Shown: positions 1 through 64,000 of the stretch, in pieces
Layout: every line of letters starts with the position of its first letter
How positions within the stretch are numbered: the stretch's first letter is position 1
NCBI GenBank assembly: GCA_902793325.1
Contig: CADBCY010000025.1
Coordinates: forward strand, 1 to 64,000
DNA length: 64,000 nt
DNA from: an uncultured Eubacteriales bacterium
GTDB lineage: Bacteria; Bacillota; Clostridia; Christensenellales; Aristaeellaceae
Direction: 5' to 3'
The notes under the pieces: generated by a model
Seen by the model: the letters and a program-made list of their open reading frames with translations, nothing else
Told to the model about the DNA's origin: nothing
Database searches by the model: none
Made by a program: the position numbers and the translations under genes

Positions 1-42
1 TGCGGGCTCCCGCTTATCTGAAAGGGGATTATCTGACCAAAT

Positions 43-1398
43 ATGACTAACCGTACAGAGCAAAGAACGACCGATGAAGTGTCCCTGGCTTCCATCATGG
101 ACAAACTGGCGGACATTGAAGCGCGCATGCAGCGGCTCGGCCCTGGAGGTAAGATCATAAGCTGCTATAAACAAAAGGCGGGAGAAGGAGAAAGCGCTGT
201 TGACACTGAACCCTTTTTGGAGGTATCATCTGAACAGCCCCTTGAAAACTGCACAGAAGTGGAACAAATGCCATTGTCCGAAGAAGGAGACGAGACAATG
301 GCAACCAGACAGAGATTAAGGGTATGCGTAGGGTATAACGACGACGGCTCGCCGGTCATCAAGCATGTGACCGCGAAGACTGAGTTGGAGTTGGCGGATC
401 GCGTCGCCAAAGCGCTGCTGGATTCTGAGCGCCGCCGTGAATTTATGAAGGCAAACGAAGCGCCACAGGCCAAAGAAGCGCCGCAGAAGCCTGCGCTGCC
501 CATGTTTAAGGAATACGCCGAAGAGTGGTTCCGGGTGTACAAGGAGGGTCGCGTAAAGCCCACCACGGCGGGCAATTACCGTACGATCCTTGAATGGCAT
601 CTCTATCCGGCCTGGGGAGAGGTACGGTTGGACGAGATCACCACCAAGGGAATCCAGGAGTTCCTGAACACAAAAAAGGATAAGTCCCACAAGACCATCC
701 AGGAAATCCTGACGATGCTCAAAGCCGTCCTGGAGTCCGCGAAGCAGGACAGGCTGATCGACTTCAACCCTGCCGACGATCATCGGCTGGTGATTCCCTC
801 GAAGCGCAAGAAGGTGCGCGAAGCGCTGCCGATGGAGGCGGTGCAGGATATCATCGCCAACTTGGGCAAGCTGGAAACGATGGATCAGCGCTACATGGCG
901 CTGGCGATCTTCACCGGCATGCGGCGCGGGGAGATCATTGGGCTGAGGTGGGGAGATATTGATCTTGAGAATAATATCCTCCACGTCCAGCGGAACGTGA
1001 CATTCCCCAAAGGGACCAACGATCCCTACATCGGCACCACCAAGACGGAGAGCGGCGTGAGGGACATTCCCATCATGCCCATGCTGCTGGATTATCTCAA
1101 GCCCGGCGGTGAGCCGGATGCCTACGTGGTGGGAGACGAGAAAAAGCCCATCACCTTCAGCATCCACCGTCGCATGATGGAGCGCATCCGCCGCACCATC
1201 GACTTGCACGGCGCGTGCAGCCACGTCTTCCGACACAGCTTCGCCACCATGCTGAACGACGCGGGCGCTTCCGTCAAGACCATCCAAAGCATCATCGGGC
1301 AGAAAGACTTTAAGACCACCGCGGACCGCTATTGCCATCCCAGGGATAACCGGAAGCAGGAGGCGGTCGAGGGGGTGGACAAGCTGCTCTGCTCGTAA
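43..1398 (+). CDS. int: tyrosine recombinase/integrase of element A
   Basis: Site-specific recombinase of the phage integrase family, 451 aa. It has an N-terminal arm/AP2-like part, a SAM-like core-binding domain (about residues 150-250) and a C-terminal catalytic domain. Catalytic residues are visible: Arg294 in TGMRRGE, His394 and Arg397 in HVFRHS, and the nucleophile Tyr430 in ADRYCH. It lies about 300 bp from the tRNA-derived repeat, the usual place for an integrase that targets a tRNA 3' end. It closely resembles the integrase at 19809-21086. A second start, ATG at 298, has a clear SD (AAGGAGA) and is also conserved in the other copy, so a shorter form beginning MATRQRL is possible. The family is certain; which start is used is not. 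Confidence 0.95.
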   Translation: MTNRTEQRTTDEVSLASIMDKLADIEARMQRLGPGGKIISCYKQKAGEGESAVDTEPFLEVSSEQPLENCTEVEQMPLSEEGDETMATRQRLRVCVGYNDDGSPVIKHVTAKTELELADRVAKALLDSERRREFMKANEAPQAKEAPQKPALPMFKEYAEEWFRVYKEGRVKPTTAGNYRTILEWHLYPAWGEVRLDEITTKGIQEFLNTKKDKSHKTIQEILTMLKAVLESAKQDRLIDFNPADDHRLVIPSKRKKVREALPMEAVQDIIANLGKLETMDQRYMALAIFTGMRRGEIIGLRWGDIDLENNILHVQRNVTFPKGTNDPYIGTTKTESGVRDIPIMPMLLDYLKPGGEPDAYVVGDEKKPITFSIHRRMMERIRRTIDLHGACSHVFRHSFATMLNDAGASVKTIQSIIGQKDFKTTADRYCHPRDNRKQEAVEGVDKLLCS

Positions 1399-1515
1399 AT
1401 AATTGAAATAATCCCTTCGCCGATACTGCCAAGAGTGCTCAGAACAGACAGAGTTTTGCTCGAATTTGCATAATCCCTGATGCGATCCTGCGATTAACAG
1501 AAATGCCATAATCAT

Positions 1516-1546
1516 AGTAATACTAAACTATAATATTAGTATTACT
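1516..1546. repeat. palindrome in integrase-att spacer of element A
   Basis: AGTAATACTAA (1516-1526) is followed by its exact inverse TTAGTATTACT (1536-1546). An imperfect equivalent sits at the same place behind the other integrase, about 21198-21228. It could be an integrase transcript hairpin or an integrase/excisionase arm site; no T-run follows it. Confidence 0.6.
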
Positions 1547-1656
1547 GGAATTTCAAAGCGATTTGCACCATTTTGGAGCGATTCGCCTGAAATGGCCGGA
1601 ATGTTAAGAACTGGAAAAGAGGAATCAGAGGAGAATTTGTCTGTTTTGCGCAAAAA

Positions 1657-1692
1657 GAAATCGTGCAGTTCTAGCAAACTGCACGATTTTAG
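1657..1692 (-). terminator. terminator facing the tRNA-Met 3' sequence, element A copy
   Basis: TCGTGCAGTT and AACTGCACGA form a 10-bp perfect stem just outside the tRNA-derived repeat. Read on the minus strand it is followed by TTTCTTTTTG, a proper intrinsic terminator tail. It would end transcription of the tRNA-Met gene if this copy were joined to the tRNA body. Confidence 0.7.
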
Positions 1693-1738
1693 GTGGTACC
1701 GGCGATCGGATTCGAACCAATGACACTCCGGGTATGAA
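1693..1738. repeat. att site between elements A and B (46-bp direct repeat, tRNA-Met 3' half)
   Basis: Identical for 46 bp to 21377-21422, where the sequence is part of an intact tRNA-Met gene; here the match stops after GGGTATGAA and no 5' tRNA half follows. This is the expected product of integration into a tRNA 3' end. It serves as the left boundary of element B and the right boundary of element A. Confidence 0.92.
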
Positions 1739-2084
1739 TTGCCCAAATTGAACATAATAATCTGTGTTTCTACATTAATATTGCACAAATTAGAACGAAC
1801 AATAGTTAACGACACATTAACATTCTCTTGCTCCATCAAGTTTTCAAAGGTTCGCTTTTCCCGGACAGGATTGAATTTGGCGAATCTCCGGCTTCAATTT
1901 TGCAGGACGAGATTCAAAACCTCGCAAATCGGATTTCAAATTGACGTCGCTATCCTTCCAGCAACCCCCGATTCAGCGTTAAACAGCATAGTCTTCCATC
2001 CGAAACGCAAAACGAAATCACCTTGCATTATTTCGCGAAATATGATATGATGATTTCGCGAACAAGCGAATCGAGGTGTCGGCT
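1739..2084. other. left-end non-coding stretch of element B
   Basis: An AT-rich stretch between the att repeat and the first gene. The only open frame (1739-2050, plus strand) begins inside the att junction, has no SD and shows no recognisable protein. Such element ends usually carry integrase and excisionase binding sites, but I could not pick out convincing repeats here. Confidence 0.5.
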
Positions 2085-3920
2085 ATGAAGTATCTGAGCA
2101 TTCAGCAAGCGGCGCAGCAGTGGGGGGTCTCTCTCAGGCGCGCCCAGCAGCTGTGCAAGAGCGGTGCGATCGACGGCGTTGTGAAGGAGGGCCGTTCCTG
2201 GCGGATTCCCGTCCAGGCGCAATCTCCCGTGCGAGCAAAGCCGGTTGAAAGTCGGCACACCCTTCCTCTGCCCGTGGGCATCTCCGGCTACGTGGAGGCG
2301 GTCACTCGCTACTACTACATCGACAAGACTCTGCTGATCCGCGACTTCATCGACGCGCTGCCGAAGGTCTCGCTGTTCACCCGTCCCCGCCGCTTCGGCA
2401 AGACGTTGAACATGGACATGCTGCGTGTGTTCTTTGAACGCAGCGAGCAGGACACCTCCGTCTATTTCCAGGACAAGGCTATCTGGGCCTGCGGCGACTA
2501 CTACCGATCCTTCCAAGGCAAATACCCCGTGATCTACCTGTCTTTCAAGGACGTGAAGTACGCCTCGTGGGAGAACGCCCTCAAGGACATCGCCGCCATC
2601 ATCCGCAGCGAGTATGCCCGTCACGGCGAGCTACTGGACGGCCCGGCATGCAATACGGTGGAGAAGCAGGCGTTCCAGGCGATCATCGACGATCAGGCGG
2701 ACGAGGTGGCGCTCTCCCGTTCACTAGCTCTGCTCTCGGCCATGCTGCGCAAACATTACGGCATCGAGACTGTTATCATCATCGACGAATACGATACGCC
2801 AATTCAGCAGGGCTATGCCAGTGGCTATTACGATCAGGTCGTCGCCTTTGTGCGCAATCTGTTCTCCGGCGCGTTCAAGGACAATTCCAGCCTGGCCTAT
2901 GGCTTCATGACCGGCATCCTGCGCGTGGCGAAAGAGAGCATCTTCAGCGGCATGAACAATTTGAAGGTCAACACCATCATGGACGACCGTTACAGCGCGT
3001 ATTTCGGCTTCTCAAAAGAGGAAGTCGCGCAGATGCTGGCCCACTACGGCCACGCGGACAAGCTGGTTGAGGCCTGCGAATGGTACGATGGCTATCAGTT
3101 CGGCAGCGCGGAAATCTTCAATCCCTGGTCGGTCATCAACTATGTGGATGAAAACTGCTACCCCAAGGCGTTCTGGCAGTCCACCGGCAGCAACGAGATC
3201 ATTGGCGACATCCTCGCCGCTGCGACGCCGGAGATTATAGAAAACCTGCGCAAATTGATGCAGGGCGAAACCGTAACCACCTACGTGGACACGGGCGTGA
3301 TCTATCCGGAAGTCAAGAAGAACCCGACCAGCATCTACAGCTTCCTGCTGGTGGCCGGGTATCTTCGCTGTACAGAGATCATCCCCCAGAACGACGGCAA
3401 TTTCATGTGCAGGGTATCGATCCCCAACAAGGAAATCGCCTTTGTCTATGCGAAGGAGATCATTTCCCGGCTGCTGCCGGAGCGCGGCGAATCCACTGCG
3501 GCCGCGATCCAGCAGGCGATCTTCGAGCGAAACACCGAAGCCCTGCAGAAGCACATTTCCGCCTACCTGATGGAGACCATCAGCGTCTATGACACCGGCA
3601 GAGAGGCTTTCTATCAGGGCCTGATGATCGGCCTGTGTGCCATCCTCAACAACCGCTACATGGTGCGCTCGAACCGGGAATCTGGCTTCGGGCGATTCGA
3701 TATCCAGTTGAGCCCCCTGGAGAAAGGCCTGCCTGGCCTGGTTTTCGAGCTGAAAGCATCGAAAAAAGCGTCTGAAAGCCTCGATAAGCTCGCGACTGAA
3801 GCCCTCCAGCAAATCGAAGAGAAGCGCTACGAGACGGAATTGCGCGCCGCAGGAATTCAGGAGGTTCTTAAGATCGGCATGGCGTTTCGGGGGAAGGAGA
3901 TCGTGGTCAAGACGGAATAA
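2085..3920 (+). CDS. HTH-fused AAA-ATPase-like protein with PD-(D/E)XK nuclease domain
   Basis: 611 aa starting at ATG 2085, with SD GAGGTG just upstream; the GTG at 2076 overlaps that SD and is less likely. Residues 1-45 form an excisionase/MerR-like helix-turn-helix (IQQAAQQWGVSLRRAQQLCK). The middle matches the AAA-ATPase_like family (PF09820), with a degenerate P-loop RPRRFGKT and a Walker B IIIDEYD. The C-terminus fits the associated PD-(D/E)XK nuclease domain (PF08011), with GRFDIQL followed by VFELKA. Family members are common in gut Firmicutes and Bacteroidetes and their role is poorly defined; defence or genome maintenance is often proposed. It is the first gene inside the left att. 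The HTH may target it to DNA or regulate its own expression; this is inference. Confidence 0.85.
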   Translation: MKYLSIQQAAQQWGVSLRRAQQLCKSGAIDGVVKEGRSWRIPVQAQSPVRAKPVESRHTLPLPVGISGYVEAVTRYYYIDKTLLIRDFIDALPKVSLFTRPRRFGKTLNMDMLRVFFERSEQDTSVYFQDKAIWACGDYYRSFQGKYPVIYLSFKDVKYASWENALKDIAAIIRSEYARHGELLDGPACNTVEKQAFQAIIDDQADEVALSRSLALLSAMLRKHYGIETVIIIDEYDTPIQQGYASGYYDQVVAFVRNLFSGAFKDNSSLAYGFMTGILRVAKESIFSGMNNLKVNTIMDDRYSAYFGFSKEEVAQMLAHYGHADKLVEACEWYDGYQFGSAEIFNPWSVINYVDENCYPKAFWQSTGSNEIIGDILAAATPEIIENLRKLMQGETVTTYVDTGVIYPEVKKNPTSIYSFLLVAGYLRCTEIIPQNDGNFMCRVSIPNKEIAFVYAKEIISRLLPERGESTAAAIQQAIFERNTEALQKHISAYLMETISVYDTGREAFYQGLMIGLCAILNNRYMVRSNRESGFGRFDIQLSPLEKGLPGLVFELKASKKASESLDKLATEALQQIEEKRYETELRAAGIQEVLKIGMAFRGKEIVVKTE

Positions 3921-4115
3921 GCGTAAGCTGCATAAATTGATGATGTAATTTGCTTCAGATGAAATATCTTATGTTATTATCATGATGAAGCCAAATTGCA
4001 GTTAATTAATTTACCTTTGATTTTATTAAACGTATCGCTTTATTAGGATGAAAACCATGTAAGAATAAACCCACAGGTGAAATCCCCCTCTAATGTGTAG
4101 AGGAGGATCAGTGTA
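3921..4115. other. AT-rich intergenic region
   Basis: A visibly AT-rich gap between the convergent ATPase and DUF3892 genes. A short hairpin (CCTCTA/TAGAGG, about 4090-4108) could terminate the leftward DUF3892 transcript. No gene was recognised. Confidence 0.5.
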
Positions 4116-4328
4116 TTAGTCCAAGTTGTTGTTTACTGATTGATCAGGATTGCTAACAGGTGTCTTGATTCCGTTTATTTCACGGACATGATACTTTGGG
4201 TACTGGCCTTGTTCGATAGCCCTTACAAAAGATGCGCGCGTCATGTTCTGACCAGTGACATTATCATGAAAGCCTTCGTTGCGTCCGCTGGGCAATTCTG
4301 TTGTTACGGAAATGCGTTTGAATGCCAT
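4116..4328 (-). CDS. DUF3892 family small protein
   Basis: 70 aa. The start chosen is the ATG at 4328, with SD GAGGAG about 9 nt upstream; the longer frame to 4376 has no SD. The C-terminal signature TPVSNPDQSVNNNLD matches the conserved end of DUF3892 proteins (SNPD...NNLD), and the centre has the IEQGQYPKYHVREINGIKT pattern of that family. Function is unknown; DUF3892 proteins often sit in mobile or accessory DNA. It lies in an AT-rich patch with another tiny leftward gene upstream. Confidence 0.75.
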   Translation of the reverse strand: MAFKRISVTTELPSGRNEGFHDNVTGQNMTRASFVRAIEQGQYPKYHVREINGIKTPVSNPDQSVNNNLD

Positions 4329-4398
4329 AATAATCTTCTCCTCGTCAATAAGTGTATGAAAGGAGAAGGCCGCCAATCAAAGCCCTCTCTGTGCAATG

Positions 4399-4530
4399 CT
4401 ATGCATCGACTAAGAAACGGAATGCCTTAAGCCCATAATGAGAAGCATAATAAGTATGCCCGTTGCGCGTGTAATGCGTAACGTAGATATACTTTTTACC
4501 CGGAGGGGGTGCTTCAAAAGTACTTTTCAT
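4399..4530 (-). CDS. hypothetical 43-aa basic, tyrosine-rich protein
   Basis: Begins at ATG 4530, preceded by a strong SD (AAAGGAGG) about 8 nt upstream, which makes translation credible despite the size. The peptide is rich in Tyr and His (YIYVTHYTRNGHTYYASHYG). No family is recognised. Its upstream leader is covered by an opposing transcript predicted at 4597-4678, so it may be controlled by, or paired with, that RNA; this is inference. Confidence 0.6.
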   Translation of the reverse strand: MKSTFEAPPPGKKYIYVTHYTRNGHTYYASHYGLKAFRFLVDA

Positions 4531-4560
4531 AATTTTTCCTCCTTTCCAAGAGTAAACCCC

Positions 4561-4590
4561 TTGAAAAGGAAGCTGACTTCGTGGTATAAT
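4561..4590 (+). promoter_or_regulatory. sigma-70-type promoter of an orphan small RNA
   Basis: TTGAAA (4561-4566), 18-nt spacer, then a perfect TATAAT (4585-4590) on the plus strand. No plus-strand protein gene follows; instead an intrinsic terminator lies about 60 nt downstream. Confidence 0.65.
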
Positions 4591-4596
4591 ACCTTT

Positions 4597-4678
4597 GTTT
4601 GCGGGAAGGCATTGATTGGCACCACTAATCAGTTCCTTTTCCGGGAAAGCTAAGAAGTTGCAGCTTCTTAGCTTTTTT
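4597..4678 (+). ncRNA. candidate small RNA, about 80 nt
   Basis: Defined by a near-consensus promoter ending at 4590 and an intrinsic terminator at 4646-4678. The RNA contains a small internal hairpin (TGATT...AATCA) and no start codon with an SD. It is convergent with and antisense to the leader region of the leftward genes around it. No known RNA family is recognised. An element-borne regulator or antitoxin-like RNA is possible; this is inference. Confidence 0.5.
4646..4678 (+). terminator. intrinsic terminator of the candidate small RNA
   Basis: AAAGCTAAGAAG and CTTCTTAGCTTT form a 12-bp perfect stem with a 6-nt loop, running into TTT. Read on the minus strand the hairpin has no T-tail, so it works in the plus direction. 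Confidence 0.8.
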
Positions 4679-4703
4679 ATGTTAAGCGGTCTCCCGCATA
4701 ACA

Positions 4704-5084
4704 TCATTTGGATAGTTCAGCTTCGTTCAAGTCGAAAACCAAAGCAGGGTAATCAGGATCATCAAGATAAGCACCGTCGATGCGATAGAGCTCCTTGTTC
4801 CCAATTGGTTTCCCAAGCATTCGTTGAATCGTCTGCACAAGGTCCTTTGTGTTCCAACGGATGCCCTCAGGCTTTGCTGATTTTGCAAACTCTGTTGCAG
4901 CAGGGTCATCTTCATCGCAAATCTGAAGAGCTAAACGGTTATTCTCGTTGTCCAGCAGGATCTTCACGAATTTGCTATTCCGCAATTTCGCAACTGCTGC
5001 CTTGCTGACACCTAATCCGTTTTTAGAGAAGGAAATGGAAACGCTGCCAGGAGCTACGATGTAAGGGCGAAATCCTTCAAGCAC
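4704..5084 (-). CDS. hypothetical protein, 126 aa
   Basis: Starts at GTG 5084 with SD AGGAGG 7 nt upstream. The sequence is soluble-looking and mixed alpha/beta, with no signal peptide or membrane segment, and no family was recognised. It includes a charged mid-section (ICDEDDPAATEF) and an acidic C-terminus. It is separated from the Res gene by about 230 bp with a hairpin, so it is probably a separate transcription unit, though it reads the same way. It might be an accessory of the restriction operon; there is no direct evidence. Confidence 0.65.
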   Translation of the reverse strand: MLEGFRPYIVAPGSVSISFSKNGLGVSKAAVAKLRNSKFVKILLDNENNRLALQICDEDDPAATEFAKSAKPEGIRWNTKDLVQTIQRMLGKPIGNKELYRIDGAYLDDPDYPALVFDLNEAELSK

Positions 5085-5245
5085 ACTATCCCCTCCTTCC
5101 TCGAATCAGATTATACCATATGAAAGAGAATAATGCAAGCAAAAATGTTGCGCGATTTGCAAGATACAGAACGATCCATAACAATATGCGAGGATAAATT
5201 GCAAATTTGCAACATCCCAACAATCTTCAGAAGCAAATATATGAT

Positions 5246-5275
5246 CCCCCTCTTTCCAGTGGGAGAGAGGGGGGT
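5246..5275 (-). terminator. probable terminator after the restriction operon
   Basis: CCCCCTCT and AGAGGGGG flank a short loop downstream of the Res stop. The minus-strand tail (ATCATATATTT) is only moderately T-rich; on the plus strand a run of seven T follows about 12 nt beyond the stem. It could serve both directions weakly. Confidence 0.45.
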
Positions 5276-5311
5276 TCTGCGTTTTTTTGCTTGCTGATAC
5301 CGTCTTCTTTT

Positions 5312-8089
5312 TCATAAACACATCTGTGCGATGATCCCGTCAACATCAGCGATGTTGTAGGAAACCGCGTTGCACCACTGTCCATACTCTCCAAGGCCGT
5401 TGATGGTCGCAATCCACTCTTGAAGAGCCTTTCTCTTCTCAACATCCCTGCGAGTTTCCTGCCCCTTTGTTTCCAGAATCAGCGTCTTCCCATTGTCCAG
5501 CCGAATCAGATAGTCCGGCAGATATTTGCGGACAACACCGTCGAAGACATACAGGATTTCAAAGCCCAAGTGATCGTTCTTTGCCCACGCCTTCACATGG
5601 GGATTCTTTTCGATGACGTAGGCTTCCGTTGCCTCCCAGGTGCTGTCATAAACACAATGGCTGATGTGTGACCGCTGGGTAATGTTGCAGGGCTTGCTTG
5701 TGAACCATGTCGGCATGTCGCCTGTTGAACGCACTTTTTTGCTGGGATCAAAGATCGGAACCGTTTTTTCCGTCTGTTCCAACTTGATGAAGCTCCAAAG
5801 GTGCTGAACAATCTTGTTCATGTTCATCATGAGGACAATGCGCTGCCGAAGTGGATCAGTGTTGAACAGCGGCGGGTTGATGACGATTGCGCCGCAGGCC
5901 AGGTACTCTTCCACCAGCCGAATCACCTGCCCCAACAGAGCAAACTTGGTTCCTTCCTTTTGCCAGGAGGCTTGCATCAACTCATAGACCTCTGCTGCCG
6001 CCTTGAAGATGATGGTCTGCATCCTCAATTCGGCGTCCAGCTTTTGCAGGTCAATTTCCGTGCATTTCGTCAAATCGGTCTGCGTATCGAGAACCGGCGC
6101 AAGGTCAGCCCTCAAGCGCGTTTCAGATGCTTCGATGTACAGCGTATCAATCTTATCGATGTCCAGGCTCAACCGATGCTTGAAAACGCGGTCAATGCGC
6201 ACGACATTCGGCCATGAGATTTGATATTCTGCGCGTTCCGGCACAACCTCCACCTGCGTCTTGGGCTTTGTGTTTGTCGGAGTGCCGGTTTCATCCGATT
6301 CGTGGGGCAGGAATGAAAATGGTATGCCAAAGATGTTCACGTATTCTGCCGTGAACATGTCACTGCCGGGCTCCAGGTCGTAGGAGGTTCTGCGCAATCC
6401 GCGCCCCACAACCTGCTCACATAATAGCTGACTGGAAAAGGCACGCAGGCCGAGAATGTGCGTGACCGTCTTGGCGTCCCAACCTTCGGTCAGCATGCCG
6501 ACAGAAATCACGTTTCTGATTTGTTCGCCCCGCTTGCCGCGCTGTCCAACCGTGTCAACGGTGTCTCGCAGGATGGCCGCAGCGTCCTTTTTACTGACCT
6601 TTGTGCCTTCTTCGGCGTCATCATCATTCTGTTCCGGCGCTGCCGCTTCGCCTGCCGCGTCCAACGTCTTGGAATCGATGTGAATGGTCAGTTCAGGCAC
6701 GCACAGTTCCGGCACGGGGATTCTGTTGTGATCAAAGGCATACTTGATTCGGGCGGCGGTTTCCGTGCGGTTTGCCACGGTGATCATCACGGGCGGGACA
6801 ACAGACCCCGCTTCCTTCCATGCCTTGAACTGTTCCAGCCAGTCTTTACCCAACAGATAGTAAGCCTGTGTCAGCAGGTCGGGCAACGGTTCTTCCTGCG
6901 GTGCACGCCGGTTGATGTCATCCTTGACGGTTTCATCCGCATAGATGTGATACAGCTTGGATCGGAAGGTCGCAGCGTCCGGCATGCCATCATCGCGCAC
7001 GACAACGCGGGGCGTCTTCACCAGGCCGGATTCGATGCCGTCATTCAAACCAAAATCGCTGACGATCCAGCCGAACAGTGCTTCTTCGTCGTTTCTCTTG
7101 CCGGACGGGGCAAAGGGCGTGGCTGAAAAGTCGTAGCAGGACAGGATGTTGCGCGTCTTGTGGATGCGATCCAGGCCGCTGACCCAAATCGTCGCCTCTT
7201 CCTCTGCGTCCTTCTGCTCTTTTGACAGTTTGCCCTTGTTCTCAGGATTCTTGCGCCATGCGTGATGCGCCTCGTCGTTGATGACCAGGATGTTGGAGGC
7301 ATTCGCCATCTCGCCCAGCACTTCGCGGGTGTAGGCTTCGTCGCTCTTCGGCCCGCGCTTGTCCACGCTTCGCCGTTTGAGCAGCGTTGCTTCATCTTCC
7401 CATGCCAGCGCCTGCCAGTTTGTGATCATCACCTTGCCCTGACGTAGCTTGTCCATCAGGCTGACCGGCACGACGTTGAATTGCGCGTAGTAGTTGTCAT
7501 TGCCGCCCGTCTGCAACACCTGCAAGCGACTCTTGACCGTCAGCCCAGGCGCGACGATGAACACATACTTGGAGAAGCGTCGGTCTTGGGGATAGGTCAC
7601 TTTGTTGCACACCATCCAGGCGATCAGCATAGCCATCACAGTGGTTTTGCCGCCGCCTGTACATAGCTTTGTGCAAATGCGCCGGAAATCGCCGCCGTCG
7701 GTGGGAATGTCCACGCCAACCTTGTCCGACGCTGGCGCTTCGGTCAGCCAAATCAGCGTTTCCATCGCGTCCATCTGACAAAAGAAGAACGGGTATTGCC
7801 GCGCTTCGTTGTCGTTCCAGTGTTCCAACAGCTTGCGGGTGACGCCGGTCACGCCGGGATAGCCCGCCTGCCGCCATGCCTTCACGCGGGGGCGAATCAG
7901 GTTCACCAGCGGCAATTCGATAAACTGGCCGATGTCATTGTACTGGTTGGAGCCCTGACCGGCGATGAAATAGCCAGCGGGACGGCGGCCAGGTTCCATG
8001 ATGAACTTCTGGCCGTTCAGGTCGTACTTCCAATGGTGTTCCGGCTCACGAAAGGCCGAATTGATGATTAGCTGTTGAATGCCCGCCAT
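5312..8089 (-). CDS. type III-like restriction enzyme Res subunit (DEAD/DEAH helicase-nuclease)
   Basis: 925 aa. It has an SF2 helicase core with Walker A CTGGGKTT (residues 143-150) and Walker B DEAH (272-275), a second RecA lobe with VISVGMLTEGWDAKTVTHI and an arginine-finger region CEQVVGRGLRRTSY, and a C-terminal PD-(D/E)XK nuclease (Pro858-Asp859, Glu873-x-Lys875 in LPDYL...LETKG). This layout is that of type III Res proteins, closest in my recollection to the BPTD_3080 family. Its ATG overlaps the Mod stop codon (TAATG), so translation is coupled. It would translocate on unmodified DNA and cut it, guided by Mod. It is the last gene of a leftward four-gene operon. Confidence 0.92.
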   Translation of the reverse strand: MAGIQQLIINSAFREPEHHWKYDLNGQKFIMEPGRRPAGYFIAGQGSNQYNDIGQFIELPLVNLIRPRVKAWRQAGYPGVTGVTRKLLEHWNDNEARQYPFFFCQMDAMETLIWLTEAPASDKVGVDIPTDGGDFRRICTKLCTGGGKTTVMAMLIAWMVCNKVTYPQDRRFSKYVFIVAPGLTVKSRLQVLQTGGNDNYYAQFNVVPVSLMDKLRQGKVMITNWQALAWEDEATLLKRRSVDKRGPKSDEAYTREVLGEMANASNILVINDEAHHAWRKNPENKGKLSKEQKDAEEEATIWVSGLDRIHKTRNILSCYDFSATPFAPSGKRNDEEALFGWIVSDFGLNDGIESGLVKTPRVVVRDDGMPDAATFRSKLYHIYADETVKDDINRRAPQEEPLPDLLTQAYYLLGKDWLEQFKAWKEAGSVVPPVMITVANRTETAARIKYAFDHNRIPVPELCVPELTIHIDSKTLDAAGEAAAPEQNDDDAEEGTKVSKKDAAAILRDTVDTVGQRGKRGEQIRNVISVGMLTEGWDAKTVTHILGLRAFSSQLLCEQVVGRGLRRTSYDLEPGSDMFTAEYVNIFGIPFSFLPHESDETGTPTNTKPKTQVEVVPERAEYQISWPNVVRIDRVFKHRLSLDIDKIDTLYIEASETRLRADLAPVLDTQTDLTKCTEIDLQKLDAELRMQTIIFKAAAEVYELMQASWQKEGTKFALLGQVIRLVEEYLACGAIVINPPLFNTDPLRQRIVLMMNMNKIVQHLWSFIKLEQTEKTVPIFDPSKKVRSTGDMPTWFTSKPCNITQRSHISHCVYDSTWEATEAYVIEKNPHVKAWAKNDHLGFEILYVFDGVVRKYLPDYLIRLDNGKTLILETKGQETRRDVEKRKALQEWIATINGLGEYGQWCNAVSYNIADVDGIIAQMCL

Positions 8090-10644
8090 TATTCATCACC
8101 CAGCCTTATCACTTTCATGCTCTCAATGCCGCGATTGTCGATGATCTTGACGGCGATTTTGCTGCCGGGTTCCGCTTGGAACCACAGCGATTCACAGCCC
8201 GCGTACTGTCCAATCAGTTCCTGATTGATTTCGGCCTTCAGGGTCTTCGCCAGCTTGTTCCAGCCATCCTTGCTGCCACCCATCGGGAAGAACACCTGCT
8301 TCGGGGCGATGCACATGCCGTCATAGTCGGTGTCCAGCATCCACATGGCAATGTTGGCCGTGGTGCCGGAGTCCACCTTGCCCGCCTTCACGTCGTAGTA
8401 ATCGTAGCCTCTGACCTTTACCTTGAACCGCTTTTTGCTTCTGCCATCGCGGATCAGTTCCACATCGGGCTGACCCACCAGCCAGAAGGATTGATCGGAA
8501 GAACGCTTCTTCTTCAGATCATCGGTCATCAGGTCTGTGTTCATCTGTGCCTTCAACAGCGTCACGTTGGGGAAGATGGCGTCCTCAATGAAGCTGGCCG
8601 CGTCAGGGTCAAACTGGAAGGCGGCGAAGATGACCAACTGCGGCGTGGGATGCAGCCGTTCTACTTCTTCCAATGCCATCGCAACCATGCGGGAGTCAAG
8701 AGGTTTCGTTTCACCGGCAAAGCAGATGACCGCGCGGCGCGGCTTGTCTTCCTTGGTTTCCGCTTCTGCTTGCAGGTACTTGGTGCCGGAAAGCGGCTCT
8801 ACACGGCTGAACTCCAGGCGTACGCCGCCGCGCCCCATGATGCCTGTGGCGCGAAGCTGATCCCGCCAGTCAGTCTGCTTCGCGGACATGTCTTCATCCG
8901 CGTCATCCACGTCATCCAGCGCGCGAACCACCGGCGCAGGCAGGGCTTCCACGGTGAAGGGCCCCGTGATGCGGACCTTGCTCTTGTCCACTTCCGGCTG
9001 ATCGTAGAGCGTTTCCGTGGCCGGAGGCTCATTGTTGGCAATGGATTTCAGTGTGATATGCGGCACGGTCTTGTACACAAAGCCGCTGCCAACGCCCTGC
9101 TCCTCGTGTGCCAGCTTGTAGTAATCGAAGGTCGCCGTCATCAGGCGCTGCTTCGCCAGGGTGATGGCGACGCGGGAAGTATCGCAGGTAATCCAGCGAC
9201 GGCCCCACTGTTCAGCGACATAGGCTGTGGTGCCGCTGCCGCATGTAATGTCCAGAACAAGGTCGCCGGGATCTGTTGTCATGAGCATACAGCGAGTAAT
9301 AGTCTTTGTTCCTGTTTGTACTACGTATATTTTGTCATCTGTAAAACTACCCGTTCCTGTATCCGACCAAAGATTTGTAATAGGATAAACGGGAAAATCA
9401 TCAATATAACGAACATAGCACAGACTGTTTTCTGCTGTTGTTACTCTATTCTTTTCTAAAAGGCGTTTCATTCCCTCCTCATTAGTCTTCCAGAATCCAC
9501 GACCAGGACCATACTTTTTTCCATTGATTTCAACTAAATAGCTGGTAGTGTCTCCTCCACTTTGACTTGTCAAGTCACTCTTTCTAAATATCCTTGCACC
9601 ATCAGGCAATAATTCCGGATGTGCGATTTCTTCTTTTGTCATAGGCCTTCGTGTCCCGTCAGGCAAATCAACATTTTTATATACTCCAGATTTATCAGTC
9701 AGCATGGTTTTATTCAAATACAATTGACGGTATTTCACTTGCTTTTTATCTTTAGCATACCAGAGTAAATAATCAGAGACTGAAGCAAGTGAACCAGAAG
9801 TTTGACTTGATGTTTTGAAAAATGTAATAAAACTTACGCAGTTTTCAGGCCCAAATATCTCGTCCAGCAACTCACGTACATGATGGACGTTTTCATCGCT
9901 AATTTGTATGAACACGCTTCCACTATCTGCAAGCAATTCTCTTGCTAACAACAGTCTGTCACGTAAATAGGTCAGATAGGAATGAATACCAAGTTCCCAA
10001 GTATCACGGAATGCCTTGATCATTTCCGGTTCCTGCGTCAAATCTTCATCTTTTTTGTCTTTCACGCTTCGCTTGTCAACAAAAGGCTGGAAATTGGAAC
10101 CGTACTTGATGCCGTAGGGCGGGTCGATGTACACCATCTGCACCTGTCCCGCCATGCCCTCCTTTTCCAGCAGGGAGTTCATGACAATCAGACTGTCGCC
10201 CGCAATCAGGCGGTTCGTCCAGTCTACGCCGTGCTGATAAAACTGAATGGCGGCCTGACGGCGCTTCATGCGCTCCAACGGCGTTTCCATGCCAAGCATG
10301 GAGAACATGGACATCTGCCACTCTCCGTCAGAGTCTTCGCCAACGCCGGTGATAGCCTGCACGTTGCGGATGATCTCATGGGGCTTGATGGATTCATGAA
10401 TGTGGATGGAGGATGTCGGCACGTTGAAGGTCATGCCTTCAGCCTTCCCCGCCCATTGAAGCGTCGGGTCGATATGCGGATCGTACTGATAGGTCTTGAC
10501 CTTTTCCTCTGCTTTGTCGTGCTGGGCCATGCCAACAGGAGGATTGTTCACGCGCTTTTTGTCATCGTGCGTGTAGGCTTCTATGTCCCGCAGCTTGCTG
10601 ATGTCTGCGTCTGACATGATGGTCTTTCTGGGCTTGCGTGCCAT
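8089..10644 (-). CDS. type III-like DNA methyltransferase Mod (beta-class N6-adenine/N4-cytosine)
   Basis: 851 aa. Motif IV DPPY is at residues 174-177 and the AdoMet motif I, DITCGSGTT, at about 465-473; this order is that of beta-class amino-methyltransferases. The segment between them holds the target recognition region. That segment (about 9285-10030) is clearly AT-rich: line 9301-9360 has 22 G/C of 60 against 35 of 60 at 8281-8340, which suggests exchange of the specificity domain. The C-terminal 300 residues look like an interaction module (KRFKVKVRGYDYYDVKAG). It starts right after the radical SAM stop (TAA then ATG) with SD AAGGAGG. It protects host DNA and gives specificity to Res. 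Confidence 0.92.
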   Translation of the reverse strand: MARKPRKTIMSDADISKLRDIEAYTHDDKKRVNNPPVGMAQHDKAEEKVKTYQYDPHIDPTLQWAGKAEGMTFNVPTSSIHIHESIKPHEIIRNVQAITGVGEDSDGEWQMSMFSMLGMETPLERMKRRQAAIQFYQHGVDWTNRLIAGDSLIVMNSLLEKEGMAGQVQMVYIDPPYGIKYGSNFQPFVDKRSVKDKKDEDLTQEPEMIKAFRDTWELGIHSYLTYLRDRLLLARELLADSGSVFIQISDENVHHVRELLDEIFGPENCVSFITFFKTSSQTSGSLASVSDYLLWYAKDKKQVKYRQLYLNKTMLTDKSGVYKNVDLPDGTRRPMTKEEIAHPELLPDGARIFRKSDLTSQSGGDTTSYLVEINGKKYGPGRGFWKTNEEGMKRLLEKNRVTTAENSLCYVRYIDDFPVYPITNLWSDTGTGSFTDDKIYVVQTGTKTITRCMLMTTDPGDLVLDITCGSGTTAYVAEQWGRRWITCDTSRVAITLAKQRLMTATFDYYKLAHEEQGVGSGFVYKTVPHITLKSIANNEPPATETLYDQPEVDKSKVRITGPFTVEALPAPVVRALDDVDDADEDMSAKQTDWRDQLRATGIMGRGGVRLEFSRVEPLSGTKYLQAEAETKEDKPRRAVICFAGETKPLDSRMVAMALEEVERLHPTPQLVIFAAFQFDPDAASFIEDAIFPNVTLLKAQMNTDLMTDDLKKKRSSDQSFWLVGQPDVELIRDGRSKKRFKVKVRGYDYYDVKAGKVDSGTTANIAMWMLDTDYDGMCIAPKQVFFPMGGSKDGWNKLAKTLKAEINQELIGQYAGCESLWFQAEPGSKIAVKIIDNRGIESMKVIRLGDE

Positions 10645-11409
10645 TTAGTCTTCCTCCTTCTCAACCAGCGTACCATCCTTGATGTGGCAGCGAATGCCGT
10701 GATCCTGACAGAATGCCATGACCTGATGGGCGCAGGCGTTATAAAACTGCTGGTGCTGTTTGTATTCCGAGACAATCTTGTTGTAGTGCAGCCTTCCGAA
10801 GATGATGTTGTCTGTGAAAGCCACCGCTTCCAGTATCTCAGCCAAATCCTGTTCGATCATGTTTGGTGTGGGGTAGGGCTCGATGCTCACCCACGTCGGA
10901 CAGCCTCTCTCATGCAGCACTCTCAGCGCGTCCAGCCTTTCGGCAATCGGCGCGGCATGGGGTTCGTATCTCTGGGTAAAACCTTCATCCAGTGAAACCA
11001 ACGTGATGCCGTACTCGTTTTGCATTGGCAGGTCGGCAAGCTCTGGCGGCAGAATGCCCTTCGTCAGCACCGAACACAAGACCCCTTGCGCGTTTGCCCT
11101 ACGCAGTATCTCCAGGCTCATCTCCGCAATCTCAGGGAAACCATACATGAACGGGTCAGTGGTGAAGCAGAGATGGAGTTTTTGAATGCGATCCCTGTAG
11201 CGGGGCAATTCCTTGTCCAACAGTTCCAGCGCGTTTTCCACGATTTGCGGCCTGCACCACTCTTCGTAGGTCTTGACTTTGCCAAACCGCTTTGCCATCA
11301 TGAATGCGTAGCATGGATAAACACATCCATGAGCGCAACCCTGAACATGATTCAGCGTATAATCGCCATACTCAACGCCGGTCTTGTAAATCAGTGATTT
11401 TCTTATCAT
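10645..11409 (-). CDS. radical SAM protein, SplB-like, partner of TcmP
   Basis: 254 aa. The cluster motif is at Cys25, Cys29 and Cys33 in GCAHGCVYPCYA, a CX3CX3C spacing rather than the usual CX3CX2C. TIM-barrel hallmarks follow, with strand LHLCFTTDPF and strand VSIEPYPTPN. The general pattern resembles spore photoproduct lyase-like radical SAM proteins. It sits between a TcmP-like gene and the restriction methyltransferase with gaps of 10 and 0 nt, so the four proteins are made together. Its substrate is unknown; DNA or nucleic-acid modification is a reasonable guess from context only. Confidence 0.85.
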   Translation of the reverse strand: MIRKSLIYKTGVEYGDYTLNHVQGCAHGCVYPCYAFMMAKRFGKVKTYEEWCRPQIVENALELLDKELPRYRDRIQKLHLCFTTDPFMYGFPEIAEMSLEILRRANAQGVLCSVLTKGILPPELADLPMQNEYGITLVSLDEGFTQRYEPHAAPIAERLDALRVLHERGCPTWVSIEPYPTPNMIEQDLAEILEAVAFTDNIIFGRLHYNKIVSEYKQHQQFYNACAHQVMAFCQDHGIRCHIKDGTLVEKEED

Positions 11410-11419
11410 TACAGTAGTC

Positions 11420-12322
11420 CTATCTCTTGTCTTGCAGAATGTAGTTTGCCACTTTCAGTGCCAAGCCCTGTGCTTTGTAATCAGGATTGGAAACTGCAAA
11501 ACAGAACATGAAAAGTGGACTGCGTTTTGAGTTATACAGCACGCGGGAATGCTGTGAAACCTTGGGGAAAAGCACACCCAGCCTTTTTTCGATGTAGGCT
11601 TTTAGTTTGTCAATGCTGACATTGCGTTTGATGGATGGCGTATCAAACATACTGATTTGCGGGTTCTCTTCGTAAAACTCTTGCTCCCAACTATTATCAC
11701 CAAAAATGGAGTTGAGTTTTTCTCTCCACTTCGGATCAATGTTGCCATCCTTGGTCATCATACGGTTCGCCGCACTGAAAGGGAACAGATACCAAACGTC
11801 GATAGCGCCGGTTTTTGCTACTGCTTGCAGCGTTTCCCACTTCACGTCAGCCGCATAGGGATCAAGAAATAGGACTGCACGGTGATTATGCCAGTCGATT
11901 GTCTGCTGACATAGTTCAAGCAAAACAGTATTGCAGTCCTCACCTTTTCTAATGGTCACATCAGATTTTCGATGGGGATAATCTGTTTCAATCAGCTTTT
12001 CCAGCTCAGTCGCAAACTTCTTGTTCTTTTCGATAAAGTAATAGTGTGAAAACGGCTCTTTTGCACTTAGCGCAAGCGTGGCTGAACCGGGGATGATCTC
12101 CTCTACGGGTTCCTTCACTTCCATGTCAATGCCAATCTGTCCAGGGACACAACCCTTGGTATCGCTACCAAGATTGATGTGTCCTGTGCCAGCGAAAGCA
12201 TCAATGTAAATCAGGTCAAAAGGCTGGTTTTTCAAAGCCGTAACATAAAAATTCAGATAGCCAGACAAGATGTCCAGCTTTTCAACGGTCCAAGCGCCGC
12301 CGAAACTCTGCTTTGTACCCAT
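11420..12322 (-). CDS. tcmP: three-Cys-motif partner protein TcmP
   Basis: 300 aa. The N-terminus WTVEKLDILSGYLNFYVTAL followed by the AdoMet-type motif YIDAFAGTG (residues 39-47) is the signature of TcmP (TIGR04474), a family named for its habit of sitting next to a three-Cys-motif protein, exactly as here. A DPYA motif (154-157) occupies the place of the methyltransferase motif IV, so a Rossmann-fold methyltransferase-like activity is likely but unproven. It is the first gene of the operon, with its own promoter upstream. Its base composition is lower in GC than the relaxase and partition genes of the same element. Confidence 0.85.
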   Translation of the reverse strand: MGTKQSFGGAWTVEKLDILSGYLNFYVTALKNQPFDLIYIDAFAGTGHINLGSDTKGCVPGQIGIDMEVKEPVEEIIPGSATLALSAKEPFSHYYFIEKNKKFATELEKLIETDYPHRKSDVTIRKGEDCNTVLLELCQQTIDWHNHRAVLFLDPYAADVKWETLQAVAKTGAIDVWYLFPFSAANRMMTKDGNIDPKWREKLNSIFGDNSWEQEFYEENPQISMFDTPSIKRNVSIDKLKAYIEKRLGVLFPKVSQHSRVLYNSKRSPLFMFCFAVSNPDYKAQGLALKVANYILQDKR

Positions 12323-12361
12323 GCTTTCGTCTCCGATCTATTTGAATAGCTTAACAGTATT

Positions 12362-12391
12362 ATACCATGAGCGGGCAAGGCGTTGCAACAG
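12362..12391 (-). promoter_or_regulatory. promoter of the TcmP/radical SAM/Mod/Res operon
   Basis: On the minus strand TTGCAA is followed, after about 18 nt, by a perfect TATAAT roughly 40 nt before the tcmP start. Coordinates are good to a few bases. Confidence 0.7.
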
Positions 12392-12526
12392 AAAAGGAAT
12401 CCCTCTGCCGTCATATATAAGAACATAAATACATGAAAGCTATGCTCTTATTGTATCCATGGTTCATATGCTAAGCACTGCATTATACTATTTCCTTTTT
12501 TATAAGGGTAGTGTACAATTCTCCGC

Positions 12527-13741
12527 CTATCCGCCTAAGCGCCTATGCCGGCCAAGGATGGCATCGCAAATATCGCCGACAAGGCAGCGGCGGACGTGCA
12601 GTTTTCCCAAGGCATCATATTCGGATTCGTCGTGCTGCCAAAGCTCGACAGCCAGGAACCACAGCCACTCTGTAAGGTCTGGCGTTTTTTTCTCTTTCCC
12701 GGGTATTATATAGCCTGCCGGCACATTATCAATGCGTAGGTGGAGATGGGCTTTGGCGGTTGGAAAGTCGATGCGGACGCATAATTCCTGCCTTGCTCCG
12801 GCAGAAATAGCCCATTTAGGCACATAGGCGGAACAATTTCGTTGTTCGCCACTAAAGCTTGCTTTGCAAACGACAATCAGATCCGCAGTGCCGGGGATGA
12901 CCTCCGGGTGATCTGCGGAACATGCGAAGAACGGTATATTGCCCACATGAAACCTTTTGTGGGATGAGATATACGCGCACAGCTTTTCCGCGGCCTGTCG
13001 GGCTTCCGAACTCAATTCAGGAGCCTGCACGCTCTCGTGTCTATTGTTCTCCTCTATACGTCTTTTCAGAAAGCAAAGCGCATCTGCCTCGATGTGCTTT
13101 GCCCGGCTGAGGCTGATATGCGCTTGCGCGGCGGCTTCTGTGAGTGGGAGTGTTCCCTTGCGGGACGCCGTGTTCCCATTCCTGTTGCCAAGCTGATAGC
13201 GCAGCATGATAAACTCCCGGTCGTGGGGATTGAGTGCCTTCAGGGCTTCCCATAGCGGCCGGGCGTTTTCTTTGCGCTCGTACCATGCCTCCGGCGTCAG
13301 CTCCCGTTCGTCCGGGATACACTCGGAAAGCGACGAATCCGTGTCCTCATCGTAGCTGCCATCCAGGCGAAGGACAGCCCGTACCTTGTCTGATTTCAGA
13401 AGGCGCAGCGGCGATTCCGCGTATTCGCGTTTGGCTTCTGTGCGCATGGCATTCAGCACGGTTTTCTTTGCAAACGCCAGAAAGGCCGGGGCTTTGTTGG
13501 GCTCATAGCGTTCTGCGGCGCGAAGCAGGGCCATATTCCCTGCCTGGATCAGATCGTCAATCGCGGCGCTGGTGGCGAAAACGTCCATGCTAAGCATTTT
13601 GTGGAAGGATTCTGCCAATTTGCCGACCCATCGACGGTTCCGATCAATCAATACCGCTTTGGCATAATCATCCCCGGCCTGGATGGCGGCACATAGCATT
13701 TCGTTGGTGTAATCAGCATGCTTCTTCATTTGTCTTTTCAT
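12527..13741 (-). CDS. sigma-70-like protein with C-terminal extension
   Basis: 404 aa. Residues about 15-110 look like sigma region 2 (AAIDDLIQAGNMALLRAAERYEP then FLAFAKKTVLNAMR). Residues about 150-230 look like region 4 (LNPHDREFIMLRYQLGN, then an HTH AAAQAHISLSRAKHIEADAL). About 170 more residues follow with no recognised family. The start, ATG 13741 or ATG 13729, overlaps the end of the XRE gene by up to 29 nt, so the two are co-translated. An element-encoded sigma factor would switch on element genes, for example at transfer; this is inference. The C-terminal part may sense a signal or bind an anti-sigma. Confidence 0.75.
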   Translation of the reverse strand: MKRQMKKHADYTNEMLCAAIQAGDDYAKAVLIDRNRRWVGKLAESFHKMLSMDVFATSAAIDDLIQAGNMALLRAAERYEPNKAPAFLAFAKKTVLNAMRTEAKREYAESPLRLLKSDKVRAVLRLDGSYDEDTDSSLSECIPDERELTPEAWYERKENARPLWEALKALNPHDREFIMLRYQLGNRNGNTASRKGTLPLTEAAAQAHISLSRAKHIEADALCFLKRRIEENNRHESVQAPELSSEARQAAEKLCAYISSHKRFHVGNIPFFACSADHPEVIPGTADLIVVCKASFSGEQRNCSAYVPKWAISAGARQELCVRIDFPTAKAHLHLRIDNVPAGYIIPGKEKKTPDLTEWLWFLAVELWQHDESEYDALGKLHVRRCLVGDICDAILGRHRRLGG

Positions 13742-14525
13742 ATTGCCGCTGGAACAGATGGGTCAACGCTGCCTGCAATTCCTCCAGTTCGCCGGGATCG
13801 AACCCAAGTGCATTGGCGATATAGGCGGTTATAAGCCCGCCCATCTGTTGGGATGCAGCTTCCAGCCCATAAGCGTCATAGATCGGTTTGGCCTGTGCGA
13901 CCATGCTGCCGAGCATTTCCGCGGCAGGCGGGGCGTTCTCATAGGTCTGCTGGATGTTCCCATCCCGCATATCGCGCACAATCTTCATCAGCCCGTTCTG
14001 AAAGGCGGTGACATCTGCTGTGTCCGGATTCGCCCTGATCATCGCGGAGACGGCGCTGCCGGCGCCGGGGACATCCTTCAACATTGCCTTTGCCGATTGC
14101 AGCATATCCCTCTGCGCCTTGAAACCCGCCGCCATGGTGGCATCCGCATAGACGGCGATCAGCCGCGTGATCGTCGGGAAATCCTTGTGCGCCAACAGCT
14201 GGCTCAGCACACTTCGGTCGATCTGATTGCCGACCAGCGCCTGCATGGCCTGGTCGGAGAGGCCCAGCTGCTCGATGCTGTAATTCTTCCTACCGGGCAG
14301 GTTGGTCAGGCCCAGCAGGAAGTCGGCGGAGACGTTCAGAGCCCTGGCGATGCCGACCAAATCCTGACTCTTGATGGACTTCGTGCGCTCCTGCAATATG
14401 CGGCTCAGCGTGCCTTCCGTGAGGCCGGCCGCCTTGGCCAGCTCCGACTGGCTCATATTCAATGCGCCCAGCCTGTCGCGGATGCGCTGGGCGGGCGTGC
14501 CGGGGAGATAGACATTGTTTTCCAT
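13713..14525 (-). CDS. XRE-family transcriptional regulator of element B
   Basis: 270 aa. Residues 10-75 form a classical HTH_XRE domain (RIRDRLGALNMSQSELAKAAG...LSRILQERTKSI...ALNVSADFLLGL). The remaining 190 residues are helical, of unknown family, and probably a dimerization or sensing domain. It is divergent from parM-parR, with the shared 320-bp region holding its promoter and repeated AATCGAAC boxes, which fits an autoregulated master repressor of the element. The downstream sigma-like gene overlaps it. Confidence 0.85.
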   Translation of the reverse strand: MENNVYLPGTPAQRIRDRLGALNMSQSELAKAAGLTEGTLSRILQERTKSIKSQDLVGIARALNVSADFLLGLTNLPGRKNYSIEQLGLSDQAMQALVGNQIDRSVLSQLLAHKDFPTITRLIAVYADATMAAGFKAQRDMLQSAKAMLKDVPGAGSAVSAMIRANPDTADVTAFQNGLMKIVRDMRDGNIQQTYENAPPAAEMLGSMVAQAKPIYDAYGLEAASQQMGGLITAYIANALGFDPGELEELQAALTHLFQRQYEKTNEEAC

Positions 14526-14568
14526 GATATACCTTCATCGCTCGGAATCGTTCTATATTATCATTCAT

Positions 14569-14625
14569 AATCGAACATTTGTTTGTTTATATCATAGCAT
14601 ATATGCCCGTGAAATGCAATCGAAC
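14569..14625 (-). promoter_or_regulatory. XRE promoter with candidate operator boxes
   Basis: On the minus strand TTGCAT (14614-14619), a 17-nt spacer and TATGAT (14591-14596) form a good promoter. The octamer AATCGAAC occurs at 14569-14576 and 14618-14625, bracketing it, and a related GAATCGTTC is at 14545-14553. These are plausible sites for autorepression. The rest of the 14526-14846 gap may hold the parC centromere, but clear iterons were not found. Confidence 0.55.
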
Positions 14626-14846
14626 GCTGGATTAAATTGCAAAAGTGTAAGAGACAGCCTTTTCCAATACCGTCATTTGCGGAACTGCTGAAAATCGCGG
14701 TTTGCGCTCGTTTTCTCCGTATTATGAGGTGAAAGGGGGTGCAGAAAGGTGCGCATACGGGCAAGTCCGAGAGTGTTCTGAACACATGGATTCAACTACA
14801 GGGAAAAAACAATTACAGAATTACAAGAAAGAGGTGTATTCACTAC

Positions 14847-15761
14847 ATGAAAGAAATCATCATTGGCATCGACCACGGCTATTCCAACATCAAAACCGCC
14901 AATACCTGCTTCAAGACCGGCGTGATCACACACGAGGGCAAGCCGGCGTTCACCAACGACCTGCTCATCTATGATGGGCGCTATTATACCATCGGCGAGG
15001 GTCACAAGGAATACAGCCCGATCAAGACCAACGACCAGGACTACTATATCCTGACCCTCGCCGCCGTCGCCAGGGAGCTGAACCTGCGCGGCCTGCGGGA
15101 GGCAAAGGTCATCATCGCCGCGGGGCTTCCCCTCACCTGGGTGAAGGAGCAGGGCGCGGGCTTCCGTTCGTATCTGCTGCAGAAGCCGGAGGTGGAGTTC
15201 AACTTCCGCGGCGCGACCTATCGCGTGGGGTTCTCCGACGCGCTCGTCTTTCCACAGGGCTTCGCGGCGGTCACCGACCGCATGAAGGCGTTTGTTGGGA
15301 TCAACATGCTGGCCGATATCGGCAACGGCACCATGAACATCATGAAGCTCGTCGACAGTCGGGTGGTGCAAAGCGCCTGCTTTACCGAGTTTTACGGCAC
15401 GCACCAGTGCACGCTGGGCATCCGCGAGCAGATGCTCAGCCGCTTTGGCAAGAGTGTCGAGGACAACCTGATCGACGCGTTCATTCGCAACGGCAAGGCC
15501 GACATTGATCAGCGCTATCAGGACGCCATGCGCCAATCCGCGATGGAATATGTGTCGGGCATCTTTCGGCGGCTGCGCGAGCATGGCTACGATCCGGAGC
15601 TGATGAGGCTCTACGTCGTCGGGGGCGGAGGCTGCCTGATCAAGCACTTCGCCGAGGTCGACCCGGCGCGGGTGGTGGTCATCGGCGACATCCACGCAAG
15701 TGCCAAAGGTTTCGAGTACATGGCCAAGCTGGACCTCCGCAAAAAGGGACTGATGCAATGA
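14847..15761 (+). CDS. parM: ParM-like actin-type partition ATPase
   Basis: 304 aa from ATG 14847, with SD AAAGAGGTG; the longer frame from 14739 has no SD. It has actin-fold nucleotide-binding motifs: phosphate-1 IGIDHGYSNIKTA at the N-terminus, phosphate-2 ADIGNGTMNI near residue 160, and an adenosine-type loop VVGGGGCL near residue 260. Proteins of this ParM/Alp type form filaments that push plasmid copies apart. The next gene overlaps its stop and looks like the adaptor. Presence on an integrated element suggests that element B spends time as a replicating circle. Confidence 0.88.
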   Translation: MKEIIIGIDHGYSNIKTANTCFKTGVITHEGKPAFTNDLLIYDGRYYTIGEGHKEYSPIKTNDQDYYILTLAAVARELNLRGLREAKVIIAAGLPLTWVKEQGAGFRSYLLQKPEVEFNFRGATYRVGFSDALVFPQGFAAVTDRMKAFVGINMLADIGNGTMNIMKLVDSRVVQSACFTEFYGTHQCTLGIREQMLSRFGKSVEDNLIDAFIRNGKADIDQRYQDAMRQSAMEYVSGIFRRLREHGYDPELMRLYVVGGGGCLIKHFAEVDPARVVVIGDIHASAKGFEYMAKLDLRKKGLMQ

Positions 15762-16102
15762 CCAGCCGTCCAAATTCCATCCGCGTGATGCTGCGGCTGA
15801 ATCTGAACGAGCCGCGAATGGCGAAGGCCAGGGATATCCTGGAAGCAGGCGTGCGGCAGGCGCGATACAAGTCCAAATCGCACATGATCGTGGACGCGCT
15901 GCTCCGAACCTTCGACGGGGAGGCCGCCGCGGCTTCTCCGACGATGGATGCCATCCGCGCGGCGCTGCGGGAGGAGATGCGGACGGCGCGGCTCACGGCG
16001 CTGCCGCCGAACGACACCCCGGGCGCTGCATTTGAGGCGGTCGCCCGGAACGACGCTGAGGACGACGCGGCCGTCCTGGATTTTATCAACAGCCTCACAT
16101 GA
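15758..16102 (+). CDS. parR: ParR-like centromere-binding adaptor
   Basis: 114 aa, overlapping the parM stop by 4 nt (ATGA). The N-terminus (SIRVMLRLNLNEPRMAKARDILEAG) fits a ribbon-helix-helix DNA-binding domain, and the acidic C-terminus (AEDDAAVLDFINSL) resembles the ParR tail that binds ParM filament ends. The call rests on this layout and on position behind parM rather than on a strong family match. Confidence 0.72.
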   Translation: MTSRPNSIRVMLRLNLNEPRMAKARDILEAGVRQARYKSKSHMIVDALLRTFDGEAAAASPTMDAIRAALREEMRTARLTALPPNDTPGAAFEAVARNDAEDDAAVLDFINSLT

Positions 16103-16138
16103 CGGGTGCGCGTGTGCACCCGTTTTCTTCTTCTTTGC
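16102..16138 (+). terminator. terminator of parM-parR
   Basis: ACGGGTGC and GCACCCGT form an 8-bp stem that starts within the parR stop codon, followed by TTTTCTTCTTCTTT. A second hairpin of GGGAAGGGTGC type follows at about 16139-16171. Confidence 0.8.
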
Positions 16139-16238
16139 GGGGAAGGGTGCATGGGGGTGCGCCCTTCCCTTGTCCCTATCCATCCTCAAATTGCCAGCCG
16201 CCAGGCGTTTTCTTCGAGCTCTTTCTGAGCGAGAGAAG

Positions 16239-16361
16239 GGCAAGATTCGCCTGCGACGTCATAATGCTTCGCATTCTGACGCGAGGCAATCTTGCCGGGG
16301 TTCCCCCGGCCCCGTCAATCTGGATGCTATGAGCATCCTGATTGATCCGCGCTCCGCGCGG
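16239..16361. other. oriT: candidate oriT: four consecutive hairpins upstream of mobC
   Basis: In the 324-bp gap before mobC lie four stem-loops. The first is a long imperfect hairpin (16239-16296, outer arms GGCAAGATT/AATCTTGCC). The second is a GC hairpin (about 16294-16311). The third is GGATGCT-ATG-AGCATCC (16322-16338). The fourth is CCGCGC-TCC-GCGCGG (16347-16361). Transfer origins of MOBP systems normally sit next to mobC and the relaxase and contain such inverted repeats beside the nick. The nick site itself cannot be assigned by eye. Confidence 0.6.
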
Positions 16362-16426
16362 CTGGCTCATTTCATTCGCAGCATGGCAAGGGCCATGACA
16401 GACCATTCAGAGAAAAGGAGATGTTT

Positions 16427-16819
16427 ATGAACAAACCCAGAAACAACCCATTGATTCACAAGCTGACCGTCCGCTTGGACGAGCCCATGTATGCCAGGCT
16501 GAACGACATCGCAGGCAGATCCAACCAGACCCTTGTGGAGTGCGTGCGCGATCTGATCGTCAAGGGAAAGGTCAGCGTGCGCGAAGTCCGGTCCGTGGAA
16601 TTGCCCGGTCTGCGCGAGCTGACCACGGAGTTCAGCCGGATTGGAAACAACCTGAACCAGATCGCGTGGAAGCTGAACAGCGGCATGCCCATGGATGCCC
16701 GGATGCACGCCGGGCTTCAGGAGTGCGTGAGGATGCTGTATGAGATGAAGTACAAGGTGGACGCCCTGGGAGGTGAGCGCAACGGCCATCCTCAAGCATA
16801 TCGCCGTGAAGAGCAGTAA
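16427..16819 (+). CDS. mobC: MobC-family relaxosome accessory protein
   Basis: 130 aa from ATG 16427; SD AAGGAG lies 6 nt upstream and directly abuts the alternative ATG 16421. It has an N-terminal ribbon-helix-helix-like segment (KLTVRLDEPMYARLNDIAG) and the MobC signature LTTEFSRIGNNLNQIAWKLN near residues 65-85. MobC proteins bind oriT and help the relaxase open the strand. The relaxase gene overlaps its end by 47 nt. Confidence 0.88.
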   Translation: MNKPRNNPLIHKLTVRLDEPMYARLNDIAGRSNQTLVECVRDLIVKGKVSVREVRSVELPGLRELTTEFSRIGNNLNQIAWKLNSGMPMDARMHAGLQECVRMLYEMKYKVDALGGERNGHPQAYRREEQ

Positions 16820-18377
16820 CTACGCCAAGATGCAGCAGTATCTGCTGTTCAAGCACGACCCGCGCCACCGCCAGCCCATCCTGGACGACGAAGGCAGGAT
16901 GATCTTCCGGGAGGCGTTCATCATGGGCGGCATCAACTGCGACCCGTTCAACTTCGATACGGACTGCATCCAGCTGAACCGGCAGTATGGCAAGAACTGC
17001 GAATACGGCGAGATCAAGGCCCACCACTACATCATCAGCTTCGACCCCAGGGACAAGACGGAGAATGGCCTGACACCGGACAAGGTGCAGGCCATCGGCA
17101 TGGATTTCGCGCAAAAGTTCTTTGCCGGGCATCAGGTGCTGGTGGTGACGCACACGGACGGCCACAACCACAGCGGCAACCTCCATGTGCACATCGTGCT
17201 GAACAGCCTGCGCATGCTGGACGAGCCCCGACAGGATTTCATGGAGCGGGACATCGACGCAAAGGCCGGCTACAAGCACCACGTCACCCGGCAATTGCTG
17301 GGCGAGATGCAGCAGGAACTCAACGCCATTTGCGTCAGGGAGCACCTGAACACCGTGGACTTCCTGCTGCCGACCAGCAGCAAGACCACGGAGGCGGAGT
17401 ACTGGGCGAAGCAGCGCGGACAGGCGAAGCTGGACGCGAAGAATGAGGCGTTGATCGAGGCCGGTTCCCCGCCGCGCAAAACCGTCTTCCGAACGGATGT
17501 GGAAATGCTGCGCGAGGCCATTGATCGCGTCCTTCCAAAGGTCAAGAGCTGGGAGGATTACACGAAGGCCCTGGATGAAACGTACCATATCCAGGTCAGG
17601 AAAAGCCGCGGGACCTTCAGCTATCTTCTGCCCGGCAGAAAAAAGCCCATCCGTGGCCGGCGGCTGGGGCGGGATTATGAGGACAGGAACGTGGAGCTGC
17701 TCATGGGCGATCCCGGCGGGCTGCCCTATGTGCTCACCATGCCGTCCGACCTGCGGCTGGTGGTGGATCTGCAAACCTGCGTCAAAGCTCAGCGGAGCCT
17801 CGCCTATGCCCGGAAAGTCACCATTTCCAACATCCAGAACATGGCACGCACGGTATCCTGGCTCCAGCGAAACCACTTCGGCTCCTTGCAGGAATTGGAG
17901 GAGAAGAAGGCTGAGTTCGACCAGGACTACCGCGACGCCAGTGTCGCGCTGTGGGAGACGGAGAGCAGGCTCAAAGAGACCAATGCGGCGATTCACCATC
18001 TGGGCAGCTACCTGAGCCGGAAGAAGCTATATGCGCAATTCCTGAACGCCCCGGACAGGGCGGCCTTTCGCACCGCCCACGCCACGGATATCGACCGCTA
18101 TGAAGAATCCGCGCGCTGGCTGAAGGAGCACTATGGGGAAGATGGGTTCCCGAGGATGGACGCGCTCAAGGCGGCCAAAGCGGAATTGCAGACGGAGCGC
18201 GACCGGCAGAAGGAAGATCTGAAACCCCTGCTCAAGGTGCGAAGGACATTCCAGACGATGGACACCAACGTCCGCGCCATTCTGGGCATGCCCCTGCCGG
18301 AACGGGAGAAGCCGCAGCCTGCCCGAACCCGCGAACCGCAGACGTCCCGGCGAAAAAGGAGCGAGCCGTCCTTGTAA
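16773..18377 (+). CDS. relaxase/mobilization nuclease (MOBP type)
   Basis: 534 aa starting at GTG 16773 inside mobC. The N-terminal relaxase domain (PF03432-like) has candidate catalytic Tyr17 or Tyr23 and the metal-binding histidines His127, His131, His138 and His140 in THTDGHNHSGNLHVHIVLN. The C-terminal half is helical and charged, with coiled-coil potential (LEEKKAEFDQDYRDASVALWE). It nicks oriT and leads the strand into a recipient. Length is normal for the family and the frame is intact. A GC hairpin after the stop (about 18387-18408, CGCCCTCCGG/CCGGAGGGCG) may limit read-through to the next gene. Confidence 0.92.
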   Translation: MSATAILKHIAVKSSNYAKMQQYLLFKHDPRHRQPILDDEGRMIFREAFIMGGINCDPFNFDTDCIQLNRQYGKNCEYGEIKAHHYIISFDPRDKTENGLTPDKVQAIGMDFAQKFFAGHQVLVVTHTDGHNHSGNLHVHIVLNSLRMLDEPRQDFMERDIDAKAGYKHHVTRQLLGEMQQELNAICVREHLNTVDFLLPTSSKTTEAEYWAKQRGQAKLDAKNEALIEAGSPPRKTVFRTDVEMLREAIDRVLPKVKSWEDYTKALDETYHIQVRKSRGTFSYLLPGRKKPIRGRRLGRDYEDRNVELLMGDPGGLPYVLTMPSDLRLVVDLQTCVKAQRSLAYARKVTISNIQNMARTVSWLQRNHFGSLQELEEKKAEFDQDYRDASVALWETESRLKETNAAIHHLGSYLSRKKLYAQFLNAPDRAAFRTAHATDIDRYEESARWLKEHYGEDGFPRMDALKAAKAELQTERDRQKEDLKPLLKVRRTFQTMDTNVRAILGMPLPEREKPQPARTREPQTSRRKRSEPSL

Positions 18378-18430
18378 CGACCACGCCCTCCGGCAATCCC
18401 GGAGGGCGCAATTCAATCAATGGAGGAAAT

Positions 18431-19753
18431 ATGAACCAGAACCAACAAAAGCAGCCGCTCGACCCGATTTGGTACAACGGCAAGGAGATCAACGCCATCG
18501 GCTTTGCCAGGGCTTTTTTGAAGGCGCATCCCCTGAAATGCGTCCACGACCGGGTCTATGATGTGAACGGCCACATCCCCGATGAAGAGGTGCAGCAGAT
18601 GATATTTGCAGAGGTTGAGCCCTACCTCATGAAGGGCGATGTCAAGAAGACTGTGCTGAACCTGACAAACGCGCTGAAATACTGCGCCCATTCGGAAGCC
18701 CTGCCAATTCAGACCGATCGGGTGCACTTCGCCAACGGCACCTATTATCTGGACGGCGCGTTCAGCTCTGAAATGCAGTTCTGCCTGAACCGAATGGCCG
18801 TGAATTACAATCCGAACGTGCCTGAGCCGAAGCGCTGGCTGGCCTTTCTGAAGGAGCTGTTCTATGAGGAGGATATCCCGGCCTTCCAGGAATTCATAGG
18901 CTATCTGTTGATCCCATCCAACAAGGCCCAGCAGATGCTGCTGCTCATCGGCAACGGCGGCGAGGGCAAGTCAAGGGTGGGTCGCGTGCTGCGGGCGATC
19001 CTGGGCGACAACATGAATACCAGCAGCATCGTAAAATTGGCGACGAACCGCTTTGCCCGTGCCGACCTGGAGGGTAAGCTGCTGATGCTGGACGACGACA
19101 TGAACATGAGCGCCCTGCCGGACACGAACATCCTGAAGGCCATCATCACGATGGAGGACAAGATCGATTTGGAGAGGAAAGGCAAGCAGAGCCACCAGGG
19201 ATACCTATATGCCCGGCTGATTGGCTTTGGCAACGGCTCCCTGGCGGCGCTGTATGACAAGTCGGACGGATTCTATCGGCGACAGCTGATCCTGAAGGTG
19301 CGGGAAAAGCCGCCCGATCGGAAGGACGATCCCTACCTGGGCGACCGCCTGATCCGGGAGGCGGAGGGAATCGCGCTGTGGTGCCTGGAGGGGCTGCATC
19401 GGCTGATGCGCAACCAGTTTCGATTCACGATCAGCGAGCGCACCCAGCGGAACATGGCGGAGATCCGGCACATCGACAACAATGTGCTGGACTTCCTGGG
19501 CTCCACGGGCTACATCCGCTTCGATCCCGTCACCCATGCCACCACAAAGGAGCTGTTCCTGGCCTACAGGCGCTGGTGCGAGGACAATGTGGAAAAGCCG
19601 TTCTCGGAGCGCACGTTCAGCACCATCCTGCGGAACAATGAGGGCAAGTTGAACATCACTTACGACAAGAATCTGGACGCCGGATACGGGAAGAAGGCCA
19701 GAGGCTATCACGGCGTTCATGTGCTCATCAATGTACACGATCGATTATGCTGA
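18431..19753 (+). CDS. P4-type primase/helicase (DUF5906-like SF3 ATPase)
   Basis: 440 aa with SD GGAGG before ATG 18431. It has an SF3/D5-type helicase core with Walker A GNGGEGKS (residues 174-181), Walker B KLLMLDDDM (about 215-223) and the downstream motif LIGFGNGSLAALYDKSDGFYRRQL. The C-terminal part is a primase C-terminal winged-helix-like segment. Such proteins drive replication of phage-plasmids and integrative elements. There is no obvious N-terminal primase active site, so it may be helicase only. Its presence with ParMR supports an extrachromosomal replication stage. Confidence 0.87.
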   Translation: MNQNQQKQPLDPIWYNGKEINAIGFARAFLKAHPLKCVHDRVYDVNGHIPDEEVQQMIFAEVEPYLMKGDVKKTVLNLTNALKYCAHSEALPIQTDRVHFANGTYYLDGAFSSEMQFCLNRMAVNYNPNVPEPKRWLAFLKELFYEEDIPAFQEFIGYLLIPSNKAQQMLLLIGNGGEGKSRVGRVLRAILGDNMNTSSIVKLATNRFARADLEGKLLMLDDDMNMSALPDTNILKAIITMEDKIDLERKGKQSHQGYLYARLIGFGNGSLAALYDKSDGFYRRQLILKVREKPPDRKDDPYLGDRLIREAEGIALWCLEGLHRLMRNQFRFTISERTQRNMAEIRHIDNNVLDFLGSTGYIRFDPVTHATTKELFLAYRRWCEDNVEKPFSERTFSTILRNNEGKLNITYDKNLDAGYGKKARGYHGVHVLINVHDRLC

Positions 19754-19808
19754 CGGGGCTGTCGATAAGGCGGCCCCAAATTCTATTTAGGAGGTATACG
19801 GAAACAAA

Positions 19809-21086
19809 GTGAAGAATTGGGAAGACCTGACTCAACTGGACAGAATTGAAAACGCGCTCGGAGAACTGCTGAACTCTTGCAACGGTGGGATGAATATGGT
19901 AAAATCGGCTGTGAAGCCGGAGGCTTTGCCGAACCTTGAAAACGCAAGAGAATGTAATGTGCCGTTGTCTGTGAAAGGAGACGAGACAATGGCAAATCGA
20001 GCCAGACTCAGGGTATGCGTCGGCTATAACGACGACATGAGCCCTGTCATCAAGAGCATCACCGCAAACAGCGAACTGGAGCTCGCCGACCGTATCGTGC
20101 GGGCTGTGCTATCCTCAGAACGTCGAAAGGAATTCGTAAAGGAAAGCGACCCCCAAGAGCAGAAGGAGCCAGAGAAGCCGCCGTTGCCCACATTTCGGGA
20201 GTACGCGGAGGAATGGCTGAAACTGTACAAGGAGGGGAAGCTCAAGCCTACGACGATGGGAGACTATCGCATGGTGCTGAACGCCCATCTCTATCCCGCG
20301 TGGGGCGACAAGAGATTGGACGAGATCACCACTCGCGGGATTCAGGAATTCTTGAACAGCAAGAAAGACAAAGCTCGCAAGACCATCCAGGACATGATTA
20401 TGCTTCTGCGTGTGATACTGGAGTCGGCGCTGAGAGATCAGCTGATCGACGTCAATCCCGCCAGTGACCGGCGATTGGTAAACCCCTCCAATCGCAAGAC
20501 GGTGCGTGAGGCGCTGCCCGTGGAGGATGTGCAGGACATCATCGCCAACCTGGGCAAGCTGGAGACGATGGATCAGCGCTACATGGCGCTGGCGATCTTC
20601 ACCGGCATGCGGCGCGGTGAGATCATCGGGTTGCGGTGGGAAGATATAGATCTGAGCGCCAATGTGCTCCATGTTCGGCGCAATGTGACGTTTCCCAAGG
20701 GCGACAACCAGCCGTACATCGGAACGCCAAAGACCGAAAGCGGCAATCGGGACGTGCCAATCATGTCTGCGCTGTTGGAATACCTGAAACCCGTTGGCAA
20801 ACCGAACGCCTATGTGGTGGGGGATGATGTCAAGCCCATCACATTCAGCATCCACCGTCGAATGATGGAGCGCATACGCCGCACCATCGACTTGCACGGC
20901 GCGTCCACGCACGTGTTCCGCCACAGCTTTGCGACGATGCTGAACGACGCTGGAGCGTCGGTCAAGACGATCCAAAGCATCATCGGACAGACGGACTTCA
21001 AAACTACTGCGGATCGCTACTGCCATGCGCGCGACATCCGAAAGCATGAGGCGGTGCAGGGGGTGGACAAGCTGCTCTGTTCCTGA
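19809..21086 (+). CDS. int: tyrosine recombinase/integrase of element B
   Basis: 425 aa if begun at GTG 19809 (SD AGGAGG is 14 nt upstream, rather far). A second in-frame start, ATG 19989 (residue 61), has a better-placed SD (AAAGGAGA) and yields a protein beginning MANRARLRVCVGYNDD, as in the element A copy. Catalytic residues are Arg268, His368, Arg371 and nucleophile Tyr404. The catalytic half is nearly the same as that of the integrase at 43-1398, while the first 80 residues differ much more. It catalyses integration and excision at the tRNA-Met 3' end about 290 bp downstream. Confidence 0.95.
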   Translation: MKNWEDLTQLDRIENALGELLNSCNGGMNMVKSAVKPEALPNLENARECNVPLSVKGDETMANRARLRVCVGYNDDMSPVIKSITANSELELADRIVRAVLSSERRKEFVKESDPQEQKEPEKPPLPTFREYAEEWLKLYKEGKLKPTTMGDYRMVLNAHLYPAWGDKRLDEITTRGIQEFLNSKKDKARKTIQDMIMLLRVILESALRDQLIDVNPASDRRLVNPSNRKTVREALPVEDVQDIIANLGKLETMDQRYMALAIFTGMRRGEIIGLRWEDIDLSANVLHVRRNVTFPKGDNQPYIGTPKTESGNRDVPIMSALLEYLKPVGKPNAYVVGDDVKPITFSIHRRMMERIRRTIDLHGASTHVFRHSFATMLNDAGASVKTIQSIIGQTDFKTTADRYCHARDIRKHEAVQGVDKLLCS

Positions 21087-21340
21087 TAAAGGATTTGAAT
21101 CCGATATGAGGCCAACAAGCAGAGTTTTCAATGGAACCCGCTCAATTCCTGCATAATCAGCTCTTCGATCCTGCATTCTTCAGAATTGCAGAAATTCAGT
21201 ATTATTAAACTTATAGTTTAGCGTTACTGGATTCAAACGCGATTTTGCTCCAAATTATGACATTCTTGTTAATCGGGAGAAGAATGTTATTGGAGAGTTA
21301 AGGCGAAAATGGCGGGAATTGAGCTGTTTTTACAAAAAAT
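21087..21340. other. integrase-att spacer of element B
   Basis: A gene-free stretch homologous in layout to 1399-1656. It includes an imperfect palindrome at about 21198-21228 (AGTATTATTAAAC/GTTTAGCGTTACT) matching the perfect one of element A. Likely holds recombinase arm sites; none can be assigned by eye. Confidence 0.5.
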
Positions 21341-21376
21341 AATTCGTGCAACCTGTACAGATTGCACGAATTTCAT
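21341..21376 (-). terminator. terminator of tRNA-Met carried by element B
   Basis: TTCGTGCAA and TTGCACGAA arms lie immediately 3' of the tRNA CCA end on the minus strand, followed by ATTATTTTTTG. The same arrangement with different arm sequences is found at 1657-1692, showing that each element supplies its own tRNA terminator. Confidence 0.75.
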
Positions 21377-21422
21377 GTGGTACCGGCGATCGGATTCGAA
21401 CCAATGACACTCCGGGTATGAA
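21377..21422. repeat. att site at tRNA-Met (right boundary of element B)
   Basis: 46-bp direct repeat identical to 1693-1738. It covers the tRNA-Met 3' end from the anticodon loop to CCA plus one base, so integration leaves the tRNA intact. Confidence 0.92.
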
Positions 21423-21454
21423 CCGGATTCTCTAGCCAACTGAGATACGCCGGC
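21378..21454 (-). tRNA. tRNA-Met (CAT), integration target
   Basis: 77 nt with full cloverleaf: acceptor GCCGGCG paired to CGCCGGT, T-loop GGTTCGAATCC, anticodon loop TTCATAC with anticodon CAT, and encoded CCA. The anticodon stem lacks the three G-C pairs of the initiator, so this is elongator Met (an Ile CAT tRNA cannot be excluded by eye). Its 3' half is the att core. Confidence 0.93.
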
Positions 21455-21484
21455 ATAAAAGCCAATCATTTTCATGATTGGCAT

Positions 21485-21561
<77 letters not shown>

Positions 21562-21754
21562 ACACAGCGTCTCTTTCGACGCAAGAAACAGTATAGCATA
21601 TCCTCGGCGGCTTGTCAACCCCTCGGGCGCAAAAAAGCGCGTTAAAGGAAAGCGACGGCGCGCTTCGGCGGGCGCAGGGGCGCGGCGCGGAGGCGTTTTT
21701 GAAGAAATCCACACTTTGTTACAAAAACCCCCTACACAAGCGTAAAAACTGTGT

Positions 21755-21773
21755 TATAATAGAATGGTATAAT
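21755..21773 (+). promoter_or_regulatory. promoter -10 boxes before ppk
   Basis: Two TATAAT boxes at 21755-21760 and 21768-21773. They overlap or abut the ATG at 21772, which therefore cannot be a useful start. The -35 regions are weak. Confidence 0.5.
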
Positions 21774-21801
21774 GCCATTGATCTGCGCGGGAGGCGGTAA
21801 C

Positions 21802-23994
21802 GTGGAAGCGGCTGCGAGACAGGACCTGAGCTATACCCAGAACCGGGAGCTGAGCTGGCTGAAATTCAACGAGCGCGTGCTGTTGGAGGCCACCGACCCC
21901 AAGACGCCGCTGATGGAGCGGCTGCGGTTCGTGTCCATCTTCTCGAGCAACCTCGATGAATTCTTCATGGTGCGCGTGGGCAGCCTGGAGGACATGCACG
22001 TGGTGGCCCCGAACGACCGGGAGAACAAGTCCGGCATGACGCCGAAGGAGCAGATCGCCGCCATCTGCGCCGCCGTGCCGCCGCTGCTGCGGACAAAGGA
22101 CCGCATCTACCGCGAGCTGAGCAAGGAGCTCGACGAGGCGGGCGTCACCGAGGTGGGCTACGACGCGCTCACCGGCACCCAGCGGGACTACGTGCAGGAA
22201 TACTACAAGCAGAACATCCGCCCGCTGCTGAGCCCGCAGGTGATCGACCGCAGCCACCCGTTTCCGTTCCTGAGGAACAAGGCCCTGTACGCCGCCGCGC
22301 TGCTGACGCCCAACGGCAAGCCCGCCGAGAAGGGCAAGGACGGCAAGGAAAAGCAGGCCGGGAAGGATAAGGACAAGGACAAGGACAAGCCCGCGGGCGG
22401 CAAGGCCAGCCCCCTGGGCATCGTGGACGTGCCCGACGGCCTGCCCCGGGTCATCTCCCTGCCCGGCCCGGGCGCGCGGTACATCCGCACCGAGATCGTG
22501 ATCGCGGCGCAGCTCAAGAAGATCTTCAAGATCTACGATGTGTCCGAGGAGGCGGTGATCTCCGTCACCCGCAACGCCGACATCAGCCTCCAGGAGGAGA
22601 ACTTCGACGAGGAGGACGTGGATTTCCTCAACTATATGCGCAGCCTCCTCAAGAAGCGCGACCGGCTGTCGCCCGTGCGGCTGGAGCTGGAGGGCAAGGC
22701 CCCGCGGCTCGCCAAGCGGCTGGCGGATTTCCTCAAGCTGGACGCGAAGCAGGTGTTCAGTTGCGAGAGCCCGCTGAAGCTCAACTACATCGACGATATC
22801 GAGCGGTGCCCGCCCCAGTTGTTCTTCCAGAAGCACACGCCGGTGTACCCCGAATACCTGGACGCCGACGAGCCCATCTGGGAACAGGTCCAGCAGCGGG
22901 ACGTGCTGCTGTTCTATCCCTACCAGAGCATGCAGCCCTTCCTGGATCTGCTTCGCCAGTGCGCCGGGGACCCGAACGTGCTGTCCATCAAGATTACCAT
23001 ATACCGCCTGGCGCGCATCTCGGCCATCGCCAAGGCACTGTGCGCCGCCGCCGAGAACGGCAAGCAGGTGACGGTGCTGATGGAGCTGCGCGCGCGCTTC
23101 GACGAGCAGAACAACATCGACTGGTCCGTGGAGCTGGAGGAGGCGGGCTGCCGCATCATCTACGGCCCGGACAACTTGAAATGCCACGCCAAGCTGTGCC
23201 TGATTACCCGCCGGGAGCGCGGCGGCATGGGCTACATCGCCCAGATCGGCACCGGCAACTACAATGAAAAGACCAGCACGCTCTACACCGACTTCTGCAT
23301 GATGACCGCCGATCCCGCCATCACCCGGGACGCCGTGGCCTTCTTCGACAACATGCAGATCGGCGCCATCAGCGCGGAGTACGAAAAGCTGATGGTCGCC
23401 CCGCTGGCCATGAAGAGCCGCATCATGGACCTGATCGACGGCGAGATCGCCAAGGGCGCGGACGGGCGCATCCGCATCAAGTCCAACTCCGTCACCGACC
23501 GGGAGCTGATCGACAAGCTCAGCGAGGCCTCCTGCGCCGGGGTGCGCGTGGACCTGGTGATCCGCGGCATCTGCTGCCTGGTGCCGGGCATCCCCGGAAA
23601 GACGGAGAACATCACCGTTACCAGCGTGATCGGCCGCTTCCTGGAGCATTCGCGCATCTACGCCTTCGGCGAGCGCGAGGAGATGAAGCTGTACATCTCC
23701 TCCGCCGACCTCATGACCCGCAACCAGAACCGCCGCGTGGAGGTGGGCGCGCCGGTGTCCAGCCCGGAGCTGAAGAAGTTCCTCTCCGAGTACATGGACC
23801 TGCTGCTGAGCGACAACACCAAGGCCTGGCGGCAGCACAGCGACGGCGTGTACACCCGCCTCGCCCCGGGCGACGCCGAGCCGGTCACCGCCCAGGGCTG
23901 GTACCTGGAGCACCCCATCCGCTTCGCGCCCTCCCGGCAGCCGAGGAATACCCTCAAGCGCCGCCTGCGCTGGCTGTGGAAGCGCAACACCTAG
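21802..23994 (+). CDS. ppk1: polyphosphate kinase PPK1
   Basis: 730 aa. The start chosen is GTG 21802, with SD GGGAGGCGG just upstream; the in-frame ATG 21772 lies inside the promoter. The N-terminal domain begins YTQNRELSWLKFNERVLLEA, a family hallmark. The two catalytic-site histidines are visible: His462 in NLKCHAKLC (the autophosphorylated residue) and His616 in LEHSRIYAFG. An insertion rich in Lys, Asp and Gly (22316-22400, about residues 172-200) interrupts the usual domain and is probably a disordered loop. It reversibly makes polyphosphate from ATP in the cytoplasm. Monocistronic, with a terminator after it. Confidence 0.96.
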   Translation: MEAAARQDLSYTQNRELSWLKFNERVLLEATDPKTPLMERLRFVSIFSSNLDEFFMVRVGSLEDMHVVAPNDRENKSGMTPKEQIAAICAAVPPLLRTKDRIYRELSKELDEAGVTEVGYDALTGTQRDYVQEYYKQNIRPLLSPQVIDRSHPFPFLRNKALYAAALLTPNGKPAEKGKDGKEKQAGKDKDKDKDKPAGGKASPLGIVDVPDGLPRVISLPGPGARYIRTEIVIAAQLKKIFKIYDVSEEAVISVTRNADISLQEENFDEEDVDFLNYMRSLLKKRDRLSPVRLELEGKAPRLAKRLADFLKLDAKQVFSCESPLKLNYIDDIERCPPQLFFQKHTPVYPEYLDADEPIWEQVQQRDVLLFYPYQSMQPFLDLLRQCAGDPNVLSIKITIYRLARISAIAKALCAAAENGKQVTVLMELRARFDEQNNIDWSVELEEAGCRIIYGPDNLKCHAKLCLITRRERGGMGYIAQIGTGNYNEKTSTLYTDFCMMTADPAITRDAVAFFDNMQIGAISAEYEKLMVAPLAMKSRIMDLIDGEIAKGADGRIRIKSNSVTDRELIDKLSEASCAGVRVDLVIRGICCLVPGIPGKTENITVTSVIGRFLEHSRIYAFGEREEMKLYISSADLMTRNQNRRVEVGAPVSSPELKKFLSEYMDLLLSDNTKAWRQHSDGVYTRLAPGDAEPVTAQGWYLEHPIRFAPSRQPRNTLKRRLRWLWKRNT

Positions 23995-24023
23995 GAAAAA
24001 TATATGAAGAAATCGCATCCCGA

Positions 24024-24057
24024 ACGGGGCGCGGCGCCGGTGCCGCGCCCCGTTTTT
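24024..24057 (+). terminator. terminator of ppk1
   Basis: ACGGGGCGCGGC and GCCGCGCCCCGT pair around a short loop and are followed by TTTTT. Confidence 0.85.
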
Positions 24058-24205
24058 GCCGTTCATCCGGGAAGATATGGCGGAAATGTTGTAAATTTAT
24101 AAAAAAATAATGTCAATTTTACTATAGTTTGGAAATTTATGATATGATATGAGTGTGAAGCTATCGTCGAACGACGTTTGAAACTTCCGGAATGGAGGGA
24201 CGCGA

Positions 24206-26866
24206 ATGCGCTATTCAATAAAACAACTGCTGGCCCTGCTGGTCGCGCTGATGCTGCTGATCCCCGCAGGCCTGCCCGAGGTCGCGCAGGAGAACGACGC
24301 CGCGGAGTCGGCGCTGGAGTACATGGAGACCGAGTACGAGGTCGTGGAGGCGGACGACTGGACCTCCGCCGGGGAGATCGAGGGCTACTTGTCGGTGCCG
24401 GACGCCGGGGAGAACAGCTCGGCGGACGCCGAAGCGCCCGTCGTGGAGACGCCGGTGCAGGCGGAGGACGCCGCCGCGCCTGCGACCGACGCGGCGGAGA
24501 ATGAATCCGACCCGCAGGACCCGGCCCCGGAGGAGACCTCCGCACTGAGCGCGCGCGCCCTGACGCTAGGCGCCGGCGAGACGGCCCAGCTCCTGGTCAA
24601 CGGCGAAAAGGTCGCCAGGGGCAGCGGCTACGCCTTCTCGAGCACGGACGCCGCCATCGCCGCCGTGAACGCCGACACCGGCAAGATCACCGCGAAGAAT
24701 GCGGGCACGGCGACCGTCACCGTGACCGGCAACGGCGTGACGGACAGCTGCGAAGTGACGGTGAAGAAGGCGCCCACGAGGGTCAGGCTGAACGTCGGCA
24801 AGCGCACGCTGGGGGTGGGGGAGACCTACGCCCTCGTGGCGACGCTGCCGGCCAATTCCGCCTCGGTGCTGCGGTATTCCAGCAGCAGGAAATCCGTGGC
24901 GACGGTGAGCGCCGACGGCGTGATCACCGCGAAGAAGACGGGCACGGCCACCGTCACGGTCAAGACCTTCAACGGCATGACCGCCACCTGCGCGGTGACG
25001 GTGAAGCCCGCGCCCACGTCCATCAGCTTCGGCCGCACGGAGATCACGCTGGGCGAGGGCGAGGAAGTGCCCATGACCGCGAAGCTCAACGCGGGCAGCG
25101 CCTGGCGCATCGCCTACGACATGGCCGACGGGGCGATCGCCCAGATCAACGGCGGCAACCTGCAGGGCCTGCGGGCCGGCAGCGAAACCGACCTCGTGGC
25201 CACCGCCAACGGCCTCACGGCCACGCTGCACATCAACGTGGTGGAGGCCCCCGAAGAGGTGACCCTGCCGGAGAGCCTGATCTACATGGGCCTCGGCGAG
25301 AAGCGCACGCTCAAGCCCAGTGTGAACGACGGCAGCGCCAGCGCGTTCCGGTTCAAATCCAGCAAGAAGACGGTCGCCAAGGTGAACAGTTCTACGGGCA
25401 AGATCACCGCGAAGAAGAAGGGCAAGGCGGTCATCACCGTGACCACCTACAACGATAAGACGGCCAAGTGCACCGTCAAGGTGGTCAATGCGCCTACCAA
25501 GGTGACCCTGTCCGCCAAGAAGCTGACCCTGGGCGCGGGCGAGGAGGCCGTGCTGAAGGCGAGCCTGCCCAAGGGCACCGCTTCGGCCATTCGGTTTACC
25601 TCCAGCAACGCCGCCGTGGTCGGCGTGGACGCGAACGGCGTGGTTTCCGCCCTCGCGCCCGGCACGGCGACCGTCACGGCCAAGGCGTTCAACGGCGTGA
25701 AGGCCACCTGCAAGGTGACGGTAAAGGCCGAACCGACCTGGGTGGAGGTGGTGTGTCCCACCGAGATCAAGAACCGCGAGAGCGTGACGCTCTCCGCCCG
25801 GATGAACGACGGCGCGGTCGGCGCGGTGACCTTCGAGGCCTATCCCGAGGACGTGGTTCAGCTCGACGGCAACCGGCTGGTGGCGAAGTCGAAGGGCACG
25901 GCGACGATCGTCGCCACCGCCTACAACGGCGTGACCTCCGAGCCCTTCCAGGTGACGGTCGTGCCCAATCCGCGCTACCGCGCGCTGCTCATCGGCGAGC
26001 GGAACATCACCGGCTACAGCGAAACGCCCCGCAACGAGGCCGACGTGCAGTTGATGAAGACCATGCTGCAATCCGTCTCCGGCCCCGCCGGCGGGAAGTA
26101 TTCCGGCAACATCACCACCCGGATCAACCTGTCCAGCAGCGGCGTGAGCAGCGCCATCAACACCGCCTTCGCCGGCGCGGACGAGGACGATGTCTCGCTG
26201 TTCTTCATCGCCACCCACGGCGATTCCACCAGCAGCGGCGCCAACGCGGGCCGGCTGGTGATGACCGGCGGCAACACCGACATGCTCAAGATGCCCACGC
26301 TGGCGGGCTGGCTGGCGGACGTGCCGGGCAAGGTCGTGGTGATCGTCGAGGCCTGCGGTTCCGGCGCGGCGGTAAAGGACTACAAGACCGCCTACAGCAA
26401 CGACGCGGAGACGCCGTCCGAGGAGGAGATCCAGGCGGAAGCCGCCCGCTTCACCGAGGCCGTGGTGGAGGCGTTCGCCGACGCGGACCCGGGCATCGTG
26501 GTCAGCGCGGAGCTGGCGGACGGTTCGAAGCTGGCCCGGGCCAACGGCCCCGCGTTCGTGGTGGAGAACAAGTTCTACGTGCTCACCGCCTCCGACTACC
26601 ACGAGGACAGCTACGGCCTGACCGCCTACAACTACTTCACCAAGTGGCTGACCGACGGCGTGGGCACCTCCGGGAGCATGAAGGCCGACTACTACTACGG
26701 CGACGGCGACGGCACCGTGGCGCTGGGCGAGCTGTACAGCTACATCTCCGAGGTGGGCGACAACTACCCCATCCGGTACAGGAAGGGCTCGGGCGAAATC
26801 GCCATCGGCTACCAGCACGTGCAGGTCTATCCCGCGAACAGCGGCTACGGTCTGTTCAAGCGCTGA
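24206..26866 (+). CDS. secreted Ig-like (BIG2) repeat protein with caspase-like peptidase domain
   Basis: 886 aa. It opens with a signal peptide (MRYSIKQLLALLVALMLLIPAG), then an acidic Ala/Glu/Asp linker to about residue 110. Five or six BIG2-type Ig-like repeats follow to about residue 590, recognised by the recurring end motif (I)TAKxxGTATVTV. The C-terminal 290 residues look like a caspase/legumain-fold peptidase (C13/C14/C11 group): YRALLIGERNI at the start, His671 in FFIATHGDS and Cys717 in VIVEACGSG as the catalytic pair. No LPXTG or membrane anchor is visible, so it is released or wall-bound non-covalently. Probably a surface protease or adhesin. SD GGAGGG precedes the ATG. Its AT-rich upstream region suggests its own promoter. 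Confidence 0.88.
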   Translation: MRYSIKQLLALLVALMLLIPAGLPEVAQENDAAESALEYMETEYEVVEADDWTSAGEIEGYLSVPDAGENSSADAEAPVVETPVQAEDAAAPATDAAENESDPQDPAPEETSALSARALTLGAGETAQLLVNGEKVARGSGYAFSSTDAAIAAVNADTGKITAKNAGTATVTVTGNGVTDSCEVTVKKAPTRVRLNVGKRTLGVGETYALVATLPANSASVLRYSSSRKSVATVSADGVITAKKTGTATVTVKTFNGMTATCAVTVKPAPTSISFGRTEITLGEGEEVPMTAKLNAGSAWRIAYDMADGAIAQINGGNLQGLRAGSETDLVATANGLTATLHINVVEAPEEVTLPESLIYMGLGEKRTLKPSVNDGSASAFRFKSSKKTVAKVNSSTGKITAKKKGKAVITVTTYNDKTAKCTVKVVNAPTKVTLSAKKLTLGAGEEAVLKASLPKGTASAIRFTSSNAAVVGVDANGVVSALAPGTATVTAKAFNGVKATCKVTVKAEPTWVEVVCPTEIKNRESVTLSARMNDGAVGAVTFEAYPEDVVQLDGNRLVAKSKGTATIVATAYNGVTSEPFQVTVVPNPRYRALLIGERNITGYSETPRNEADVQLMKTMLQSVSGPAGGKYSGNITTRINLSSSGVSSAINTAFAGADEDDVSLFFIATHGDSTSSGANAGRLVMTGGNTDMLKMPTLAGWLADVPGKVVVIVEACGSGAAVKDYKTAYSNDAETPSEEEIQAEAARFTEAVVEAFADADPGIVVSAELADGSKLARANGPAFVVENKFYVLTASDYHEDSYGLTAYNYFTKWLTDGVGTSGSMKADYYYGDGDGTVALGELYSYISEVGDNYPIRYRKGSGEIAIGYQHVQVYPANSGYGLFKR

Positions 26867-26947
26867 AATAATAAGTAGAAACCCGGGACGGCCGCGCGAC
26901 CGCCCCGCAAGGGCCCGACGGACGCCCGCCGGGCGACGACGGGCAAA

Positions 26948-27001
26948 CGCGGAGATTCCCCGATCAGACTGCCGAGGCAGGGGGAACCTCCGCGTTTTTT
27001 G
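26948..27001 (+). terminator. terminator of the caspase-like gene
   Basis: AACGCGGAG...CTCCGCGTT arms with inner pairing (ATTCCCC/GGGGGAA) are followed by TTTTTT. A similar CGCGGAGATTCC hairpin occurs at 58071-58114. Confidence 0.85.
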
Positions 27002-27052
27002 CGTGGCGGGCGGGATTTCATCAAAAAATAACATACATTACGCAATCTTGAT

Positions 27053-27081
27053 TTGCAACCGCGCACGGGATGGGTTATAAT
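27053..27081 (+). promoter_or_regulatory. promoter of the S10 ribosomal operon
   Basis: TTGCAA (27053-27058), 17-nt spacer and TATAAT (27076-27081). The start site would be near 27088, giving a leader of about 250 nt before rpsJ. Confidence 0.75.
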
Positions 27082-27087
27082 AGTAAA

Positions 27088-27335
27088 GTCGTGTGCAGGG
27101 CTATCCATGTGCCTTTTGCCGGAAGGGAAATGGATGGAACGGCCCGCACGCCAGGCAAACGGGATGATCCGGAAGGTTGCGGCAGGGCGCTGGCCCGAGG
27201 CAAGGCGCGGCGCGGACGCCGGGAATTTCCGGGGACTATGTCCGACAATCGGACGACGGAGCTCATGCCCGTCGCGAAAAATAACTATAGGACACGCCCG
27301 GCAGCGTGTGCATGAGTTCAACAGGAGGAAAGACC
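27088..27335 (+). promoter_or_regulatory. long leader of the S10 operon
   Basis: About 250 nt of GC-rich, hairpin-forming leader (for instance AATTTCCGGGG and TCCGACAATCGGA pieces) with no convincing coding frame. Leaders of this operon are bound by a ribosomal protein such as uL4 in several bacteria; whether this one is regulated so is inference. No terminator T-run was found inside it. Confidence 0.4.
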
Positions 27336-27644
27336 ATGGCAAACCAGAAGATCCGCATCAAGCTCAAGGCCTATGAGCACTCCATCATCGACCAGAGCGC
27401 GGCCCGCATCGTGGACGTCGCCAAGCGCACCGGCTCCCGTATCTCCGGCCCGATCCCGCTGCCCACTGAGAAGGAGATCGTGACCATCCTGCGCTCCCCC
27501 CACAAGCACAAGGATTCCCGCGAGCAGTTCGAGATGCGCACCCACAAGCGCCTCATCGACATCCTGCAGCCCACGCCCCAGACGGTGGACGCTCTGACCA
27601 AGCTGGACCTGCCGGCCGGCGTTGAAATCGAGATCAAGCTGTAA
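27336..27644 (+). CDS. rpsJ: 30S ribosomal protein uS10
   Basis: 102 aa from ATG 27336 with SD AGGAGG. It carries the family pattern [29 protein letters not shown] and RTHKRLIDI. Part of the 30S head, and in other bacteria also an antitermination factor (NusE). First gene of the S10 operon. A 158-bp hairpin-forming spacer separates it from rplC. Confidence 0.98.
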
Positions 27645-27802
27645 GCGATCGGGGCGGACGGACGCGCTGAACGCGAGGCATCCTGCGTAGCGGAACGTTC
27701 ATCGTCCGGTTGAAGCCCGAAAACCTGCGGCTTATCAATAGGGGGACAACCCCCGAGGCAAACTGCAAAGCGGTTTGTTGAATAACCGAAAGAGGTGTAA
27801 CA

Positions 27803-28444
27803 ATGAAAAAGGCAATTCTCGGCAAGAAGATCGGCATGACGCAGATTTTCGTTTCTGACGGACGTCTGGTGCCGGTCACCGTCGTCGAAGCGGGCCCCTG
27901 CACCGTCACCCAGGTGAAGACCGCGAAGACCGACGGCTACGAAGCGGTGCAGGTCGGTTTCGACGAGCTCAGCGAACAGCGGGCCAAGAAACTGCTCAAC
28001 AAGCCCGAGCAAGGTCACTTCGCCAAGGCCGGCGTCAAGCCCGCCCGCTACCTGCGGGAGTTCAGGTTCGAGGACATCTCCGGCTACTCCGTGGGCGACA
28101 GCATCAAGTGCGACGTGTTCGCCGAGGGCGACAAGATCGACGTCATCGGCACCAGCAAGGGCCACGGCTACACCGGCGTCATCCAGCGCTGGAACCAGCA
28201 CACCGGCCCCATGGCCCACGGCTCCAAGTACCATCGCGGCGTGGGTTCTCTGAGCGCCAACTCTGACCCGTCCCGCGTGTTCAAGAACAAGAAGATGGCC
28301 GGCCAGTACGGCGGCGATCGCGTCACCGTGCAGAACCTTGAGATCGTCAAGGTCGACGCCGAGCGCAACCTGCTCATGATCAAGGGCGCGATCCCGGGCG
28401 CCAACGGCAGCCTGGTCATGGTGCGCGACGCGGTCAAGGGTTAA
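27803..28444 (+). CDS. rplC: 50S ribosomal protein uL3
   Basis: 213 aa. It begins [16 protein letters not shown], the canonical bacterial uL3 start, and contains the loop region [26 protein letters not shown] that reaches the peptidyl transferase centre; the Gln of RWNQ is the usual methylated position. SD AAAGAGGTG. Normal length. Followed after 15 nt by rplD. Confidence 0.98.
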
Positions 28445-28459
28445 TAGGAGGACGCAATC

Positions 28460-29092
28460 ATGGCAAACGTAAAGGTATTCAACATGCAGGGCGGCGAGGT
28501 CGGCGCGATCGAGCTCAACGATTCCGTCTTCGCCATCGAGCCCCACACCAGTGCGATGCACGCCGTCGTTCGCGCCTACATGAACGCGCAGCGTCAGGGC
28601 ACCCAGTCCGCCAGGACCCGCACCGAGGTGCGCGGCGGCGGCCGTAAGATCTATCGCCAGAAGGGCACCGGCAATGCGCGCCATCATGGCCGCCGGGCCC
28701 CGCAGTTCACCCACGGCGGCGTGGTGTTCGCGCCCAAGCCCCGCGACTATCGCATCAGCGTGCCGCGCAAGGTTCGCCGCCTGGCCATGAAGAGCGCGCT
28801 GTCCTGCAAGGTCGCCGAGCAGCAGATCGTGGTGCTGGACAAGATCGAGCTGGCCGAGGCCGACGCCAAGACCAGGAACATCGTCAAGATGCTCAAGGCC
28901 CTGGGCGCCGAGAAGAAGGTCCTGATCGTGACCAAGGACGCCGAGCCCATGGTGGTTCGCGCCGCGAACAACATTCAGGATTGCAAGACCACCTTCGTGG
29001 GCAGCCTGAACGTCGTGGACATTCTCACCTGCGACAAGTTCATCATTTCTCAGGACGCCGTGAAGCTGGTTGAGGAGGTTTACGCGGAATGA
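28460..29092 (+). CDS. rplD: 50S ribosomal protein uL4
   Basis: 210 aa with the conserved extended loop [20 protein letters not shown] and [17 protein letters not shown], which lines the exit tunnel. SD AGGAGG. Overlaps rplW by 4 nt (ATGA). In other bacteria uL4 also represses the S10 operon. Confidence 0.98.
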
Positions 29093-29394
29093 AGAGCGCA
29101 TATGACATCATCATCAAGCCGGTGCTGACCGAAAAGTCCTACGCCGACATGGCCGAGCGGAAATACACCTTCCAGGTGGCCATCGGCGCGAACAAGACCG
29201 AGATCAAGCAGGCCGTCGAGACCGTGTTCCCCGGCGTGAAGGTCGCGTCCGTCAACACCATGCGCACGATCGGCAAGATCAAGCGCCAGGGCCGCTACTC
29301 CGGCCGCACGCCGGAGATCAAGAAGGCCATCGTCACCCTGAAGAGCGATTCCAAGGGGATCGAGTTCTTCGAGGGCATGGCCGTCGAGGAATAA
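29089..29394 (+). CDS. rplW: 50S ribosomal protein uL23
   Basis: 101 aa beginning [18 protein letters not shown], with the family core [20 protein letters not shown]. It sits at the tunnel exit and docks trigger factor and SRP. It starts within the rplD stop, with the SD inside rplD (GAGGAGG), so the pair is translationally coupled. Confidence 0.98.
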
Positions 29395-29506
29395 GCCCGG
29401 CCACCCTTTGAAGCCCGGACGCCGCGAGGCGGGAGAATTCACCGGGTTTCCACAATGGCAGGTTCGCCGAAAATGAACCAAATCAAGTAAAGGGGAGTAA
29501 AACACC

Positions 29507-30343
29507 ATGGCAATTCGAGTCTACAAGCCGACCTCGCCCGCACGGCGCTTCATGTCGGTGCTGACTTACGAAGAGGTCACCAAGAAGACGCCCGAGCGCT
29601 CTCTGGTCACCGATCTCAGGCACAAGGCCGGCCGCAACAACGCCGGCAAGATCACCGTCCGCCACCAGGGCGGCGGCGCGCGGCGCAAGTACCGCATCAT
29701 CGACTTCAAGCGGCAGAAGGATGGCATCCCCGCCACCGTGAAGGCCATTGAGTACGATCCCAACCGCACCTGCTTCATCGCCCTCCTGTACTACGCCGAC
29801 GGCGAGAAGCGGTACATCCTGGCCCCGCTGGGCCTGAAGGTGGGCGACACCGTGATGTCCGGCCCCGACGCCGACATCCAGCCCGGCAACTGCCTGCCCA
29901 TCGCCAACATCCCCCTGGGCACCCTGATCCACAACATCGAGATCAAGGTCGGCCGCGGCGGCCAGATGGTCCGCTCCGCCGGCACCGCCGCTCAGGTCAT
30001 GGCGAAGGAGGGCGAGTACGCCCAGATCCGCCTGCCTTCCGGCGAGGTGCGCAAGGTCTCCATGAAGGCCCGCGCCACCGTGGGCACCGTGGGCAACAGC
30101 GACCACAGCAACGTGCGCATCGGCAAGGCCGGCCGCAAGCGCCACATGGGCGTCCGCCCCACCGTCCGCGGCGTCGTCATGAACCCCTGCGATCACCCGC
30201 ACGGCGGCGGCGAAGGCCGTTCCCCGGTGGGCATGCCCGCTCCGATGTCCCCGTGGGGCAAGAAGACCCAGGGCGTCAAGACCCGCAAGCATCGCAAGTA
30301 TTCCGACAAGCTGATCATCAGCCGCGCCAAGAAGAACAAGTAA
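29507..30343 (+). CDS. rplB: 50S ribosomal protein uL2
   Basis: 278 aa, normal length. Signature stretches are [32 protein letters not shown] and the functionally critical [13 protein letters not shown] near the C-terminus. Primary 23S binding protein needed for subunit joining. SD GGGGAG. Separated from rplW by a 112-bp spacer. Confidence 0.98.
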
Positions 30344-30364
30344 GCCTGAAAGGAGGCAAACCAA

Positions 30365-30643
30365 ATGAGCAGATCTGTTAAAAAGGGTCCCTTCATTCAG
30401 CCCGCGCTGCTGAAGCGCGTGCAGGAGATGAACGCTTCCGGTGAGAAGAAGGTTCTGAAGACCTGGTCTCGTTCCTCTACCATCTTCCCGGACTTCATCG
30501 GTCACACGGTTGCCGTCCATGACGGCCGCAAGCACGTTCCGGTCTATGTGACCGAGGATATGGTCGGACACAAGTTCGGCGAGTTCGCCCCCACCCGTAC
30601 CTTCAGGGGCCACGCCGGTGAAAAAGCGTCGTCCCGCAAGTAA
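30365..30643 (+). CDS. rpsS: 30S ribosomal protein uS19
   Basis: 92 aa; [19 protein letters not shown] at the start and [21 protein letters not shown] in the middle are diagnostic. Binds the 30S head next to uS13. SD AAAGGAGG. Confidence 0.98.
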
Positions 30644-30661
30644 CGGAAGGAGAGAAAAATC

Positions 30662-31042
30662 ATGGCAACTCGTGTAAAAGAGAAGACCGCGGCCCGCAAG
30701 GCGAATGCCGATAAGCGCCCGCGCGCGACTGCCAAGTACGTCCGCATCGCGCCCCGCAAGGCGAAGATCGTGGTGGATCTGATCCGCGGCAAGCAGGTGG
30801 ACGACGCCCTGGCAATCCTCATGTATACGCCCAAGAGCGCGGCGCCCGTGGTGGAGAAGCTGCTCAGCAGCGCCATCGCCAACGCCGAGTTCAAGGAGAT
30901 GGACCGCTCCAGCCTGTACGTGGCTGAGGTCTACGCGAATCAGGGCCCGACCCTGAAGCGCTACTGGGCGCGTTCCCACGGTCGTGCAGACATGATCAAG
31001 AAGCACACCAGCCACATCACGATCGTGCTCGACCAGAAGTGA
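30662..31042 (+). CDS. rplV: 50S ribosomal protein uL22
   Basis: 126 aa. Core [22 protein letters not shown] and C-terminal RAMGRAD-type loop [17 protein letters not shown]. The beta-hairpin lines the exit tunnel where macrolides bind. The basic N-terminal extension (about 15 residues) is slightly longer than in many homologues. Confidence 0.98.
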
Positions 31043-31055
31043 GGGAGGATATAAA

Positions 31056-31841
31056 ATGGGACAGAAAGTTAATCCCCATGGCGCGCGCGTTGGTGTCATC
31101 CTGGACTGGAGCACCAAGTGGTACGCAGGGAAGAAGGATTTTTCCAACAATCTGATCGAGGACTACAATCTTCGCAAGATGCTGAAGGAAAAGCTGTACA
31201 CCGCGGGCGTCTCCCGCATTGACATCCAGCGCACCGGTGCCAAGCTCCACGTGAGCGTGTACACCGCCAAGCCCGGCATCGTGATCGGCAAGGGCGGCGC
31301 GGGCGTCGAGGCCCTGAAGAAGGAAGTCGAGCAGTTTACCGGCCGCCAGGTCGCGCTGGATATCATGGAGATCAAGAATCCCGATACCGACGCGCAGTTG
31401 GTCGCCGAGAACATCGCCCAGCAGCTGGAGAAGCGCATCTCCTTCCGCCGCGCGATGAAGCAGTGCCTGGGCCGCGCCATCAAGGCGGGCGCCAAGGGCA
31501 TCAAGACCAGCGTCAGCGGCCGCCTGGGCGGCGCCGACATCGCCCGTTCCGAGGGCTACCACGAGGGCTCCATCCCGCTGCAGACCCTGCGCGCCAACAT
31601 CGACTATGGCTTCGCTGAGGCCAGGACGACCTACGGCCGCATCGGCGTCAAGGTGTGGATCTACAAGGGCCAGGTGCTGCCGCAGAACGGCAAGAAGGTG
31701 CTGGTCGGCTATACCGATATGAAGAGCCCCTTCGGTGGCAGGGATGACCGCCGCCGTCGTGGCGACCGCGGCGACCGCCGTCCCCGCGGCGACCGTCCCG
31801 AGCGCCGTGAGCGCCAGGACCGTCAGGAAGGAGGCAAATAA
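31056..31841 (+). CDS. rpsC: 30S ribosomal protein uS3
   Basis: 261 aa. N-terminal [17 protein letters not shown] domain with GKGG near residue 70, and C-terminal domain [15 protein letters not shown]. It has an Arg/Asp-rich tail (residues 225-261, repeated RGDRGDRR units) longer than in most homologues. Part of the mRNA entry helicase site. Confidence 0.98.
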
Positions 31842-31844
31842 ACC

Positions 31845-32285
31845 ATGCTGATGCCCAAGAGAGTCAAGCACCGCAAAGTCAGCCGCGGTCGCATGAAGGG
31901 TAAGGCCCAGCGCGGCAATTTCCTCGCCTATGGCGATTATGGCATCGTCGCGACCAAGCCCGGTTGGATCACCTCCAACCAGATCGAGGCCGCCCGTCAG
32001 GCCATGACCCGTCACACCAAGCGTGGCGGCCAGGTCTGGATCAAGATTTTCCCCGATAAGCCCATTACCGCAAAGCCGGCCGAGACCCGAATGGGTTCCG
32101 GTAAGGGCGCGCCCGAGTACTGGGTCGCCGTGGTCAAGCCCGGCCGCGTGCTGTTTGAGATGAAGGGCGTGAGCGAAGAAGTGGCCCGCGAGGCCCTGCG
32201 CCTGGCTGCACACAAGCTGCCCATCACGACCAAGTTCATCAAGCGTGAAGAAGTGAAGACTGAGAATGGCGGTGAGCAGCAGTGA
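31845..32285 (+). CDS. rplP: 50S ribosomal protein uL16
   Basis: 146 aa: [19 protein letters not shown] at the start, then [23 protein letters not shown]. Helps organise the A site. Starts 4 nt after rpsC with SD AGGAGG and overlaps rpmC by 4 nt. Confidence 0.98.
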
Positions 32286-32497
32286 AGACCAAGGACGAAC
32301 TGAAGGCCCTGCAGGCGAAGACCATCGCCGAGCTCGACACCGATCTGAAGAACAAGAAGAGCGAGCTGTTCAACCTGCGCTTCCAGCTGGCGACCGGTCA
32401 GCTGCAGAATACCGCGGCCATCCGCGAGTGCAAGAAGAGCATCGCCCGCGTGAAGACCGTGCTCCGTCAGCGCGAGCTGGCCGAGAAGAAGGCGTAA
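32282..32497 (+). CDS. rpmC: 50S ribosomal protein uL29
   Basis: 71 aa, starting with GTG 32282 inside the rplP stop region. Typical two-helix hairpin: [24 protein letters not shown] followed by [10 protein letters not shown]. Located at the tunnel exit beside uL23. Confidence 0.97.
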
Positions 32498-32518
32498 TGC
32501 GAGAGGAGGCAACTGAAA

Positions 32519-32779
32519 ATGGCTGAAGTGAGAGGCATGCGCAAAACTCGTATCGGCGTGGTTGTTTCCGACAAGATGGACAAGACCATCGTTGTTGAAA
32601 TTCGCAACCGCGTCAAGCATCCCCTGTATGGCAAGATCATGAACCGCACCATCAAGCTGAAGGCTCATGACGAAGAGAACCAGGCCGGCATCGGCGATAC
32701 CGTGAAGGTCATGGAGACCCGCCCGCTGTCCAAGGACAAGCGCTGGCGCCTGGTTGAGATCATCGAGAAGGCGAAGTAA
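32519..32779 (+). CDS. rpsQ: 30S ribosomal protein uS17
   Basis: 86 aa with the OB-fold pattern [21 protein letters not shown] and [10 protein letters not shown]-type stretch [15 protein letters not shown]. Binds 16S helix 11. SD GAGGAGG. Confidence 0.98.
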
Positions 32780-32812
32780 GACGCCGATCAACCCGCAAGG
32801 AGGAAGAAAACA

Positions 32813-33181
32813 ATGATTCAGCCTCAAACTCGTTTGAAGGTGGCCGATAATTCCGGCGCAAAGGAAATCATGTGCTTCCGCGTGCTGGGCGGCTCTTTCC
32901 GCCGCACCGGCAGCGTAGGCGACGTCATCGTGGCTTCCGTCAAGACCGCGACCCCCGGCGGCGCGGTGAAGAAGGGCGAAGTCGTGAAGGCCGTCATCGT
33001 GCGCACGAAGAAGCAGTATCGTCGTCCCGACGGCACCTACATCCGTTTCGACGACAACGCAGCCGTTATCATCAACGAACAGAAGCAGCCCAGGGGCACC
33101 CGCATCTTTGGGCCTGTGGCTCGTGAGCTCCGCGAAAAGGACTACATGAAGATCGTTTCGCTGGCGCCCGAAGTGCTTTAA
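32813..33181 (+). CDS. rplN: 50S ribosomal protein uL14
   Basis: 122 aa, the usual length, beginning [20 protein letters not shown], with the conserved [15 protein letters not shown] and the C-terminal [20 protein letters not shown]. Forms an intersubunit bridge. SD AAGGAGG. Confidence 0.98.
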
Positions 33182-33193
33182 TGGAGGTGCAAC

Positions 33194-33544
33194 ATGGCAG
33201 CGAAGCTGAAAGTGAAGGTTGGCGATACCGTCATGGTCATCGCCGGCGAAGACAAAAACAAGAAGGAAAACACCGGCAAGGTACAGAAGGTCTTCCCTGA
33301 GACCGGCCGCATTATCGTCGAGGGCGTCAACATGGTGAAGAAGCACCAGAAGCCCCGTGGTCAGGGTATGCCCGGCGGCATCATCGAGAAGGAAGCGCCC
33401 ATCGACGCCTCCAACGTGATGGTCATTTGCCCCAAGTGCGGCAAGCCCACCCGTATCGGCCACGTGTTCATCGACGGCGAAGGCAAGCCCTCTCGCCGCA
33501 AGCGCCGCCAGTGCAAGAAGTGCAACGCGGTCTTTGACAACTGA
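33194..33544 (+). CDS. rplX: 50S ribosomal protein uL24
   Basis: 116 aa. A KOW motif opens it (KVGDTVMVIAGEDKNKKENTG). The C-terminal extension holds two CxxC pairs (CPKCGKPT and CKKCNAVF), so it probably binds zinc; many homologues keep only part of this. Initiates 50S assembly. Confidence 0.98.
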   Translation: MAAKLKVKVGDTVMVIAGEDKNKKENTGKVQKVFPETGRIIVEGVNMVKKHQKPRGQGMPGGIIEKEAPIDASNVMVICPKCGKPTRIGHVFIDGEGKPSRRKRRQCKKCNAVFDN

Positions 33545-33565
33545 TGTTGAGGGAGGATTAGCACA

Positions 33566-34105
33566 GTGGCAAGATTAAAGGATAAGTACCGCGCGGAAGT
33601 GGCGCCGGCCCTGCAGCAGCGCTTCCAGTACAAGAATGTAATGGAAATCCCGCGCCTGGAGAAGGTCGTCATCAACATGGGCCTGGGCGACTGCAAGGAC
33701 AACGCCAAGGCGCTGGAGACCGCCGTCAGCGAGCTGACCACCATCGCGGGCCAGAAGCCCCTGGTGACCAAGGCCAAGAAGTCCATCGCGAACTTCAAGC
33801 TGCGCGCGGGCATGAACGTCGGCGCGAAGGTCACCCTGCGCGGCGACAGAATGTATGAGTTCACCGACAAGCTCGTCAGCATCGTGCTCCCCCGCGTGCG
33901 CGACTTCCGCGGCGTTTCCGCCAAGGCCTTCGACGGCCGCGGCAACTACAGCCTGGGCGTTCGCGAGCAGCTGATTTTCCCCGAAATCGAGTACGATAAG
34001 GTCGAAAAGATCCGCGGCATGGAGATGATCTTCGTCACCACCGCCAAGACCGACGAGGAAGCCAAGGAGCTGCTGCGCCTGCTGGGCATGCCGTTCCAGG
34101 CTTGA
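33566..34105 (+). CDS. rplE: 50S ribosomal protein uL5
   Basis: 179 aa, GTG start with SD GGGAGGA. Family stretches are [19 protein letters not shown] and [20 protein letters not shown]. Binds 5S rRNA and the P-site tRNA region. Confidence 0.98.
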
Positions 34106-34124
34106 TTGAAGGAGGAAATCGATC

Positions 34125-34310
34125 GTGGCTAAGACAAGCATGAAGATTAAGCAGGCCCGGCCCGCTAAGTATTCCACCCGCGCCTACACCCGCTGCCGCA
34201 TCTGCGGCCGCCCCCATTCCGTGCTGCGCAAGTACGGCGTATGCCGCATTTGCTTCCGCGAGCTGGCCTATGCGGGCCAGATCCCGGGCGTGCGCAAGGC
34301 CAGCTGGTAA
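34125..34310 (+). CDS. rpsN: 30S ribosomal protein uS14, zinc type
   Basis: 61 aa, GTG start at 34125 with SD AAGGAGG. It is the short zinc-ribbon form: [20 protein letters not shown] supplies four cysteines. This form is typical of many Firmicutes. Confidence 0.98.
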
Positions 34311-34335
34311 TCTGGCAGTTGAAGGAGGATAAAAA

Positions 34336-34737
34336 ATGGCTGTTATTAACGATCCCATCGCGGATATGCTCACCCGCATCCGCAACGGCCTGATTGCCAG
34401 ACACGACAGTGTGACGATGCCCGCTTCCAACGAGAAGAAGGCCATCGCCAAGATCCTGCTGGACGAAGGCTATATCAAGTCTGTTGATTTCATCGACGAC
34501 GGTCTGCAGGGGCAGATCAAGATCGCGCTGAAGTACGTTCAGGGCCGCGAATCCGTGATCAAGGGCCTGAAGCGCATTTCCAAGCCCGGCCTGCGCGTCT
34601 ATGCCAAGAGCAACGAGCTGCCCAAGGTGCTGGGCGGCCTGGGCATCGCCATCGTCTCCACGTCCAAGGGCGTGATGACCGACAAGGCCGCGCGCGTCGC
34701 GGGCGTCGGCGGCGAAGTGCTCGCCTATATCTGGTAA
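34336..34737 (+). CDS. rpsH: 30S ribosomal protein uS8
   Basis: 133 aa with [15 protein letters not shown] at the N-terminus and the C-terminal rRNA-binding stretch [20 protein letters not shown] (here IVSTSKG). Central-domain assembly protein. SD AAGGAGG. Confidence 0.98.
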
Positions 34738-34758
34738 TAAGTTTGGAGGTACACTAGA

Positions 34759-35310
34759 ATGAGTCGAATCGGTAGACTTCCGATTGCGGTTCCCGCCGGC
34801 GTGACCGTGACCATCGCGGATGACAACACCGTGACCGTCAAGGGCCCTAAGGGTGAACTGAGTCAGAAGGTCAATAAGGATATCAAGGTTGAGGTCGTTG
34901 GCAGCGAGGTCATCGTTTCCCGCCCCTCCGACAGCAAGCCCCACCGCTCGATGCATGGTTTGTATCGCTCCCTGATCAATAACATGGTTACCGGCGTGAC
35001 CAAGGGCTTTGAGAAGGGCCTGGAGATCCAGGGCGTGGGCTGGCGCGTTTCCGAGTGGAACAAGAAGCAGCTCACCATCGCCATCGGCTACTCTCACCCC
35101 GTGATCGTCGACGCCCCCGAGCACATCGAGTTCGACGTGCCGGACAAGGGCCAGACCAAGATCGTCGTCAAGGGTATTGACAAGCAGCAGGTCGGCGCAA
35201 TCGCCGCCGACATCCGTGCCATCCGCAAGCCCGAACCCTATCACGGCAAGGGCATCCGCTACGATGGCGAGAACGTGCGCCGCAAGGAAGGCAAGGCCGG
35301 CAAGAAGTAA
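34759..35310 (+). CDS. rplF: 50S ribosomal protein uL6
   Basis: 183 aa: [19 protein letters not shown] at the start, GPKGELS, and the C-terminal [20 protein letters not shown]. Sits near the factor-binding site. SD TTGGAGG. Confidence 0.98.
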
Positions 35311-35328
35311 GAGGGAGGTTTCCGCAAC

Positions 35329-35697
35329 ATGTTTAATAAGCGTGATCGCAACGAGGTTCGTAAGATCCGTCACGAGCGCGTACGCAAAAAGATCAGCGGG
35401 ACGCCTGACCGTCCCCGGCTGTGCGTATACCGCAGCAATGCACACATCTATGCTCAGGTGATCGACGATGTCGCCGGCAACACCCTGGCCGCGGCTTCCA
35501 CCGTGGAGAAGGACATCGCCGCCCAGGTCGCGGAGTGCGACAAGAAGGGCGCCGCCAAGATCGTCGGCAAAATCGTCGCCGAGCGCGCCATCAAGGCCGG
35601 CATCAAGGAAGTCGTCTTTGATCGCGGTGGCTATATCTACACCGGTCGCGTAGCCGAGCTTGCCGCTGGCGCTCGCGAGGGCGGTCTGGACTTCTGA
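35329..35697 (+). CDS. rplR: 50S ribosomal protein uL18
   Basis: 122 aa with [29 protein letters not shown] and C-terminal [23 protein letters not shown]. Binds 5S rRNA. Followed by a 111-bp spacer containing a perfect GGCAATCC/GGATTGCC hairpin (35742-35760) before rpsE. Confidence 0.98.
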
Positions 35698-35808
35698 GCA
35701 CGCCCCGCCCCCCGCTTGCTGGCGGGTCGCGGGTTTCGCCCGGCAATCCAGAGGATTGCCCTGGCTCAGTCCGGCTCCGCCGGACGCTAATAAGGAGGAT
35801 ATGAACGC

Positions 35809-36306
35809 ATGCAGCGCAATGTGCAAGAGAGCGAATATTTGGAGAAATTGGTTGCCGTAAACCGCGTTTCCAAGACCGTCAAGGGCGGCCGCAACATGCG
35901 GTTCTCCGCGCTGATGGTGGTCGGCGACCAGTCCGGCAAGGTCGGGTGCGGCATGGGCAAGGCGGTTGAAATCCCCGAGGCCATCCGCAAGGGCGTCGAG
36001 GACGCCAAGAAGACCATGATCACCGTGCCCATGAACGGCACCACCATTCCCCACGAGGTCGTCGGCGTATTCGGCACCGGCAAGGTGAAGATGCTGCCCG
36101 CCCCCGAGGGCACCGGCGTGATCGCCGGCGGTCCGGTGCGCGCCGTCCTGGAGGCCGCCGGCATCAAGGACATCGTCACCAAGTCCATCGGCACCAACAA
36201 CAAGATCAACATGGTTCGCGCCACCCTGGCAGGACTCAGCCAGCTCCGCAGTGCCGAACAGGTCGCCCAGATGCGCGGCAAGTCGGTTGAAGAGCTGCTC
36301 GGTTAA
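35809..36306 (+). CDS. rpsE: 30S ribosomal protein uS5
   Basis: 165 aa. The N-terminal dsRNA-binding fold has [20 protein letters not shown] and the C-terminal half has [16 protein letters not shown] and [17 protein letters not shown]. Part of the decoding-fidelity region. SD AAGGAGG. Confidence 0.98.
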
Positions 36307-36319
36307 GGGGGTAACTGCT

Positions 36320-36502
36320 ATGAAGCTTAAGATTACGCAGACCAAGTCCACCATCGCTTGCCTGAAGGACCAGATCGCCACCGTCAAGGCGCTGGGCCTG
36401 CACCACATCGGCGACACCGTTGTGAAGGAAGACAATCCCGCCATCCGCGGCATGATCTTCAAGGTCAAGCATATGGTCAAGGTTGAAGAGATTGCAGAGT
36501 AA
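36320..36502 (+). CDS. rpmD: 50S ribosomal protein uL30
   Basis: 60 aa from ATG 36320; the open frame runs further upstream but has no start with an SD there. The sequence [20 protein letters not shown] and [20 protein letters not shown] is typical. SD AAGGGGG. Confidence 0.97.
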
Positions 36503-36517
36503 GGAGGCCTGGACAAC

Positions 36518-36958
36518 ATGAAACTTCATGATCTGAAACCCGCTGTGGGTGCGACCACGGCTCCGAAGCGTCTGGGCCGCGGCATCGGTTCCGGCCTGGG
36601 CAAGACCTCCGGCAAGGGCCACAAGGGCGCCAAGGCGCGCTCCGGCGGCGGCAAGCGGCCCGGGTTCGAGGGCGGCCAGATGCCCCTGACCATGCGCCTG
36701 CCCAAGCGCGGTTTCACCAACAAGTTCCGCACCGAGTTCGCCACCGTCAACGTCGATCGCCTCAACATCTTTGAGGACGGCGCGGTGGTCACTCCCGTCG
36801 AGCTGATCGAGGCCGGCATCCTGAAGAACGTTCAGGACGGCGTGAAGATCCTCGGCAACGGCGAAATTACCAAGAAGCTGACGGTTAAGGCGACGAAGTT
36901 CACCGAGTCCGCGAAGCAGAAGATCGAGGCGGCAGGCGGGAAAGCTGAGGTGTTCTGA
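36518..36958 (+). CDS. rplO: 50S ribosomal protein uL15
   Basis: 146 aa: [44 protein letters not shown]-type glycine-rich stretch and [16 protein letters not shown]. Ends one base before the secY start, as is usual for this pair. Confidence 0.98.
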
Positions 36959-36959
36959 T

Positions 36960-38219
36960 ATGCGCGAGACACTGAAGAACGCATGGAAGATCGCGGAGCT
37001 TCGCAAGAAGATCCTGTACACCCTGGGCATGCTCCTGGTGTATCGCTTGCTGTGCTACGTGCCGACGCCCGGCGTTGACACCAGCCTGATCGCCTCCGCC
37101 ATCGAGCGCTATTCCCTGCTGGGCTTCATCAACTCCATGACCGGTTCCGACCTCTCCAACTACTCCATCATGGCCATGGGCATCACCCCGTACATCAATG
37201 CGAGCATTATCATGCAGCTGCTGTGCGTGGCGATCCCGAAGCTGGAGGAGCTGCAGAAGGAGGGCGAAGAGGGCCGCAAGAAGATCGCTCAGATCACCCG
37301 TTACGTCACCGTCGGCCTGGCCTTCATTCAGGCCCTGGCCCTGACCATCGGCCTGCGCGCCAACGCCACCCACGGCTTCCTGGGCCTGCTCACCATCGGC
37401 CTGTGCCTGTCCGCCGGCACCGCGCTGGCGATGTGGATCGGCGAGCGCATCACCGAGAACGGCATCGGCAACGGCATCTCCCTGCTGATCTTCGCCGGCA
37501 TCATCGCCAACCTGGCCAAGTCCGTCGGCACCAACGTCTACAACCTGTTCGCCGCCCCCGAGGCCGTGAACGTCGCCGCCGTGATCGCGTCCCTGATCGT
37601 GTTCATCATACTGGTCGTGGGCATCGTGATCGTGGACCTGGCCGAGCGCCGCATCCGCATCCAGTATGCCAAGCGCATGGTCGGCCGCAAGCTCTACGGC
37701 GGTCAGTCCACCTTTATCCCCCTGAAGCTGAATGCCTCCGGCGTGCTGCCGCTGATCTTTGCCAGCGCCATCATGCAGTTCCCGGCCACCATCCTCGCGT
37801 TCTTCCCCAATTCCGCGGCGAACGCCTGGTGGACCGCGCACGTCAGCTCCACCCACTTCCTGTACCAGATTATCTTCGCGCTGCTGATCTTCGGTTTCAC
37901 CTTCTTCTATTCCGAGATCACCTTCAACCCCGTTGAAATCGCGAAGAACATCCAGTCCAACGGCGGCATGATCCCCGGCCTCCGCCAGGGCAAGCCCACC
38001 AGCGACTACATCAAGAAGGTTACCCGTCGCATCACCACCTTCGGCGCCATTTACCTGGCGATCCTGGCGGTGATCCCCATGATCATCTACTCGATTGCCC
38101 GCGTCAGCCTGCCCTTCGCGGCGTCCTCCCTGCTGATCGCCGTCTCCGTCGCCATGGAGACCATGCGTGAGCTGGAGAGCCAGATGCTGATGCGCCACTA
38201 CAAGGGATTCCTGAAGTAA
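36960..38219 (+). CDS. secY: preprotein translocase channel SecY
   Basis: 419 aa with ten membrane segments. Conserved stretches include ITPYINASIIMQLL in segment 2, GIGNGISLLIFAGI, and the cytoplasmic loops QYAKRMVGRKLYGGQSTFIPLKLNASGV (residues about 240-268) and GMIPGLRQGKPTSDYI. Forms the SecYEG pore in the membrane. Sits between rplO and adk, the standard order. Coupled to rplO with no clear SD of its own beyond GAGGTG. Confidence 0.98.
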   Translation: MRETLKNAWKIAELRKKILYTLGMLLVYRLLCYVPTPGVDTSLIASAIERYSLLGFINSMTGSDLSNYSIMAMGITPYINASIIMQLLCVAIPKLEELQKEGEEGRKKIAQITRYVTVGLAFIQALALTIGLRANATHGFLGLLTIGLCLSAGTALAMWIGERITENGIGNGISLLIFAGIIANLAKSVGTNVYNLFAAPEAVNVAAVIASLIVFIILVVGIVIVDLAERRIRIQYAKRMVGRKLYGGQSTFIPLKLNASGVLPLIFASAIMQFPATILAFFPNSAANAWWTAHVSSTHFLYQIIFALLIFGFTFFYSEITFNPVEIAKNIQSNGGMIPGLRQGKPTSDYIKKVTRRITTFGAIYLAILAVIPMIIYSIARVSLPFAASSLLIAVSVAMETMRELESQMLMRHYKGFLK

Positions 38220-38236
38220 TCCCCGGAGGGAAGCAT

Positions 38237-38881
38237 ATGAAACTCATCTTTCTGGGCCCCCCCGGTGCTGGCAAGGGCACCCAAGCCTCCGGAGTGAGCG
38301 CGCACCTCGGCGTGCCGCACATCTCCACGGGCGACATGTTCCGCTCCGCCATCAAAAACCAGACTCCCACGGGCCTGGAGGCGAAGCGCTACATGGACGC
38401 CGGCGAGTTGGTACCCGACAGCGTCGTGATCGACATGGTGCGCGAGCGCCTCGCGATGGACGACTGCAAGTCCGGTTACCTGTTAGATGGATTCCCCCGC
38501 ACGGTGGAACAGGCGGAGGCGCTGGATCAGATCAGCGCGCCTGACGCCGTAATCGAAATCGACGTTCCCGATGAGCGGCTCCTGAGCCGCCTCACGGGGC
38601 GCCGGGTGTGCGGAAAGTGCCAGGGCACCTTCCACATCTCCCAGCTCGCTGACGAGCACGCCTGCCCGATTTGCGGCGGGGAGCTGTATCAGCGAAACGA
38701 CGACCAGCCCGAGACGATCGCCACGCGCCTGAAGGCCTATCACGACCAGACGGAGCCGCTGATCGACTACTACTCGGGCGAGGGCAAGCTGCACGTGGTC
38801 GAGGTCAGCCGACTGAAGACCGTCAACGGCGACAGCAAACCGGAGGAAGTCTTCAAGACGATCCTCGCAACGCTGGAGTAA
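38237..38881 (+). CDS. adk: adenylate kinase
   Basis: 214 aa. P-loop GPPGAGKGTQ at residues 7-16, LID domain with a zinc site made of CGKC and CPIC (about residues 127-155), and DGFPRTVEQAEAL. Interconverts 2 ADP with ATP and AMP in the cytoplasm. The zinc LID is common in Gram-positive enzymes. SD GGAGGG. Confidence 0.98.
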   Translation: MKLIFLGPPGAGKGTQASGVSAHLGVPHISTGDMFRSAIKNQTPTGLEAKRYMDAGELVPDSVVIDMVRERLAMDDCKSGYLLDGFPRTVEQAEALDQISAPDAVIEIDVPDERLLSRLTGRRVCGKCQGTFHISQLADEHACPICGGELYQRNDDQPETIATRLKAYHDQTEPLIDYYSGEGKLHVVEVSRLKTVNGDSKPEEVFKTILATLE

Positions 38882-38886
38882 CACGC

Positions 38887-39660
38887 ATGATCACTATTAA
38901 GAATGAATCACAGATCGACAAAATGCGCAAGGCGGGCGCGTTGCTCCACAGCGTGCTGGAAGCCCTTCGCAGTGAGATCGAGCCCGGCGTCACCACCAAA
39001 CACCTGGATCACATGGCCGAGAGGCTGATCCGGGAGGGCGGCGGTATCCCCTCCTTCAAGGGGTACGAGGGTTTCCCGTTCTCCATCTGTGCTTCGGTGG
39101 ATGATCAGGTGGTACACGGCTTCGCTTCCAACGACAGGCTCAAGAAGGGTCAGCTCCTCAGCGTAGACTGCGGCTGCATCCTGGACGGCTGGCAATCCGA
39201 CAGCGCGTTTTCCGTGCTGGTGGGCGGCGGCACGCCCGAGGCGCAGCAGCTCGTGGACGTCACCGAGAAGTGCTTCTGGCTGGGCGCAGACGCGGCCCGC
39301 GCCGGGAACCACCTCGGGGACATCGGCCACGCGGTGCAGACCTACGCGGAGTCCTTCGGCTACGGCGTCATCCGCGACCTCTGCGGCCACGGCATCGGCA
39401 CCGAGATGCACGAGGACCCCAACGTCCCCAACTATGGCAACCCCCATCGGGGCGTCAAGCTCCAGGCGGGCATGACCATCGCCGTGGAGCCCATGATCTC
39501 CATGGGCACCTGGAAGGTTTACTGCCAGGACAACGACTGGACCATCTGCACCCGGGACGGCAGCATTGCCTCTCACTACGAGCACACCCTCCTGATCACC
39601 GACGGGGAACCGGAGATCCTCTCCTGGCCCGGCGTGAAAGTTTCGGAGGTGTTGAAATGA
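38887..39660 (+). CDS. map: methionine aminopeptidase, type I
   Basis: 257 aa from ATG 38887, 5 nt after adk. Metal ligands are visible: Asp in LSVDCGCILDGWQSDSAF (the usual two aspartates), His in CGHGIGTEMHEDP, and Glu in AVEPMISMG. It removes the initiator Met from nascent proteins. Next gene overlaps by 4 nt. Confidence 0.97.
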   Translation: MITIKNESQIDKMRKAGALLHSVLEALRSEIEPGVTTKHLDHMAERLIREGGGIPSFKGYEGFPFSICASVDDQVVHGFASNDRLKKGQLLSVDCGCILDGWQSDSAFSVLVGGGTPEAQQLVDVTEKCFWLGADAARAGNHLGDIGHAVQTYAESFGYGVIRDLCGHGIGTEMHEDPNVPNYGNPHRGVKLQAGMTIAVEPMISMGTWKVYCQDNDWTICTRDGSIASHYEHTLLITDGEPEILSWPGVKVSEVLK

Positions 39661-39944
39661 ACAAGCTCCCCATCGTGACCGGCAGCATCGTTCGATCGAA
39701 GGCGGGCAGGGACGAGGGCAGGCTGTTCATCGTCGTACAGGAAGTGGACGCCGATTTCGTGATGATCGCCAACGGCGATCTCAGAAAGCTGGACCGCTTG
39801 AAGAAAAAGCGCCGCAAACACCTCAAGCCCACGGGCACCGTGGTGGAGGAGCTGCGCGCCCGGCTCGAACGAGGAGAGCCGGTGGAGGATCATGAAGTGC
39901 GCTCATGGCTGAGCAAGGAGGAGGAAAAGCTTGTCCAAGTCTGA
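39657..39944 (+). CDS. KOW-domain RNA-binding protein (L14e-like)
   Basis: 95 aa, overlapping map by ATGA. The N-terminus [31 protein letters not shown] has the KOW pattern seen in small ribosome-associated proteins found between map and infA in many Firmicutes. Then a very basic stretch ([12 protein letters not shown]). It overlaps the infA start by 14 nt. Role unconfirmed. Confidence 0.85.
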
Positions 39945-40152
39945 TGTTATCGAAGTAGAAGGCGTTGTCACTGAGTCCTTTCCCAACGCCATGTTCGAAG
40001 TACAGCTGCCCAACGGGCATAAGATACTGGCGCATGTGTCCGGAAAAATGCGGATGAACTACATTCGCATCTACCCCGGCGACAAGGTAACGATTGAGCT
40101 CTCGCCCTATGATCTGACCCGCGGTCGCATCACCTGGCGCTCGAAGAGCTGA
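39931..40152 (+). CDS. infA: translation initiation factor IF-1
   Basis: 73 aa from TTG 39931, with SD AAGGAGGAGG. OB-fold sequence [37 protein letters not shown], and [18 protein letters not shown] are diagnostic. Occludes the A site during initiation. Confidence 0.98.
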
Positions 40153-40167
40153 CAAGGAGGAAGAAAC

Positions 40168-40281
40168 ATGAAAGTGAGACCTTCCGTGAAGCCCATGTGC
40201 GAAAAGTGCAAGATCATCAAGCGCAAGGGCCGCGTCATGGTCATCTGCGAGAACCCCAAGCATAAGCAGAAGCAGGGCTAA
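40168..40281 (+). CDS. rpmJ: 50S ribosomal protein bL36
   Basis: 37 aa. [21 protein letters not shown] holds the first zinc ligands (CxxC), with Cys and His in [22 protein letters not shown] 8 nt upstream. Only 37 codons, but unmistakable in sequence and position after infA. Confidence 0.98.
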
Positions 40282-40304
40282 GCAGTACCCGACGCAGAAG
40301 CGTC

Positions 40305-40332
40305 GCCGGAGCGATCCGGCGGCGCTTTGAAC
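40305..40332 (+). terminator. possible terminator after rpmJ
   Basis: CGCCGGA and TCCGGCGG pair around GCGA, followed by CGCTTT. The T-run is short, so partial read-through is likely. Confidence 0.5.
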
Positions 40333-40546
40333 GTGTCCTGAACGAGGCGGAATCCGCAGGATCGCCTGCATCCGGAAGACATCGGTGCAGGATGGGCATG
40401 CACGCCGTTCCGGCGCCCTTCGCGCGCGCGGGGGATTCTCCACCGTGTACAGCGCGGGGCGGCGCGGTTTTCGCGCTTTGACGGGATGCGTTCCAAAAGT
40501 TAACAAAAGAAGCTCCGAGAATTAACGCAATCTCTTCCAAAATCCA

Positions 40547-40575
40547 TCGAAGTACAGACTACGGTATGCTATAAT
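40547..40575 (+). promoter_or_regulatory. promoter before rpsM (alpha operon)
   Basis: A perfect TATAAT at 40570-40575 with a weaker -35 (TCGAAG, 40547-40552) at 17-nt spacing. It indicates that rpsM-rpsK-rpsD-rpoA-rplQ has its own transcription start. Confidence 0.6.
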
Positions 40576-40581
40576 TGTTTG

Positions 40582-40836
40582 GAATGACGGAATTTCGGAG
40601 CGGCTGACGAAGAAGCGCTCGGGCCCTCGCTACGGCCGGAGCGGCTTTCATTCGTTTTCCGGGGTTCCCTCACATCACCCTGTTTGGCGCTACGCCAGGC
40701 GCCGAACCGTGGCAGGGACCGAAGGGTCTCAAGCCTCGCCCCCGCGGGCGGGACTGATGTTGCCCCAACTATGTACGGGCGACATCGCCGTTTTTCAACG
40801 CACAGCATAGAAGTTTTTTGGAGGTGCAATCAACAC
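40582..40836 (+). promoter_or_regulatory. structured leader of the alpha operon with attenuator-like hairpin
   Basis: About 250 nt without a coding frame. At 40756-40786 GATGTTGCCC pairs with GGGCGACATC and TTTTT follows at 40791-40795, resembling an intrinsic terminator placed 40 nt before the rpsM start. In enterobacteria uS4 binds the leader of this operon to repress it; an analogous control here is inference. The rest of the 40282-40836 gap holds further GC hairpins and no gene. Confidence 0.5.
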
Positions 40837-41208
40837 ATGGCACGAATTGCTGGTGTCGATCTTCCCAGGGAGAAGCGCATTGAGATCGCTCTGACGTATA
40901 TCTACGGCATTGGCCGCAACATCGCAGACGACATCATTGAAGCGACCGGCGTCAACCCGGATACCCGCGTCAAGGATCTGACCGAAGAGGATATCGGTAA
41001 GCTGCGCGACTACATCGACCATCACCTGAAGGTGGAGGGCGACCTGCGCCGCGAAGTCTCTATGAACATCAAGCGCCTGATGGAGATCGGCTGCTATCGC
41101 GGCCTGCGCCATCGCCGCGGCCTGCCCGTGCGCGGCCAGAATACCAAGCAGAATGCCCGTACCCGCAAGGGCCCGAAGAAGCAGGCTGCCGGTAAGAAGA
41201 AGAAGTAA
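40837..41208 (+). CDS. rpsM: 30S ribosomal protein uS13
   Basis: 123 aa from ATG 40837 with [30 protein letters not shown] and [16 protein letters not shown] with the basic C-terminal [13 protein letters not shown] are diagnostic. Head protein contacting the P-site tRNA. A 120-bp hairpin spacer follows. Confidence 0.98.
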
Positions 41209-41328
41209 GCTTGTTGAGCGTCCAGCGCAGCTGGACTGAGGCCGCGCGAACCGTAGGGTTCGCCGGACGAAACCCGTCACCCGCCCGTGGCGAGGGGACG
41301 GGGCGAACAGTAGGGAGGAAATAACGCT

Positions 41329-41739
41329 ATGGCAAAGCCGAAGCTGAAGAGAGTCACCCGTAAACGCCGCGAGAAGAAGCTCGTGGAGCGCGGCGCGGCC
41401 CATATCAAGTCTTCTTTCAACAACACGATCGTGACGATCACGGACACCAACGGCAATGCGCTGAGCTGGGCCTCCGCCGGCGGACTGGGTTTCCGCGGCA
41501 GCAAGAAGTCCACGCCCTTCGCCGCGCAGAGCGCCGCTGAGACCGCCGCCAAGGCCGCGATGGAGTACGGTCTGAAGACCGTCGAGGTTTACGTGAAGGG
41601 CCCCGGTTCGGGCCGCGAAGCCGCCATCCGTTCCCTGCAGGCCGCCGGTCTGGAAGTGAACATGATCAAGGACGTGACGCCCATCCCCCACAACGGATGC
41701 CGCCCGCCCAAGCGCAGAGGAGATACCGGACATGGCTAA
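41329..41739 (+). CDS. rpsK: 30S ribosomal protein uS11
   Basis: 136 aa. [34 protein letters not shown], and C-terminal [16 protein letters not shown] are family hallmarks. Platform protein. Overlaps rpsD by 8 nt. Confidence 0.98.
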
Positions 41740-42241
41740 GAATACACAGCCCGTTCTGAAAAGATGCAAGGCGCTGGGTCTGTCTCCCGCGGTGCTTGGT
41801 TACTCCAAGGAGACCACTCGCAATCCCAAGCCCCAGATGCGCCGGAAGCAGTCTGAATACGGCAAGCAGCTGATGGAAAAGCAGAAGGTCAAGTTCATCT
41901 ATGGCGTTCTGGAAAAGCAGTTCTATCATTACTATGAGATGGCCGAGCGCAAGCGCGGCATCACCGGCGAGATCATGCTCGGCCACTTCACCGTGAACGG
42001 CAAGCGCTGCAACATCCCCTCCGCGCTCGTCAAGCCCGGCGATATCGTCGCCGTGTGCCAGAAGAGCCAGGCCTCCGAAAAGTTCAAGGGCCTGCTGGAG
42101 GAGTACGGCAAGAAGGCCGTTCCCCAGTGGATGGAAAAGACCAACGATTCCTTCGAGGGCAAGATCGTCGCGATGCCCGCCCGCGAGGATATCGATTACG
42201 AGGTTTCTGAGAACCTGATCGTCGAGCTGTACTCCCGCTAA
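41732..42241 (+). CDS. rpsD: 30S ribosomal protein uS4 with an internal in-frame deletion
   Basis: 169 aa, against about 195-210 for bacterial uS4. The N-terminal part is normal ([41 protein letters not shown]). After RKRGITGE (about 41970) the sequence jumps straight to [20 protein letters not shown]. The stretch that always lies between, roughly the 28 residues of the NLLxLLExRLDNVVxRLGFAxxRxEARQ type, is missing. That is most of the first half of the S4 RNA-binding domain. The frame stays open to a proper C-terminus (NLIVELYSR). Start ATG 41732 has SD AGAGGAG. Real lineage feature, a second rpsD elsewhere compensating, or an assembly or sequencing error are all possible. Confidence 0.9.
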
Positions 42242-42374
42242 TTGTGATTCCCCTGGAGTTGCGGTTTGCGTCCTGTGGCTGTCGGGTGCGCTACGAAACC
42301 ACCTGGCTGGCCGCGGGGCGGGCAGCGCGACCGGGGCGGCCGTCCCGGCGCGATAGGAGAGGAGGAAACGCTGA

Positions 42375-43346
42375 GTGATCGATCAAATCGAAAAACCCAA
42401 AATCGAACGTGTGGAAATCGGCGAAAACAGCCGCTATGGTAAGTTTGTCGTCAACCCGCTGGAGCGGGGCTTCGGTCAGACCCTGGGCAATTCGCTTCGC
42501 CGCGTGCTGCTCAATTCTCTGCCCGGCGTGGCGGCGACCAGCGTCCGGATCGAGGGCGTTCAGCATGAGTTTTCGACCGTTCCCGGCATGAAGGAAGATG
42601 TCGCGGAGCTGATCCTGAACATCAAGCTTCTCTCTGCAAAGCTCTTTACGGAGCAGCCCAAGGTGGTCTCCATCGATGCGTACGGCCCCTGCGAAGTGAA
42701 GGCGGCGGACATCAAGGCGGACGACGAGGTTGAAATCATCAACCCCGACCTGCACATCGCCACGCTTTCCGAGGGCGCCCATCTGCAGGTTCAGATCACC
42801 CTGGAAAAGGGAAGAGGCTATGTCTCTGCAGAGAGAAACAAGCAGCTTGCGCAGGAGAGGAACAAGGTCGCCGGCATGCCCATTGGCGTCATCCCGGTGG
42901 ACTCCATCTTTACCCCCATTCGCAAGGTGAGCTACTCCGTTGAGGACACCCGCGTGGGCCAGGTTACCGACTACGATAAGCTGACCATCGAGGTGTGGAC
43001 CAACGGCTCGATCCTGCCCAAGGAAGCCCTGGCCTCCGCGGCGCAGATCATCACCAACAACATGCGCCTGTTCATCGATCTGACGGTGAACGTGGTTCGG
43101 GTGGATTACAACGAGCCCGAAATCGACGACAAGAGCAAGGTTCTGGAGATGACCATCGAGGAACTGGATCTGTCCGTCCGCGCGTTCAACTGCCTGAAGC
43201 GCGCCGGCATCAACACCGTCGCGGAGCTGGTGCAGCGCAACCAGGAAGACATGATGAAGGTGCGCAACCTCGGCAAGAAGTCGCTTGAAGAAGTGGAGCA
43301 GAAGCTCATCGCGTTGGGCCTCTCCCTCAAGACGAGCGAAGAATAA
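42375..43346 (+). CDS. rpoA: RNA polymerase alpha subunit
   Basis: 323 aa from GTG 42375, with SD GGAGGA. The N-terminal domain includes [20 protein letters not shown] for assembly; the C-terminal domain (about residues 250-315) contains [20 protein letters not shown] and [16 protein letters not shown], which bind UP elements and activators. Length is normal. Preceded by a 133-bp GC-rich spacer. Confidence 0.98.
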
Positions 43347-43382
43347 CAGACTGATATTTGAGCATCAAGGGAGGAACCGGAA

Positions 43383-43892
43383 ATGGCCAATCGCAAGCTG
43401 GGTCGGCCCACCGACCAGAGAATGGCGATGCTCCGCAATCAGGTCACCAACCTGATTTGGTACGGCAGGATCGAGACCACTCTCGCGCGCGGCAAGGAAG
43501 TTCAGTCTCTGGCTGAGCACCTGGTGACCATCGCCATGCGCCAGTGTGACAATACCGTTGAAGTGACCAAGAAGCACATGAACGACAAGAAGCAGGTCGA
43601 GGAGCTGACCGTGACCAACGACAGCCCCGCCCGTCTGGCTGCCCGCCGTCAGGTGATGCGCTATCTGTACGATATCCCCGCCGTCCAGAACAAGGACGAG
43701 GATAAGGCGGATTTCAAGAAGCGCCAGAAGGACGTCAAGCACCAGGTCGTGGAAAAGCTGTTCCGCGAGATCGCGCCCAAGTACAAGAAGCGCGCCGCGG
43801 AAAAGGGCCAGGGCGGCGGTTATACCCGCATCGTCAAGAAGGGCCCCCGTCGCGGCGACGCCGCCGAGATGGTGGTCCTGGAGTTCATCTGA
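43383..43892 (+). CDS. rplQ: 50S ribosomal protein bL17
   Basis: 169 aa: [21 protein letters not shown], then [15 protein letters not shown] and C-terminal [20 protein letters not shown]. It is longer than the about 115-130 aa of many homologues because of an insertion around residues 55-70 and 95-120 rich in Lys and Asp, as in several Clostridia. Last gene of the alpha operon. SD GGGAGG. Confidence 0.97.
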
Positions 43893-43906
43893 TCGAACCG
43901 TGGCCG

Positions 43907-43944
43907 ACGCCTCCGATCCCGCGCAGGGAATCGGGGGCGTTTTT
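43907..43944 (+). terminator. terminator of the ribosomal operon after rplQ
   Basis: ACGCCTCCGATCCC pairs imperfectly with GGGAATCGGGGGCGT and is followed by TTTT. Confidence 0.8.
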
Positions 43945-44036
43945 CGTCGCCCCGCCGGGCGCGCCCCGCAGCCGTGCGCGGCAAAACGCGCCGCGGGGTG
44001 TCTTATTTTCGCCCCATATCATTTGCGCATTGTACC

Positions 44037-44065
44037 TTGCCACGGGGTATAAAATGCCGTATAAT
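44037..44065 (+). promoter_or_regulatory. promoter of parA-parB
   Basis: TTGCCA (44037-44042), 17-nt spacer and TATAAT (44060-44065). The predicted start site, about 44072, coincides with an in-frame ATG at 44073, which raises the possibility of a leaderless message. Confidence 0.75.
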
Positions 44066-44129
44066 AGCATATATGGATACTATCGGTTCTTGCGTCCTCG
44101 CGGCGCCGGGACCCGAATGGGATGATATT

Positions 44130-44894
44130 TTGGGCAAGATCATTGCGGTAACGAATCAGAAGGGCGGCGTGGGCAAGACCACCACCGCCGTGAACCTCGC
44201 CGCCTGCGTGGCGGAGCTGGGCAAGCGCGTGCTGCTGGTGGACATCGACCCCCAGGGCAACGCCACCAGCGGCCTGGGCAAGGCCGAGGAGGGGGAGAAC
44301 AGCGTCTACGACGTGCTCATCAACGGCGCGCCCGCGGCGGACACCGTGCTGGAAACCGGCTTCGGGGCGCTGAGCCTCATCCCCAGCGGCATCGAGCTGG
44401 CCGGCGCGGAGATCGAGCTGGTGGGCGTGGAGAACCGCGAGGGCCTTTTGAAGGCGGCGCTGGCGCCGCTGAAGGACGCCTACGACTTCGTGTTCATCGA
44501 CTGCCCGCCCTCGCTGAGCCTGCTGACGCTGAACGCGCTCACCGCGGCCGACAGCGTGCTCATCCCCATACAGTGCGAGTACTACGCGCTGGAGGGCGTG
44601 GGGCAGCTCGTGAACACCATCAAGCTGATGCGCCGGAAGCTGAACCCGGAGCTGAAGGTGGAGGGCATCCTGCTGACGATGTACGACGCCCGCACGAACC
44701 TGTGCGCGCAGGTGGTGCAGGAGGTGCGCAACCACTTCCGCGACGAGGCGTTTTCCACCATGATTCCCCGCAACGTGCGCCTGAGCGAGGCCCCCAGCTA
44801 CGGCCTGCCCATCCACCTGTACGACAGCCGCTGCAGCGGCGCGAAGGCGTACCAGGAGCTGGCGAAGGAGCTAATGGAGAGAAACGAGGTGTAA
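44130..44894 (+). CDS. parA: chromosome partitioning ATPase ParA/Soj
   Basis: 254 aa from TTG 44130, chosen because the family begins (M)GKIIAVTNQKGGVGKTT. An in-frame ATG at 44073 would add 19 residues and lie at the transcription start. Deviant Walker A KGGVGKTT, Walker B DFVFIDCPPSL and a C-terminal RNVRLSEAPSYGLPIHLYD are clear. Works with ParB on origin segregation and replication control. Followed after 3 nt by parB. Confidence 0.96.
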   Translation: MGKIIAVTNQKGGVGKTTTAVNLAACVAELGKRVLLVDIDPQGNATSGLGKAEEGENSVYDVLINGAPAADTVLETGFGALSLIPSGIELAGAEIELVGVENREGLLKAALAPLKDAYDFVFIDCPPSLSLLTLNALTAADSVLIPIQCEYYALEGVGQLVNTIKLMRRKLNPELKVEGILLTMYDARTNLCAQVVQEVRNHFRDEAFSTMIPRNVRLSEAPSYGLPIHLYDSRCSGAKAYQELAKELMERNEV

Positions 44895-44897
44895 GCC

Positions 44898-45779
44898 ATG
44901 GCGAAGAAGGTACAGCGCGGCCTGGGCAAGGGCCTGGGCGCCCTGCTGGGCGAGGACGTGGTGGCCGAACAGCCCCGGCCGAAGCCCGAACAGCCGGTGG
45001 ACGCGGTGCGCATGCTGCCCATCCGACTGATCGACCCCAACCGCGATCAGCCGCGCCGCAGCTTCGACGAGGCGGCGCTGGCGGAGTTGGCGGCGTCCAT
45101 CAAGGCGGTGGGCGTGCTGCAGCCCATCATCGTTTCGCCCAACGGCGACCGGTACGTCATCATCGCCGGCGAGCGGCGCTACCGGGCGTCGCGCATCGCG
45201 GAGCTGACGGAGATCCCCGCCATCGTGCGCGACTGGGACGACCAGAAGAAGCTGGAGGCGGCGCTGATCGAAAACCTGCAGCGCGACGATTTGAACCCGG
45301 TGGAGGAGGCCATGGGCGTGCGCCGGCTGATGGACGAGGCCGGGCTGACCCAGGTCATGGTGTCCGAGCGGCTGGGCAAGAGCCGCCCGGCAGTGGCGAA
45401 CCTGCTGCGGCTCTTGAACCTGCCGGAGAGCGTCAAGCAGATGCTGGTCGAGGGCAAGCTGTCCGCGGGCCACGCGCGCGCGCTGGTCACGGTCGATCCC
45501 CGGCGGCAGGTGCAGTTGGCGAACCTCACCGTGCAGCAGGGCTGGTCCGTGCGCCAGTTGGAGCGCATCTGCGCGCAGCCGGTGAAGGAGGACGTGAAAA
45601 AGCCCCGCGTGCCCCGGGACGCCCAGATCGGCGAGCTGGAGGGCATGGCGCGGGAGCTGTTCGGCACGCGCGTGCGGCTGGACGGCGACGCCAACAGCGG
45701 GCGCATCACGCTGTTCTACTACAATCAGGACGACCTCCAGCGCATCTGGGACGTGCTGGAGATGGCCAGGAACCAGTAG
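44898..45779 (+). CDS. parB: chromosome partitioning protein ParB/Spo0J
   Basis: 293 aa. It starts KKVQRGLGKGLGALLGE and has the CTPase/clamp motif IIAGERRYRASR with ENLQRDDLNPVEEA. A central helix-turn-helix includes TQVMVSERLGKSRPAVANLLRLL, and a short C-terminal dimerization domain follows. Binds parS sites; none was spotted in this window. Presence of parAB points to proximity to the chromosome origin, typical in Firmicutes, but gidB/noc neighbours are not here. Confidence 0.96.
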   Translation: MAKKVQRGLGKGLGALLGEDVVAEQPRPKPEQPVDAVRMLPIRLIDPNRDQPRRSFDEAALAELAASIKAVGVLQPIIVSPNGDRYVIIAGERRYRASRIAELTEIPAIVRDWDDQKKLEAALIENLQRDDLNPVEEAMGVRRLMDEAGLTQVMVSERLGKSRPAVANLLRLLNLPESVKQMLVEGKLSAGHARALVTVDPRRQVQLANLTVQQGWSVRQLERICAQPVKEDVKKPRVPRDAQIGELEGMARELFGTRVRLDGDANSGRITLFYYNQDDLQRIWDVLEMARNQ

Positions 45780-45791
45780 GAGCGGTGCCGC

Positions 45792-46247
45792 ATGTATACG
45801 GAACAGGATTTCATCGACATCCGGCGAAAGCTGCGCAGGCACCGCGTCGCGCTGGCGATCATGCTGGCCGCGCTGCTGGCGGCCTACGTGTTCGCGCTGG
45901 CGTGCGGCGTCAAGGGGCTGGCCTACGCGGCGGCGGTGCTGTTCGGCGCATCAGCGACCTTCGGCGTCCTCTGGAGCCTGCTGCCCTGCAAGCGCTACCT
46001 GCGCTTCCTCAACGACATGCGCCAGGGCAGCAGCCACGAGTTCGTGGGCACGCTGTCCGACGTATCGTCGCAGGCGGAGCCGCAGGACGGCGCGCGGGTG
46101 CTGCCGGTGCACCTGGTGCTGGACGAGCCGAAGGACGAACGCACCTTCTACCTGAACGTCTCCAAGGCCGAGGGCTTCCCGGCGCCGGGGACGCACGTCC
46201 GCCTGCGCTGCTTCGGGCGGCACATCATGGAGGCAGAGGTCCTGTAA
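45792..46247 (+). CDS. hypothetical membrane protein
   Basis: 151 aa. Two adjacent hydrophobic segments (residues about 20-42 and 45-65, ALAIMLAALLAAYVFALAC and AYAAAVLFGASATFGVLW) are followed by a soluble domain with beta-strand character. No family recognised. It starts 12 nt after parB, so it is likely in the same transcript; function unknown. Confidence 0.75.
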   Translation: MYTEQDFIDIRRKLRRHRVALAIMLAALLAAYVFALACGVKGLAYAAAVLFGASATFGVLWSLLPCKRYLRFLNDMRQGSSHEFVGTLSDVSSQAEPQDGARVLPVHLVLDEPKDERTFYLNVSKAEGFPAPGTHVRLRCFGRHIMEAEVL

Positions 46248-46252
46248 ACACG

Positions 46253-46280
46253 TACTCCCGCGATGCGTCGCGGGAGTTTG
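46253..46280 (+). terminator. hairpin between membrane protein and ydcF-like gene
   Basis: ACTCCCGCGA and TCGCGGGAGT form a 10-bp stem with TGCG loop, followed by TTTG only. Weak terminator or mRNA processing structure. Confidence 0.5.
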
Positions 46281-46298
46281 ACTGTCGAGCGGAGGCGT

Positions 46299-46901
46299 AT
46301 GGGAAGAAAGATGATTGCGGCGCTGTGGATACTGGTCGGCCTGGGCGCGCTGGCGTTTGCGTCGGTGCTGACGGCGGTGTGCCTGAGCGCCCGGGGCCCC
46401 TGGACGGCGGGCCAGGCCGACTGCATCGTGGTGCTGGGCTGCCACGTGTGGATGGACGGCCGCATGTCGAACGCGCTGCTGCACCGCTGCGAGGCGGCGC
46501 TGGCGGCGTGGGAGAGCGGCCTGGCCCCGACGATCGCCGTCTGCGGCGGGCAGGGACGCAACGAACCCGCGCCCGAGGCCGACGTGATGCGCGACTGGCT
46601 GCTGGCCCGCGGCGTGCCGGAGGCGGCCATACTGGCGGACCGGGACAGCGTCAACACCCGCGCCAACATGGCGCACGCCCGCGCGCTGATGGAGGCCCGC
46701 GGCCTGCGTACCGCCGCCGTCTGCACCAGCGACTACCACATGCGCCGCGCGCTGTGGATCGCCCGGGACGCGGGGCTTCCCGTCACCGGCGGCGTGCCGT
46801 CGCCCTCGCCCGAGGACGCGATGAGCTGGGTGGCCAGTCGCATCCGCGAGACCTGTAGCTGGACGCTGTACGCGCTGCGCAGGTTGCTGCGCATGAATTA
46901 A
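46299..46901 (+). CDS. YdcF-like DUF218 membrane-anchored protein
   Basis: 200 aa from ATG 46299 (GGAGG is only 3 nt upstream; ATG 46311 is an alternative). An N-terminal membrane helix (MIAALWILVGLGALAFASVL) is followed by the DUF218 fold: DCIVVLGCHVW, ALAAWESGLAPTIAVCGGQG, ADVMRDWLLARGVP, DRDSVNTRANM and TSDYHMRRALWIAR. The family includes SanA/YdcF proteins linked to envelope functions; activity unknown. Confidence 0.88.
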   Translation: MGRKMIAALWILVGLGALAFASVLTAVCLSARGPWTAGQADCIVVLGCHVWMDGRMSNALLHRCEAALAAWESGLAPTIAVCGGQGRNEPAPEADVMRDWLLARGVPEAAILADRDSVNTRANMAHARALMEARGLRTAAVCTSDYHMRRALWIARDAGLPVTGGVPSPSPEDAMSWVASRIRETCSWTLYALRRLLRMN

Positions 46902-46948
46902 CACGCCGCGCTTGACAGCGCAGGCGCAGTCGCATACAATGGATCTGA

Positions 46949-47032
46949 CCGCTGGGGGCGCCGAAAGGCTGAGATGGACGGATGTCCGGTCCCTTGGAAC
47001 CTGAAGTGGATAATCCCACCGTAGGGAAGCGG
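46949..47032 (+). promoter_or_regulatory. TPP riboswitch (THI element)
   Basis: The conserved thiamine-pyrophosphate aptamer is clear: GGGGGCGCC, then GGCTGAGA, CCCTTGGAACCTGA, GGATAATCCCACCGTAGGGAAGC. Closing stem P1 pairs CCGCT (46949-46953) with AGCGG (47028-47032). It precedes the ThiT gene and is followed by a terminator hairpin. Confidence 0.96.
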
Positions 47033-47035
47033 AAG

Positions 47036-47094
47036 GCCGCACGTCCTGCGGCATCCGTTTCCCGCGTGCGAGATTTCGCATGCGGGTTTCTTTT
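47036..47094 (+). terminator. riboswitch expression platform with intrinsic terminator
   Basis: GCCGCA/TGCGGC (47036-47052) forms a first stem. CCCGCGTGCGA/TTCGCATGCGGG (47061-47086) then forms a terminator followed by TTTCTTTT. TPP binding would favour termination and shut off thiT. Confidence 0.85.
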
Positions 47095-47211
47095 GGGATT
47101 GTACGCAATCGGGCAGCCGGCCGCAGGCGGTTGGCCGGTCCGGCGGAGGTCGCCGGAAATTGTTTGCGGAAAGGGGCGCGTCGCCCCGGATATGCAAAGG
47201 AGGAAACGTCG

Positions 47212-48066
47212 ATGAAGAAATGGATGGCCCTGTTGATCGCGCTGCTGCTGGCGGCGCTGTTGGTCGCGCCGGCGCTGGCGGAGGACGCCGCGCCCGCGGA
47301 GACGCAGGCGGAGGATGTCGCCGCGGAGGCGCCGGAAGGCGTCGAAACGGCCGCGGAAGGCGCGGCAGAAGGCGTCGAGGAGGCGTCGGAGGACGCCGTG
47401 GAGGAGGCCGAAAAGCCCGCCGTGTCGCCCGTCATCGAAAAGCTGACGGAGCTGCCCTGGTACACCTGGGTGCTGCTGGCGCTGCTGGTGGTCACGGGCG
47501 TGCTGCTGGCGCTGGGCACGGTGCGCACCAAGTGGAACAGCCACCGCATCGCCATGGGCGCCATGTGCATCGCCATCGCCTTTGTGCTGAGCTGCATCCG
47601 CCTGTACCGCATGCCCCAGGGCGGTTCCATCACCCCGGCGAGCATGCTGCCGCTGATCCTGTTCATGGTGGCCTGCGGGCCGCTGCAGGGCTTCGCGGTG
47701 GGCTGCGCGTTCGGCCTGTTGAAGCTGATCGCCGACCCCTATATCATCCATCCCGTGCAGATGCTGCTGGATTATCCCCTGTCCTATGCCGCACTGATCC
47801 TGGGCTGCCTGGCCGTGGCGCTGCCCGTTCAGCGGCGCTGGCAGTTGCCCCTGGCCGTGCTGCTGGGCGGCTTGGGCCGCTACATCATGGCGGTGCTGTC
47901 CGGTTCCATCTTCTTTGCCGAGTACGCCGGCGAGCAGAACGCCTGGATCTACTCCATGGTCTACAACATCAGCTACATCGGCGTGGACATGGTGGTCTGC
48001 ATGGCGATCGCCTGCATTCCCGGCATGACCCGCCTCGTGGATACGATCCGCGGGAAGAAGGCGTAG
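47212..48066 (+). CDS. thiT: energy-coupled thiamine transporter ThiT with N-terminal signal/acidic extension
   Basis: 284 aa from ATG 47212 with SD AAAGGAGG. The C-terminal 175 residues are a ThiT S-component (five to six membrane segments, with GGSITPASMLPLILFMVACGP, GLLKLIADP, LLDYPLSYAALIL and GRYIMAVLSGSIFFAEYA), which binds thiamine outside and works with the ECF module. Ahead of it come a signal-peptide-like segment (MKKWMALLIALLLAALLVAPALA), an Ala/Glu-rich acidic linker of about 60 residues and an extra membrane helix. That extension is unusual for ThiT. Controlled by the TPP riboswitch upstream. Confidence 0.93.
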   Translation: MKKWMALLIALLLAALLVAPALAEDAAPAETQAEDVAAEAPEGVETAAEGAAEGVEEASEDAVEEAEKPAVSPVIEKLTELPWYTWVLLALLVVTGVLLALGTVRTKWNSHRIAMGAMCIAIAFVLSCIRLYRMPQGGSITPASMLPLILFMVACGPLQGFAVGCAFGLLKLIADPYIIHPVQMLLDYPLSYAALILGCLAVALPVQRRWQLPLAVLLGGLGRYIMAVLSGSIFFAEYAGEQNAWIYSMVYNISYIGVDMVVCMAIACIPGMTRLVDTIRGKKA

Positions 48067-48103
48067 ACCCGCGCACTGTAGCATGTCGACTTCGTCGCTC
48101 TGC

Positions 48104-48133
48104 GGGGACGGCCAATGGCCGTCCCCGTTTTTT
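48104..48133 (+). terminator. terminator of thiT
   Basis: GGGGACGGCC and GGCCGTCCCC form a 10-bp stem with AAT loop, followed by GTTTTTT. Confidence 0.9.
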
Positions 48134-48208
48134 GTCGGCCGGCGGCGGAGCAACCCTTCTTTTTGTGTTAAGAATATAAATTAATCTTAAAATACGCTGC
48201 GATCTCTA

Positions 48209-48279
48209 TTGCATTCTGTTATGAGATATGATACGATAGAAGCAGGGATAAAGAGAGATTATGCATTCCTATATGCATA
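48209..48279 (+). promoter_or_regulatory. promoter and palindrome before the LysR gene
   Basis: TTGCAT (48209-48214), 17-nt spacer and TACGAT (48232-48237), then a TATGCAT...ATGCATA inverted repeat (48260-48279) between start site and gene, a plausible autoregulatory site. Confidence 0.55.
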
Positions 48280-48307
48280 TCATATATTCTTATAGGAGGA
48301 GGGCGCT

Positions 48308-49216
48308 ATGATCGACGTTAAGCTGTTGACCCTTCTGAAGGTGAAGGAAACGGGCAACTATACGCGCGCGGCAGAGCAGCTGGCGTTGACCCAGCCCGCC
48401 GTGAGCCAGCACATCAAGCAGTTGGAGAAAGACCTCGGCATCACGCTGTTCGTGCGCAACGGCGGCAAGATCAAGCCCACGCCCGAGGGCAAGCTGGTGA
48501 TCCAGTACGCCGAGCGGGTGGTTTCGCTGTACGAGCACCTCCAGCAGCAGCTCAAGGACCAGAAGCGGAGCATCAGCCGCCTGCGGGTGGGCATCACCCA
48601 CACCTCGGAGAGCAACATCGTCACCGAGGTGCTGGCGAAGTACGCCGAGCAGAACGACAACGCGCGCATCACCATCCGGACCGACACCATCGGCAGCCTG
48701 CACGCGCTGCTGAAATCCTACAAGATCGACATCGCCATCGTGGAGGGCAGCGTGCAGGATTCCAGCATCAGCTCCATCATGCTGGACACGGATTTCCTGG
48801 TCTGCGCCGTCAGCAACGAGAACGCGCTGGCGAAGAAGAGCATCGTCACGCTGGACGAGCTGAAGCGGGAGCGGCTCATACTGCGCCTGCCCAGCTCCAA
48901 CACCCGCAACCTGTTCGTGGCGCACCTGGAGAGCCGCGGCATCTCCCTGGACGAATTCAACGTGACCCTGGAGGTGGACAACATCGCCACCATCAAGGAC
49001 CTGATCCGCCGCAACTACGGCGTGTCGATCCTGCCCCGCAGCGCCTGCATGGACGAATTGAAGAAGGGCAAGATGACGGTGCTGCCCATCGAGAACCTGA
49101 GCATGATCCGCGAGATGAATATACTGTACCACCGAAGCTTCAACCACCCGGAGATCCTGCAGGACATCGTGAAGATCTACAGCGACTCCGTGCGCATTTA
49201 CAAGAAAGACGCCTGA
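48308..49216 (+). CDS. LysR-family transcriptional regulator
   Basis: 302 aa. The N-terminal winged helix-turn-helix is typical (LLTLLKVKETGNYTRAAEQLALTQPAVSQHIKQLEKDLG then LFVR). The C-terminal periplasmic-binding-protein-like domain starts about residue 90 (RLRVGITHTSESNIV). SD GGAGGAG. It is followed by surE after 21 nt, and the target genes are not evident; the divergent orientation typical of LysR control is absent. Confidence 0.92.
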   Translation: MIDVKLLTLLKVKETGNYTRAAEQLALTQPAVSQHIKQLEKDLGITLFVRNGGKIKPTPEGKLVIQYAERVVSLYEHLQQQLKDQKRSISRLRVGITHTSESNIVTEVLAKYAEQNDNARITIRTDTIGSLHALLKSYKIDIAIVEGSVQDSSISSIMLDTDFLVCAVSNENALAKKSIVTLDELKRERLILRLPSSNTRNLFVAHLESRGISLDEFNVTLEVDNIATIKDLIRRNYGVSILPRSACMDELKKGKMTVLPIENLSMIREMNILYHRSFNHPEILQDIVKIYSDSVRIYKKDA

Positions 49217-49237
49217 GCGCGGAGAGGAGACGACCCC

Positions 49238-49996
49238 TTGCATATCCTGCTGACGAACGACGACGGTATCTTTTCCCCCGGCATTCGCGTGCTGGCGGAG
49301 GTGCTGGCCGAGGGCGGGCACCGGGTGTCGGTGTGCGCGCCCGACCGCGAGCGCTCCGCCGCCAGCCACAGCGTGACCCTGGGATCCACCCTGCGCGCCC
49401 GCCCCGAGGCCGTGCCCGGCGCGGTCCGGGCCTGGGCCGTGGACGGCACGCCCGCGGACTGCGCGAGCCTGGGCCTGTTCCTCGCGGGCCGCGAGGAGCC
49501 CGTGGACATGGCCGTCGCGGGCATCAATCGCGGCATGAACCTGGGCGGGGCGTGCATCTACTCCGGCACGGTCGGCGCGGCGATGGAGGCGTCCATGTGC
49601 GGCACGCAGGCGCTGGCGGTGTCGCTGTGCGTCGATCCGAAGCGCGGCGACGCGGAGGATTACCGCCCGGCGGCGCGGCTGGCGCTGCGCGTAGCCGAAT
49701 GGATGCCGGGGCACCCGCTGCCGCTGGGCGCGCTGTACAGCCTGAACGTGCCGCCGCGCCCCTACGAGCAGTTGCGCGGCCTCGTGGCGGCGACGCTGGC
49801 GCCGGTGTTCCTGGACGAGCCGTACTACGAGCCCGCGGACGGCGGAGGCTGGCGCTATCGCGGCCGGCCCCGGCCCTTCGGGGACCCCCATTACGACCTG
49901 ACGCGAATCGACCAGGGCTTCGCCACGCTGACGAAGCTGACCTGGGACTTCCGCCTGAACGCGGACGACGCGGAGATGAATGAGATCGGCCTGTGA
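49238..49996 (+). CDS. surE: 5'/3'-nucleotidase SurE
   Basis: 252 aa from TTG 49238 with SD GGAGAGGAG. Metal-binding N-terminus MHILLTNDDGIFSPGI, APDRERSAASHSVTL, and INRGMNLGGACIYSGTVGAA are hallmarks. Dephosphorylates nucleoside monophosphates in the cytoplasm. Overlaps the upstream open part of the CYTH frame, whose real start is further on. Confidence 0.95.
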   Translation: MHILLTNDDGIFSPGIRVLAEVLAEGGHRVSVCAPDRERSAASHSVTLGSTLRARPEAVPGAVRAWAVDGTPADCASLGLFLAGREEPVDMAVAGINRGMNLGGACIYSGTVGAAMEASMCGTQALAVSLCVDPKRGDAEDYRPAARLALRVAEWMPGHPLPLGALYSLNVPPRPYEQLRGLVAATLAPVFLDEPYYEPADGGGWRYRGRPRPFGDPHYDLTRIDQGFATLTKLTWDFRLNADDAEMNEIGL

Positions 49997-50022
49997 CGCC
50001 GACCCTGCGGAGGAACGCGACC

Positions 50023-50535
50023 ATGAGCACAGGAAAGCACTATGAAATCGAGCGCAAGTACCTGATCCGCTATCCGGACCTGAAGGTGCTGGAGGCCCAG
50101 CCGGGGCTGGAGAAGTGGGAGATCGTGCAGCTCTACCTGACCCACGGGGAGGGGGAGACGCGGCGCATCCGCCAGGTGGTGTCGGACGGCGTCATCCGCT
50201 ACTTCCGCACCTTCAAGAAGCGCGTGACCTCGCTGAGCGCGGAGGAGGACGAGCGGGAGATCGACCCGGTGTCCTACTTCGAATACGCCAAGCAGCAGCA
50301 GCCCGGCACGCGCCCGGTGGTCAAGACGCGCTACCGCATCCCCTACGGCGGGCATATGCTGGAGTTCGACATCTACCCCTTCTGGGACGACCGCGCGATC
50401 CTGGAGATCGAGCTGCAGAGCGAGGCGGAGGGCGCGCAGATTCCCGACTACGCCCAGATCATCCGCGATGTCAGCAGCGACTTTGCCTACAAGAACAGCC
50501 AGTTGGCCGTGGAGGTGCCGATGGAGCGGATCTGA
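50023..50535 (+). CDS. CYTH-domain protein (triphosphate hydrolase/cyclase-like)
   Basis: 170 aa from ATG 50023 with SD GGAGGA; the open frame to 49993 has no SD. The EIERKYLI motif (ExExK) opens it and metal or phosphate residues recur (RRIRQ, KTRYRI, EFDIYPFWDDRAILEIEL). The family includes thiamine triphosphatases and inorganic triphosphatases. Co-transcribed with surE, suggesting nucleotide or phosphate housekeeping. Confidence 0.87.
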   Translation: MSTGKHYEIERKYLIRYPDLKVLEAQPGLEKWEIVQLYLTHGEGETRRIRQVVSDGVIRYFRTFKKRVTSLSAEEDEREIDPVSYFEYAKQQQPGTRPVVKTRYRIPYGGHMLEFDIYPFWDDRAILEIELQSEAEGAQIPDYAQIIRDVSSDFAYKNSQLAVEVPMERI

Positions 50536-50577
50536 AACGGCGGTGCCGCCACGCGGGGCGATGCCCGCATCGCCCAA

Positions 50578-50628
50578 AACAGGGGCTGCCTGCACGACGC
50601 GACGAACGTCGTGCAGGCAGCCCCTGTT
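50578..50628. terminator. long bidirectional terminator between convergent genes
   Basis: A 21-bp perfect stem (50578-50598 with 50608-50628, arms beginning AACAGGGGCTGCC) separates the rightward CYTH gene from the leftward TRAP permease. Tails are short in both directions, but its length and position fit shared termination. Confidence 0.8.
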
Positions 50629-50639
50629 CTGCGCTCCGA

Positions 50640-52646
50640 TCAGGCCGCCTTGCGCTTGCGGAGGTACTGCACCAGCACGCCCAGGGCGATCAGCGCCAGG
50701 CCGATGAAGTCGGTCAGCGTGCCCGGGACGATCAGCGCCAGGCCGCCGGCGATCATCAGCGCGCGCTCGAGCAGGTTCATGTTCAGCATGAAGTAGCCGG
50801 ACAGGCCCGCGGCGACGCCGATCATGCCCAGCGTGGCGGTGAGGGTGATCAGGATGACCTCGTACCACACGGTGTCGATGAACAGCAGCGCCGGGCTGGC
50901 GGCGAACACGAACGGTATGATGAACGCGCCGATGGCCAGCCGCGTGGCCGTGACGCCCGTGGCCATGGGCTTGCCCTTGGCGATGGCCGCGCCGGCGTAG
51001 GCCGCCAGCGCCACGGGGGGCGTGATGTCCGCCACGATGCCGTAGTAGAACACGAAGAAGTGCGCCGCGATGGCCGGCACACCCATCTGGATCAGGATTG
51101 GCGCGCAGGTGGAGGCCATGATGCAGTAGGTGGCCGTGGTGGGCACGCCCATGCCCAGCACGATGCAGCACAGCATCGTCAGGAACAGGCCCAGCAGCAT
51201 GCTGTTGCCGGACACGCCCACGATGGCGCTGATGAGGCGGTTGGCCAGGCCCGTCACGGTGATGCAGCCGCAGATGACGCCCGCGATGCCGCAGGCCACG
51301 GCCACGGTCACGCAGGAGCGCCCGCCGGCCTCCAGGGCGTCGAAGATGGTCCTGGCGGTGAAGCGGTGCACGATCTCGCCCGCGGCGCCGCTGTTGGCGG
51401 CGGCGCGCTTGTAGTAGCCGGTGAAGTTGTTCAGGAAACCCACGGCGATGGCCACCACGATGGCCACGGCGGCGGAGAACTGCATCGTGCGGGTGTTGGA
51501 GCAGACCAGCCAGATCAGCACGATCAGCGGCAGCAGCAGGTAGGTATCCTTCAGCAGCGACTTGAAGCGCGGCAGCATGGCGGGGTCGATGCCCTTCAGG
51601 CCCAGCTTCTTGGCCTCCAGGTGCACGGCGATGAAGATGCCCAGGAAGTAGAGTATGGCGGGCACGATGGCGCGCACGATGATGTTGGAGTACGGCACGC
51701 CCAGGTAGTCGGCCATCAGGAAGGCCGCCGCGCCCATGATGGGGGGCATGATCTGCCCGCCGGTGGACGCCGCCGCCTCCACCGCGCCCGCGAACTCGGA
51801 GCGGTAGCCGGTCTTTTTCATCATGGGGATGGTGACCGAGCCGGTGGTTACGGTGTTGCCCACGGAGGAGCCGGACACCATGCCGCACAGCGCGGACGAT
51901 ATGACCGCCACCTTCGCGGGGCCGCCGGCGAAGCGGCCGGTCAGGCTGTTGGCCAGGTTGATGAAGAAGCTGGACACGCCCGTCTTTTCCAGGAACGCGC
52001 CGAAAATGATGAACACCACGATGTACTTCGAGCACACGCTCACCGGCGTGCCCAGGATGCCGTTGTCGCCGTAGAACATCTCATAGGCGGTGCGGGAGAG
52101 CGTCTTGCCGTTGAAGAAGGTGTAGGCGATGAAGAAGATCGCCACGCACAGGATCGGCAGGCCCACGCTGCGGCGGCACAGCTCCGCCAGCACCAGTATG
52201 CCCACCACGGCCACCGTGGTGTAGAGCGGGTTGGTCAGAAGCTCCTTCAGACGCATGTTCAGGATCGCCTTTGCGTTGAAGGTGTAGAAGAAGAAGGCCG
52301 CCGAGCCGAGCAGCATGATGACGATGTCGTACCAGGGCAGGCTGTTCACCTTCACGTGGCCCTTCTTGGCGGGGTAGGTGAGGAAGCCCATCAGGATCAC
52401 CAGCCCCATGAAGCTGGTCATGCGCACCTGCTCCAGGAAGTTGGCGAACAGCGTGACGTAGATGCAGAACAGCGAGAAGGCCGCCAGGATGCAGCTGACC
52501 ACCAGCTTGGGCTTGCCCTCCCACACGCGCGTGTTCGACTCGCGGTCGAACTTGCGCATGACGGCCTCGACGTCCGCGGCGCTGCCGGTGGAGGCGTCAA
52601 AGACCTCGGCTTCCAGCTTCGGGTCGTTGGGTTTGTTCTGTGACAT
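50640..52646 (-). CDS. TRAP transporter fused permease (4TM/12TM, TAXI type)
   Basis: 668 aa from ATG 52646 with SD GAGGAG. Many hydrophobic segments run from residue 55 to the end. The TRAP large-subunit repeats are visible (SSALCGMVSGSSVGNTVTTGSVTIPMMKKTGY, EAAASTGGQIMPPIMGAAAFLMADYLGVPY). The small DctQ-like subunit is fused at the N-terminus, the layout of TAXI-type permeases. Uses a sodium or proton gradient to import a substrate delivered by the TAXI binding protein encoded just upstream. Substrate unknown. Confidence 0.95.
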   Translation of the reverse strand: MSQNKPNDPKLEAEVFDASTGSAADVEAVMRKFDRESNTRVWEGKPKLVVSCILAAFSLFCIYVTLFANFLEQVRMTSFMGLVILMGFLTYPAKKGHVKVNSLPWYDIVIMLLGSAAFFFYTFNAKAILNMRLKELLTNPLYTTVAVVGILVLAELCRRSVGLPILCVAIFFIAYTFFNGKTLSRTAYEMFYGDNGILGTPVSVCSKYIVVFIIFGAFLEKTGVSSFFINLANSLTGRFAGGPAKVAVISSALCGMVSGSSVGNTVTTGSVTIPMMKKTGYRSEFAGAVEAAASTGGQIMPPIMGAAAFLMADYLGVPYSNIIVRAIVPAILYFLGIFIAVHLEAKKLGLKGIDPAMLPRFKSLLKDTYLLLPLIVLIWLVCSNTRTMQFSAAVAIVVAIAVGFLNNFTGYYKRAAANSGAAGEIVHRFTARTIFDALEAGGRSCVTVAVACGIAGVICGCITVTGLANRLISAIVGVSGNSMLLGLFLTMLCCIVLGMGVPTTATYCIMASTCAPILIQMGVPAIAAHFFVFYYGIVADITPPVALAAYAGAAIAKGKPMATGVTATRLAIGAFIIPFVFAASPALLFIDTVWYEVILITLTATLGMIGVAAGLSGYFMLNMNLLERALMIAGGLALIVPGTLTDFIGLALIALGVLVQYLRKRKAA

Positions 52647-52675
52647 GGGGGATGCTCCTCTCAATGATGCTTGTC

Positions 52676-52745
52676 TTAAGAAAGCGCAGAATCGCGCTCA
52701 TCGCTTTCTTAAAACAGGGGCTGCGGTTCAGACTGCCGCAGCCCC
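52676..52745 (-). terminator. tandem hairpins between TAXI receptor and permease
   Basis: On the minus strand GGGGCTGCGG...CCGCAGCCCC (52717-52745) is followed by TGTTTTAA, then by a second stem AAGAAAGCG...CGCTTTCTT (52676-52710). This partial terminator would give more receptor than permease, a common arrangement. Confidence 0.65.
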
Positions 52746-52780
52746 CGAATCAGCGTTGGTTCAGAAGGTGAGGGTTTCGC

Positions 52781-53728
52781 TTATTCCGCGGTCTCCACGG
52801 TGATGCCCTTCTCGGCGAAGTACTTGGCCGCACCGGCGTGGTAGGGCAGGCCGCAGGTGGAGGCGTACTCGAGATCGAGCTCGGCGCCCTTGGCGTGGGC
52901 CTCGGTGATGGCGTCCTTGTTCTCGAAGATGGTGGAGACGATGGCGTAGGCCTCGTCCTCGGTCACGTCCTCGTTGGCGATGATGGTGGCCTTGATGCCC
53001 ACGGTCACGCAATCCTCGTCGATGCCGTCATAGGTGCCGGCGGGGATGATGCTCTTGGCGTAGGCGGAGGAGATCTCCTGGAGCTTGGCCACGTGCTCGT
53101 CGTCCAGGCTCACCAGGTAGGCGCCCTTGGTGGTGCACAGGTCGGTGACGGCGGGGGTGGGCGCGCCGGCCACGACGAACGCGGCGTCGATCTTGCCGTC
53201 CTTCAGGGCCTCGGCGGAGTCGCCAAAGCTCAGGTACTGGGGGTTGATGTCCGCCTCGGTCATGTCATAGGCGGCGAAGAAGTCCATGGCGTTGAAGTAC
53301 ACGCCGGAGCCCTGGGAGCCGATGGACACGTTCTTGCCCTTCAGGTCCTCCACGGACTTGATGTCGGGGTTGCAGGTGACGAGCTGCACGGTCTCGGTGT
53401 ACAGCGCGCACAGCGCGGTGAAGGACTCGATGGGGTTGCCCTCGTACTGCTCGAAGCGGATGCCGTTGTAGGCATAGGAAGCGACGTCGTTCTGCACGAA
53501 GCCCAGCTGCGCGTCGCCGATGTCCAGCAGGTCGATGTTGGCGGCGGAGCCGTTGCCCGCCACGGCGGTCACGGTCACGTCGGAGTTGTTGGTGATGTAC
53601 TGGGCCAGCACGTTGCCGTAGGCGTAGTAGGTGCCGGAGGTGCCGCCGGTGGTAAAGGTGAGCTCGGCCAGGGCGCTGCAGGAGAACACCAGCAGCATGG
53701 CGACGATCAGGGCTACGATTTTCTTCAT
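52781..53728 (-). CDS. TRAP transporter TAXI-family solute receptor
   Basis: 315 aa from ATG 53728 with SD GAGGAAAG. Signal peptide MKKIVALIVAMLLVFSCSALA, with Cys17 possibly a lipobox (VFSC is not a clear one). Mature protein begins LTFTTGGTSGTYYAYG, the TAXI signature, then AGNGSAANIDLLDIGDAQLGFVQND and KNVSIGSQGSGVYFNA. Binds the substrate outside the membrane for the permease downstream. Confidence 0.95.
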   Translation of the reverse strand: MKKIVALIVAMLLVFSCSALAELTFTTGGTSGTYYAYGNVLAQYITNNSDVTVTAVAGNGSAANIDLLDIGDAQLGFVQNDVASYAYNGIRFEQYEGNPIESFTALCALYTETVQLVTCNPDIKSVEDLKGKNVSIGSQGSGVYFNAMDFFAAYDMTEADINPQYLSFGDSAEALKDGKIDAAFVVAGAPTPAVTDLCTTKGAYLVSLDDEHVAKLQEISSAYAKSIIPAGTYDGIDEDCVTVGIKATIIANEDVTEDEAYAIVSTIFENKDAITEAHAKGAELDLEYASTCGLPYHAGAAKYFAEKGITVETAE

Positions 53729-53780
53729 GGGTCTTTCCTCCAAATCTCTCCGGCGGACAAGCCGCCGGGCCTATGTCCAC

Positions 53781-53809
53781 ATTATACAATAATCGGCCCC
53801 CGATTGCAA
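53781..53809 (-). promoter_or_regulatory. promoter of the TRAP-TAXI operon
   Basis: On the minus strand TTGCAA (53804-53809), 17-nt spacer and TATAAT (53781-53786). About 50 nt of leader before the TAXI start. Confidence 0.8.
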
Positions 53810-54031
53810 TAGAACCCTGCCTGTCGAAATGTTAATAATTGCATTTTATCCGCTCAGCGGGGTTGAATCCCGCGTTTTTGCATAATTCCGCCAAATGAAA
53901 TGCTGAATCCGCGCGCGGATTTACGCATAAATATGCAGAATATACACGAAACATGCGCGCGTTATGCAGCTTCGGCCGCGGCGCATAGCGCGGGCGCGTT
54001 CGGGGCAAAATGACATCGGGAGGTGAGAACG
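53810..54031. other. intergenic region before the spore-coat genes
   Basis: AT-rich at the left (53820-53870), with a GCGCGCGGATTTACGCATAAATATGC stretch shortened here as GCGCGGATTTACGCATAAAT. It should hold a sporulation-type promoter for the next genes, but no consensus could be assigned with confidence. Confidence 0.4.
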
Positions 54032-54205
54032 ATGAGCCCGAAGGAGTTGCAGTACGTGGAGGACGCGCTGGGACACGAGCAGTTTCTGCTGAACCAGTGC
54101 CGTCAGTCGGCGTCGGCGCTGACCGACCCGGAGCTGAAGAACGTCGTCAACCAGCTGGTGCAGAAGCACCAGGAGTTGTTCGACCGTTTCTTCCGGCTGG
54201 TGTGA
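54032..54205 (+). CDS. small spore-coat-associated protein, CotF-like
   Basis: 57 aa from ATG 54032 with SD GGAGGTG. The sequence MSPKELQYVEDALGHEQFLL and LVQKHQELFDRFFRLV is a two-helix pattern found in small coat proteins next to CotF genes in Clostridia. No signal peptide. It precedes a CotF-like gene by 41 nt. Role in the spore coat is inferred from family and pairing. Confidence 0.7.
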   Translation: MSPKELQYVEDALGHEQFLLNQCRQSASALTDPELKNVVNQLVQKHQELFDRFFRLV

Positions 54206-54246
54206 GCATGATTTCCAATTATTCCATTCGCGGGGAGGGAAGAGCG

Positions 54247-54495
54247 ATGAACGATCAGCAGATCATGGAGGACATCCTGATGACCACCAAGGGCGTGTGC
54301 GACCTGTATATGCACGGTACCATCGAGTCCGCGACGCCGCGGACCCGCCAGACCTTTGACAGCGCCCTGAGCGACAGCCTGTGCATGCAGGACGACATCT
54401 ACCAGAAGATGAGCCAGAAGGGCTGGTACCAGACCCAGCAGGCCCAGCAGCAGCAGATCGACCAGGTGCGCGGCAAGTTCGCGGGCAAGGCCTGA
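54247..54495 (+). CDS. spore coat protein, CotF family
   Basis: 82 aa from ATG 54247 with SD GGAGGG. It fits Coat_F (PF07875): QQIMEDILMTTKGVCDLYMHGTIES, then AFDSAL-like TFDSALSDSLCMQDDIYQKM and a C-terminal MSQKGWYQTQQAQQQQI. Supports an endospore-forming host or ancestor. Followed by a strong terminator. Confidence 0.88.
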   Translation: MNDQQIMEDILMTTKGVCDLYMHGTIESATPRTRQTFDSALSDSLCMQDDIYQKMSQKGWYQTQQAQQQQIDQVRGKFAGKA

Positions 54496-54515
54496 GCGAG
54501 CGGGAAAGACAGGCA

Positions 54516-54550
54516 GGGGAAACCGATCTGAGCATCGGTTCCCCTTTTTT
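54516..54550 (+). terminator. terminator of the coat-protein pair
   Basis: GGGGAAACCGAT pairs with ATCGGTTCCCC (one bulged A) around CTGAGC, followed by TTTTTT. Confidence 0.9.
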
Positions 54551-54635
54551 GTGCGCCGGCGCGCTTTTTAACGCCCGTTTTGGCGTCAAATTGCGCGGAT
54601 TGGGGCGCTTTGCCCAAAACCTTAACAAAGAAGCC

Positions 54636-54664
54636 TTTTCAAGCCAAAGAATATATCGTATAAT
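54636..54664 (+). promoter_or_regulatory. promoter of pta
   Basis: A perfect TATAAT (54659-54664) with a weaker TTTTCA at 17-nt spacing (54636-54641), about 55 nt before the start. Confidence 0.6.
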
Positions 54665-54723
54665 AGTAGAGATGAAATACAATCCCGCGCCCGGCGGGCC
54701 GGGAGATAAGTGGAGGGAAAACC

Positions 54724-55683
54724 ATGGCAATTATCGATAAGATCAAGGCGAAGGCGAAGAGCGACGTGAAGCACATCGTGCTGCCCGAGGGCGAGGAGAT
54801 CCGCAACGTACAGGCGGCGGTCATGATCCGCGACCAGGGCCTGGCGAAGCTGACCCTGCTGGGCAACCCCGACAAGGTGAAGGAGGTCGCCGCGGGCGCG
54901 GACCTGACCGGCATCGACATCATCGACCCCGCCGCCAGCCCCAAGGCCGCCCTGTACGCCGCCACGCTGTATGACCTGCGCAAGGCCAAGGGCATGACCG
55001 AGGAAGAGGCCGCCCGCAAGGTCGCCGATCCCATGTACTTCGGCATCATGATGGTCAAGCTGGGCGACGCCGACGGCCTGGTGTCCGGCGCGATCCATTC
55101 CACCGGCGACATGCTGCGCCCCGCGCTGCAGGTCATCAAGTCCAAGCCCGGCATCAAGACCGTGTCCTCCTGCTTCCTGATGGAGTGCCCGGACAAGTCC
55201 TACGGCGACAACGGCGTGCTGATCTTCGCGGACTGCGCCGTGAACATCGAGCCCGACGCCGAGCAGCTGGCGAACATCGCCCTGGGCGCGGCCGATTCCG
55301 CCCGCTCCCTGGCCGGCATGGAGCCCCGCGTGGCCATGCTGAGCTTCTCCGTGACCAAGGTGCAGGAAGCCACCCGCATCGCCAAGGAGATGGCCCCCGA
55401 CCTGGCGCTGGACGGCGAGCTGCAGCTCGACGCCGCGCTGGTGGAGAAGGTCGGCCAGCTGAAGGCGCCCGGCAGCACCGTGGCGGGCCACGCCAACACC
55501 CTGGTGTTCCCCGACCTGGGCGCGGGCAACATCGGCTACAAGCTGGTGCAGCGCCTCGCGGGCGCCGAGGCCTACGGCCCCATCCTGCAGGGCATCGCCA
55601 AGCCGTGCAACGACCTGTCCCGCGGCTGCTCCGCCGAGGACATCGTGGCCACCGTCGCGATCACCGCCTGCCAGGCGCAGTAA
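54724..55683 (+). CDS. pta: phosphate acetyltransferase
   Basis: 319 aa with SD GTGGAGGG. Core sequence matches PTA_PTB: IVLPEGEEIRNVQAAVMIRDQGLAKLTLLGN, DPMYFGIMMVKLGDADGLVSGA (VADPMYFG), SCFLMECPDKSYGDNGVLIFADCAVN and KAPGSTVAGHANTLVFPDL. Converts acetyl-CoA to acetyl phosphate. Stands directly before ackA, giving ATP formation with acetate release. Slightly shorter than average. Confidence 0.96.
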   Translation: MAIIDKIKAKAKSDVKHIVLPEGEEIRNVQAAVMIRDQGLAKLTLLGNPDKVKEVAAGADLTGIDIIDPAASPKAALYAATLYDLRKAKGMTEEEAARKVADPMYFGIMMVKLGDADGLVSGAIHSTGDMLRPALQVIKSKPGIKTVSSCFLMECPDKSYGDNGVLIFADCAVNIEPDAEQLANIALGAADSARSLAGMEPRVAMLSFSVTKVQEATRIAKEMAPDLALDGELQLDAALVEKVGQLKAPGSTVAGHANTLVFPDLGAGNIGYKLVQRLAGAEAYGPILQGIAKPCNDLSRGCSAEDIVATVAITACQAQ

Positions 55684-55927
55684 TGGATTTGGCGGGGGAA
55701 CTGCTTCCCCCGCCAAGACCACCCCTTTGGCAGATTTTGCTTGAGTTTTTCTGCGAAAAACATCTGGCCGCAAAATCTGTAAGGTTGGCATTTTTCATCC
55801 GGCAAATGGGATTTGCCTTCTGAAAAATGACCGCCCATTCCGGCGTACACGCCGCCGGAATGGATTGAAGTCGGGGCGCTGACGCCCCCGACACCCCCGT
55901 TGAATTTGCTTACAGGAGTGTTGCGAT
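55684..55927 (+). other. structured pta-ackA spacer
   Basis: A 244-bp gap with two strong hairpins: TGGCGGGGGAA/TTCCCCCGCCA (about 55688-55713) and CCATTCCGGCG/CGCCGGAATGG (about 55838-55863). The first may act as a partial terminator or mRNA stabiliser. No gene is seen. Confidence 0.55.
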
Positions 55928-57181
55928 ATGAAAATTTTGGTTATCAACGCCGGTTCCTCCTCCCTGAAGTTCCAGCTCATCGACATGGACAACCAGGAAG
56001 TCATCGCCAAGGGCCTGGTGGAGCGCATCGGCACCGTCGATCCCACCACCGACCTGACCTACAGCTGGGGCGACAGGAAGCTCAAGGAGATCCAGCTGAA
56101 GAAGGCCGCCGACCACGCTGAGGCCATGGCCTTCGTGCTGGACGTGCTGCAGGGCAAGGACCGTACCGACCTGGAGGTCGCGCCCGACGACGCCAGGGGC
56201 CACCTGAAGGGCACCGGCGTCATCCGCGACCTGAAGGACATCGGCGCGGTCGGCCATCGCGTGCTGCACGGCGGCGAGAAGTTCACCGCTTCCTGCCTCA
56301 TCGACGACGCCTGCATCAAGGCCATCGAGGAGAACATCCCCCTGGGCCCGCTGCACAACCCCGCCAACCTGATGGGCATTCGCGCCTGCCAGAAGGTGCT
56401 GCCGGACGTGCCGCAGGTGGCCGTGTTCGACACCGCCTTCCACCAGACCATGCCCCCCAAGGCGTACCGCTACGCCATCCCCACGGAGTACTACACCGAC
56501 CTGCACATCCGCAAGTACGGCTTCCACGGCACCTCCCACCGCTACATCGCGGGCCGCGCCACCGAGCTGCTGAAGCTCCCCCGGAACAGCCGCATCATCA
56601 TCTGCCACCTGGGCAACGGCTCCTCGCTGTCGGCCTGCGTGGACGGCAAGTGCGTGGATACCACCATGGGCATCACCCCGCTGGACGGCCTGGTGATGGG
56701 CACCCGCTGCGGCACCCTGGACCCCGCCGTGGTCGAGTTCATCTGCAACCGCAGGAACATGACCCCCACCGAGGTTTTGACCATGATGAACAAGAAGAGC
56801 GGCCTGCTGGGCCTGACCGGCTCTTCCGACATGCGCGACGTGACCGCCCGCTATGACGCCGGCGAGCCCGAGGCCACCCTGGCCATCGAGATGTGGAGCT
56901 ACGTGCTGAAGAAGTACATCGGTTCCTTCGCGGCGGCGATGGGCGGCGTGGACGCCATCATCTTCACCGCCGGCATCGGCGAGAACCACGTGCGCGCCCG
57001 CGAGTGGGCCGTCGAGGGCCTGGAGTTCATGGGCATCAAGGTCGACCACGAGAAGAACGCCGCCGCCCGCGGCGAGGCGAAGATCTCCGCCGACGACAGC
57101 AAGGTGCAGGTCTGGGTCATCCCCACCAACGAGGAGCTCGCCATCGCGCTGGATACCCTGGAGCTCTCCACAAAAAAATAA
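55928..57181 (+). CDS. ackA: acetate kinase
   Basis: 417 aa: MKILVINAGSSSLKFQLIDM, AVGHRVLHGGEKF, FHGTSHRYIAGRA, ICHLGNGSSLSA and DTTMGITPLDGLVMGTRCGTLDP are all family signatures, including the catalytic Asp/His/Arg regions. Transfers phosphate from acetyl phosphate to ADP. SD AGGAGTG. Length is slightly above the usual 400 aa. Confidence 0.97.
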   Translation: MKILVINAGSSSLKFQLIDMDNQEVIAKGLVERIGTVDPTTDLTYSWGDRKLKEIQLKKAADHAEAMAFVLDVLQGKDRTDLEVAPDDARGHLKGTGVIRDLKDIGAVGHRVLHGGEKFTASCLIDDACIKAIEENIPLGPLHNPANLMGIRACQKVLPDVPQVAVFDTAFHQTMPPKAYRYAIPTEYYTDLHIRKYGFHGTSHRYIAGRATELLKLPRNSRIIICHLGNGSSLSACVDGKCVDTTMGITPLDGLVMGTRCGTLDPAVVEFICNRRNMTPTEVLTMMNKKSGLLGLTGSSDMRDVTARYDAGEPEATLAIEMWSYVLKKYIGSFAAAMGGVDAIIFTAGIGENHVRAREWAVEGLEFMGIKVDHEKNAAARGEAKISADDSKVQVWVIPTNEELAIALDTLELSTKK

Positions 57182-57292
57182 CTTTACAAATAAGGGGCAA
57201 GCGGTTATAATAGGTCAGGTTGGGGAGGCTGTGCTTCCCCGGGCCGCTTGCGCCCGCCGGTGATCCCGGCAAACCATCAGGAGGTCAGTGGA

Positions 57293-57811
57293 TTGGCAGA
57301 AGCGCTGAACGTATCCCAGGCACTCAGGAATCCCGGCCAGCTGTTCCCCTTCGAGGCGCGCGTGACGCTCCCCGGCATGGAGATTTTCAGCGACACCGTG
57401 TTCCTGGAGGACGTGCGGGCGGAGGGCGAGTTCCTCGCCACCGACGACGGCCGGATCAGCGTGAAGGCCACGGCCCGCGCCGACGCGCGCGCGCACTGCT
57501 CCAGGTGTCTGGAGGAGGTCGTGACGCCCGTGGAGGCGCAGGTGGACGCGCTGTACAGCCGCGTGCCCGACCCCGACGACCCCGATTTGTACGGCTTTGA
57601 GGGCTATGCCCTGGACCTGACCGACGCGGTCAGGGACGCGCTGGTGCTGGAGTTGCCGATGCGCTTCCTCTGCAAGCCGGACTGCAAGGGACTTTGTCCC
57701 ACCTGCGGCGCCAACCTCAACAGGGTTGCCTGCACATGCCAGGAGGGTGGCAATACCACAAACCCCTTTTCGGCATTAAAGAATATTGTGTTGAATCACG
57801 AGGAGGTGTAA
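57293..57811 (+). CDS. yceD: YceD family protein (DUF177)
   Basis: 172 aa from TTG 57293 with SD AGGAGG. The C-terminal part shows paired cysteines in KPDCKGLCPTCGANLNRVACTC and an upstream CSRCLEEV, the pattern of the YceD/DUF177 family that is almost always encoded just before rpmF. Involved in 23S rRNA maturation in other species. Followed after 2 nt by rpmF. Confidence 0.92.
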   Translation: MAEALNVSQALRNPGQLFPFEARVTLPGMEIFSDTVFLEDVRAEGEFLATDDGRISVKATARADARAHCSRCLEEVVTPVEAQVDALYSRVPDPDDPDLYGFEGYALDLTDAVRDALVLELPMRFLCKPDCKGLCPTCGANLNRVACTCQEGGNTTNPFSALKNIVLNHEEV

Positions 57812-57813
57812 AT

Positions 57814-58002
57814 ATGGCCACTCCCAAGGGAAAAGTCTCCAAGGCTCGTCGCAATTCGCGTCGCAGCGCGCATTGGAAGCTGTCCGCGCCGGGCATCGTC
57901 AAGTGCCCCCGCTGCAACAAGATGAAGCTCAGCCACCGCGTGTGCAAGTTCTGCGGCTACTACGATGGTCAGGAGATCATCAAGGTTGAAGCCGCGAAGT
58001 AA
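57814..58002 (+). CDS. rpmF: 50S ribosomal protein bL32
   Basis: 62 aa: ATPKGKVSKARRNSRRSAHWKL at the N-terminus (start given as MATPKGK), then a zinc ribbon CPRCNKMKLSHRVCKFCGYY. SD AGGAGGTG lies inside the yceD stop region. Exit of the yceD-rpmF unit is at the hairpin beginning 58020. Confidence 0.97.
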   Translation: MATPKGKVSKARRNSRRSAHWKLSAPGIVKCPRCNKMKLSHRVCKFCGYYDGQEIIKVEAAK

Positions 58003-58019
58003 GCTTCGATCAAATGAAG

Positions 58020-58046
58020 GCCCGTTCGCTATGCGAACGGGCTTTC
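58020..58046 (+). terminator. terminator of yceD-rpmF
   Basis: GCCCGTTCGC and GCGAACGGGC form a perfect 10-bp stem around TAT with a TTTC tail. An identical hairpin recurs at 58245-58271. Confidence 0.75.
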
Positions 58047-58271
58047 AAAGCGTCGATAAAGGCCGCAACCGCGGAGATTCCTTGATATACCGCTGACGCG
58101 GTAGGAATCTCCGCTTGCTGCGTCAGGCCGCCCTGCGGATTTGGTCACTTACGTCATGGTAAGCTCCCGCATCCGCAGGACGGCCTTCCTTGCCTTGCAA
58201 CCTCTCTCGCCCCTTTGCAGCATGTCGACTTCGTCGACATGCTGAAGCCCGTTCGCTATGCGAACGGGCTT
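58020..58271. repeat. hairpin cluster with repeated stem-loops
   Basis: Five stem-loops in 250 bp: 58020-58042 (GCCCGTTCGC arms), 58071-58114 (GCGGAGATTCC/GGAATCTCCGC with an inner TACCGC/GCGGTA), about 58127-58188 (GGCCGCCCTGCGGAT arms, one mismatch), 58219-58243 (AGCATGTCGAC/GTCGACATGCT) and 58245-58271 (same as the first). Parts recur elsewhere: GCATGTCGACTTCGTCG at about 48081 and the GCGGAG stem near 26950. Confidence 0.75.
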
Positions 58272-58292
58272 CTTTTCATACCGAAAGAGGCA

Positions 58293-59078
58293 TTAATCCT
58301 CCTGGCGGCGGATGAAGGCGATGCAGGCGTCGATCCAGCCGCGCACATCCGGGGAATCCTCCGCCAGGCCGAGGCCGTGGGGACCGTCGGGGTAGATGTG
58401 CAGCTCGAAGGGCACGCCGGCGCGGGACAGCGCCGAGGCCAGCAGCAGGCTGTTCTCCACCGGTACCAGCTCGTCGTTGGCGGTGTGCCAGATGAAGGCG
58501 GGCGGGGTGGCGGGGGTCACGTTCAGCTCCGTGGAGAAGAAGCGCTCCAGGTCGTGCCGGTCGGGCGCGCCCACCAGCGCCAGGCAACTGTCGTAGTGGG
58601 GGTACTGCGTAAAGCTGACCACGGGGTAGCAGGGCACGAAGAAGTCCGGGCGCGAGGAAAGCCGCTCCAGCGGGTCCGCCGCGCCGGGATCGCCCGCGTC
58701 CCAGTGGGTGGCGGCGGTGCAGGCCAGGTGCCCGCCCGCGGAAAAGCCCAGTATGCCCACCCGCGCGTAGCCCAGCGCGCGCACGATGCGGAGGGCGCGC
58801 AGGGCGTCGCCCAGCGGCGCGAGCGCATGACAGGGGTGCACCCGGTAGTCCAGCACATAGGCCGCGATGCCGCCGCGGTTCAGCGCCTCGGCCACGGGGC
58901 CGCCCTCGTGCTCGGCCTTCATGCGGTAGCCGCCGCCGGGGCAGACCACCATGGCGGTCGTCGCGCCGTCGACGGGGTAGGCCTCCAGCGAAGGCTGCGG
59001 CTGGCCGGGCGACTGCTCGGCAAAGGGCGCCTCGCCGGGCCACAGGGGCCGCTTCTCGCGCGCGTTCACGGCGATCAC
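58293..59078 (-). CDS. alpha/beta-hydrolase esterase
   Basis: 261 aa from GTG 59078, overlapping the preceding gene (GTGA). Catalytic triad is visible: nucleophile Ser in GFSAGGH, Asp in HTANDELVPVE and His in GPHGLGL, with oxyanion motif CPGGGYRMKAEHEG (HGGG-like). Such small BD-FAE/acetylxylan-esterase-like enzymes remove acyl groups from carbohydrates or small esters. No signal peptide, so cytoplasmic. Last gene of a five-gene leftward operon. Confidence 0.9.
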   Translation of the reverse strand: MIAVNAREKRPLWPGEAPFAEQSPGQPQPSLEAYPVDGATTAMVVCPGGGYRMKAEHEGGPVAEALNRGGIAAYVLDYRVHPCHALAPLGDALRALRIVRALGYARVGILGFSAGGHLACTAATHWDAGDPGAADPLERLSSRPDFFVPCYPVVSFTQYPHYDSCLALVGAPDRHDLERFFSTELNVTPATPPAFIWHTANDELVPVENSLLLASALSRAGVPFELHIYPDGPHGLGLAEDSPDVRGWIDACIAFIRRQED

Positions 59079-59338
59079 CCCTGCAGGCCACGGGACTGGC
59101 GGTCCATGTCCTCTACGACGATGTCGTAGATTTCGCCCAGGCCGCGGCAGTATTCCAGCAGCTTCCAGGGCTCGTTGGTGTGGTAGTGGATCTTGATGAG
59201 CGTGTCGTCGCCCACGGCCAGCAGGCTGTCGCCCACGAAGTTCTGCGAGATGTACTCGAAGATGGCGTCCTCGTCCAGCCCTTCGCCGTCGATCAGCAGT
59301 TGGGTGTCGTAGCGGAATTCAAGGCTCTGTTCAACCAT
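59075..59338 (-). CDS. small DAK-phosphatase-domain (FakA C-terminal-like) protein
   Basis: 87 aa. It matches only the C-terminal piece of FakA/DhaK-type proteins: FRYDTQLLIDGEGLDEDAIF, GDSLLAVGDDTLIKIHYHTNEPW and the end IYDIVVEDMDRQ. Full FakA has about 550 aa, so this is either a stand-alone module or a relic. The frame is intact, with SD AAAGGAGA and neat spacing, which favours a real small protein. Function unknown; fatty-acid or lipid binding has been suggested for the domain. Confidence 0.75.
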   Translation of the reverse strand: MVEQSLEFRYDTQLLIDGEGLDEDAIFEYISQNFVGDSLLAVGDDTLIKIHYHTNEPWKLLEYCRGLGEIYDIVVEDMDRQSRGLQG

Positions 59339-59369
59339 GACGGTGTTTCTCCTTTGGGTATGGGATGGG

Positions 59370-60164
59370 TCACAGCAGGGGGATCATGTCGGACAGCCGG
59401 TCGAACTTCAGGTCCGGCACGGTGTCCGACGCCGCGAGCATGGCCTCGGTGGTCTCGCCGCTCATCACCAGGATGGACAGCATGCCGCTGCGCAGGCCCG
59501 TCTCGATGTCGGTGTACAGCCGGTCGCCCACCATGGCCAGCTCCTCCGCCCGCAGCCCCGTGCGGCGCAGCGCCGCGTCCACGATGCCGGTGTTGGGCTT
59601 GCCGACGACCAGGTCGGGCCGCCGCCCCGTGGAGGCCTCGATGAAGGCCATGATGGCCCCGATGTCCGGCATGAAGCCGGTCTCGGTGGGGCAGTTGAAG
59701 TCCGGGTGGGTGGCCACGTAGGGCAGGCCCGCGCGCACCAGGTCGCACGCCGCCCACAGCTTGTCGTAGGTGAGCGTGGTGTCGAAGCCGACCACCACCA
59801 TGTCCGGGTGCTCCCGGTCCACGGCGACGCCCGCCTCCCGCAGCTCCTCGGCCAGGAATTCGTTGCCCAGCAGAAAGACGCGCTTCCCCGGATAGCGCTC
59901 GTTCAGGATCGCGGCGGCGGCCTCCCCGGAGGTCAGCACGCGGCTGCGGTCGACGGCGAGGCCCATCCGCCCCAGCTTCTCCACGTAGAACTGGGCGTTG
60001 TGGCTGGAATTGTTGGTGAGGAACAGGAAGTCCCGGCCCGTGGCGCGCACCCGGTCGATGAACGCCAGGCTGCCGGGAATGAGTTCGCCGCCCAGGTAGA
60101 AGGTGCCGTCCATGTCCAGCAGGAAGCAGCGCACGCGGTCGAGGGCATGCTCATTCAAACTCAA
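59370..60164 (-). CDS. HAD-superfamily IIA phosphatase (NagD-like)
   Basis: 264 aa from TTG 60164, which overlaps the xpt end; TTG 60158 is an alternative. HAD motif I FLLDMDGTFYLG, motif II FLTNNSS, motif III region VVGKPNT and motif IV MVGDRLYTDIETG are complete, with the C2 cap of class IIA in between. Dephosphorylates small phosphates such as nucleotides or sugar phosphates. Position after xpt suggests nucleotide metabolism. Confidence 0.92.
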   Translation of the reverse strand: MSLNEHALDRVRCFLLDMDGTFYLGGELIPGSLAFIDRVRATGRDFLFLTNNSSHNAQFYVEKLGRMGLAVDRSRVLTSGEAAAAILNERYPGKRVFLLGNEFLAEELREAGVAVDREHPDMVVVGFDTTLTYDKLWAACDLVRAGLPYVATHPDFNCPTETGFMPDIGAIMAFIEASTGRRPDLVVGKPNTGIVDAALRRTGLRAEELAMVGDRLYTDIETGLRSGMLSILVMSGETTEAMLAASDTVPDLKFDRLSDMIPLL

Positions 60165-60729
60165 TCACACCCTCCGACATGCGTTTCACCGGGGCCAGCG
60201 CCTCCACGCGGTACCCCGCGGCCAGCAGCTTGTCGCGCCCGGCCTGGAACACCTTGGCGATCACCGCGCCCAGGCCCACCGGTATGCCGCCCGCTTCTTC
60301 AATCAGCTTGAAGCCGCCGAAGGCCGCCTCGCCGTTGGCCAGGAAGTCGTCGATCAGCAGCACCCGGTCGCCGGGCAGTATGAAGTCCTTTTTCAGCGTG
60401 AGCTGGTAGGCGAGGTTCTTGGTGAAGGAAAACACCTCGGTCTGCAGGATGCCGTCCCGCAGGATGCTGGAGACGGACTTCTTCATGATGACCATGGGCA
60501 GGTCCATGGCGAGGGCCGTCATGGCCGCCGGGGCGATGCCCGAGGATTCGATGGTGGCGATGCGGGTCACGCCGTCGTCGGCAAAGCGCCGGGCGAACTC
60601 CGCGCCCACCGCCTGCATCAGCTTCACGTCCACCTGGTGATTCAGGAAGGAATCCACCAGCAGCACGTGTTCGTCCAGTGCCCGACCGTCGGAGAGAATG
60701 CGCTGTTTCAGAAGCTCCATGGAGATCAC
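60151..60729 (-). CDS. xpt: xanthine phosphoribosyltransferase
   Basis: 192 aa from GTG 60729, overlapping the CorC stop; ATG 60720 is an alternative. The phosphoribosyl-binding motif VLLIDDFLANGEAAFGG and the purine-site region ATIESSGIAPAAMTAL fit Xpt closely. Converts xanthine with PRPP to XMP. No purine riboswitch is seen upstream, since the gene lies within an operon. Confidence 0.94.
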   Translation of the reverse strand: MISMELLKQRILSDGRALDEHVLLVDSFLNHQVDVKLMQAVGAEFARRFADDGVTRIATIESSGIAPAAMTALAMDLPMVIMKKSVSSILRDGILQTEVFSFTKNLAYQLTLKKDFILPGDRVLLIDDFLANGEAAFGGFKLIEEAGGIPVGLGAVIAKVFQAGRDKLLAAGYRVEALAPVKRMSEGVIEFE

Positions 60730-62060
60730 TCACTTTCCTGGGTATTCTCGGTTGGCTTTTCTTCCGTTTCCTTTTCTACGATGGCCCACTCCACGCGGCG
60801 TTCCGCCAGCTCCTCCACGCGGATCTTCAGCCCGAAGCAGCGGACCTCCGGGTGCTGGCCGTCGGCGGGGATCTCGGTGAGCTGGCTGAACACCAGCCCG
60901 CCCAGCGTGTCGTATTCCTCGTCCTCCGGCAGCTCCACGCCCAGCGCCTCGGCCAACTGTTCCAGCTCCGCCGCGCCGGAGACGCGCCAGCGGTTCTCGC
61001 CCAGCGGCACGATGTCCGGCTCCTCCTTGGGGTCGAACTCGTCGTAGATGTTGCCGACGATCTCCTCCAGCAGGTCCTCCAGCGTCACCAGGCCGCTCGT
61101 GCCGCCGTACTCGTCCACCACGATGGCCATGTGGTGCTTGTGCTTCTGCATCTCCTGGAACAGCACGTCGGCGCGCACGGTCTCCGGCACGAAGTGGGCC
61201 GGGCGGACGAGCCCCCGAAGCGGCGCGGCGGCCCCGGCGCAGCGGCTGAACAGGTAGTCCCGCGTGGTGAGGATGCCCACGACGTTGTCGATGTTGTCCT
61301 CGTACACGGGGAAGCGGGAGAGGCCGCTGGTGCGAATGGTATCGAAGACCTCGTCGTCCTCGGCGTCGATGGGCAGGGCGGTGATGTCCTTGCGGTGCAC
61401 CATGCAGTCCTCGGCGGTGCGGTTGTTGAACTCGAAGATGTTCTCGATCATCTCCCGCTCGTCGGCCTCGATGGCGCCCTTCTCCTCGCCGATGTCCACC
61501 ATGGCGCGGATGTCCTCTTCCGTCACGTGGTCCCCGGCGTCCGCGGGCTTGATGTGAAAGGGCCTGAGCAGCGCCCGCCCCAGCCCCAGCGCCATCCGCG
61601 CGACGGGGGAGAGCAGCAGCGCCGTGCGCTCGGCGACGGCGCCCACCCGGTTCAGCAGCGCCTCCCGCCAGTGGGCCGCCAGGTGGCCGGGCAGCACGCC
61701 GGTCAGCAGGAAGGCCAGGAAGGCGTAGGGGATCAGCAGGCACGCGCCGGCGAGGGCGCGCGCCGCGCGGGCGGGCAGGTGGGCGAAGGCCGGGAGCAGC
61801 GCGCCGGAATAGCCGGCCCACGCCGCCATGGCCCCGGCCATCAGCAGCAGCACGTAGGCCATGTGCACTACGCCGAAGGGGCTTTCCTCCCACAGGGCGA
61901 TCAGCCGCAGCGCCCGGCGCGCGTGGGCGTCGCCTTCCTCCGCCTGGCGGCGCGTCTCCGCCTCGTCGAGATAGGGCAATGCCGCCGCCGCGGCGCGCAG
62001 GCACGCGGCCAGCAGGAACAGAATCAGGATCAGCATACCGTGCCCGAAGGGGTCGTCCAT
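60726..62060 (-). CDS. CNNM/CorC-type hemolysin-family transporter or regulator
   Basis: 444 aa with SD AAGGAGG. N-terminal DUF21/CNNM membrane part with hydrophobic segments at about 8-28, 68-90, 100-125 (unusually rich in Ala). Paired CBS domains follow at about 200-320 ([37 protein letters not shown] and [33 protein letters not shown]). Then a CorC_HlyC domain ([22 protein letters not shown]). Such proteins take part in magnesium or sodium-linked transport. First gene of the leftward operon. Confidence 0.93.
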
Positions 62061-62093
62061 GGGGGAAAGTGCCTCCTTGGTGGATTTTCATTG

Positions 62094-62108
62094 ATTATAG
62101 CGATTATA
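62094..62108 (-). promoter_or_regulatory. promoter -10 boxes of the leftward operon
   Basis: On the minus strand two TATAAT boxes (62103-62108 and 62094-62099) stand about 35-45 nt before the CorC start. The -35 is poorly conserved. Confidence 0.5.
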
Positions 62109-62181
62109 GCATATCTCGGGGATTTTTCATACCCCGTAATTGTGAATTGGAGGCGGAAAATGGGGAAATGGAAATTAAGAT

Positions 62182-62211
62182 TTGCAATGCGCGACCGACG
62201 TGTGCTATAAT
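62182..62211 (+). promoter_or_regulatory. promoter of the nucleotidyltransferase gene
   Basis: TTGCAA (62182-62187), 18-nt spacer and TATAAT (62206-62211), about 35 nt before the ATG. Confidence 0.75.
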
Positions 62212-62246
62212 GCTCGGGATCCCGGGCGGGGAAGGCAGGTGATTGC

Positions 62247-63605
62247 ATGAACACGCACGAACAGGACCGCGCGCTGGCGATGGAGATTGCCCGCCGGGTG
62301 AGGGACGCCGGCGGCCGGGCCATGCTGGTGGGCGGCGCGGTGCGCGACGGGCTGCTGGGCCTGGAGAACAAGGACATCGACCTGGAGATCTACGGCATCG
62401 CCCCCGACCGGCTGCGGGCCATCCTGGTCGAGGTGGGCCGGGTGGTGGAGAAGGGCGCGAGCTTCGGCGTGTTCGGGCTGGAGCATTCGAACCTGGACGT
62501 GGCCATGCCCCGCCGGGAGCGCTGCGTGGGCGGCAGGCACACCGACTTCGACGTGAGCGTCGATCCCACCCTGTCCTTCGAGCAGGCCAGCATGCGCCGC
62601 GACTTCACCTTCAACGCCATGATGCGCGATCCCCTCACCGGCGAGCTGGTGGACTGCTGGGGCGGGGAGGCCGACCTCCGCGCGCGCGTGCTGCGCCACG
62701 TGAACGACGCCACCTTCGCCGAGGACGCGCTGCGCGTGTTTCGCGCGGCCCAGTTCGCGGCGCGGCTGGAGGCGCAAATCGCCCCGGAGACGATGGCGCT
62801 GTGCCGGCGCATGGACGTGACCGGCCTCTCCGTGGAGCGGGTGTTCGAGGAGCTGTGCAAGGCGCTGCTGAAGGCCGCGCGGCCCTCGGTGTTCTTCCGC
62901 GCGCTGCGGGAGATGGACCACATGAAGGAGTACTTCCCGGAGCTGGAGGCGTGCGCGGGCGTGCCGCAAAACCCGAAATACCACCCCGAGGGCGACGTGC
63001 TCACCCACACGCTGCTGGTGGTGGACAGCGCGGCGGCGCTGCGGGACCGGGCCCAATGGCCGCTGGGCTTCATGCTGGCGGCGCTCTTCCACGACCTCGG
63101 CAAGGCCGTGGCCACGGAGGTCCAACCGGACGGCCGCATCACCGCCTACGGCCACGAGGTGCTGGGCCTGCCCCTGTGCGAGGCGCAGTTGCGCAGGATC
63201 ACCAACCAGCAGAAGCTGATCGACTACGTGAAGAACATGGCGTGGCTGCACATGCGGCCCAACATGCTGGCGGCGGCGCGGTCGAAAAAGAAGAAGACGC
63301 GCATGATGTTCGATCTGAGCGTCTGCCCGGAGGATTTGATCCTGCTGTCCCGCGCGGACGCCAGCGGCAAGCTGGACGCCCCCTACGACGAGGGCGTGGA
63401 GGCGTTCCTGCGCGAACGGCTGGAGGACTACCGGCGGGTCATGCAGCGCCCCATGGTGACCGGGCAGGACCTGATCGACGCGGGGCTTCGGCCCGGGCCG
63501 GACTTTAAAAGCCGGCTGGCCCGCGCGCGGGCGCTGCATTTCGCGGGCCTCGAGAAGCCCGCGGCGCTCAGGCAGGTGCTCGCGGAGGCGCGGAAGGACC
63601 GGTAA
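62247..63605 (+). CDS. cca: CCA-adding-type tRNA nucleotidyltransferase with HD domain
   Basis: 452 aa. The class II nucleotidyltransferase head has LVGGAVRDGLLG and the catalytic acidic pair DIDLEIYG, then RRDFTFNAMMRDPLTGELVDCWGGEADLRARVLRHV, the RNA-binding/basic ERVFEELCKAL, and an HD domain LFHDLGKA with DVLTHTLLV. It adds or repairs CCA on tRNA 3' ends, or is the closely related poly(A) polymerase. All tRNAs seen here encode CCA, so repair is the likely job. Starts at ATG 62247 with GGCAGGTG. Confidence 0.93.
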   Translation: MNTHEQDRALAMEIARRVRDAGGRAMLVGGAVRDGLLGLENKDIDLEIYGIAPDRLRAILVEVGRVVEKGASFGVFGLEHSNLDVAMPRRERCVGGRHTDFDVSVDPTLSFEQASMRRDFTFNAMMRDPLTGELVDCWGGEADLRARVLRHVNDATFAEDALRVFRAAQFAARLEAQIAPETMALCRRMDVTGLSVERVFEELCKALLKAARPSVFFRALREMDHMKEYFPELEACAGVPQNPKYHPEGDVLTHTLLVVDSAAALRDRAQWPLGFMLAALFHDLGKAVATEVQPDGRITAYGHEVLGLPLCEAQLRRITNQQKLIDYVKNMAWLHMRPNMLAAARSKKKKTRMMFDLSVCPEDLILLSRADASGKLDAPYDEGVEAFLRERLEDYRRVMQRPMVTGQDLIDAGLRPGPDFKSRLARARALHFAGLEKPAALRQVLAEARKDR

Positions 63606-63608
63606 TGC

Positions 63609-63654
63609 AAGATCGCATGCAAAAGCATTTTCATTTTGCATGCGATCTTTCTTT
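63609..63654 (+). terminator. terminator of the nucleotidyltransferase gene
   Basis: AAGATCGCATGCAAAA and TTTTGCATGCGATCTT form a 16-bp perfect stem followed by TCTTT. Confidence 0.9.
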
Positions 63655-63769
63655 GTATCCTCGGCGCGGCGGATGCCCGGTTTTGCCGCGCCGGCGGGGA
63701 AACAGGTTAAGTTTTGATTTTTTGCCCTCCCGCGCGCCGGTTTGCCGCATAAAACCGCGGAAATTGGTC

Positions 63770-63798
63770 TTGACAACAGCGGAAATCTATGCTATTAT
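63770..63798 (+). promoter_or_regulatory. strong promoter at the window edge
   Basis: TTGACA (63770-63775), 17-nt spacer and TATTAT (63793-63798). A 5' leader of about 190 nt reaches the end of the window, ending in an SD-like AGGGGTG, so a gene starts just outside. An 18-codon frame, MDEEPKNGENIGKRGILR (63815-63871), lies in the leader without an SD; probably not translated, though a leader peptide cannot be excluded. Otherwise the 63655-64000 gap holds nothing recognisable. Confidence 0.7.
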
Positions 63799-64000
63799 TC
63801 TATATTGCCTTAGTATGGACGAAGAGCCGAAGAACGGCGAAAACATCGGCAAACGCGGAATTTTGCGTTAACTCGGAATGCTGAAATGCGACAAAAATTC
63901 ACATTCAGAATAAGAATTAACAATAAATTAGCATTTGCGAATGCGCGCCGAGCGACGCGGGCTCTGCCCGCGGTACGACAATATGATTAGGGGTGATTGA

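What the first reader, a model, noticed from the sequence alone, without database searches (positions are those of the whole stretch)
5312..12391. Four-gene TcmP / radical SAM / Mod / Res operon on a mobile element
Seen: one promoter (about 12362-12391) drives tcmP, a three-Cys radical SAM gene, a beta-class methyltransferase and a type III-like helicase-nuclease, with gaps or overlaps of 10, 0 and -1 nt (TAATG). Known: TcmP regularly pairs with three-Cys proteins, and Mod/Res form restriction systems. Inferred: tight coupling suggests a restriction system extended by radical SAM chemistry, perhaps an extra DNA mark or self-protection step. Type III loci of the textbook kind do not carry the first two genes.
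Basis: partly seen in the sequence, partly recalled or inferred. Interest (0 to 1): 0.78.

Follow-up and report, generated by a model that had tools for sequence, protein, structure and literature searches.

The report
Radical-enzyme defence cassette riding restriction genes
A pair of enzymes of unknown function, one folded like a nucleic-acid methylase and one like a DNA-repairing radical enzyme, travels from bacterium to bacterium attached to many kinds of DNA-restriction systems, and here sits in one operon with a restriction system on a mobile element.

Summary
The four genes, their order, spacings and mobile setting are as described. TcmP and the radical SAM gene (rSAM) form a strict pair: TcmP is directly upstream of rSAM in 96 of 100 non-redundant relatives. 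The whole four-gene operon recurs in an Oscillospiraceae genome (L081). Restriction genes lie within six genes in 54 of 101 loci, against 0 of 28 control stretches. But the pair is no fixed extension of this Mod/Res family: 66 of 69 other loci with a BPTD_3080-like Res lack it. It sits as well beside a second Mod/Res family, type I, type II and IIG-like, BREX and other defence genes. PADLOC already lists TcmP plus a DUF5131 protein as untested candidates (PDC-M41, PDC-M30). The partner here differs: spore-photoproduct-lyase fold, CX3CX3C instead of CX3CX2C, below the DUF5131 cut-off. Best reading: a mobile accessory defence cassette, probably a two-enzyme nucleic-acid modifier, docked onto a type III-like R-M system that does not depend on it. 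Chemistry and target are unknown and inferred from fold. New variant of a known (candidate) kind.

The parts
12359..12388 (-). promoter-like site (TTGCAA, 18 nt, TATAAT, extended TG) before tcmP
   Evidence: 10 of 12 consensus matches; number of such sites in the region is within chance, only the position is apt
11420..12322 (-). TcmP (short form, 300 aa): methyltransferase-fold partner protein, DAFAGTG at 41-47, DPY at 154-156
   Evidence: TIGR04474 177.5 bits; PADLOC PDC-M41A 326.6 bits; AF2 pLDDT 91.2; RlmJ/Trm1-type fold
10645..11409 (-). SPL-like radical SAM protein with CX3CX3C (C25, C29, C33)
8089..10644 (-). Mod: beta-class DNA methyltransferase (DPPY at 174 before GSGTT at 469)
   Evidence: N6_N4_Mtase 112 bits; PADLOC MTase_III 588 bits; motifs
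5312..8089 (-). Res: BPTD_3080 family helicase-nuclease (Walker A 145, DEAH 272, SAT 322, motif VI 559, PD...ETK 858-875)
   Evidence: NF046055 1088.9 bits; motifs; D859 and E873 identical in 8 of 8 aligned sequences, K875 in 7 of 8
1686..1738 (.). att-like repeat (left end of the mobile element)
   Evidence: 96% over 53 nt with 21370-21422
21370..21422 (.). att-like repeat overlapping tRNA-Met (right end)
19809..21086 (+). tyrosine integrase of the element
   Evidence: PF00589 77.6 bits
16773..18377 (+). MobA/VirD2-type relaxase; MobC-like gene at 16421-16819
   Evidence: PF03432 60.5 bits; PF05713 28.8 bits

Best explanation
Two modules lie in one operon on an integrative mobilizable element. 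(1) A self-contained type III-like R-M pair of the BPTD_3080 family: Mod methylates host sites, and Res (helicase plus PD-(D/E)XK nuclease) destroys DNA without the mark. (2) A two-gene accessory defence cassette, TcmP plus a spore-photoproduct-lyase-like radical SAM protein, a variant of PADLOC's candidate systems PDC-M41/PDC-M30. Inferred mechanism: TcmP, a nucleic-acid-methyltransferase-fold protein, binds or pre-methylates a nucleic acid, and the radical SAM partner carries out radical chemistry on the base. This would give a second layer of defence, or support to whichever R-M-like system the cassette is docked to. Shown: the strict pairing, the linkage to several R-M types, partner exchange, intact motifs and predicted folds. 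Inferred: that both proteins act on nucleic acid, that they act together, and that they act in defence. Not known: DNA or RNA, host or phage target.
For: TcmP directly upstream of rSAM in 96 of 100 non-redundant loci, 92 of those 96 within -60..+35 nt, most often a 4-nt overlap. R-M genes within six genes in 54 of 101 loci against 0 of 28 control stretches, Fisher p = 2.5e-8. Neighbours named by Pfam or PADLOC: HsdM and HsdR (L064), BrxC (L089), type III Res (L133, L174), type IIG-like (L110, L131), DrmD-like helicase (L091). Full operon repeated in L081. Sister rSAMs L075 (ModB/ResB) and L081 (ModA/ResA), SH-aLRT 96, quick tree. The TcmP + DUF5131 form sits at the same place before a Mod 72% identical (L065) and between ResA and ModA (L247). 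Folds: TcmP to RlmJ/Trm1, rSAM to spore photoproduct lyase. PDC-M41A 326.6 bits.
Against: No paper giving an activity for TcmP or a three-Cys partner appeared in the listings and passages seen; the library lacks most subscription journals and preprints. R-M linkage may reflect defence-island clustering rather than cooperation; 47 of 101 loci show no R-M gene by my HMMs within six genes. TcmP has DP(Y/F) where RlmJ-type methyltransferases have DPPY (recalled), so it may not methylate. The HMMs used for the count were built from families seen at these loci, which favours the test set over the controls. Mod/Res of this family mostly occur without the cassette (66 of 69).
Confidence: 0.6

Rival explanations
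1. The four genes are one integrated restriction system: TcmP/rSAM write an extra base mark that Mod or Res reads, or that shields the host.
For: Tight coupling (0 and -1 nt) and recurrence of the complete operon in L081; a Mod directly downstream of rSAM in 20 of 101 loci, 13 of those 20 with gaps of 0-17 nt.
Against: 66 of 69 other loci with a BPTD_3080-like Res have no cassette in the stretch examined, so Mod/Res do not need it; the same pair is docked to unrelated systems with their own methyltransferases.
Confidence: 0.15
2. Passenger or island effect: the pair is an independent module (defence, repair or addiction) that only shares promoters and mobile elements with R-M genes.
For: 47 of 101 loci show no R-M hit within six genes; gene order relative to R-M varies: upstream, downstream, embedded, opposite strand.
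Against: Repeated operonic docking, with 9-nt gaps before ModB in 7 of 20 and 0 nt before ModA in 2 of 2; two different cassette types at the same place before ModA (window and L065).
Confidence: 0.35
3. Repair or guard function: the SPL-like enzyme reverses lesions or modifications on host DNA or tRNA caused by restriction or by phage effectors.
Against: The SPL N-terminal part is missing (model 1-245 aligns to SPL 66-341) and the cluster motif differs (CX3CX3C); a general repair enzyme would not be expected to follow R-M genes.
Confidence: 0.2

Closest known systems
PADLOC candidates PDC-M41 and PDC-M30 (TcmP + DUF5131/Gp37-Gp68 protein)
   Same: TcmP here scores 326.6 bits to PDC-M41A; a three-Cys partner is adjacent; it sits with immune systems, which is how PDCs were found ('guilt-by-embedding', passage in PMC12988326; the original preprint was not read)
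   Different: The partner scores only 20.2 bits to PDC-M41B, against 366 bits for a true DUF5131 protein (L065), and has CX3CX3C rather than CX6CX2C
BPTD_3080 (NF046055) type III-like Mod-Res systems
   Same: Res above the curated cut-off; beta-class Mod directly upstream
   Different: 66 of 69 other loci with a Res of this kind (own HMM) carry no TcmP/three-Cys cassette in the stretch examined
Spore photoproduct lyase (SplB)
   Different: Cluster motif CX3CX3C not CX3CX2C (the 4 lyase-family proteins read all have CX3CX2C); N-terminal ~65 residues absent; Phe82 at the place of the SPL residue mutated in PDB entries as C140, with an invariant Cys81 next to it (the position of C140 in the alignment rests on recall and may be off by one)
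RlmJ (23S rRNA A2030-N6 methyltransferase) and Trm1 (tRNA G26)
   Different: DP(Y/F)x instead of DPPY (RlmJ motif recalled); a long-form TcmP has a C-terminal extension with a weak winged-helix match (E 0.0021, below its cut-off)
Hna locus of Sinorhizobium meliloti
   Same: A table in PMC12445080 lists a TcmP gene (SMa2243) right after the phage-defence helicase Hna (SMa2245); its note says putative transcription units are grouped (one passage seen)
   Different: Hna is a different defence protein; the passage reports no test of TcmP

Membership tests
BPTD_3080 family restriction endonuclease (NF046055) | full-length match above the curated score (800 bits) | tested here: met
   1088.9 bits over residues 5-922
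Type III R-M | beta-class Mod, motif IV (DPPY) before motif I | tested here: met
   DPPY at 174, GSGTT at 469; PADLOC MTase_III 588 bits
Type III R-M | Res with helicase motifs and a C-terminal PD-(D/E)XK nuclease | tested here: met
   motifs; D859/E873 identical in 8 of 8, K875 in 7 of 8; PADLOC REase_III only 33.7 bits, so a distant branch
Type III R-M | ATP-dependent cleavage needing two opposed sites; hemimethylated product | not testable with these tools
   needs biochemistry
PDC-M41 / PDC-M30 | TcmP subunit (A) | tested here: met
   PDC-M41A 326.6 bits, E 5.5e-98
PDC-M41 / PDC-M30 | DUF5131-type three-Cys subunit (B) | tested here: not met
   PF07505 20.4 bits against a gathering score of 28.9; PDC-M41B 20.2 bits over residues 9-62 only
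PDC-M41 / PDC-M30 | anti-phage activity | not testable with these tools
   no experiment seen in the listings and passages
Spore photoproduct lyase | CX3CX2C cluster motif | tested here: not met
   CX3CX3C in 101 of 101 rSAMs
Spore photoproduct lyase | SPL radical SAM fold | tested here: met
Radical SAM superfamily | curated Pfam score and cluster cysteines | tested here: met
   PF04055 41.1 bits, cut-off 29.5; three invariant Cys
RlmJ | DPPY catalytic motif (recalled) | tested here: not met
   DPYA in the window; DP(Y/F) in 102 of 106 TcmP proteins scanned, the other four being one DPNQ and three without a regex match
RlmJ | class I methyltransferase fold of RlmJ/Trm1 type | tested here: inconclusive

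The most novel reading that the evidence does not exclude
TcmP plus a three-Cys SPL-like radical SAM protein is a general helper of methylation-based immunity: it changes phage nucleic acid, for example by removing or altering the hypermodified bases that shield phage DNA, so that whichever R-M-like system it is docked to can act. That would explain why one cassette accompanies type I, II, IIG-like, III and BREX systems and is exchanged between them. It would be, to my knowledge, the first radical SAM DNA-base 'eraser' or 'writer' in bacterial immunity, using an unusual CX3CX3C cluster site.
Probability: 0.13. Interest if true: 0.9.

Novelty: new variant of a known kind. Interest (0 to 1): 0.52.

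Why it matters
TcmP/three-Cys pairs are annotated in many genomes, yet no functional paper on them appeared in the searches made here (in an open-access library only). The finding gives a compact, intact, four-gene test object and a clear evolutionary statement: the pair moves as a unit and docks onto several R-M types. If the pair modifies or demodifies nucleic acid, it would add radical chemistry to restriction-based immunity.

Tried and rejected
Considered and rejected: (a) TcmP/rSAM as a constant part of BPTD_3080 systems: 66 of 69 other loci lack it. (b) rSAM as a true spore photoproduct lyase: motif and N-terminus differ. (c) rSAM as a DUF5131 protein: below the gathering score. (d) The PA0069/Rv2578c radical SAM families: far below cut-offs (53.2 of 360 and 43.5 of 430 bits). 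(e) A single-protein scan of viral contigs with Res found no relative; the alignment-based scan later found 45. (f) No solved structure matches the rSAM by sequence (at E 0.001, at E 1). (g) A scan for repeats flanking the L081 operon found only an 8-nt match. (h) Passages of PMC7641849, PMC12255303 and PMC7159879 and of PMC13092281 were looked at for radical SAM or TcmP links to R-M loci; none concerned TcmP. PMC12429752 (passage) only lists TcmP among prophage gene products. The third paper (PMC7387457) was not opened. One search listed 20 of 394 papers, most about unrelated meanings of 'TCMP'. (i) Promoter- and terminator-like sites in the region are within shuffled expectation.

Limits of the counts: 379 genome relatives exist but only the best 80 were returned, biased to close relatives. 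Of 120 loci gene-called, 115 held an rSAM-cluster gene. Four of the other five have DUF5131 instead; the fifth, L085, has an adjacent TcmP and rSAM that my simple gene caller missed, and it is not in the counts. 14 of 115 were dropped as near-copies. Controls: 40 stretches asked for, 34 returned, 28 of at least 9 kb used, from same-class genomes, not from the same genomes. The R-M HMMs were trained on the test loci. Of the 63 viral and genome loci searched for the cassette, 38 are shorter than 20 kb, so a distant cassette could be missed; L240 was left out of the 69 for want of a called Res gene, L217/L218 and L223/L227 are near-copies that were counted, and some weak members (L259-L261, about 25% identity) may lie outside the curated family. 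Per-protein PADLOC tables exist for only 10 large neighbours; for 64 others there are tallies only.

A regex slip mended: one search gave spacing 3-3 in 100 of 101; the odd one (L090) has an extra upstream Cys and keeps CX3CX3C.

Full report
OBSERVATION. Gaps are 10 nt (tcmP-rSAM), 0 nt (rSAM-mod) and -1 nt (mod-res, TAATG), read from the sequence. Families: TcmP TIGR04474 177.5 bits; Radical_SAM PF04055 41.1 bits; Mod N6_N4_Mtase 112 bits; Res NF046055 (BPTD_3080) 1088.9 bits, cut-off 800. A promoter-like site lies at 12388-12359, but the number of such sites in the region is within chance; a single transcript is inference. Mod has DPPY at 174 before GSGTT at 469 (beta class). Res has Walker A, DEAH, SAT, motif VI and a C-terminal PD...ETK; D859 and E873 are identical in 8 of 8 aligned sequences and K875 in 7 of 8.

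ELEMENT. A 53-nt repeat at 1686-1738 recurs (96%) at 21370-21422, 19,684 bp away, overlapping tRNA-Met 21378-21454. Between the repeats lie a tyrosine integrase, a MobA/VirD2-type relaxase, a MobC-like gene, an actin-like gene and a DUF5906 gene. This fits an integrative mobilizable element with the operon as cargo. A second integrase at 43-1398 lies just outside the left repeat and suggests a neighbouring element.

THE PAIR. A search of 341 same-class genomes for TcmP found 11 above cut-off. In all 11 a three-Cys protein is adjacent or one gene away: the rSAM type in 7, the DUF5131 type in 4 (DUF5131 confirmed by Pfam for one of the four, and by my HMM and the motif in all four). From an rSAM alignment, a scan of genome contigs found 379 relatives, of which the best 80 were returned, and viral contigs gave 28. 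After removing near-copies, 101 of 115 rSAM loci remained. TcmP lies directly upstream on the same strand in 96 of the 100 that have an upstream gene, most often with a 4-nt overlap. The exceptions are L069 (TcmP one gene away, opposite strand), L095 (by eye the tail of a TcmP at a contig start), L103 and L120.

R-M LINKAGE. None was found in 28 control stretches from same-class genomes (0 of 477 genes); Fisher p = 2.5e-8 for six genes. The HMMs were trained on the test loci, which favours them. A Mod follows rSAM directly in 20 of 101: ModA (the window's family) in 2, ModB (a second N6_N4_Mtase family, with a ResIII-type Res behind it in the two loci scanned by Pfam, L061 and L066) in 18. 13 of these 20 have gaps of 0-17 nt. 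Neighbours named by Pfam or PADLOC: HsdM and HsdR with a gene between them that looks like HsdS by eye (L064), BrxC (L089), type III Res (L133, L174), type IIG-like (L110, L131), a DrmD-like helicase (L091), and an Orf5/HEC-06-type protein with a type II REase (L159). One of the ten proteins, the large gene before the L081 operon, had no PADLOC match and is a PEP-utilising enzyme. Among 64 further neighbours scanned, tallies include HindIII-type (2), Mrr (2), FokI (1) and McrBC (1) domains, beside ordinary metabolic genes.

DOES THIS MOD/RES NEED THE PAIR? No. I looked at 69 other loci with a Res of this kind by HMM. Of 7 plasmid loci, none has TcmP, rSAM or DUF5131 in any ORF. Of 18 same-phylum genome loci, none; of 44 viral-contig loci, 3. 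Those 3 carry TcmP + DUF5131: L223 and L227 are alike, with the pair downstream on the opposite strand, and L247 has the pair between ResA and ModA. So 66 of 69 lack it. 38 of the 63 viral and genome loci are shorter than 20 kb, so a distant cassette could escape.

EXCHANGE. L081 carries the full operon: TcmP, rSAM, Mod 69.5% and Res 82.3% identical to the window's, with gaps -4, 0, -4. Upstream are a PEP-utilising enzyme and an NAD-synthase gene; the other flanking genes were judged by eye only and none looked like a mobile-element gene. So the four genes can stand as a unit. In the rSAM tree (quick method), the sister of L081 is L075, which carries ModB/ResB (SH-aLRT 96); the window branches just outside. 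In L065 a TcmP + DUF5131 cassette precedes a Mod 72% identical over 311 aligned residues; the contig then ends. Two cassette types at one operon position, and two R-M families behind sister cassettes, speak for docking of a common function rather than a fixed four-gene machine.

KNOWN KINDS. PADLOC models PDC-M41A and PDC-M30A match TcmP forms, and PDC-M41B/M30B match DUF5131. PMC12988326 (passages) says PDCs were found by 'guilt-by-embedding' and that validation is pending for most; the source preprint is not held and was not read. The window has subunit A (326.6 bits) but its partner fails as DUF5131 (20.4 bits against 28.9). Hence: a variant, not a member. PMC12445080 (one table passage) lists a TcmP gene beside the defence gene hna. 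No paper on TcmP function was seen.

MECHANISM AND VERDICT. Most likely: a type III-like R-M system that does not depend on the cassette, with an accessory cassette in front of it. By fold, the cassette combines a nucleic-acid-methyltransferase-like protein with a lyase-like radical SAM enzyme. That the two act together on nucleic acid in defence is inferred from strict pairing, folds and neighbourhood. The boldest reading not excluded is that the cassette alters or removes protective base modifications on phage DNA and so helps any methylation-based system (probability 0.13).

Noticed in passing
window 43-1398 and 19809-21086: Two related tyrosine integrases 19.7 kb apart (78% and 67% over two 300-nt blocks); with the att-like repeat between them this suggests two mobilizable elements stacked at one tRNA-Met site.
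   Followed up: partly
window 2076-3920: HTH + AAA-ATPase_like + PDDEXK_9 protein of 614 aa inside the same element, no PADLOC match; possibly another conflict gene.
   Followed up: no
window 12527-13741: 404-aa protein with a sigma-70 region 2 match and a region 4 match just under its cut-off, ending 204 nt upstream of tcmP on the same strand; may influence the operon.
   Followed up: no
window 5243-5276: 15-pair hairpin just after the end of res; its T-rich tail is on the plus strand, so it is not a canonical terminator for the operon.
   Followed up: no
G000 contig C1, locus L071 6290-10873: A second Mod/Res-like pair (652 and 873 aa) in the same genome, weakly related to ModA/ResA and without a TcmP or rSAM hit in 19 kb.
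   Followed up: partly
L098, L121, L123, L125, L157, L161 and others: Tandem long TcmP + short TcmP before one rSAM and ModB; in L123, L125, L157 and L161 a small regulator of one cluster stands before them (Cro/C1-type by Pfam for the L048 member). Some long TcmPs have C-terminal extensions with weak winged-helix matches.
   Followed up: partly
L053 5232-12811 (Planktothrix plasmid): Same Mod-Res family with an AAA_15 ATPase gene and a 232-aa unknown gene between mod and res: this R-M family seems to collect accessory genes.
   Followed up: partly
L173: Longest branch of the rSAM tree (1.02 against a median of 0.25), with two Dcm-type genes four and five genes upstream.
   Followed up: no
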